This document shows positions 1-27,708 of a DNA stretch of 27,708 nt, in pieces. Positions within the stretch are counted from its first letter, which is position 1. Every line of letters begins with the position of its first letter. The stretch spans positions 1 through 27,708 of IMG/VR virus record IMGVR_UViG_3300045741_000112; one strand, given 5' to 3'. The position numbers were made by a program, and so were the translations under genes. Below the pieces are notes generated by a model. The model had not been told where the DNA came from. It searched no databases and worked only from the letters and a program-made list of their open reading frames with translations. This stretch comes from a virus.

Positions 1-1960
1 CTGAAGTTGACATAGTGATGACGTTGTTAGTGCCAGCACTAGCAGACATGCGCAAAGTGAACATTTCTGAGGTAGTGTCTGGAGCTACCCAAATCTTGGC
101 ACCCCCCCGGGCTTGTGGCATAGTTGTGGCGTTATCACCATAGGCGAGAGCTAGGTACGCCGCCGCGTTAGTTCGGTAGACTGCCCACCTAAGTGCCGCG
201 GCTGTGCCGGCACTTCCCGACCCCTGGTAGGTAATCAGCCATCGTTGTCCGGCATAAGCTGGATCAATCTGAACGCTGAGTGTACCTCCACCATACTTGC
301 CGACGTTATCCCAAACGCCCGGAGTCGCCAGTGTCTGAGAAGCTACCGCTCCTGCCGACTCCAGGATGAAGGTTTGTTTAGGTACTTGAAGTAGCTGGAT
401 ACTGCCGATCCTGATTACCGCGTCTGTGCCAACCTCGCCAGCTATGATGCAACCGGACCTAATGAACGCCACTCTTGGTTCAAGGCCCTTGGCTGCTCCA
501 ATTGGAACAGAAGTCGGATACCCAGGACTAGCTGGAACTGCTATAGGATCGCTATGGCCTACCGACTCTACGGGGTTGTGATCTTTATCATCTCCTTCTG
601 TGTAGAAGTAGACGGTAAGTCCAGTTCCAGCTCCGCTTACCAGTTCATAGGTGATTACGGGCTGGAAAAGAACTCCAGGCTGGGCAGGTACCCAAGCAGA
701 CCGGATGTAGAGGCTATCGGTGTCTACCAGGTGAAGCTCTAGGAACCGGCCCCCAGGAAAGCCGCTTGGAAGGGTGTAGTATGAACTAGCATCCTTCACC
801 TCGGCCGTTGGACTTCCGTAGTCCCACAGAACTTCCCAGTATGGAAGAATCTCTGTATCATCCGAGGGGACGAACGTATACTCTCCGTTCACACCCAACT
901 TGAAAAGCGAATTGTAGAGGGTACCGGCGATGAAGTCATCCCAGGCTGGGCCAAACCCGGCTGGAGTAAGGATGACGTTACCATGATCATCTCGTAGATC
1001 AATCCGAGAAGTGGTGATCGTATCATCTAGACTTACAGCGGCTACCTCGATTACGGCCGGGTTAGGATACCCGACCGTGTTGCACCAGATCCCCAATACC
1101 ACCCTGAGATACTTAGCCCCAGGAGGGACACTGGGAACCTGGAAAGAGAGGGTCTGAGGACCCCCTACTAAAGCTGGTGAGTTCCATGGGAAGCTGATTT
1201 GGTGAGTTTCATCCCACCAATCCCCGATAAGGACAGCCTGAACAATGGCTCCAGGATCACTACTTACTTTCTGAAAGTTGGCCTGGACAGTAAATCTGGA
1301 GTTATCAATCTGGCCTAGTTTACCCCAGGGGTAAGGAACTTTTTGAGCTATCCAAGCCGCTTCGTTGCGCCCACCAGGACATGAGAACTGAACTACACGC
1401 CCTTCTGCTGAACTGGAATCAGTTGAGCTGATCGAAATGTTGCCAGTGTTATACATCTCATCCCAGTAAGGGATGGGGTTGTCATCAGTAACTGGATCAT
1501 CGGGGAGGCTCGGAGTAAGTTCAAAAGTACTGTTAGCTAGTCTTGAACGAACTACCTCATGCCAAGTACCCGAGATCTGTCCACTATCAACGACGGTGCT
1601 ACCTGCTGAATCTGTGATTGTTGGGGATTCAATGGTAGTTGGAGAACCCTGCTGTTGAACATCGCCATCCTCATCCAGACCTTCATCTGTGATGGCGAAT
1701 GAAGGATTGCCGAAGGAAACGATCTCTAGATGCCCATCCCGAGATAGCAGCCTAACTTGGGTGCCAGCCGAGATAGGGTTCTCGCCCGACCGGACAGCGG
1801 GGGGAACTGCCGCAATAGCTGCTGACGCGGAACCCAGCCGAAGAGTGACAATGGTGAATGCTCCGAACCCATCATACTCTTCGGCAAGATACCCCACAGA
1901 AGATTTTGGAGGATTTCTCTGAGAAGTAACTCTGGAGATGGCAGATTTCAGATCACCCAC
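1..1960 (-). CDS. Tail tip or minor tail protein, 3' end outside the window
   Basis: An open frame of about 653 codons runs off the left edge, so only the N-terminal part is seen. I place the start at a GTG overlapping the stop of the upstream hub gene by 8 bases. An in-frame TGA lies just upstream, and GGGGAAG sits 7 bases before the GTG. Residues 1-90 look like a small beta-barrel (IVTLRLGSASAAIAAVPPAV, then a Gly/Ser-rich strand). Two later segments share a pattern (IPYWDEMYNTGNI near residue 165 and ILPYWEVLWDYGS near 370), suggesting two carbohydrate-binding-like beta-sandwich modules. There is no transmembrane segment. Its place directly after the hub suggests a distal tail or receptor-contact protein. 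The structural role is inferred from position and composition; I recognise no named family. Confidence 0.7.
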   Translation of the reverse strand, partial: MGDLKSAISRVTSQRNPPKSSVGYLAEEYDGFGAFTIVTLRLGSASAAIAAVPPAVRSGENPISAGTQVRLLSRDGHLEIVSFGNPSFAITDEGLDEDGDVQQQGSPTTIESPTITDSAGSTVVDSGQISGTWHEVVRSRLANSTFELTPSLPDDPVTDDNPIPYWDEMYNTGNISISSTDSSSAEGRVVQFSCPGGRNEAAWIAQKVPYPWGKLGQIDNSRFTVQANFQKVSSDPGAIVQAVLIGDWWDETHQISFPWNSPALVGGPQTLSFQVPSVPPGAKYLRVVLGIWCNTVGYPNPAVIEVAAVSLDDTITTSRIDLRDDHGNVILTPAGFGPAWDDFIAGTLYNSLFKLGVNGEYTFVPSDDTEILPYWEVLWDYGSPTAEVKDASSYYTLPSGFPGGRFLELHLVDTDSLYIRSAWVPAQPGVLFQPVITYELVSGAGTGLTVYFYTEGDDKDHNPVESVGHSDPIAVPASPGYPTSVPIGAAKGLEPRVAFIRSGCIIAGEVGTDAVIRIGSIQLLQVPKQTFILESAGAVASQTLATPGVWDNVGKYGGGTLSVQIDPAYAGQRWLITYQGSGSAGTAAALRWAVYRTNAAAYLALAYGDNATTMPQARGGAKIWVAPDTTSEMFTLRMSASAGTNNVITMSTS

Positions 1961-4580
1961 TGGTCAACTTCCCCAGTCCCAAAGACATAGTTTGTTTTGG
2001 AGACTCACCTTGAAGCAGTTCCAATTCTATGCTAGTAATCCGCACTACTCTGGAAGTACCATCTGCCTCCACCCAGGTGATGGGGTCCATCTTCCAGACG
2101 TCGAACTGGAGAGGTACTTTGCCTTTCAATTCAGCGGCTTGGATACCGTCTAGCAAAGATTGATTTGCTTTGTCTACGACCGAGTCTCGAGTCTTCAGAT
2201 CAGGCTGATCTGTATACTGAACGATCTGGCGGCCACGCCTCCTGGAGCCTACTCCATCAATCGCGGTATAGGTATCTTCTCGGCCGTCAACGATTGCCAT
2301 GTTGAAGTTACGGCCCGACTCCGACTGGACGGCGGATTCTAGCACTTCATCTCTGAGAGTTCTCACCGGTGAAGTACTTTTGAAGGCTCCTACCTGTAGT
2401 TGACCATCAACCCAGGCCACATCCATCTTGGCCGAGGATAGGAGATTCCGTAGGCCTTCCGCTGGCGAGGGCAGGTCAGTCTGTGGTCCCCACACCAAGG
2501 CGAGTTGTTGGTCGTATATCCCATCTACCACTACGTCGTGGATGTCACCCATAGCCAAAGCTGTCTTGATGACATCAGCTGTAGTTATTGAGCGTTCCCA
2601 GGATTCTAGGTTGAAGAAGTAGAAGCCGTAAGAGGCAGTCCCTTGGCAACGAACCCCCGAGTATCCAGTTACCAACGATGGAGTAGTTTCGTTGTAGTTG
2701 ATCTCGTAGGTATCGTTTACGTAGATCTTGTGGATACCCCAGCGAATCACTACTTTGATGGTGGGGTTGTTCGCCGAAGTTGTGGCTGCACTCGCAACTA
2801 TCGTTGCTTTCCCGCCCAGAACCCGAAGAATGTAAACGTGAGCATTGGTGACATAAGCCCAGTAGTAGTTCTTGTCATCCTTGTAACGGTAAACTACTCC
2901 GAACTTTTTCTTCGCCAATGAACCATCTCGGAACCTGGCAGAAACCGTACAGTTATGACCCTTCCATCCCGTATAGAGAATAAAGCTAGAAGCTTTATTC
3001 TCTGAAACAGAAACGTAGGGATGAACCTGATCCTTGGTAACTACTTTAGGTTTGCAGTTCCTAAAGTAGTAATTGACAAGTTTGTTAGTTTTCTTAGCCT
3101 GCCAGTCATGCCAATCCACTTGTCCTATGAAGTTGAAGACATCCCTCAAAGGAGATGAAAGTCTTCCCCACAGGTCGTAGAGGCTCAGGTTGATCCTATT
3201 GAGAGCTTTCACCTTCGGATGGTTGACTCGATCAATCCACCATTTGCCATACTTGGTGAAGTGGTATTCTCCAGCTTCAACGATGCCGGCCTCGACGGTA
3301 ACCTCGTAATCGGAACAACTATCAAGCCAGTCGTTCACCCCGCCAGGTCCAGCTACCTTGACTGAACTAACTCCATCCTGGGTTCCAGAGGGCATCTCCA
3401 ACGTAACTTCATTCACGTAGTTTGAGATGTCAGTTACAGTCTCGTAGGATGATGGCCTTCTCCAACAGGCACCGTTGTTCATCAGGTAAACGTACCCACT
3501 CCGTTCCACAACCGAGAAGTTAGTGGGAGACATTCCCTTGAACTGACTGCCAGAGTCGGCATCACCTATAGATACTGGTTCAGTCCAGAACCTAAGGTCC
3601 TTGGAACGCTGCCAGAAGATGGTGAAGTCTTCTAGAGCCTTATCTTTGCTGGCATCAAACTTGACTTCAGAGTAGAACAGGTAGTAGAACCCATCTGACA
3701 ACTTAGTCAAGAATGGATGGTAGATCGCATTAGATCCAGCCAACGACGAGAACCCCCGAACGAGCACAGGGGGCTCGGACGGGGCTATCGAGGTGTAGAT
3801 AGGAGCGAACGAGATCGTTAGAGCTTCTGAGAGTGTGCCTCTGGGGTTGGAGTAGAAGTTGGCAACTTGGGCACGCGCTATCCTGGCGTCAGTCAGCCTC
3901 AGAGCACTAATCTCGGTCCTGACCCACCTGAAGTTCAGGGCATCATCAGTGGGGGCCACGTTGACGATATCTTCTGAGTAGAACAAATCCATGACTCGTC
4001 CATGGTCAGCATCAACGCCAACCTTAGTCATGAACAGAGAATCTACTCTACCCTGGATGGGTTGAATCTCTACGACCCCAGTTATGGACTGCTGCTTGGT
4101 ATTGTTCTTGTAGATCCCATCAGACTTGGCCGAGTAAACTACGGCCGAAGCTCCATTAGCTACAACAGCTACGGCGTAGTGTGTTCCGGAGTAAAGAACT
4201 GACCAGCTAGTCCACTGGGAAGCATTAGTAGGGTCAGTGATAGTCTGGGAGTAGATCTGGCGATCGCTCTCAGTAACTCCATCCCCAAGCCTAACTCTGA
4301 CGATGTTGTCGTTAGAAAGAACACAGGCGGCTACCTGAGATCGATAGCCGTAGAACGTCTGACTAGTGGATTTGATCTTGGGATCAGCCCAGTCAGCAGG
4401 CAGTGGCTTTCCCGAACCAGCCACGTACTCCCACTGGTTGATGGCACTCCGAACTACTTTGACCCTCAGCCCTGTGGTACGAACTTTACGTGCTTGTGCG
4501 GCAAGAACGTCTGAGTCGGGAACTCGCAGATATTGCGAGTCAGAGACCCCGTAGAGAGCTCCAGTACCATACTGAGGCAT
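1953..4580 (-). CDS. Tail hub / baseplate protein with inserted beta-propeller-like and LamG-like domains
   Basis: The 875-residue protein starts at ATG two bases after the previous stop. Residues about 90-380 contain repeated strand motifs like those of five-bladed glycosidase or sialidase propellers (DGFYYLFYSEV, IFWQRSKDLRFWTEPVSIG, SGYVYLMNNGACW). Residues about 505-660 look like a concanavalin/LamG sandwich (GVVYRYKDDKNYYWAYVTNA, IRWGIHKIYVNDTYEI). The C-terminal 200 residues resemble the hub domain of siphophage tail-associated proteins: a beta-rich segment, a long helix (SVVDKANQSLLDGIQAAELK), then IELELLQGESPKQTMSLGLG. It probably closes the tail tube while displaying glycan-binding modules to the cell surface. 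No catalytic residues can be assigned, so binding is more defensible than hydrolysis. Domain calls rest on motif appearance only. Confidence 0.7.
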   Translation of the reverse strand: MPQYGTGALYGVSDSQYLRVPDSDVLAAQARKVRTTGLRVKVVRSAINQWEYVAGSGKPLPADWADPKIKSTSQTFYGYRSQVAACVLSNDNIVRVRLGDGVTESDRQIYSQTITDPTNASQWTSWSVLYSGTHYAVAVVANGASAVVYSAKSDGIYKNNTKQQSITGVVEIQPIQGRVDSLFMTKVGVDADHGRVMDLFYSEDIVNVAPTDDALNFRWVRTEISALRLTDARIARAQVANFYSNPRGTLSEALTISFAPIYTSIAPSEPPVLVRGFSSLAGSNAIYHPFLTKLSDGFYYLFYSEVKFDASKDKALEDFTIFWQRSKDLRFWTEPVSIGDADSGSQFKGMSPTNFSVVERSGYVYLMNNGACWRRPSSYETVTDISNYVNEVTLEMPSGTQDGVSSVKVAGPGGVNDWLDSCSDYEVTVEAGIVEAGEYHFTKYGKWWIDRVNHPKVKALNRINLSLYDLWGRLSSPLRDVFNFIGQVDWHDWQAKKTNKLVNYYFRNCKPKVVTKDQVHPYVSVSENKASSFILYTGWKGHNCTVSARFRDGSLAKKKFGVVYRYKDDKNYYWAYVTNAHVYILRVLGGKATIVASAATTSANNPTIKVVIRWGIHKIYVNDTYEINYNETTPSLVTGYSGVRCQGTASYGFYFFNLESWERSITTADVIKTALAMGDIHDVVVDGIYDQQLALVWGPQTDLPSPAEGLRNLLSSAKMDVAWVDGQLQVGAFKSTSPVRTLRDEVLESAVQSESGRNFNMAIVDGREDTYTAIDGVGSRRRGRQIVQYTDQPDLKTRDSVVDKANQSLLDGIQAAELKGKVPLQFDVWKMDPITWVEADGTSRVVRITSIELELLQGESPKQTMSLGLGKLTSG

Positions 4581-4582
4581 GG

Positions 4583-5266
4583 CTATTCTCGGAAGAGAAA
4601 GGTGATGCCCAGATCAATCCCTGGGACGTTGGTTCCCACCTGCTGAACCACAGGGTAGATGATAGCGCCCGACGGAACCGTGACTTGCGAAAGCGAAGCC
4701 ATAGTTCTATTGGAAAGAGTTGCTCCAGCGTTGAAGTTAGGCCTCCCCGCAGTTGCTAGAACCCACAGGGAAGTGGCGCCAACCTTCACATCTAGGCTAG
4801 TGGTCGCTCCGCTGGGCGGAACTCGGAATACCGCCTGAATGTCCTCGATCTGCATTGTCCTGGGAGCATAGCAGGGGGTGAGATTTCCGCCAGACGGAAT
4901 ACTCCCACTGTACTCGATGTGCACCATATGGCGTGGCCTCTGGTGCACTTCTGTGGCCACTAGGTGATCATGGAGATTGCCCCCGGAGGGGTACCCGCCC
5001 GACGGGACGGCGATCGTGCTGGGAGCCAGTCTAGGTCCATTCCCAGAAGCTGCGTCGTGTCGATGGCCTAGAGATGGGTGCTGAAGCATATATCTGAGGG
5101 TGGTGGCGACTGCAGTGTTTTCAATGCCGATCAAAGCTTCTAGAGCCTTGATGGCCTCTTTCATGTTGTTGTGATGTGCCGCTACGATCGTGCTGACACT
5201 ATCCGACACATCGTATAGAGATGCGTTGTCATCAAGGGAAGTGGGGAAGTTAGCTTGGCCGCTCAC
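4583..5266 (-). CDS. Tail fibre-like structural protein with PSGG motifs
   Basis: The 227-residue protein starts at a GTG whose GTGA overlaps the upstream stop. The N-terminal region (FPTSLDDNASLYDVSDSVST, then AHHNNMKEAIKALEALIG) matches a motif I know from many phage tail and fibre proteins, where an FPTSLD stretch precedes a short helix with an HxxxxxxAIxALExxxG pattern. The middle carries recurring PSGG/PSGA turns (about five) and a His-rich stretch (HDHLVATEVHQRPRHMVHIE). The C-terminal 90 residues look like a small beta-sandwich. It probably trimerises through the N-terminal helix and attaches to the tail tip. Family-level function is inferred from the N-terminal motif and the neighbours; receptor specificity cannot be judged. 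Confidence 0.6.
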   Translation of the reverse strand: MSGQANFPTSLDDNASLYDVSDSVSTIVAAHHNNMKEAIKALEALIGIENTAVATTLRYMLQHPSLGHRHDAASGNGPRLAPSTIAVPSGGYPSGGNLHDHLVATEVHQRPRHMVHIEYSGSIPSGGNLTPCYAPRTMQIEDIQAVFRVPPSGATTSLDVKVGATSLWVLATAGRPNFNAGATLSNRTMASLSQVTVPSGAIIYPVVQQVGTNVPGIDLGITFLFRE

Positions 5267-5694
5267 GATGCCTCCTCGAACTGAACAACTACGTCAATCA
5301 CTGGAGGATCGGCTGGGGCCTGCGGAAAGTATCTCAGCTTCGGCTCTATCGAGTTAGAAGCCCAAGCGACCTTGAAGGCGCCATCGGGCCCTTTCATCCC
5401 CAATGTTCCAATGTAGTTCCACATCTCCAGGAGTCGTCCGTACTGAACTGTTGCCATTCCCCCTACGTAGCTGGCAAAGGAATCATCACAGATCACGGAG
5501 AACGGGGCCCACTCTCGAAGACCTGGCCCGTTATCATAGATCCACTTGAAGACGCCATTCTGGTTGCTGACCACATCCTGTTCGATGTACCTGGATTGCT
5601 TTCCGGCTGAGTATTCTCGAGTCATGAAAGCATAGGTAGCTGCAGGAGTTGCTCCAAAAGTGGCGTGAGACAAGATGATTGGCTGAGGCGTCAT
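5263..5694 (-). CDS. Distal tail-like minor tail protein
   Basis: The 143-residue protein begins at an ATG that overlaps the tape measure stop as ATGA, so translation is probably coupled. It has a mixed alpha/beta pattern with many aromatic residues (REWAPFSVICDDSFASYVGG, GRLLEMWNYIGTLGMKG) and ends in a hydrophobic strand, PVIDVVVQFEE. It has no signal peptide or transmembrane segment. The gene right after the tape measure in siphophages normally encodes the distal tail protein that initiates tube assembly. The length is shorter than typical Dit proteins, so this may be only the core ring domain or a different adaptor. The call rests mainly on position. Confidence 0.5.
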   Translation of the reverse strand: MTPQPIILSHATFGATPAATYAFMTREYSAGKQSRYIEQDVVSNQNGVFKWIYDNGPGLREWAPFSVICDDSFASYVGGMATVQYGRLLEMWNYIGTLGMKGPDGAFKVAWASNSIEPKLRYFPQAPADPPVIDVVVQFEEAS

Positions 5695-8213
5695 CGGATT
5701 GCCTCTGTGACAGCTTCCTTGACCAATCGCTTGAACCTGTACTCATCAGACCAGCGATTGTCAGATCCTTGGACGTAGAAAGGACCGATCGGCCCTGTGG
5801 AAGGTCTCGTGCGCCGAAGTTGTTCTGTCACCTGACGTGAAAGAACGACTCCAATCTCTGTACCTTCTTCCCCGGTTCGGATGTTATTGCCGAAGTTGTT
5901 GGCATTGGTCAGTGTGAAGACACCGCCCGAGGCCATCGGTACTCCCCCGCCAAACTTGCCATTCCTGAGAACCTTGTCGTAGATGGCGGCTTTCTGACCC
6001 TGGTAAGCAGAAATCATCCGGTTCAGGTTGCTGAGGAATGGGCCAGCTACCCAAGGGGGTAGTCCAAAGCCCTGCACAAGAGCTTCCAAGGAAGATTTAG
6101 CACGGATCAGGCCAGCCAAGAAACCTGAGTTCTTGTTGACATCCTGTAGGGTGTCCATACCCCTGATCCAAATCAGGTTAGTTTTAGTGGCTTCATCGGT
6201 AGCCATAGTTCTGGCGTCAGCGTAGCCTTCGGCCAAATCTTTGAGTTTCTCGGCCTCTGCCTTCCGACGAGCTTCAGCAGCTTTTTGGTCGGCCTTTTGA
6301 GAGGCCTCCAACTGCTTTTGAAGATTCTTAAGGTAGTTTGATGTGCCTCCGGCGAGGGCCCGTGCTTTCGCCTGCTCAGCCAGCTCCCTCAATCGGATCT
6401 CGTCCTCAAGAACATCCTTCTGTTCATTGAGCTTATCGATCTTGGACTGGCGTTCCATGTCATCTTGCTGCTTCAGCAGATCGGCATTGTGCTGCGCGCG
6501 TCGGGTCAGGAAGTCCTTGATCGTCTCGCCTTGATTCCTCTCCAGCTCGAGAGATTGCTCGTACTGGAGCTTGATCAAGTCATTGATGCGCTGCTGCTTG
6601 TCCCCTTCTTTCTGCAGCGCGGCGATCTTGGCGTTGATAGCCTCGAGACGGAACTTCCCCTCGTACTTCTCAATGTTGATAGCGGTGCCCATCAACCTCA
6701 AACGCATCCGGAGGAGGATGAGGGCTCGCTCTTCGTTGATCTTTGAGTTATCTTGGCCGCCCCCTCCCCCACCCCCACCCTGGGCTCCAGCGATTTTGGC
6801 TTGCAAGCTCAAAGTTCGCTTGCTTGGTTGCGATGCAGCAGCAATTGCTGCGTCACTTTGAGCTTGGGCCGCCTTCATCGCCTGGTTGTAGGCCCAAGCC
6901 AGAGAATACTGCTCTGCGGCATTCTTAGAAGCTGCCACTGCAGCTACTGCGTCGGCATTAGCTTTGTTGGTTGCTGCCTGGGCAGCAGCGTTGGCAGCAT
7001 CTTTAGCTTCTAGAACATTGCTGTTCAAGTTGCGTTGGATAGCCCCAAGCATTGTTTCCGCAATCGTCTGGTAATGGGTCAGATCGATTGATCGTTCTTG
7101 GTAGCCGAGGTAGTTATACCTATAGGTATAAGCTACATTATTGGCGGCAGTATCTTGTGCAATCAGAGCTTGGACCAGTCGATCAGTGACCGTCTTCATC
7201 TGGTCCTCACCGCCACGAGCCGCGGTAATGGACTGGATGTAGAGATCTACGGCTTTGGTAGTCTGATCGATGGTGGCGGCGGTCGCCCCAGTTCCCTGGA
7301 GAGTACCAGCCCAAGTTCCAAGACCTGTTGCCTTCAAGAGCTGGGTGGCCTTCTCGAGGTTGGTAGACTCAGGTCCACCTACCGAAGAAACAGCCTTGCC
7401 TAGTTCAATCATCTGTTCCTTGGCAGCCCGGGTAGGATCCACCAAAGACAAGATCAGATCATTGACGTGTTTCAGGCCTTCTTCGGCTGCCAACCACAGG
7501 GGCTGGGCAAGAGCTGCGCCGGCGATACCACCCACTGCCCCAACAGCAAGAGCACCGACACGTGAACCCAACGTGCCGGTGATAGCCTTCATCTGAGCTA
7601 GCGACCCACTGACGCGGGTCTGTTCCTTGACCGCATCGCTAGCTTGGACCCTGAGATCCTTCTCCTGGCTAGTAAGCTTGTTTAGCTTAGTCTGGTTCTG
7701 CAGGAGGTTGTTGAGGTGCTTTTCTTCCTGGGCAGTGATGGTACCTTGGGTCTTGAGCTCAGCTGTGATGGATTTCATCAAGGTCTGAGCTTCAGCCGCC
7801 CGCTTCTTGCCCTCTGTGCTTCGTGGCCCTAGAAGTTGAGCTGAATCCCACAAGGCCTGGGCCTCTCGGAACTGCTCCTTCAATCTAGCTGCGATATCTT
7901 TTCCACCAACCTGCTGAGAGATTCGAGCCAGGCTGGATGTGAATGCGCCTTCTCCCAAAGCCACATTCTTAGAAGTCGTCCGAATGCCAGCGGTGGTTTT
8001 GGCCATCGAAGATTGGAAGCCGTTGATCTTAGTCTGTAGACCAGCTAGGTCAGCTTCCATCTGCTTGACTGCTGAACCATCATAGACGGTCAACAGTTCA
8101 AGGAGCATCCTCGCTCCGGCTGCGGTTACGCCTTGAGCACCACCGACCGCACCCAGCGAGGTTAAGTTTCTGGATCCACCGATACGAGGGGCGTTACTGG
8201 AAGGGATGCCCAC
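5691..8213 (-). CDS. Tail tape measure protein
   Basis: I choose GTG 8213 as start, giving 840 residues. It overlaps the upstream frameshift-product stop as TAGTG and has GAGGG 7 bases upstream. A TTG at 8231 would add six residues but has no spaced ribosome binding site. The protein is long and mostly helical, with coiled-coil, Ala/Gln/Lys-rich stretches (residues about 50-215 and 480-660), one hydrophobic segment near 216-242, and eight consecutive glycines near 480. The C-terminus (GGVFTLTNANNFGNN, GEEGTEIGVVLS) resembles the conserved end of tape measure proteins. At about 0.15 nm per residue the tail would be roughly 126 nm long. It sets tail length and is likely ejected into the cell during infection. 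Confidence 0.9.
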   Translation of the reverse strand: MGIPSSNAPRIGGSRNLTSLGAVGGAQGVTAAGARMLLELLTVYDGSAVKQMEADLAGLQTKINGFQSSMAKTTAGIRTTSKNVALGEGAFTSSLARISQQVGGKDIAARLKEQFREAQALWDSAQLLGPRSTEGKKRAAEAQTLMKSITAELKTQGTITAQEEKHLNNLLQNQTKLNKLTSQEKDLRVQASDAVKEQTRVSGSLAQMKAITGTLGSRVGALAVGAVGGIAGAALAQPLWLAAEEGLKHVNDLILSLVDPTRAAKEQMIELGKAVSSVGGPESTNLEKATQLLKATGLGTWAGTLQGTGATAATIDQTTKAVDLYIQSITAARGGEDQMKTVTDRLVQALIAQDTAANNVAYTYRYNYLGYQERSIDLTHYQTIAETMLGAIQRNLNSNVLEAKDAANAAAQAATNKANADAVAAVAASKNAAEQYSLAWAYNQAMKAAQAQSDAAIAAASQPSKRTLSLQAKIAGAQGGGGGGGGQDNSKINEERALILLRMRLRLMGTAINIEKYEGKFRLEAINAKIAALQKEGDKQQRINDLIKLQYEQSLELERNQGETIKDFLTRRAQHNADLLKQQDDMERQSKIDKLNEQKDVLEDEIRLRELAEQAKARALAGGTSNYLKNLQKQLEASQKADQKAAEARRKAEAEKLKDLAEGYADARTMATDEATKTNLIWIRGMDTLQDVNKNSGFLAGLIRAKSSLEALVQGFGLPPWVAGPFLSNLNRMISAYQGQKAAIYDKVLRNGKFGGGVPMASGGVFTLTNANNFGNNIRTGEEGTEIGVVLSRQVTEQLRRTRPSTGPIGPFYVQGSDNRWSDEYRFKRLVKEAVTEAIR

Positions 8214-8898
8214 TAGGTTGCCCTCAGCCAATCCTGCCGTGCCTGTGGCAGGTCTTCAATCTTGACCCCTTCGGCGGGTTTCAAGCTCTTGATGAGCTTC
8301 TCGTATTCCTCGAAGGGTTCCTTCGTCAGAAGAGCAAATCCCCAGTACTTGTCTTCCCACTCTACTCGATAGAGGGTTGCCATCAGGGACCTGATCTCCT
8401 CAAAGGTTAGGTGTTCGATAGTGTTGGGACTGATTCCTCGGAGGAGGAGTCTGTCGTAGATTCCGTCCTCTGACCAGAAAGGATCGACGGTTCCCCCTCC
8501 GAGATTGGAGTCTCGCCAATCATCATCGGGGAGCGGAAGTTTGGGTCAACGAGTCTCCGAAGATTCTCAAGGCCATTCACCTCCAAAGAGGCATAGATAA
8601 GCTCTAGAACTTCGGAGTAGTCCAGAGTTGAACAATCCTCGTCGGGGACGCACATGGCGAGAATCTTCTGATAATCTACCAGTTTCTCGCCAAGAACAGC
8701 CTCTAGTTTAGGAAGGTTCGTTTCGGGATCAACGAAGACGCTAACCGCACGGTTCGTTAGTTCTGCGAACTGGACGATGATTTCATCGCCCATATCATTT
8801 CTCTGGAGCCATGGGAGGGGGCTGACAACAACCACCCTCCCATTATCGAACTCTACCTCGATGGGCTCTCTACGATGAACGCGCCGCCGTTCGCTCAT
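8213..8898 (-). CDS. Tail assembly chaperone, -1 frameshift product (G-T type)
   Basis: This is the predicted fusion made when ribosomes slip back one base on CCCAAAC (8539-8545). The first 120 residues are shared with the short chaperone. After the slip, reading continues for 108 codons to TAG at 8215-8213, giving about 228 residues. The extension includes GIYDRLLLRGISPNTIEHL and KEPFEEYEKLIKSL, an ordinary acidic helical sequence. The -1 frame has an in-frame TGA just before the slip site and no independent start with a ribosome binding site before its helical core, so it is best explained as an extension. In lambda and many siphophages such a pair lies between major tail protein and tape measure and loads the tape measure; the position here is identical. 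Confidence 0.85.
8407..8898 (-). CDS. Tail assembly chaperone, unshifted product (G type)
   Basis: The 163-residue product starts at ATG one base after the major tail protein stop. Residues about 12-120 form the folded part (REPIEVEFDNGRVVVVSPLP, then acidic helices ending in LENLRRLVDPN). After the slip site the zero frame gives a low-complexity Ser/Thr/Glu tail (QRTESTTDSSSEESVPTLSN), as expected where the coding constraint lies mainly in the -1 frame. In characterised phages the short form is made in large excess over the fusion. The tail proteins on both sides and the frameshift signal make the assignment firm, although sequence similarity to known chaperones is not obvious by eye. Confidence 0.85.
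   Translation of the reverse strand: MSERRRVHRREPIEVEFDNGRVVVVSPLPWLQRNDMGDEIIVQFAELTNRAVSVFVDPETNLPKLEAVLGEKLVDYQKILAMCVPDEDCSTLDYSEVLELIYASLEVNGLENLRRLVDPNFRSPMMIGETPISEGEPSILSGQRTESTTDSSSEESVPTLSNT
8539..8545 (-). promoter_or_regulatory. Programmed -1 ribosomal frameshift slippery site CCCAAAC
   Basis: The heptamer fits X_XXY_YYZ in the zero frame: the last base of GAC, then CCA, then AAC. Slipping one base back gives CCC and AAA. It lies near the end of the folded chaperone domain, three bases after the TGA that bounds the -1 frame. The -1 frame then stays open for 108 codons. I did not model a downstream pseudoknot. Confidence 0.85.
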
Positions 8899-8899
8899 C

Positions 8900-9529
8900 T
8901 TAGAGCATCTCGAACATGTTCATGAACTGGTCCTCGGGGTTGATGGTCGTCGCCAACTCCGGGAAAGCCCTGAACTCGAGGGGTGGGCTGACAGGATCAC
9001 TCTTGTCAAACCGCAGAGCCTTCTCCCCACCCTGCATCTGAACCCGACGGAAGACGAAGCCCAGGACCTTGCCTTCTGCGGCCTTCGGATAGATGACCGC
9101 AAGCCGCATGTCAGAAAGCTGGTTGGCAGAGATGTCACCAGATCGGCGAGACTGGGTTGGAGCACTGCCGAAGTACTGGACGGATGGGTTCATGATGAGA
9201 GCGAGGGCCAGCTGAGAGCTGGGATCCAAGATCTCTGCAATCTGGGTGCTGATGGTGTAGGCTCGACCAGTGATGTCCTGGCCATAAGCTCCCAGGATTT
9301 GATCAACGTCATCGCGATCGGTCGTATCGACCGTCTTCGAGATGTTGACTCCACCACGGGTGAGCCCGAACGGAGTCCAACCAGAAGCCGGAGCTCCTGT
9401 GGTCGCGTTGATGACTTGCTCGATAGTTGTTGGGAAACCCAACGTCCCTGTAGCGTACAGGATCTTGGCAGGCCCCTTCAACGTGTTCAGAAGGTTGATG
9501 CTGTTTTCTAGGATCTGTCGCTGAGACAT
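8900..9529 (-). CDS. Major tail (tube) protein
   Basis: The 209-residue protein starts at ATG with AGGAG about 11 bases upstream. It is compact and beta-rich with one helix, as expected for the siphophage tube fold. Motifs include TPFGLTRGGVNISKTVDTTD near residue 50, matching the start of tube proteins where a gGv.i......... pattern leads into the first long strand, and DQILGAYGQDITGRAYTIST followed by a helix (SSQLALALIM). It lies immediately before the frameshifted chaperone and after the terminator and tail-completion-like genes, exactly where the tube protein is expected. It would polymerise as hexameric rings around the tape measure. Confidence 0.8.
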   Translation of the reverse strand: MSQRQILENSINLLNTLKGPAKILYATGTLGFPTTIEQVINATTGAPASGWTPFGLTRGGVNISKTVDTTDRDDVDQILGAYGQDITGRAYTISTQIAEILDPSSQLALALIMNPSVQYFGSAPTQSRRSGDISANQLSDMRLAVIYPKAAEGKVLGFVFRRVQMQGGEKALRFDKSDPVSPPLEFRAFPELATTINPEDQFMNMFEML

Positions 9530-9544
9530 CTTTGGTATGTTCTC

Positions 9545-10852
9545 CTAGCTGGAAAACTTGCCACGTCGGGCGATCACGCCACTGGCTGGATCGACAGCTG
9601 CCGCATTCCTCGCTGCTTGTTCTTGGATCCTCCTGATGGCTTCGTCGGCTATCGTTTCAGTTGTGGCCTGCACATGGGCGTGAAGATCGCGGCCCCAATA
9701 CACTGCGGCAACTCCAGGCTGGGCACTCCCGGCAGTCTGAGTAAATCCAATCTCATCTCCGGCTGTACCACCAATCGATTGGTGATTGACCAAGGCGATC
9801 TTGAACAGATCGGTTTGAAGGGCCTCGGCAAAGGTGCTTACGGAACTGGAAAGCCAGTCAGCGTCAAAGCCAGGGTGAATGACGAACAATGGGTAGAAGT
9901 ACCCACCGCCAGGTTCACCTTCCAGCGTGGCCTCTAGATCTTCGTGTTTACCCGCGAGGTACTCTCGCCTTCTAGAACCGGTGCGAAGCTGTTCAGCTAT
10001 GCTGCCCTGTACGTAGAATGGGATCCTCCGATTTTTGATGTAAGTCATGTACTTCCCCACAGGGACCTTCAGCCGAGGCATCTGGTTCGCGAGCCATGGG
10101 GGAGTACCGTGTTCTGGGCGACCTCTACTCCGAAGGTCGTCGCTGACGGTTCGCCTTACATCCCTGTAGAAGGTCTTCATCAGTATGGGGCGTCCGCCAT
10201 ACTCTTCCAGGGTGGTGTACCTGTTCACCTTCTTTTGACCAGATTGCTTTCCCCCTCGCCGGTACCTTTCCTTGTAGGAGAAGGTGTTGACCAAGTCCTG
10301 ACGGTAAGATTCCGGCCGCTGAAGGTGGAGGTCAACGGGGTTGTAGCTTAGGGAGGTTTCTAGGCCGGCCAAAGGCTTACGAACGACCGATCGCCAGTTT
10401 CTGTGGTACTGACGGTTGAAGTGACCGCCCCTTGCCGTAATGATGTAGGGAGCGATCGGGTATGGATAAGCTCCCCCACTAGCCAAGTTGGTCATGAACC
10501 GAACTTCACGATACCTTGGCAAAGAGATCCTGATCGTTCCGGTGAACAATCCATTTTCGGTTTGGCGGATGACGGGTTCTACTCGGATACCTCGAGCAAC
10601 CCGACCAGTGCCCTTGTGGTACCGAGCTAAAGCTACCCTTTGGAGGGTAGTCTGGAGATTCTTCGCTGCTCCGCGGATGAGTTCAGCAAAATCGCCTTGG
10701 GTCTTCTTCCCCGCCAAATCTACGGCAGTTACCGCAGATTTAGCCCCGCGGACTTGAACCCCCGCCTGAAGCATTCCTTTGCCAGACCGAGTGGTCGGTC
10801 CGGGCAATCTAGGAGCATTCTTGTTGGTGGTAAGTTGGACGTACTTAGCCAT
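9545..10852 (-). CDS. Large tail-completion-like protein of the neck module, family uncertain
   Basis: The 435-residue protein overlaps the tail terminator gene by 8 bases. Residues about 50-110 contain a long helix and strand (FAELIRGAAKNLQTTLQRVA, RVARGIRVEP) reminiscent of HK97 gp10-type proteins. The region near 335-365 (FVIHPGFDADWLSSSVSTFA) also resembles that family's C-terminal part. Between them are about 200 Arg/Tyr-rich residues (KERYRRGGKQSGQKKVNRYT). The C-terminal 60 residues are Ala-rich and helical. HK97 gp10 homologues are usually near 120-170 residues, so this would be a greatly expanded version. The net basic character is marked. Function is inferred from position between terminator and tube protein. 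Confidence 0.5.
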   Translation of the reverse strand: MAKYVQLTTNKNAPRLPGPTTRSGKGMLQAGVQVRGAKSAVTAVDLAGKKTQGDFAELIRGAAKNLQTTLQRVALARYHKGTGRVARGIRVEPVIRQTENGLFTGTIRISLPRYREVRFMTNLASGGAYPYPIAPYIITARGGHFNRQYHRNWRSVVRKPLAGLETSLSYNPVDLHLQRPESYRQDLVNTFSYKERYRRGGKQSGQKKVNRYTTLEEYGGRPILMKTFYRDVRRTVSDDLRSRGRPEHGTPPWLANQMPRLKVPVGKYMTYIKNRRIPFYVQGSIAEQLRTGSRRREYLAGKHEDLEATLEGEPGGGYFYPLFVIHPGFDADWLSSSVSTFAEALQTDLFKIALVNHQSIGGTAGDEIGFTQTAGSAQPGVAAVYWGRDLHAHVQATTETIADEAIRRIQEQAARNAAAVDPASGVIARRGKFSS

Positions 10853-11363
10853 GCTGGAAAGCTTCGTACTCGCTGGTTATCCAGATACACTCAAACGTGA
10901 ACCCAGCAATCCAGAGGTCTCCGATGGCTTCAGCTCCGGAAGTCTCGTTCGCCACAAACCCGAAGTTCAAGATGGAGTAGTAGTTGTTCTTCTCTAGATG
11001 AAGCAACCTGTGGCGGGCGATGAACAACTCCACCGCGGCCATGTGCCGCTTCACAATCTTGTCAACACTTGACTGACTACTCCCGTGAACCACTCCAACA
11101 ATCTGGCCTGAGTAAACCCAGGAGTTGAGGCTGTCGTCTGTGGCTCCAGCATCCTTCCCGAAAACATCAACTCCGTATCGAGGAAGGATTTTGTCGAAGT
11201 CTTGGATCAAACCACCCACAGCGGAGGCCGTTTCGATGGCCTTCGGAACCACTAGTGGAACTTGGTTCTTAGCGTCAAATCCCGCTGCGATTTCTGCGAG
11301 GTAAGCTTTGATGTGAGTACGGAGATGGTCAGCGGTAAGCTTTGCTAGCTGCTCTTGGTACAT
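10845..11363 (-). CDS. Tail terminator-like neck protein
   Basis: The 172-residue protein starts at ATG sharing one base with the stop of the connector gene. It has an N-terminal helix (YQEQLAKLTADHLRTHIKAY), a central beta region (SWVYSGQIVGVVHGSS), a helix (VDKIVKRHMAAVELFIARH) and a C-terminal strand pair (LWIAGFTFECIWITSEYE). This size and alpha/beta order fit siphophage tail terminators, which cap the tail tube and join it to the head. The gene lies between the head-tail connector and the major tail module, supporting the role. Direct family motifs are weak, so the name is mostly from position and predicted fold. Confidence 0.6.
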   Translation of the reverse strand: MYQEQLAKLTADHLRTHIKAYLAEIAAGFDAKNQVPLVVPKAIETASAVGGLIQDFDKILPRYGVDVFGKDAGATDDSLNSWVYSGQIVGVVHGSSQSSVDKIVKRHMAAVELFIARHRLLHLEKNNYYSILNFGFVANETSGAEAIGDLWIAGFTFECIWITSEYEAFQHG

Positions 11364-11953
11364 CAGCTATTCCTGAGCCAGTCTTGCTCAAGCCCCCGCT
11401 CGTAGCTTAGCTCATTCCAGACAACTTCGGTGATGCCATCGGCGGGGGTATCCTCGCCCAAGTTCTTCTGAAGCTCGATCAGGTCTTTAGCAGTCTGTCT
11501 GAGCTCCTTAGCCGCCACCGAGGTATCTTGGACAGTTTGTCCGAGCCCGCCTCCACCAGACATCGTCATTCGCCTGGCAACCTTGGAAGCATCAGCTGCC
11601 CAGGCCATCAGAGCGTAAGCCGCAGCTAGGGTTAGGTTTCCGCCAGCATCAGTCATGAACTGGTTGATTTCGTCGTCGGTGAAAACCGTGTAGTAGTAAG
11701 TGAAAGTTAGACTGTCACCTGCCGTTGGAGTTGCTGAGAGAACCACAAGACCTTGGTCCAGAGTTACAGAGTAATCTACTCCCTCTGTCAGCATCGAGCC
11801 ATTCTTATGGACTTGCAAAGCTGGAGAACTCTGGACGCATTCATTCTGAAGCTTGAAGAACTTGGAGTCACCGTCTCCGACGGTAATCTCTCTCGTGATC
11901 TTGGGCTTGTCGGAGATGGCAAGCCTCACTCGCTGAAGATCGGTCAAAGCCAT
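11363..11953 (-). CDS. Head-tail connector (gp6/adaptor-like)
   Basis: The 196-residue protein opens with TDLQRVRLAISDKP. It then has a beta segment describing a ligand-like entry (FKLQNECVQS, VHKNGSMLTEGVDYSVTLDQ), and a helical part with DDEINQFMTDAGGNLTLAAA followed by YALMAWAADASKVARRMTM. The second half matches the helical bundle of phage head-tail adaptors (HK97 gp6 / SPP1 gp15-like), where a DxEI helix precedes an Ala-rich helix. The first half looks like an inserted strand-rich domain similar to those in phage fibres, making the protein larger than the usual 100-120 residues. It should bind under the portal. It starts one base after the upstream stop, so it is in the same operon. Confidence 0.65.
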   Translation of the reverse strand: MALTDLQRVRLAISDKPKITREITVGDGDSKFFKLQNECVQSSPALQVHKNGSMLTEGVDYSVTLDQGLVVLSATPTAGDSLTFTYYYTVFTDDEINQFMTDAGGNLTLAAAYALMAWAADASKVARRMTMSGGGGLGQTVQDTSVAAKELRQTAKDLIELQKNLGEDTPADGITEVVWNELSYERGLEQDWLRNS

Positions 11954-11955
11954 CT

Positions 11956-14049
11956 TTAGCCCTCGTTCTTGTCAGTAGAGGTGAACCCAGACTGGGCCGT
12001 TGTGAAGGATGGTTGAGCTTCAGAGAAGCCTTCTTGAGTAGTTGGGAAGCCCCCTGTAGAAGTATCCGTCATCCCACGTTGGTAAGTCCAGATCATGGGA
12101 CTTACCAAGCCAGCTAGAGCAATTCTCAGTTGCCCGAAAGCTTCAGCACTTGAGATAGCTCCCACAGCCACCAGCATCGTAAGGCTGTAGAGGGACGGAA
12201 CTCCTAAGGCCTCAGCGGAACTGATAGCCCCAACCTGGGACAAGTTGTTGAGATTACTCAGAGCTGGATTGCCAAAAGTTTCCCCACTGGCAATCGCGCC
12301 GACCGAGGTCAAGGCTCTCACGCCGGGCGTGACCGTAGTTGTGCCAAAGACCTCCGCGGATGTGATTCCACCCACAGAAGATAGGTTGATGAACCTATCG
12401 ATGACTGCGGTACCGAATGCTTCAGCGCTGGAGATGTTACCGACCGAGGTAACTGAAACTCCACCCACCGAGATGGCGGTAGTACCGAATGCTTCAGCCG
12501 AGCTAATCGCTCCAGCCGAAGTAATGAACTGGCCGCCAAGGGTGATGACCGCAGTACCAAAAGCTTCAGCAGAGCTTATAGCCCCAACCGAGGTTACCGA
12601 AACTCCCCCAACGGAGATTACTGCAGTCCCGAAGACTTCAGCAGTACTGATCGCCCCAACTGAACTAATTGAGTTCAACGTTGAGATTACCGTAGTGCCG
12701 AAGGCTTCAGCGGTGCCAATCGCGCCTACTGAACTAATAGAGTTCAGCTTGGAGATTACTGCGGTGCCAAAAGCCTCAGTGGTGGAGATGTTCCCAACGG
12801 CAGTAATGCCATAGGTAGCTCCAAGAACAGTCGTTCCAAAAGCCTCGGCGGTTGCGATAGCTCCTACGGCTGTGATAGAGTTCAACCCTGAGATTACTGC
12901 GGTACCGAACGCCTCGGCTGTGGCGATTGCCCCAACTGCTGTGATCGAATTCTGGGCCAAGAGAACCGTGGTACCGAAAGCTTCAGCTGAGGCGATTGCA
13001 CCCACTGAAGTTACTGATTGGCCACCACCAGAGAGTGAGATAGTCGCTGTCCCGAAAGCTTCTGCCGAGCTGATAGCTCCAACAGAAGTAACAGAAACCC
13101 CTCCCACGGCGATGACGGTCGTCCCAAAAACTTCAGCAGAGGCGACGTTACCAGCTGCTGAGATGGAGTAGCTTGTGCTAAGAACCGAAGTACCAAACGC
13201 CTCCGCCGAGCTTATTGCTCCAACCGAGGTAACTCCGATTGCTGTGGAAAGGGCAGCATTACCAAATGCTTCTAGCGAAGCAATGGCTCCTACAGAAGTG
13301 ATGGACTGGGCGAAAGATGAGTCGTAGGCGAGCCAGATCTCTGAACCGCCACTCAGCTTCACCAAGCCCCACAGGGGGTATTCCACCCAATCGGTGGAGA
13401 CGATGATGTCGTCTAGGTAAGCTGTCCAGGTCCCGTAGGCCACGGTGGTGTTCACGTGGCCCGCGTAGAAGGCATTCCAATCCCTGTTGGCATCTACGCC
13501 GGACATGTCAAGATCTGGGTAGTCCTTGGAATCTACTCGCCAACGGAGTTCGGCAAGGGCCGTTCCGTCTACTACCAGATCGACCTTGTACCAGACTCCC
13601 GTGGTTATGACAGGACCAACCTGCCGGTTTGCCCATCTTTGAGTGTTGAAGACGCAGAGCTTACTAGTCGCCTGTTCAAACCCCAACCAGGCGTTGTATC
13701 CCGAGGGGTTTTCAAATCCTGCTAATTCTGCGTCTACTCCCGGCAATGATGCGAAGTAGATAGAGAAACTAGCGACGACGAACTTCGAACTTGTAAATGA
13801 TTTGGCGGCATAGCACGCAGAACCAGCAGCAGCAACCTTCACCGAGTAGCTGCCGTTCAGGTCATACGTTGTAGATGCAGTGACCGAACCCGTAATTGAA
13901 GTCCAGTGAGCTAGATCGCTGCATTCTCCGCCACAGATGAACTGAGCGAACGGACCGGTCCAAGGTTCATAGATCTGCTGATAGTCATGCCAAAGTCCAC
14001 CATACCTGTAGAATGGGGACCAAGGATTCTCAATCAGCGTCCGAGACAT
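11956..14049 (-). CDS. Appendage protein with 17 SAEAFG-type tandem repeats
   Basis: The 697-residue protein starts at an ATG overlapping the upstream stop as TGATG. Residues 1-40 are Trp/Tyr-rich (SPFYRYGGLWHDYQQIYEPW). Residues about 45-225 look like a LamG/jelly-roll sandwich (YSVKVAAAGSACYAAKSFTS, GVWYKVDLVVDGTALAELRW). Residues 249-648 are 17 tandem copies, about 23.5 residues each, of a motif near ITSVGAISSAEAFGTAVIS. The last 49 residues contain four Phe-centred heptads (GFPTTQE, GFSEAQP, SFTTAQS, GFTSTDK). Similar SAEAFG repeats occur in other phage structural proteins as far as I recall, with no settled function. The regular alternation suggests a beta-solenoid or beta-bead fibre. 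A head- or neck-attached fibre is a reasonable guess from position. Confidence 0.75.
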   Translation of the reverse strand: MSRTLIENPWSPFYRYGGLWHDYQQIYEPWTGPFAQFICGGECSDLAHWTSITGSVTASTTYDLNGSYSVKVAAAGSACYAAKSFTSSKFVVASFSIYFASLPGVDAELAGFENPSGYNAWLGFEQATSKLCVFNTQRWANRQVGPVITTGVWYKVDLVVDGTALAELRWRVDSKDYPDLDMSGVDANRDWNAFYAGHVNTTVAYGTWTAYLDDIIVSTDWVEYPLWGLVKLSGGSEIWLAYDSSFAQSITSVGAIASLEAFGNAALSTAIGVTSVGAISSAEAFGTSVLSTSYSISAAGNVASAEVFGTTVIAVGGVSVTSVGAISSAEAFGTATISLSGGGQSVTSVGAIASAEAFGTTVLLAQNSITAVGAIATAEAFGTAVISGLNSITAVGAIATAEAFGTTVLGATYGITAVGNISTTEAFGTAVISKLNSISSVGAIGTAEAFGTTVISTLNSISSVGAISTAEVFGTAVISVGGVSVTSVGAISSAEAFGTAVITLGGQFITSAGAISSAEAFGTTAISVGGVSVTSVGNISSAEAFGTAVIDRFINLSSVGGITSAEVFGTTTVTPGVRALTSVGAIASGETFGNPALSNLNNLSQVGAISSAEALGVPSLYSLTMLVAVGAISSAEAFGQLRIALAGLVSPMIWTYQRGMTDTSTGGFPTTQEGFSEAQPSFTTAQSGFTSTDKNEG
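12106..13305 (-). repeat. Tandem repeat array, 17 units of about 69-78 bases, inside a gene
   Basis: Each unit encodes a VGAIxSAEAFG core followed by 8-12 variable residues. The core DNA is similar between units but not identical, with many synonymous changes, so the array is old or under protein-level selection. Unit boundaries vary because some units carry an additional GGVS-type spacer. This is coding sequence and not a CRISPR or intergenic satellite. Confidence 0.9.
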
Positions 14050-15047
14050 CAGCCAAAAGCCACGATCAGGACCATTCCAGGCCCGCCATTTCCGCCAGCC
14101 CCAGAAGCAGTAGTTGTGGTATCTTCGGCAGCACCCCCACCGCCTCCACCACAGCCGAGAGCCCCGTGGCCCCCACTACCAGCTGAACCGGCATCCTTCA
14201 GACCACCACCGCCAGAACCGCTTCCTCCGAAGCTAACCCTCATGTCTGGAAGTGGGAGCTTGGAGGCCGGAACATCGTTCCAGTTCAAGTACCCATCAAT
14301 CCCCGCCGCCCCGGCAGAACCTCCGGCAGGAACAGTCTTAGTTCCACCGGTCAATCCCATAGAAGATGGCCAGTTGCCCGCTCCACCGTTGGTGTTCGCG
14401 TGAGTAGCTGCCAGGCCCCCGCCTCCACCACCTCCAGCAGTCCAAACTACTGCTGCCCCGGCAGCTCCATTGCCAGCCGAGCTGTTGCCAGCAGCCGCCC
14501 CAATCCAAGTAGACAGAGCAGCTGCAGCACCTGCACCAGCTGCAGAAGTAGTTCCACCACTACCTCCACCCCCGCCATCTCCTAGAGTAATAGATCGCCT
14601 CTGAAGGATAGCGGCGGTCAATGGCGCAGCGGTAGATCTTTCGAAACAAACAGCGGAGGGCAGTCCCGGCCCGCCAGCGTTGCCACTCGTAGAGTTGCTG
14701 GAAACAGCAGCTCCACCAGCTCCACCGTAAGCCGCAAAGACGTACAGCCTTTCGGGAATCAATGCTGTTGGAAGCCAGACTTCTCCTACACCAGCTCCTC
14801 CGCCTCCACCTCCGCCCCAGGCCGCAGTACCGGCGACAGACTTCCTTCCAGAACCTCCACCGCCACCTGAGCCAATGCAACGAATGTAGAGAAGTTTGGC
14901 CCACTTGGGGACTTCGTAGGTTTCCTCCAGCCAACCAACTGTCCCGCCCGTAGGTACGAGAAGTCCGAATGGAGGTACCCACAGCTTCACATCTGTTAGT
15001 GAGAGGTTCGCCTGGCCTCGGGCCATGCCAGGTGGGAACATCATCAT
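14049..15047 (-). CDS. Glycine-rich minor structural protein
   Basis: The 332-residue protein begins at the first of three consecutive ATG codons, overlapping the upstream stop as TAATG. Residues 25-55 have a conserved-looking strand segment (GTVGWLEETYEVPKWAKLLY) leading into IRCIGSGGGGGSG. From there on the protein is dominated by glycine, alanine and serine, with many runs of four to eight glycines. This arrangement (one W..P.WA..L.V..IG strand, then Gly-rich sequence) is common in phage glycine-rich tail or fibre tip proteins, where glycine tracts can pack as polyglycine-II helices and carry variable recognition loops. It sits between small structural proteins and the SAEAFG protein, so a head or neck fibre tip is plausible. 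Confidence 0.75.
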   Translation of the reverse strand: MMMFPPGMARGQANLSLTDVKLWVPPFGLLVPTGGTVGWLEETYEVPKWAKLLYIRCIGSGGGGGSGRKSVAGTAAWGGGGGGGAGVGEVWLPTALIPERLYVFAAYGGAGGAAVSSNSTSGNAGGPGLPSAVCFERSTAAPLTAAILQRRSITLGDGGGGGSGGTTSAAGAGAAAALSTWIGAAAGNSSAGNGAAGAAVVWTAGGGGGGGLAATHANTNGGAGNWPSSMGLTGGTKTVPAGGSAGAAGIDGYLNWNDVPASKLPLPDMRVSFGGSGSGGGGLKDAGSAGSGGHGALGCGGGGGGAAEDTTTTASGAGGNGGPGMVLIVAFG

Positions 15048-15439
15048 TAGAAGTCACCGCCAAACGCAGTAACCATGATCATCGACTGGTTACCAGCGAG
15101 AGTCTGGGCAATCCTGAGAGACCAACCCGAGGGGAGGATGAAGTTGAAGTAGGACCTTGAAGCTCTCCAAGCTGGGGCAGTGGTAGAGCTTGTTTGTGCA
15201 GGAACGATCAGCTGGTCCACCAGGTGATAAGCTGATCCGTCGTAGGCGAAGATGTTGAGAACGCCAGCAACTGTGGTGCCGACCGCCTGGGCAACAATCT
15301 CGTTGACCTGAGTTCCGTTAGCTCCGGCAGAACCCAGAGTCGTGACGTTGGTCGGAGCCGTGAGGCTAGTATCCAACGTAGCTGGAACGTTGCCAGACAT
15401 GCACCGGGCAGTTGCTGCAAACTGAGGTCCGGATGCCAT
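15047..15439 (-). CDS. Small conserved phage structural protein
   Basis: The 130-residue protein starts at ATG three bases after the coiled-coil gene stop. The pattern is an N-terminal stretch with NVPATLDTSLTAPTNVTTLG, then GSAGANGTQVNEIVAQAVGT, a strand NIFAYDGSAYHLVDQLIVPA and a terminal strand pair. The AGANGTxVxEIxxxAxGT segment followed by F.YDG..Y.L.....VPA recurs in small phage virion-associated proteins as I remember them, with a jelly-roll-like fold suspected. No enzymatic motif is seen. It may decorate the capsid or form the base of the appendage encoded just downstream. Confidence that it is a real gene is high, while the role is unknown. Confidence 0.7.
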   Translation of the reverse strand: MASGPQFAATARCMSGNVPATLDTSLTAPTNVTTLGSAGANGTQVNEIVAQAVGTTVAGVLNIFAYDGSAYHLVDQLIVPAQTSSTTAPAWRASRSYFNFILPSGWSLRIAQTLAGNQSMIMVTAFGGDF

Positions 15440-15441
15440 GT

Positions 15442-15669
15442 CTAGAACTCAGGCGGTTCGATGGCACCAACCTCGGTCAGCTGCTGAAGGAGTGCAGCCT
15501 TCTGGACATCATCGAGGTTAGCGATCATGAAGTTGGCTTCTTCAACAGCATTCCGCTTGTTGATTTCAGCTGCCACAGAGGCCTTGAGTTCCTTCAACTT
15601 CTGGATCTGGTCGTCCAGATCAAGTCGGTACTGAGTAAGCTCATCAAGACTTGCGGTTAGGGTATCCAC
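15442..15669 (-). CDS. Small coiled-coil protein of unknown function
   Basis: The 75-residue protein starts at GTG with TAGGAG 6 bases upstream. Residues about 5-48 form one amphipathic helix with heptad-spaced leucines (LDELTQYRLDLDDQIQKLKE) typical of a two- or three-stranded coiled coil. A second short helix follows (LDDVQKAALLQQLTEVG) and an acidic Pro-rich end. It is tightly packed between two structural genes. It could trimerise a fibre or act as an assembly chaperone; the sequence alone does not decide. Confidence 0.7.
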   Translation of the reverse strand: MDTLTASLDELTQYRLDLDDQIQKLKELKASVAAEINKRNAVEEANFMIANLDDVQKAALLQQLTEVGAIEPPEF

Positions 15670-15677
15670 AGCTTCTC

Positions 15678-16079
15678 CTAGAGCTTGAAGAGCTTGTTCG
15701 CGCCAGCATCCGGAGTGACGGTGATGTCACCACCGTTCGGAGTGACCGGCAGGTTAGTTGCGGTGTCGATGAGGCAGATCAAGCGAGCGGAGGCATCCGC
15801 TGCGTTGTACTTGTAGTATGCGATCCTGGTGATCTGAGCTCCAGAGACCGCGGAGACGGTTTTGGCGGCGTGGTTCGCAACGCCGGCCGTCACCGTGGGG
15901 CTGGCGATAGCAGTAGAACGTGCGACTATGTTTGCACCCAGGTCAGAGACGAACTGGTGAGTGCTCAGGTTAGGGGTGTAGCCGGCGGAAAGGAAGGCAA
16001 ACCGGATATCGTCCGTATCCCAGTCGATGGCCCCTCCTAGGAACCCTTCCCGGCCGTAGTCGTAAAGTGCGTTCGCCAT
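15678..16079 (-). CDS. Conserved phage structural protein, MANALYDYGREGFL family
   Basis: The 133-residue protein starts at ATG with AAGGAG upstream, three bases after the glycosyltransferase stop. The N-terminal pattern (NALYDYGREGFLGGAIDWDT, then DIRFAFLSAGYTPNLSTHQF) is one I recognise from many actinophage and environmental phage genomes, where a MANxLYxxGRxxFLxGxIxW start is followed by two beta-rich halves. Those proteins are usually unannotated or called minor tail proteins. It is small, soluble and beta-rich. Its place with other appendage-type proteins supports a virion role. The exact function is unknown. Confidence 0.7.
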   Translation of the reverse strand: MANALYDYGREGFLGGAIDWDTDDIRFAFLSAGYTPNLSTHQFVSDLGANIVARSTAIASPTVTAGVANHAAKTVSAVSGAQITRIAYYKYNAADASARLICLIDTATNLPVTPNGGDITVTPDAGANKLFKL

Positions 16080-16082
16080 TCC

Positions 16083-19040
16083 TTACTTCTCCTTCAGGAG
16101 ATCGAGCCATTGAACAGCTCGCTGGTCCCAAGAAACTGCCGGTGCATTCTTTCGAGAGAGTCTCCGCATCTTGAGCATCTCGGTATCGCGGCCCAACTTG
16201 AGCAACCTAATGGTTTGTTCAGCAAAGGCCTGCTGAACCGCTGGGTCATGAGGATTGTTATCGATGAAGACTCCGCTCTGAACAGTCTCGGCAAGAGCAG
16301 CAAAGTGGTTGGTGATGGGCACTACTCCCGCCAACTGAGCTTCAATGGCTGTGATGCAGTAAGTCTCGGGGAAGTATGTTGGGTACAACCAGACCGAAGA
16401 CTTTGCAAACTCTTTCGCCAGTTCTTCCTGGTTGATCCTGCCGTGATTGACCACGTTCTTCGCATTCAGGAGTAGGTTATTCACCTTCTCTCTGAAGGGA
16501 CGAAGATGCTCGTAGCCAGCTTCCAGAACCTTGTCGAAGTTATTCCAACCGTAATAAATGTGAAGTTCTGCATCTGGAATGGCTTCTACCACCTGTGGCC
16601 AGATTCCTTCAAGGATGATGTCCAGACCACGGTCGGGGGAGCTGGAATAGATCACCCTGTGGGGATTTCTATCCTTATCGTCAAAATTCCACCCTGGGAA
16701 CCGGCCAAGATCAACTCCGTTCCCGATCACTACCAACTTGTTTGGATCGAGGAAGGGGTACTTCTCCAGCATGAAGTTCTTGTGCCACTCGGTCAGAACT
16801 ACGATGCTATCAAACTTTCGAGCCCGGACCGGAGTCAGGCGATCGCCGGCGTCAGTATCATGCATCCACAAGACGAGTCTGTCCGTGTTGATGGGAAGAT
16901 CGGCCGCCTCTGGGAGTCGCCAGGCGATGAACAGGTCTGAGTGAACCTCTGGGTGGAACTGGTCCACAGGGCGGTAAGCGCCGCCGTAGTAGTATCCGGG
17001 ATCATCAGTTTCGATGTAACTGATCATCCGATGACCAGCATTGGCGAAGGCTTCAGCTAGTTTGATGATGGCAGTTTCACTACCACCAAGTCCGCCTTCG
17101 GCCCACATCCGAGGGTTCCACTTCTCGAGGGTTCCTGGGGCCAAACAGATGATGTTCTTGTCGGTTCTGGCTCCTGGACGGTAATCCGCCAAAATCCAGC
17201 CGGTGTCCGCCATAGGCTGTCGGTACAAGTTCCAGATCTGGCCTCGTGGCGAAATCATCGCCTCCAAGTCCATCTGGTCGAAGATGCGAAGATGGCCTTT
17301 TGGCTCCAGCTTGTCCCACCAGGGAACTCTACCACGATCCCAAGACATGAATGGAGTTGTGATCGCGATATGGTTAGCTGTCTTCTCGAGCTCGGCCAAC
17401 CCCGCAACCGGATCCACCAGGTGTTCGATTACTTCGAAGAAGATGGCAAGATCAGCCTTTGGGCCTTGCCACGTTCCAACTTGGTCAACGTTACCAACTT
17501 CGAAGTAAGCGTCCAATCCCCATTTCTTAGCTCGTAGATTTGCAAGGTCGACACAACGCGGATCGAGATCGAGTCCGTGGACTCGGGCTCCGGTTTCGCG
17601 GGCGAGGGGTAGGGAGATGAAGCCATCAGAGCAACCCCAGTCAACGATCTCTTGGGCGTTGATTCGTTTTGCAACATCAATGGCGAACTTGAGACGTGGG
17701 TACTTGAGCTGATTCTCGTCCAAGATCCGCTCTTCGTCCATCGGCGCCCAGTGTGGATTACCTGTGTAGAAGTCCACCATGATCTGGGGATCGTCGATGT
17801 GAGCGGTTTGCACCATCGTACGCTGATACGCGTCAACGATCGGAGGCGAGTGCTGAAGGTGCTTTGGGACACAGTTGGCGACAAGCTGTCGAACCTTGAG
17901 CCATTCATCGTTCCGACCCAAGTGTTCACGAAGCTTGAGGAATGCCCGGACAACTTGCTGGAGTTCAAGTTCTTCCTCAATCAACTTGATCTGAGTAGCA
18001 AGTCGGGGATCTTCTCTCACTTTCCAAGCTTCACGGAACTGCGCGTAAGCCATCTCGAAGTCTTGGAGAGCTGTGTAGGCCAATCCCAGCACCATCGCCG
18101 GGTGGAACGTGTAGTCCAGAGGATTGGTGATCAGCATCGTCTCAGTTCTAGGCTTCGACGAACCAATCTTGGTGTACTCAATACAGGCGAGATAGTTCTT
18201 CATCCTGTAGTAAGTTTCGGCCATCCCAAACCAGGCATCTGGTTCACGTGGGAACAGCTCTGTGGCCTGTCGATCGTAGTCGAGAGACTTCTTGTAGTCT
18301 CCCATGATTCGCCAGGCATCAGCCATCTTGTGGAGAATCTGGTACTTTTCTTCATCCCACCCACAGAGGGGGATGAAACGCTGCCAGTGAACGAGGGCTT
18401 CTCGCAGATTTCCGCGAAGAGCGTTCTCAGAGCCTAGATAGGCGAGAACTCGTGGGTCAGGATTAGGTTCCCCGGCCTCTAGCTCTTCGTAGAGAAGTCG
18501 AAGGTTGCGGTCCGGTTCGGTCTTCCCAGGGGGCTTGTGATGCACCCATAGGATGTCGTTGACAAGCTGGTTCACCTTGGGGACGCCGTCTGCCGGAACA
18601 AGAACCTCGTGAACTCGGCCCTTCCATTCCCAAGCTCGTGGGTTCTTCAGGAGTCGTTCTCGGACCAGCCAACAAATGCTCTGGCCCATCTCATCTTGTG
18701 CGTAGTTGTAGCCGAAGTAGAACGCGTCTGTGCCAGGAAAATCGACTGGCAGATTCCTCAGGCTCTCGCCGTTGACAATGATGTCGTCCCCGTCCATCCA
18801 CAGGAAGTAATCCGTGGTGACTCGATTCAGGACCTCTTGGCGAGCAGCACTAAAGTCGTTCTGCCAGTCGATCTCGAAGACTTCACTGGTGAACTTTCGA
18901 GCGATTTCTTCAGTATCGTCCTGGGATTTCCCTCCCAGCCCGATAACGATCTGGTCCACGTGAGGGGCGATGCTCTTGAGAGCCTCTTCAAGAGTACGCC
19001 CCTCATCGCGAACGATCATTCCTAGCCCGATAGTTGCCAT
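16083..19040 (-). CDS. Multi-domain GT2 glycosyltransferase, TPR, methyltransferase, GT4 glycosyltransferase
   Basis: I start this 985-residue protein at ATG 19040 (MATIGLGMIVRDEG). A longer frame runs back into the capsid gene, but its added part is Ser/Thr/Arg shadow sequence. Residues 1-150 are a GT2 domain: MIVRDEG, then TDYFLWMDGDD with a DxD-like metal site. Residues 195-345 are TPR-like helical pairs. Residues 455-600 are a class I methyltransferase: VDWGCSDGF (SAM loop), GLDLDP, and FFEVIEHLVDP. Residues 628-985 are a GT4-type transferase: GGLGGSETAI at 649, RVIYSSSPDRGLDII near 800, and PETYCITAIEAQLAG near 891 with the E-x7-E motif. It probably adds and methylates sugars on a phage or surface polymer. 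Its place between capsid and appendage genes suggests virion glycosylation, which is inference. Confidence 0.9.
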   Translation of the reverse strand: MATIGLGMIVRDEGRTLEEALKSIAPHVDQIVIGLGGKSQDDTEEIARKFTSEVFEIDWQNDFSAARQEVLNRVTTDYFLWMDGDDIIVNGESLRNLPVDFPGTDAFYFGYNYAQDEMGQSICWLVRERLLKNPRAWEWKGRVHEVLVPADGVPKVNQLVNDILWVHHKPPGKTEPDRNLRLLYEELEAGEPNPDPRVLAYLGSENALRGNLREALVHWQRFIPLCGWDEEKYQILHKMADAWRIMGDYKKSLDYDRQATELFPREPDAWFGMAETYYRMKNYLACIEYTKIGSSKPRTETMLITNPLDYTFHPAMVLGLAYTALQDFEMAYAQFREAWKVREDPRLATQIKLIEEELELQQVVRAFLKLREHLGRNDEWLKVRQLVANCVPKHLQHSPPIVDAYQRTMVQTAHIDDPQIMVDFYTGNPHWAPMDEERILDENQLKYPRLKFAIDVAKRINAQEIVDWGCSDGFISLPLARETGARVHGLDLDPRCVDLANLRAKKWGLDAYFEVGNVDQVGTWQGPKADLAIFFEVIEHLVDPVAGLAELEKTANHIAITTPFMSWDRGRVPWWDKLEPKGHLRIFDQMDLEAMISPRGQIWNLYRQPMADTGWILADYRPGARTDKNIICLAPGTLEKWNPRMWAEGGLGGSETAIIKLAEAFANAGHRMISYIETDDPGYYYGGAYRPVDQFHPEVHSDLFIAWRLPEAADLPINTDRLVLWMHDTDAGDRLTPVRARKFDSIVVLTEWHKNFMLEKYPFLDPNKLVVIGNGVDLGRFPGWNFDDKDRNPHRVIYSSSPDRGLDIILEGIWPQVVEAIPDAELHIYYGWNNFDKVLEAGYEHLRPFREKVNNLLLNAKNVVNHGRINQEELAKEFAKSSVWLYPTYFPETYCITAIEAQLAGVVPITNHFAALAETVQSGVFIDNNPHDPAVQQAFAEQTIRLLKLGRDTEMLKMRRLSRKNAPAVSWDQRAVQWLDLLKEK

Positions 19041-19063
19041 TGGAAAGTTGCCGCCTTCCCTAG

Positions 19064-19108
19064 TTAGCGGGACTTCTTCCCGCCCTTTTTCTTTCCACCG
19101 CAGCCCAT
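19064..19108 (-). CDS. Tiny Cys/Gly/Lys peptide ORF (14 residues)
   Basis: Between the capsid stop (19123) and the glycosyltransferase start lies ATG followed by 13 sense codons and TAA, reading MGCGGKKKGGKKSR. TAGGAG stands 6 bases before the ATG, better than the signal of the next gene. It is too short for standard gene callers. I recall similar tiny Cys/Gly/Lys-rich ORFs in other phages, without a defined function. The charge (+7) suggests binding of nucleic acid or the acidic capsid interior. Translation may also serve to couple the next gene. Confidence 0.5.
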   Translation of the reverse strand: MGCGGKKKGGKKSR

Positions 19109-19122
19109 TACAGGCTCCTAGC

Positions 19123-20157
19123 TTACGGGACGATCGCCCCGATAACCCCACGCCACTCGATGGGGATGAAGTCGTAGTCGTGGCGGAGCTTGTAGGAGAT
19201 CTCGTCGAACTCGAAGGAGTAGGGATCCTCTCCACCGAGAACAGCGCGAACGCCCGGGTCCTTGAGGCCGATGAACGGGGTCTGGTTCCCATTCAGCGTG
19301 ACCTGGGCGAAGATCGCGAAATCTCCCTTCAGGTCCGCTGCCATGTACCAGTTGTTGGCGTCCGTGAAGAATGGCTCGATGATGATCTCCGACCAGATGC
19401 CCTTGACCTGGTTCGCTTCCAGGGCGCTGGCACCGTTCGGCAGGAGCTCATTCTCGTTGATCGCCCTCGCGACGTAGCGGAGCTCTGTCGGAATGATCAG
19501 AGTCCGGCCCGCCGGAGTGACGATTGTGTAGCCTTCCTCGTCCGTCATGTCGTCGAACTTGAGGTCAGCGGTCTTCACGACGCCCATGCCGGTGACATCC
19601 GCGGTGAGCGCGGTGGTCGTCAGGTTGCCGTGAGCTGCGGAGAAGAGAGCGTTGCCATCCCACATCGTGGGGTTCGACTGGAAGACGGTGATAGCCGCCC
19701 GCTTGCTCATGGTTCGAGCCAGAGCCTCAGCGGCGAGCTTCGGCATTTCCTGGATCTTGCCAAGGCGGTCGGCGATCACGAGTCGACGGGTGACGTCGAA
19801 GGCAGCGCCCCACTCCTTCAGCTTGAGCTTCGGCCCGTCATACTCGCGCATGACAAGCTTCTCGTAGGGGCTGTTCGGAGCCCGCTCAGGGATGTCCGTG
19901 AAGCGGCCGAACTTGCTGGAGGTGTACTCCTCGAAGTCCTCGAGCGAGAACTCCTTGGTGTACTTCGTCCACTGCCCCTGAATCTCGGTGAACCGGTTCA
20001 GGAACGTGTGACGAAGGTACTTGGTGATGTAGGTCGGAAAGTCCGTGACCGACATCGCCTCTTCTGCGGTCAGCTCCCCGTTGTGGAGCTTCTGCCGCAT
20101 CTCGATGTAGCCATCGTAGAGGCGAACTCGGCGACCAGGCGCCAGGCCCATGCTCAC
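19123..20157 (-). CDS. Major capsid protein
   Basis: The 344-residue protein begins at GTG with AGGAG 9 bases upstream; an ATG two codons later is a less well-placed alternative. Residues about 90-140 (REYDGPKLKLKEWGAAFDVT, RRLVIADRLGKIQEMP) match the E-loop/P-domain region of Mu gpT-like and related HK97-fold capsid proteins. NALFSAAHGNLTT near 170 is a hallmark of this family. The C-terminal third (FIGLKDPGVRAVLGGEDPYS) matches the A-domain end. Its place after protease/scaffold and decoration genes supports the call. Codon composition is richer in G+C than in the tail genes. The capsid shell would be built from this protein, and it is a candidate substrate of the adjacent glycosyltransferase. 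Confidence 0.9.
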   Translation of the reverse strand: MSMGLAPGRRVRLYDGYIEMRQKLHNGELTAEEAMSVTDFPTYITKYLRHTFLNRFTEIQGQWTKYTKEFSLEDFEEYTSSKFGRFTDIPERAPNSPYEKLVMREYDGPKLKLKEWGAAFDVTRRLVIADRLGKIQEMPKLAAEALARTMSKRAAITVFQSNPTMWDGNALFSAAHGNLTTTALTADVTGMGVVKTADLKFDDMTDEEGYTIVTPAGRTLIIPTELRYVARAINENELLPNGASALEANQVKGIWSEIIIEPFFTDANNWYMAADLKGDFAIFAQVTLNGNQTPFIGLKDPGVRAVLGGEDPYSFEFDEISYKLRHDYDFIPIEWRGVIGAIVP

Positions 20158-20172
20158 GTTCTGCTTCTCCTT

Positions 20173-20526
20173 CTAGTACGCGTTCGGGTTGAACAGCTGG
20201 GTCTTCACGTAGCCAGTGGCCGAAGAAGCCCACATCCGTCCCACGGGGTTCGCACCAGACGCAGCAGAACCGAAGACCTGAAGCGTGGTAGCCTGGGTAG
20301 TGGGATAGGCGTAAACCTTGGTGCCAGGCGGGGTTCCGACCGCCCCGTTGCCCCACTTGAGGTTCCAGACACCCTCCATGATGATCGTCATGAGGTCGCC
20401 AACCACCTTGACGTCATCCTGAACAGTGCCGTAGTACCCCATGTAGTAGACCAGATCACCGGCCTTGTGGAGCTGGGCAGAAGTCACCTGAAGGCGACGA
20501 CCGGCAGCAACTTCGTGGAGGCTCAT
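20173..20526 (-). CDS. Capsid decoration protein (DUF2190-like)
   Basis: The 117-residue protein starts at ATG three bases after the protease/scaffold stop, with GGGAAG upstream. The order of strands (AGDLVYYMGYYGTVQDDVKV, then GDLMTIIMEGVWNLKWGNGA, then GTKVYAYPTTQ, then a terminal GRMWASSATGYVKTQLF) follows the pattern of DUF2190 capsid-stabilising proteins. There a GDLV....GV strand pair precedes a W..G strand and a G..VY strand. In many phages this gene lies between protease/scaffold and major capsid protein, as here. It likely trimerises on the capsid exterior. Family assignment is by pattern only. Confidence 0.65.
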   Translation of the reverse strand: MSLHEVAAGRRLQVTSAQLHKAGDLVYYMGYYGTVQDDVKVVGDLMTIIMEGVWNLKWGNGAVGTPPGTKVYAYPTTQATTLQVFGSAASGANPVGRMWASSATGYVKTQLFNPNAY

Positions 20527-20529
20527 CGA

Positions 20530-21624
20530 TTACTTCCCATCCTTGCTAGCGGGCTTGGTCCCGAAGAACGACTCGACGGCCTCGTGGGCGGAAATCACCT
20601 GAGGCGCGGGGGCCGGATCAGACGAGCCCGAAGGGCCGAAACCAGAGAGCCGCGGACCAGCTCCAGCGGCCTTGAGCTCCTCGCGGGTCTGCTCGATGAT
20701 CTTGTCAACGGCCGCCTGATCGAACGACTCAGCGGCGCTGAACGTTCGGATGAGGCGCTCCGCTGTCAGCTTCGGCAGCCCAGCCTTGCTGATGTGAGTC
20801 GCGATCTTCTCGCGCTCAGCAACAACCGAGCTCTGGTGATTGATGTACGACTGAATGCCTTCCTGGATGAGGCCAGCGACGGCTTCCTTGGTGAGGCTTT
20901 CTGCCGCCACAGGGGGTGCAGCGGTCTTCTTGTGCATCGGATTGGCGCAGTTGCCGTTGGCCGCATCCGCGGTTCCGCCACAATCCGGGCAAGTCGCTGC
21001 CTCAAGAGTGTTGTGCTTCTTGAGGAACTCCTCAGCCAGGGCCGGAGGCAGATTAGCCTCGAGCTCCTCAATCGTCAGCGAGGTCCAATCCACCTCATCG
21101 TCTCCTTCCTGAACGAATCCTTCCAGTCCGCCACCTGCGGCTGGGAACACGACGAAATCGCAGGACCGTGGCGAGATGATCTCCGAGATGTCTTCGAACA
21201 TCTTCCCGGTGACTGGATCTTTGCGACGTTCGCCCCTGACGACCTGACTCATGGAGTTGCCCATGAACTGGTGGCCAGTACTCATCTTCTCGGCGAACTC
21301 TCGGTCGATGTAGAGGACCTTCCCCTTCACCGACTTGGTCGGTTCGTCGTACCAAGCCTCCTCTACCCCGGCCACCAGTTCACGAACTGATCGCTGGGTT
21401 GGCAGCTTCGTCCGGTCGTGATCCATGAACATCCGAAGCCCGTTGTACATGCCCTTCGAAACTGCGGTTCGGAGAGCTGCCTCTCGGTATTCACGGTTGT
21501 TCTTGGATCGGCCAGCCTTGATCAGGGTATGAACAGCCCTGACCTGGCCTGTGGCCTCATCACGCTGGAAGTCCTCGGCCTCTGTAGCTTCGAAAAGATC
21601 AGAGACTCGATGCGTGCGAAGCAT
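20530..21624 (-). CDS. Prohead protease and scaffold polyprotein
   Basis: The 364-residue protein starts at an ATG overlapping the upstream stop as TAATG. Residues 30-165 resemble a Mu I / S78-type prohead protease: AGRSKNNREYREAALR, a candidate catalytic His in MFMDH (H69), a candidate Ser in QFMGNSMSQ (S124), and SPRSCDFVVFPAAGGG. The remaining 200 residues are the helical, acidic scaffold, ending in a low-complexity GPSGSSDPAPAPQ linker. A C-x2-C-x10-C-x4-H cluster (C212, C215, C226, H231) sits in the linker between the halves, an unusual zinc-knuckle-like insertion. The protein should shape the procapsid and then cleave itself and the capsid N-terminus. Confidence 0.8.
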   Translation of the reverse strand: MLRTHRVSDLFEATEAEDFQRDEATGQVRAVHTLIKAGRSKNNREYREAALRTAVSKGMYNGLRMFMDHDRTKLPTQRSVRELVAGVEEAWYDEPTKSVKGKVLYIDREFAEKMSTGHQFMGNSMSQVVRGERRKDPVTGKMFEDISEIISPRSCDFVVFPAAGGGLEGFVQEGDDEVDWTSLTIEELEANLPPALAEEFLKKHNTLEAATCPDCGGTADAANGNCANPMHKKTAAPPVAAESLTKEAVAGLIQEGIQSYINHQSSVVAEREKIATHISKAGLPKLTAERLIRTFSAAESFDQAAVDKIIEQTREELKAAGAGPRLSGFGPSGSSDPAPAPQVISAHEAVESFFGTKPASKDGK

Positions 21625-21848
21625 TACTCAGTGCCTCCCTCCTCTTCGGGCTCCTCAACCGGAGCGCCTTCCTTAGGAGATGGGGGGCCCTGAAGCCTCC
21701 GCACTTCCTGCTTGGGACCGACCTTGTACTTGCCGCCATCCCAGGTAACCACCACTAAGGTGGTAATGTTGATCGCAGCAATATCGTCTTCCTTGTAGCC
21801 CGTCTTCCGACGAAACACGTTGACGATGGCTTCTCGAGTAACTGCCAT
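21624..21848 (-). CDS. Small protein, paralogue of its upstream neighbour
   Basis: The 74-residue protein starts at ATG with AGGGAG just upstream. Residues 5-55 (VFRRKTGYKEDDIAAINITT, then GGKYKVGPKQEVRRLQGPP) align with the next gene upstream. Shared positions are RTGY/KTGY, an acidic xxI.A.N..T core, GGxYxV, and a GPP end. The last 20 residues are Pro/Glu-rich. It is a compact alpha-plus-beta pattern without membrane segments. The position between portal and protease suggests a head role or an inhibitor/regulator of assembly. I do not recognise the family. Confidence 0.65.
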   Translation of the reverse strand: MAVTREAIVNVFRRKTGYKEDDIAAINITTLVVVTWDGGKYKVGPKQEVRRLQGPPSPKEGAPVEEPEEEGGTE

Positions 21849-21856
21849 CTTTCTCC

Positions 21857-22063
21857 CTAGAGCCTATCTTCTGGGTCCACGGGGGGGCCGGAGATCCACG
21901 TGACGGAACCGCTGTCTTCTACTCGGTACCTCCCGCCGTTCCTGGTGTAGAATGACCTGGTGTTGAAGTTGAGGGCGAGGATTTCGCTTTCTCCATACCC
22001 GGTCCGGGATAGGAACTGGGAAATCAAGGCCCTCTGAGGTGGAGTGTATTCTTCATTCGACAT
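21857..22063 (-). CDS. Small protein, paralogue of its downstream neighbour
   Basis: The 68-residue protein begins with SNEEYTPPQRALISQFLSRT. It continues with GYGESEILALNFNTRSFYTR and GGRYRV, then ISGPPVDPEDRL. The order of conserved residues is the same as in the next gene, so the two arose by tandem duplication and diverged widely. The ribosome binding site is weak (no AGGAG within 15 bases of ATG 22063), unlike its paralogue. There is no recognised function. Confidence 0.6.
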   Translation of the reverse strand: MSNEEYTPPQRALISQFLSRTGYGESEILALNFNTRSFYTRNGGRYRVEDSGSVTWISGPPVDPEDRL

Positions 22064-22179
22064 CGTACTGGTTCTGCACTACGTGTTGACTGACGCCCTC
22101 GAGGCTCAGAACTGAACCACAAGTACATAGGTACTTGCTCTTCAGAGAATCTTGAAGTCGACAAACGTGTCTAGTTCGT
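22064..22179 (-). other. Short intergenic segment with hairpin between portal and small genes
   Basis: No supported gene lies in these 116 bases. A perfect inverted repeat CAAGTAC / GTACTTG with a 4-base loop spans 22120-22137. It is not followed by a T run on the minus strand, so it does not look like an intrinsic terminator. It could be an RNA processing or translation-control stem. Confidence 0.5.
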
Positions 22180-24213
22180 CTAACGGCTCGGAATTCTCCC
22201 GCCAATCCCATTTCTGGACGGCGGAACCTTACCGGCGATGATTCTCTGCAAGTCTGGCGGGATGACGTTGCCATTGCCGTCTTGGATGGGATTCGGGCCA
22301 TCTGGGTTCCCCGGACCGTTGCTGTTGGGTGGCGGTGGAGGCATATTCCCAGCAAATGGGATCAACTGAGGCGGAATTGGGTTCTTCTTCTCCTCAGTGT
22401 TGATTTCCTCCTCGATCATCGGCATCAAGGCGTTGAGGTTAGCAACCCCGAGAACAGTGAGGGCTCCACGAATGGCTTCGATCTTCACCAGCTTGTTGTC
22501 AGGAGCGATGTTCTGAGTAAGCTGGCCGTAGGCGGTGATGTACTTCACCACGTCCTGGGAGATGATGGCCGGACAAACGATCGAAACTCGGCGGAGGTAA
22601 TCTCGGTACTCATCCGGGAAGGCAAGACGAAGCATCCACCTTAGCAGATCCTCGATCTCATCCTTCAACCATTGCTGCCAATCCTCGTAGGACTTCACCA
22701 TCGGAAGTTCCATGGACTGGGCTGTGGCGAGGTTCGCATCCCCGCCTTCTCCGTAGTAGTGGATCATGGTACCGACGCCAGCACCAGCAACTGCCAGAAG
22801 CATGCGCGCGTCCTCGCGGGCGTTAGCAGCTCCCGTGTCAGTCTTCATCCACTCAAGATCAATCGCCTGATTAGAGTCGTAAGTAGCTCCTGGGGCAGGC
22901 CTCGTGGCCTTCCGGAACTCACTCCCCTCATTGGCGGGATTGGAATAGCCCGTCTCCAAACCACCGAGAGAACCTTTGAACGAAGCCACTCCTGTGGGTC
23001 CAGCCTTCACCTTCCGCTTGAAGGCGATAGCTGTGGCAGCATCATTGATAGCCGCCCGGTTCTCCATGAACTCCCGGAAGACTCGGAACCACTGCCTGGA
23101 GGAATAAAGCTCCGAGATACCCCGCTGTCCGATCCTGGTCCACAGGGGGTTGATGAGCGAATGCTTGATCTTCTCTTCCGGCTTTGCTAGCTTAGCCGGT
23201 GGAATCTTGATCCTAGTGCCAATCCTGGCGAGATCTTCCTCGGTCACGCGGTAGTCGAGGTAGTACTTGGTAGTAGGTTCGTTCTTGGCTGGAACTACCT
23301 GATCGGTATTCCCGTCGTAGACGAGCTCCATGTAGACCCGTTTGTAGTAGATCGGCTTCTTCCGATTGTCCGGGTCGTAGATGGTTAGCTTGATTTCTTC
23401 GATGGGAATCTCGGTCAGAACCAGCCAGGGAGCCGCGGTACCCTCGACACCGATGAAGAAGAACTCCCCATCCGTGTAAACCCCATCAACCCACTCATAC
23501 ATAGCTCGCCTGGTGGTCAGAACGAGCTCATTATCGGGATGTTCCCAGAACATCTCCATGGTTTCTTTGAGCGGGTCGCCATCTTCAGCGGGTGGGACCA
23601 CATTGGACTTCGGGTCCGTAACCGGCTGATCACCGCTGGGAGCCTGGTTTGGGTCTTCTGGAGGCGGAACAGGCTTCTTAGGAGCCACAGGGGGCTTGGA
23701 AGCCGTTGGCGGAGGAACTACGGCTTCTTTCGCAGGAAATGGGGGCTTCTGGGCCGTTGGGGCCGCCTTAGGAGGAATGGGATTCGCCGGGTCTGAGGGA
23801 TTAGCAGGATCTTCCGGGGCGTTGGGATCAACTGGCTCGGCGTTTGGATCGTTTGGGTTGTTTGGATCGACTGGGGCATCGACTTTCTCCGCAGCAACCA
23901 GATACTGGATGCCTTTCCCAAGAGTAAATCGAAGTGTCAGCTTAGCGGATTGTTTGGCAAGCGGGTTCTCCTGACGAAGCCTTCGCAGCCTCTTGATGTA
24001 TTCCTCGCGGTTCGCGGAAGGAATAATCTCGCCAACCTTGCCAAAATCGAACAGATTGAGGTAGTCTAGGTCTTCAATCTGCCGAGAAAGAAGGCGGTTG
24101 TCATTAGACACCGCCTCAAGTGCAGAACCTGTATCATTTAGGGCTGATTCTAGGTATTCAAGTTCTCCCTGAACCCCAGACACCCTCGCGATGGCTTCCT
24201 GGATCCTGTTCAC
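22180..24213 (-). CDS. Portal protein with a proline-rich insertion
   Basis: The 677-residue protein starts at GTG with GAGGG 9 bases upstream. Residues 45-110 (NREEYIKRLRRLRQENPLAK, LTLRFTLGKGIQYLV) and 214-600 (MEMFWEHPDNELVLTTRRAM; GEFFFIGVEGTAAPWLVLTE; IKHSLINPLWTRIGQRGISE; REFMENRAAINDAATAIAFK; YYGEGGDANLATAQSMELPM) match phage portal organisation, including the wing, stem and crown segments. About 100 residues (111-213) between the first two blocks are Pro, Asp, Asn and Ala rich with DPNNPNDP / DPANPSDPANP repeats. The C-terminus is another Pro/Asn-rich tail. The protein should form the dodecameric DNA gate at one capsid vertex. The gene lies downstream of terminase, as expected. Confidence 0.85.
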   Translation of the reverse strand: MNRIQEAIARVSGVQGELEYLESALNDTGSALEAVSNDNRLLSRQIEDLDYLNLFDFGKVGEIIPSANREEYIKRLRRLRQENPLAKQSAKLTLRFTLGKGIQYLVAAEKVDAPVDPNNPNDPNAEPVDPNAPEDPANPSDPANPIPPKAAPTAQKPPFPAKEAVVPPPTASKPPVAPKKPVPPPEDPNQAPSGDQPVTDPKSNVVPPAEDGDPLKETMEMFWEHPDNELVLTTRRAMYEWVDGVYTDGEFFFIGVEGTAAPWLVLTEIPIEEIKLTIYDPDNRKKPIYYKRVYMELVYDGNTDQVVPAKNEPTTKYYLDYRVTEEDLARIGTRIKIPPAKLAKPEEKIKHSLINPLWTRIGQRGISELYSSRQWFRVFREFMENRAAINDAATAIAFKRKVKAGPTGVASFKGSLGGLETGYSNPANEGSEFRKATRPAPGATYDSNQAIDLEWMKTDTGAANAREDARMLLAVAGAGVGTMIHYYGEGGDANLATAQSMELPMVKSYEDWQQWLKDEIEDLLRWMLRLAFPDEYRDYLRRVSIVCPAIISQDVVKYITAYGQLTQNIAPDNKLVKIEAIRGALTVLGVANLNALMPMIEEEINTEEKKNPIPPQLIPFAGNMPPPPPNSNGPGNPDGPNPIQDGNGNVIPPDLQRIIAGKVPPSRNGIGGRIPSR

Positions 24214-24406
24214 TCGCCATCACCCTCTTGAAAGCCCGTTTCTGCTTCTGGACGTGAAGCCCACCGTCAGAAAGACGGCGATTAGACGGAACAAACTGCT
24301 TAGTCGGCTTCTGTGGCGGCCGTTTGCGGAACTTTTTCATGAGCGAACTCAAGCAACCGTCCAGTTGACGATCCAGCCTCCAGAGTTCACGCTCTAGACT
24401 CACCAA
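24158..24406 (-). CDS. Small basic protein between terminase and portal
   Basis: The 82-residue frame begins at TTG or GTG (24406 or 24403), overlapping the terminase stop, and ends 56 bases inside the portal gene. GGGGG stands about 8 bases before the GTG. The product is strongly basic (MKKFRKRPPQKPTK, VQKQKRAFKRV). It fills a gap of 186 bases that would otherwise hold nothing in a very compact operon. It could bind DNA or the portal. The C-terminal part may be an artefact of overlap with the portal frame. No family is recognised. Confidence 0.45.
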   Translation of the reverse strand: MVSLERELWRLDRQLDGCLSSLMKKFRKRPPQKPTKQFVPSNRRLSDGGLHVQKQKRAFKRVMASEQDPGSHREGVWGSGRT

Positions 24407-25803
24407 TCTACCCCCAAGCTGACTCGCTCGAAGATGTCCGGCATCGCCTCCTCGTAATCGACGTACTCAACCTCCTCGTGCTTCCGAGCCTCGTTGAAGA
24501 GCTCAGGGAAGCGGTTGTAGTAGCCGTAACGAGTTGCGTCGATGGTGTGGTTATCCACATCTACCGGAATCTCACTTGGAGAACGCTCTACCCTCTGCCG
24601 GGCTAGATCAGGATAGTGATAAAGCCCATGTTCCTTGATCGCGTTGATGCAAGCTGGATCATACGTGATCCTAGGAACGATCTTGCCAGGCCTACTGAGC
24701 AGTGGATCTCTCAAGAAAGTATGATGTACATCAATACCCTTCTTGATAGACGGCTTCTCACCCCCGGCGTTGTAGCCCCGGAGCCTCCAAGTTGCTGCCG
24801 CCTCAGCCGCGCCCTTGTCGATGGTGACGATTAGATCGTTGCGAGGCCGGCCAGCATCGTTCAGAAGAGCGTAGGCCCACATCGCCTCTGCCATCCGAAT
24901 GATTTGAGCTGTAGTATGGCCTGTCAGGTAGATCTCATCCAGTACACGAATCTGCTCATCAGGAGTGATCTGGACCAGCAGAACTGCGTACGGGGCGGTA
25001 GAACCAGGATCCACCCACAGGGCCGTCTCCATGTTAGGATCGTACTCATGACGCCTAACGTGGATGTTGTTATCAAACTCAGGAAAGACCAGTCCACCGT
25101 ATGCGATGAACTTAGCTTCCCATTCTTGTGCGAAGGCCTCCGGCGTCGATGTCTGCCGAGCTGCCTCAATTTCTTCTGCTGAAAGAAGAGGGTTAGAGCT
25201 CGATGGGATAGCCCAGCTCTCCCAATCAGCGAACTTCTTCTCGTGACTCTGCCCGCGCTGGTAGAAATCGTAGAACCAGTTGAACCCACGGGGGGTAGAG
25301 GTCATCAGAGCCCATCCACCGCGATCCGCCAGAGCCGGCCGGAGGTACTGGTCCCAGGTTCTGTGCTTCAAGCGAGCCGCCTCGGCAAGAATGATAGCAT
25401 CTAAACCCTCACCGATGAGCTGGTCGGGGTTCTCCTCCGACCGACACTCGATGAAAGAACCGTTATCGCACTGGATGAACATCTCCCGTTCGGATTTTCG
25501 CTTGACCGGAATCCTTTGCTGATCTACAATCAGCTTCCAGACGATGCGAAACTCCTTTTCCGCAAGGTCCATCGTAGGTCCCACAACCCAGACGTATGAG
25601 TTGGGGATTACGAGCTGGCAAGCAGCCTCTCTACCGCCCAGAACGGATTTACCGATCCGCCGCCCCCCATCGACGATCCTAAATCTAGCCTTCGATCGGT
25701 GAACTTCCGCCTGATAGGGGAAAGTCTGTAGATTCCAGGATCGGAAAATCAACGCCTTCCGTTCCGGAGTCAGGAGCGACGAGCGCTGCGAGGAGAGTAT
25801 CAT
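24400..25803 (-). CDS. terL: Terminase large subunit
   Basis: The 467-residue protein is the ATPase-nuclease that packages DNA into the prohead. Walker A is GGRRIGKS at 46-53. The Walker B region is DAIILAEAARL at 135-145, with the catalytic Glu at 141 but Ala instead of the usual Asp before it. The coupling motif TSTPRG is at 168-173. The nuclease acidic triad is visible as WVDPG (D265), VTIDKG (D329) and NHTIDATRYGYY (D422). The first ATG (25803) has no good ribosome binding site and overlaps the small terminase by 119 bases. A TTG at 25752 with GGAA/AAGG upstream is a plausible alternative, and no conserved motif would be lost. Confidence 0.92.
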   Translation of the reverse strand: MILSSQRSSLLTPERKALIFRSWNLQTFPYQAEVHRSKARFRIVDGGRRIGKSVLGGREAACQLVIPNSYVWVVGPTMDLAEKEFRIVWKLIVDQQRIPVKRKSEREMFIQCDNGSFIECRSEENPDQLIGEGLDAIILAEAARLKHRTWDQYLRPALADRGGWALMTSTPRGFNWFYDFYQRGQSHEKKFADWESWAIPSSSNPLLSAEEIEAARQTSTPEAFAQEWEAKFIAYGGLVFPEFDNNIHVRRHEYDPNMETALWVDPGSTAPYAVLLVQITPDEQIRVLDEIYLTGHTTAQIIRMAEAMWAYALLNDAGRPRNDLIVTIDKGAAEAAATWRLRGYNAGGEKPSIKKGIDVHHTFLRDPLLSRPGKIVPRITYDPACINAIKEHGLYHYPDLARQRVERSPSEIPVDVDNHTIDATRYGYYNRFPELFNEARKHEEVEYVDYEEAMPDIFERVSLGVDW

Positions 25804-26311
25804 AGTTGTTTGTCGTCACATTCACTTCGCCGATGTGAGTGCCTCCGGCGCCCTTGCCCGGCCCGAGAACTCGGTCGTAGACGCGGAGGAGGTCGAGCAG
25901 CTCCATCCTCTGGATCTTCTCGTCGGAAGTGCGCCTCTCCAGCTCGCGGACGATTCTACCGCGGAGGCGCGACAACAGAGTAGAGCGGAGCTCGTCGATG
26001 CGAGCTCTGTAATCAGCGGAGCTGTAGTACTTCTTGACCTGACGAACAGAACAACCAGCCCTAGCAGCAGCCATCTTGAAGGTTCCGCCAACGGCGAGAA
26101 CCTGGGCAGAAAGCTCCATGCGAGCTCGCATGGGCGCGTACTGAACCCGTTTGGCGGAGAACCTGTCATGCAGCTCGTCAAAAGTGGTGTTATGAGGATC
26201 GATCACGGCCAATCCATCACGTACCACAGGGAGTTTGTTACGAACCTCACCACTTGGGTAAGGATCCTTCGGGTGAATGAGGTTAGGAGCTGGGTTCTTT
26301 GGTGTGGTCAT
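25685..26311 (-). CDS. terS: Terminase small subunit
   Basis: The 208-residue protein starts at ATG with AGGA 6 bases upstream, overlapping the preceding gene by 29 bases. A helix-turn-helix of terminase type lies at about residues 66-98 (SAQVLAVGGTFKMAAARAGC, then VRQVKKYYSSADYRARIDEL). This is followed by two long helices (STLLSRLRGRIVRELERR, RMELLDLLRVYDRVLG) that would form the oligomerisation core. The C-terminal 50 residues are flexible and acidic. It should bind the packaging site and recruit the large subunit encoded next. Confidence 0.85.
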   Translation of the reverse strand: MTTPKNPAPNLIHPKDPYPSGEVRNKLPVVRDGLAVIDPHNTTFDELHDRFSAKRVQYAPMRARMELSAQVLAVGGTFKMAAARAGCSVRQVKKYYSSADYRARIDELRSTLLSRLRGRIVRELERRTSDEKIQRMELLDLLRVYDRVLGPGKGAGGTHIGEVNVTTNNYDTLLAALVAPDSGTEGVDFPILESTDFPLSGGSSPIEG

Positions 26312-26816
26312 GGTATATCCTAACTCCCATCCGAACCGCTTTCACGAGCCGAATGGCTAGATTGTACCGGGATATCTCCAACTTCGAGGCTATACCAGCC
26401 TCAGAATTGCCTTCAACCACCATCAGGAGGGGTACTCCGAGGGGAGGTTGGGTCCCCAAGATCGCTCTTAGGGTTGAAGTGATCGGGAAAGTACCGAAAG
26501 CTGGTACGCTAACTTGGCGTTGCCACTTCCGAAATTCCCGGATATCCTGGCCCCCACAGGGAGCTCGAAGCCCCATCACGACTGAGATGTGGGAAATCAA
26601 GGCCGGATCTGTCTGTGGGTTGCCGTTGTCTGCCAGCACGTGGTGCATGTGGATCTTCCGTGGGATCTCACTGAGATAACCTTCTTGGAAGAAACATAAC
26701 CAACACTGATTGGTGCTGTAGATTGGAGAATGATGACATCTGGAGCGACCCTGTGGACTTTCACGGTGAAGAGTTATCAAGCTATTCTCTTCATGTGCAA
26801 CAGCCGAGGGTTGCAT
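26283..26816 (-). CDS. Cys/His-rich helix-turn-helix protein, possible degenerate HNH protein
   Basis: This 177-residue protein is the first gene of the operon, with GGAGAAG ending 7 bases before its ATG and a strong promoter 52 bases upstream. Residues 38-59 contain C-x2-C (CWLC) followed by IHMHHV, then DNGNPQTDPALISHI, which resembles the first half of an HNH zinc/nuclease core. The second Cys pair of canonical HNH proteins is missing (only CGG at 87). Residues about 132-168 look like a LuxR/sigma-type helix-turn-helix (EGNSEAGIASKLEISRYNLA). HNH proteins next to terminase genes are common and help packaging in some phages. A transcription or packaging-site-binding role is equally possible. 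Confidence 0.55.
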   Translation of the reverse strand: MQPSAVAHEENSLITLHRESPQGRSRCHHSPIYSTNQCWLCFFQEGYLSEIPRKIHMHHVLADNGNPQTDPALISHISVVMGLRAPCGGQDIREFRKWQRQVSVPAFGTFPITSTLRAILGTQPPLGVPLLMVVEGNSEAGIASKLEISRYNLAIRLVKAVRMGVRIYHDHTKEPSS

Positions 26817-26867
26817 TAGATTGCTTCTCCAGCAGACCTGGCAGTAGAACCAGGAAGTTTCAGTACA

Positions 26868-26896
26868 ATAATAAGCCAGTAGATCCCACTTGTCAA
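26868..26896 (-). promoter_or_regulatory. Sigma-70 promoter for the late operon
   Basis: On the minus strand TTGACA (26896-26891) is followed by a 17-base spacer and TATTAT (26873-26868). This matches all six -35 bases and five of six -10 bases. Transcription would start near 26861, leaving a leader of about 45 bases before the ATG at 26816. It is the only near-consensus promoter I saw at the head of the operon. Confidence 0.75.
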
Positions 26897-26962
26897 GGCA
26901 GTCACCATTCTTTTCAATTGTATAGAAGAGTTAGGAAACCTTTCATTTCCTGGTTTTCTTTC

Positions 26963-27066
26963 CCAATCTGGATCTTCCCTATAGGAGGGAAATTCAGGAT
27001 TGGTGGTTTGTTCTGATTAGATCAATTCACCTCCCACAGGGCGCCCAAAGTGAAAATCCAGATTGG
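26963..27066. repeat. Inverted repeat, 11-base arms
   Basis: CCAATCTGGAT at 26963-26973 is the exact reverse complement of ATCCAGATTGG at 27056-27066, 82 bases apart. Inside, TTCCCT-ATAGG-AGGGAA (26975-26991) forms a separate 6-base stem. Both lie upstream of the -35 box of the late promoter. Confidence 0.7.
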
Positions 27067-27141
27067 TTTGGTATCACTGATCATATTAGACTCGACTTTC
27101 TGAACAGCACTTCTTATAGCAAAAGTTTCCCGGACGTGTTC

Positions 27142-27162
27142 ACATTTACCTTAGGTAAGTGT
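27142..27162. promoter_or_regulatory. Operator-like palindrome
   Basis: ACATTTACCTTAGGTAAGTGT is a 21-base dyad around 27152 with only one mismatched pair. The core TTACCT-T-AGGTAA is perfect. Length and symmetry fit a dimeric helix-turn-helix repressor site. Only one copy was seen. Confidence 0.55.
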
Positions 27163-27223
27163 TACTGCAGCTGCAGCAGCTAAGTACCGCCTATGACCGC
27201 CTGATGTGCCTCCTAGGCCATCG

Positions 27224-27264
27224 TGATTGCCAGGTGCCGGCCACGCCAGGGACTATGGCAATCA
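27224..27264. repeat. Inverted repeat, 9-base arms
   Basis: TGATTGCCA (27224-27232) and TGGCAATCA (27256-27264) are perfect reverse complements around a 23-base G+C-rich loop. No T run follows on either strand, so it is not a clear terminator. It could be a protein-binding or recombination site. Confidence 0.55.
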
Positions 27265-27408
27265 ATCTCAGCATAAAGTCATAACATCATCTTCTAAACC
27301 AGAAACACCCACTTTTAGCGTGTAGAATGTATGGCTCGCGCATGGTTAGGTGAGGGGTCGTGCAGACTCGCGGGCGAACGCTCGCGGCACTCCCCGGAGG
27401 TACTTGTC

Positions 27409-27690
27409 ATGGGTCGTGACCCGAACGCGGGTGCAGTCGTGCTCCCCGCGGCCATCGCTCGCACCCTCGGCGGCGACTGGGACGCGCGAGCGGTCCGCAA
27501 GTTCGTCCGCGAGAATGCCGTTGCGCTCACGGGCGAGCACTGGCCGGACACGCGGACCGAGCACCGCTACAGTCCCACCCTCGCGCGCGACATCGTAAAC
27601 GCTGCCCGCCAGCGGGGGAACGGCGGCGAAGTGCTCAAGTCCAAGAGTGAGCGGACCACACCCGCCACTCCCAAGCCCGAAGCGTCGTAG
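27409..27690 (+). CDS. Small putative DNA-binding protein, high G+C
   Basis: The 93-residue frame starts at ATG 27409 with GGAGG 8 bases upstream. An in-frame ATG at 27331 would add 26 residues but has no such signal. It contains RTLGGDWDARAVRKFVRENA, then EHRYSPTLARDIVNAARQRG, and a Lys/Thr/Pro tail. A DARAVRKFxR helix followed by RYSPxxA..I is reminiscent of small helix-turn-helix proteins of actinobacteria and their phages (Lsr2-tail-like), as I recall them. It is the only plus-strand gene and is over 70% G+C in places, unlike the phage operon. It may be flanking host DNA, a recently acquired gene or an assembly junction. Confidence 0.6.
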   Translation: MGRDPNAGAVVLPAAIARTLGGDWDARAVRKFVRENAVALTGEHWPDTRTEHRYSPTLARDIVNAARQRGNGGEVLKSKSERTTPATPKPEAS

Positions 27691-27708
27691 CGTCCCCAAG
27701 CCCCCCCG

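Follow-up and report, generated by a model that had tools for sequence, protein, structure and literature searches.

A glycosyltransferase-TPR-methyltransferase-glycosyltransferase fusion encoded behind the major capsid gene of uncultured tailed phages, with a probable role in virion glycosylation

To our knowledge, the only phages with demonstrated virion glycosylation are a few mycobacteriophages. Phage-encoded glycosyltransferases (GTs) of the mycobacteriophages Che8, Corndog, and Myrna are described as decorating the capsid and the tail-tube protein (Freeman 2023, as cited in PMC12363180). Pfam analysis demonstrated that Che8 gp108 (L186:12172-13347), annotated as a glycosyltransferase only, contains a GT2 domain and a TylF-like methyltransferase (MT) domain. 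This combination in a phage that glycosylates its virion predicts methylated sugars, and gp108 supports, as a precedent, the involvement of methylation when phages glycosylate their virions. In the chlorovirus PBCV-1, the protein A064R unites two GTs and an O-methyltransferase, and its role in completing the glycan of the major capsid protein (MCP) has been proven (PMC9614988). Among cellular proteins, Listeria GmaR has a GT domain that places GlcNAc on flagellin, and the tetratricopeptide repeat (TPR) region behind this domain has been proposed to bind the substrate (PMC9638930).

The window analyzed in this study is the whole stretch of DNA, an entire IMG/VR record of 27,708 bases. The record is classed as linear, and the window is therefore probably a fragment. 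Its minus strand carries genes for a large terminase, a portal, a protease or scaffold, a decoration protein, and the MCP, followed by the gene of a multi-domain fusion protein and then by tail and appendage genes, as listed below.

24400..25803, minus strand: large terminase (tblastn against annotated actinophage terminases, about 33% identity)
22180..24213, minus strand: portal protein (phrog_10963, E 2.3e-29)
20530..21624, minus strand: head maturation protease or scaffold (phrog_15531, E 1.4e-9)
20173..20526, minus strand: capsid decoration or cement protein (phrog_122, E 5e-6; PF09956 slightly below its cut-off)
19123..20157, minus strand: HK97-type MCP (Phage_capsid_4, E 8e-27)
19064..19108, minus strand: 14-codon ORF MGCGGKKKGGKKSR with a GGAG-type site, in the gap between the MCP and fusion genes, a gap that is not kept in relatives
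16083..19040, minus strand: fusion gene, GT2-TPR-class I MT-GT4, 985 aa (Pfam, AlphaFold; kept in 16 or more viral contigs)
18471..19040, minus strand: predicted GT2 (GT-A) domain of the fusion, aa 1-190, with DGDD at 83-86 and H144-E145 (PF00535, E 1.4e-8)
17841..18470, minus strand: TPR region of the fusion, aa 191-400 (Pfam TPR_1/TPR_2; helices in the model)
17166..17813, minus strand: predicted SAM-dependent MT domain of the fusion, aa 410-625 (PF13649, E 9e-10)
16086..17165, minus strand: predicted GT4 (GT-B) domain of the fusion, aa 626-985, with GLGGSE, SSPDRG, and E-x7-E (PF00534/PF13692)
15678..16079, minus strand: phrog_644 protein, 133 aa, the next gene behind the fusion (phrog_644, E 5e-29)
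14049..15047, minus strand: Gly-rich protein (27% G), a candidate appendage that might serve as acceptor (PF21722; phrog_754 minor tail)
11956..14049, minus strand: SAEAFG-repeat protein, 24% Ser+Thr, candidate acceptor by composition (phrog_13352 minor tail, E 6e-33)

The fusion gene starts with an ATG at 19040 and ends with a stop codon at 16085-16083. A mechanical ORF extends 5' to 19292, and the alignment of relatives starts at the ATG at 19040. On the opposite strand, an 806-codon open frame (18970-21390, plus strand) lies antisense to the MCP and protease genes and is most likely a by-product of codon bias. Two pairs of relatives gave dN 0.19 with dS 1.4 and dN 0.20 with dS 1.5 for the fusion. 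A dN well below dS indicates purifying selection, and, together with the long conserved ORF, it rules out a chance or frame artefact.

The original prediction of GT2, TPR, MT, and GT4 domains within one 985-residue protein was confirmed. The curated Pfam cut-offs were exceeded by GT2 (residues 8-88), TPR_1/TPR_2 (approximately 245-345), class I MT (461-595), and GT4/GT1 (740-952). The motifs read at that stage were also present, with DWGCSDGF starting at residue 467, EVIEH at 536-540, GLGGSET at 650-656, and E892-x7-E900 in addition to DGDD. They were kept in full-length relatives with conservative changes only (single members have, for example, DADD or ELLEH), and DGDD or DADD, the DxD motif of GT2, was present in all aligned relatives. 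Structure prediction and HMM searches, proposed at the outset as checks, found GT and MT folds; an AlphaFold2 model with 15 relatives as input had a mean pLDDT of 87.9 over the 985 residues. Of the PHROG families, phrog_13126 matched the N-terminal half (E 4e-32) and phrog_2170 the C-terminal part (E 1e-14), and both are labelled only as glycosyltransferases.

The gene had been placed directly behind the MCP gene and ahead of appendage genes. The distance to the MCP gene is 83 nt in the window, and the genes for the phrog_644 protein, two small proteins, and the Gly-rich and SAEAFG-repeat proteins follow in that order. The linkage to the capsid gene proved to be stronger than originally claimed. 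In IMG/VR contigs that were searched by the MCP, carried this MCP (50-70% identical), and had at least 500 bp downstream of it, the fusion was found 20-484 bp behind the MCP gene in 28 of 28 cases; five further contigs with this MCP end too soon to tell and are outside this count. The fusion accompanies this capsid gene invariably. A remote MCP (32% identical, L185) was accompanied by no fusion, and an unrelated GT4 was encoded three genes on (L185:3421-4686). The enzyme also recurs with three other MCP families beyond the core family, at a distance of one to four ORFs downstream of MCPs assigned to phrog_1005 (11 loci with fused, split, and permuted forms), phrog_1328 (seven loci), and phrog_1357 (five loci). 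Fused, split, MT-less, or permuted modules occur within four ORFs of four capsid PHROG types.

Five scans of viral contigs yielded a core family, whose members are 47-59% identical across their full length, and a much wider superfamily of 219 stretches encoding relatives of the GT4 module. Module HMMs run on the fetched loci distinguished 84 proteins, namely 40 GT2-GT4, 34 GT2-MT-GT4, eight MT-GT4, and two GT4-MT-GT2, the last being the permuted order in L018 and L019. Several of the eight MT-GT4 proteins adjoin a separate GT2-TPR gene, and some are truncated where the contig ends. In the Manatee Spring siphovirus MW202497, the modules are separate genes near the terminase and portal genes, and a gene annotated as GroEL (L003:5640-7208) lies between its split GT genes. 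A radical SAM protein is encoded right behind the split MT-GT4 gene in two loci (L100:7151-7879 and L113:7148-7879) and may act on the same glycan or acceptor. In a tree of the GT4 domain, the window belongs to a core clade of 20 rows that has full support. The architectures cluster on this tree yet require nine changes, which shows repeated rearrangement of the modules, although some labels come from truncated genes; the fused, split, and permuted forms of the same modules point to one pathway. What had been regarded as unusual is thus no isolated case, since viruses commonly carry this module set and arrange it in several ways. Two GTs and an MT in one viral polypeptide are already known from A064R (PMC9614988).

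No close relatives were found among sequenced phages, the best being Manatee Spring metagenomic phages at 32%. The actinophage setting of the original prediction finds no support beyond the terminase matches to actinophages, which are only about 33% identical. Of two scans of bacterial and archaeal genomes, the first returned nothing and the second returned four loci in metagenome-assembled genomes (MAGs). As found, the fusion family is almost exclusively viral, and a recent cellular origin is disfavoured by this small number of cellular loci. One of the four (L140) contains a weak terminase-like ORF, and phage contigs in bins may account for some of the MAG loci. No description of this fusion was found in the open-licence literature searched.

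The expected likeness of the GT2-TPR half to peptide or protein glycosyltransferases was recovered. GmaR (22ao, E 7.5e-25) and SunS (7msp, E 2.5e-19) ranked first for the GT2 part in a profile search of PDB sequences, in which 7x9r, named as a glycosyl transferase family 2 structure, matched residues 141-370 and ran into the TPR region (E 4.3e-7). Foldseek placed the peptide S-glycosyltransferases SunS and ThuS on the N-terminal half with TMt values up to 0.66, consistent with the same GT2-helical fold. Each of these two has a single GT, in contrast to the multi-enzyme fusion, and the SunS equivalog model TIGR04195 scored the fusion at 32.1 bits against a cut-off of 350. By this cut-off the fusion is a distant relative and not a SunS. 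Among natural proteins in the PDB, GmaR matches the GT part best and shares the order of GT2 followed by TPR, but it is a cellular protein with an antirepressor C-terminus and has no MT or GT4.

Among viral systems, A064R is nearest to the fusion in logic, as judged by domain make-up, since both place two GT domains and one MT in a single polypeptide. It differs in its length of 638 aa, its GT-GT-MT order, its origin from a eukaryotic virus, and its extension of an existing N-glycan, and no TPR has been reported for it. Che8 is nearest in biology, as a phage that glycosylates both its capsid and its tail. However, its three genes are separate, lie at the far genome end, and are of GT2/GT25 type, with no GT4 or TPR found, and gp108-gp110 gave no meaningful match to the HMMs of the fusion modules.

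The GT4 part adopts a GT-B fold in the model, with MshA (3c4q) aligned by VIA-align at Z 30.8 and rmsd 2.5 over 321 residues. This domain occupies the VIA-align list of the full-length model, which is little informative on other parts. The MT domain, with a pLDDT of 81 when modelled alone, is a generic class I enzyme by fold, with VIA Z values of about 19 against many MTs of this class, and the lowest Foldseek E-values included those of EvdMO1 (E 3.8e-11), whose structure was co-solved with D-fucose, and WbdD (E 1.3e-10). A sugar as its substrate is not proven by the modelled fold alone. The resemblance of these two domains to enzymes of polysaccharides or small-molecule glycans (WbdD, MshA-type GT-B) would fit an enzyme that alters a host surface glycan, such as capsule, O-antigen, or teichoic acid, with phage exclusion or changed adsorption as the outcome. 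We consider this very improbable. The fusion contains no membrane helix or other transmembrane segment (highest 19-residue hydropathy, 1.49), and no integrase was found in ten core records, so that it is not an obvious gene of lysogenic conversion; the integrase result itself argues against lysogenic conversion. The likeness of the GT2 domain to protein and peptide GTs and the fixed co-location with the MCP also stand against a surface target.

The combination of TPR and GT follows an OGT-like logic that might target host proteins, and internal virion proteins can be encoded by genes of the capsid operon. The fusion could accordingly act on a host protein as an ejected or late glycosylating effector, or be a virion protein with partly non-catalytic domains. 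This appears improbable, as the catalytic motifs of all three enzymes have been kept under purifying selection.

Given its position, its likeness to protein GTs, the lack of a membrane segment and of integrase genes, and the strict linkage to the MCP, we favour glycosylation of virion proteins. The fusion is predicted from its sequence to be a soluble enzyme assembling a short and probably O-methylated glycan on proteins of the virion, and we assign a probability of roughly 0.65 to this reading. The enzyme would be made late in the cytoplasm along with the head proteins. The TPR would recognize a virion protein, on a side chain of which the GT2-TPR half would place the first sugar; GT4 would add a second sugar from a host nucleotide-sugar; and the MT would O-methylate a sugar, leaving a short capped glycan on a capsid or appendage protein. 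Priming by GT2, extension by GT4, and then O-methylation is the most natural order. No epimerase gene for sugar-donor synthesis was found in core genomes, and the donors would thus come from the host. We infer catalytic activity, a virion acceptor, this order of action, a sugar as the methyl target, and a benefit, which may lie in shielding from lectins and defences of hosts or predators, in stability, or in adsorption.

Candidate acceptors are the MCP, the phrog_644 protein, and the Ser/Thr-rich SAEAFG-type proteins. The phrog_644 protein comes next after the fusion in most relatives; a homologue was found near the fusion in 14 of them, and its reading frame overlaps the end of the fusion in some of them (e.g., L004), suggesting translational coupling. 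The minor-tail-like protein of the window consists of many degenerate SVGAISSAEAFGTAVIS-type repeats, and its counterparts reach 2184 aa in L009. The Ser+Thr content is 19-26% in the SAEAFG-type proteins of most relatives.

Two observations count against a virion acceptor. The first concerns genomic position. With the core counted, about half of the 84 distinct enzymes are encoded four or fewer ORFs from an MCP; the other half, mostly GT2-GT4 forms in other, often larger phages, lie near primases, epimerases, and further GTs. The second is a possible alternative acceptor in DNA. Divergent thymidylate-synthase (TS) homologues were identified in six of seven near-complete core relatives of 56-62 kb, as listed below. 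In an alignment reading, Asp occupies the position of E. coli Asn177 in each of the six, and none has His at position 147.

L146:3795-4493, minus strand: Asp177 TS homologue, dCMP hydroxymethylase/methylase-like
L148:2501-3211: Asp177 TS homologue, dCMP hydroxymethylase/methylase-like
L150:11387-12166: Asp177 TS homologue, dCMP hydroxymethylase/methylase-like
L155:7868-8644, minus strand: Asp177 TS homologue, dCMP hydroxymethylase/methylase-like
L156:10093-10857, minus strand: Asp177 TS homologue, dCMP hydroxymethylase/methylase-like
L157:9858-10544: Asp177 TS homologue, dCMP hydroxymethylase/methylase-like

Asp177 marks cytosine-modified contigs in MetaGPA (PMC8670742), and modified cytosine is probable in the DNA of these six relatives. 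The window is a 27.7-kb fragment without the TS region of its longer relatives. Such homologues could supply hydroxymethylcytosine (hmC) as an acceptor, on which the GTs would build a methylated disaccharide that protects the phage DNA from restriction, and their presence in six of the seven long relatives makes DNA glycosylation a real rival, one that the original prediction had not taken into account. Genes for a dCMP deaminase, an NTP pyrophosphohydrolase, and a dNMP kinase lie near the TS homologue in L146, and a search for PF00535/PF00534 GTs in the TS-bearing core genomes found the fusion alone. The phage GTs that act on hmC in DNA, such as T4 alpha/beta-GT, are encoded in genomes with a dCMP hydroxymethylase-like gene. 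A carbamoyltransferase route for hmC was looked for, and none was found.

Even so, we regard DNA as an unlikely acceptor. PF00303 had no match in a further 20 records that carry these modules, two of them complete circular genomes, and one core relative of 58 kb was also without a TS homologue. The full-length proteins carry a net charge of -30 to -45 and each module is acidic, unlike a DNA binder. The fusion gene lies in the late capsid operon, away from the nucleotide genes, and tracks the capsid gene, and the nearest solved relatives of its GT2 domain act on protein or peptide. T4 alpha/beta-GT was absent among the matches listed by the PDB profile search, as were other hmC DNA GTs, and also among those listed by the structure comparison with VIA-align, which is dominated by GT4. 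The fusion differs from the phage hmC DNA GTs in being acidic, multi-enzyme, and capsid-linked. If DNA is the acceptor after all, it would represent a new, capsid-coupled kind of DNA hypermodification enzyme.

Glycosylation of virion proteins therefore remains the preferred reading. We give an even chance to the broader proposal that a single polypeptide able to prime, extend, and methyl-cap a glycan, obligate in the head operon of uncultured tailed phages, together with rearranged modules beside at least four capsid families, reflects widespread capsid-coupled glycan building, a component of phage virion assembly that would have escaped notice until now. The compact cytoplasmic GT-TPR-MT-GT enzyme could also serve as a tool for producing methyl-capped glycoproteins in bacteria. 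If the preferred reading is true, virion glycosylation would be a common strategy, given how constantly the enzyme follows the capsid gene across many uncultured phages, and sugar-coated phages would become findable by sequence search.
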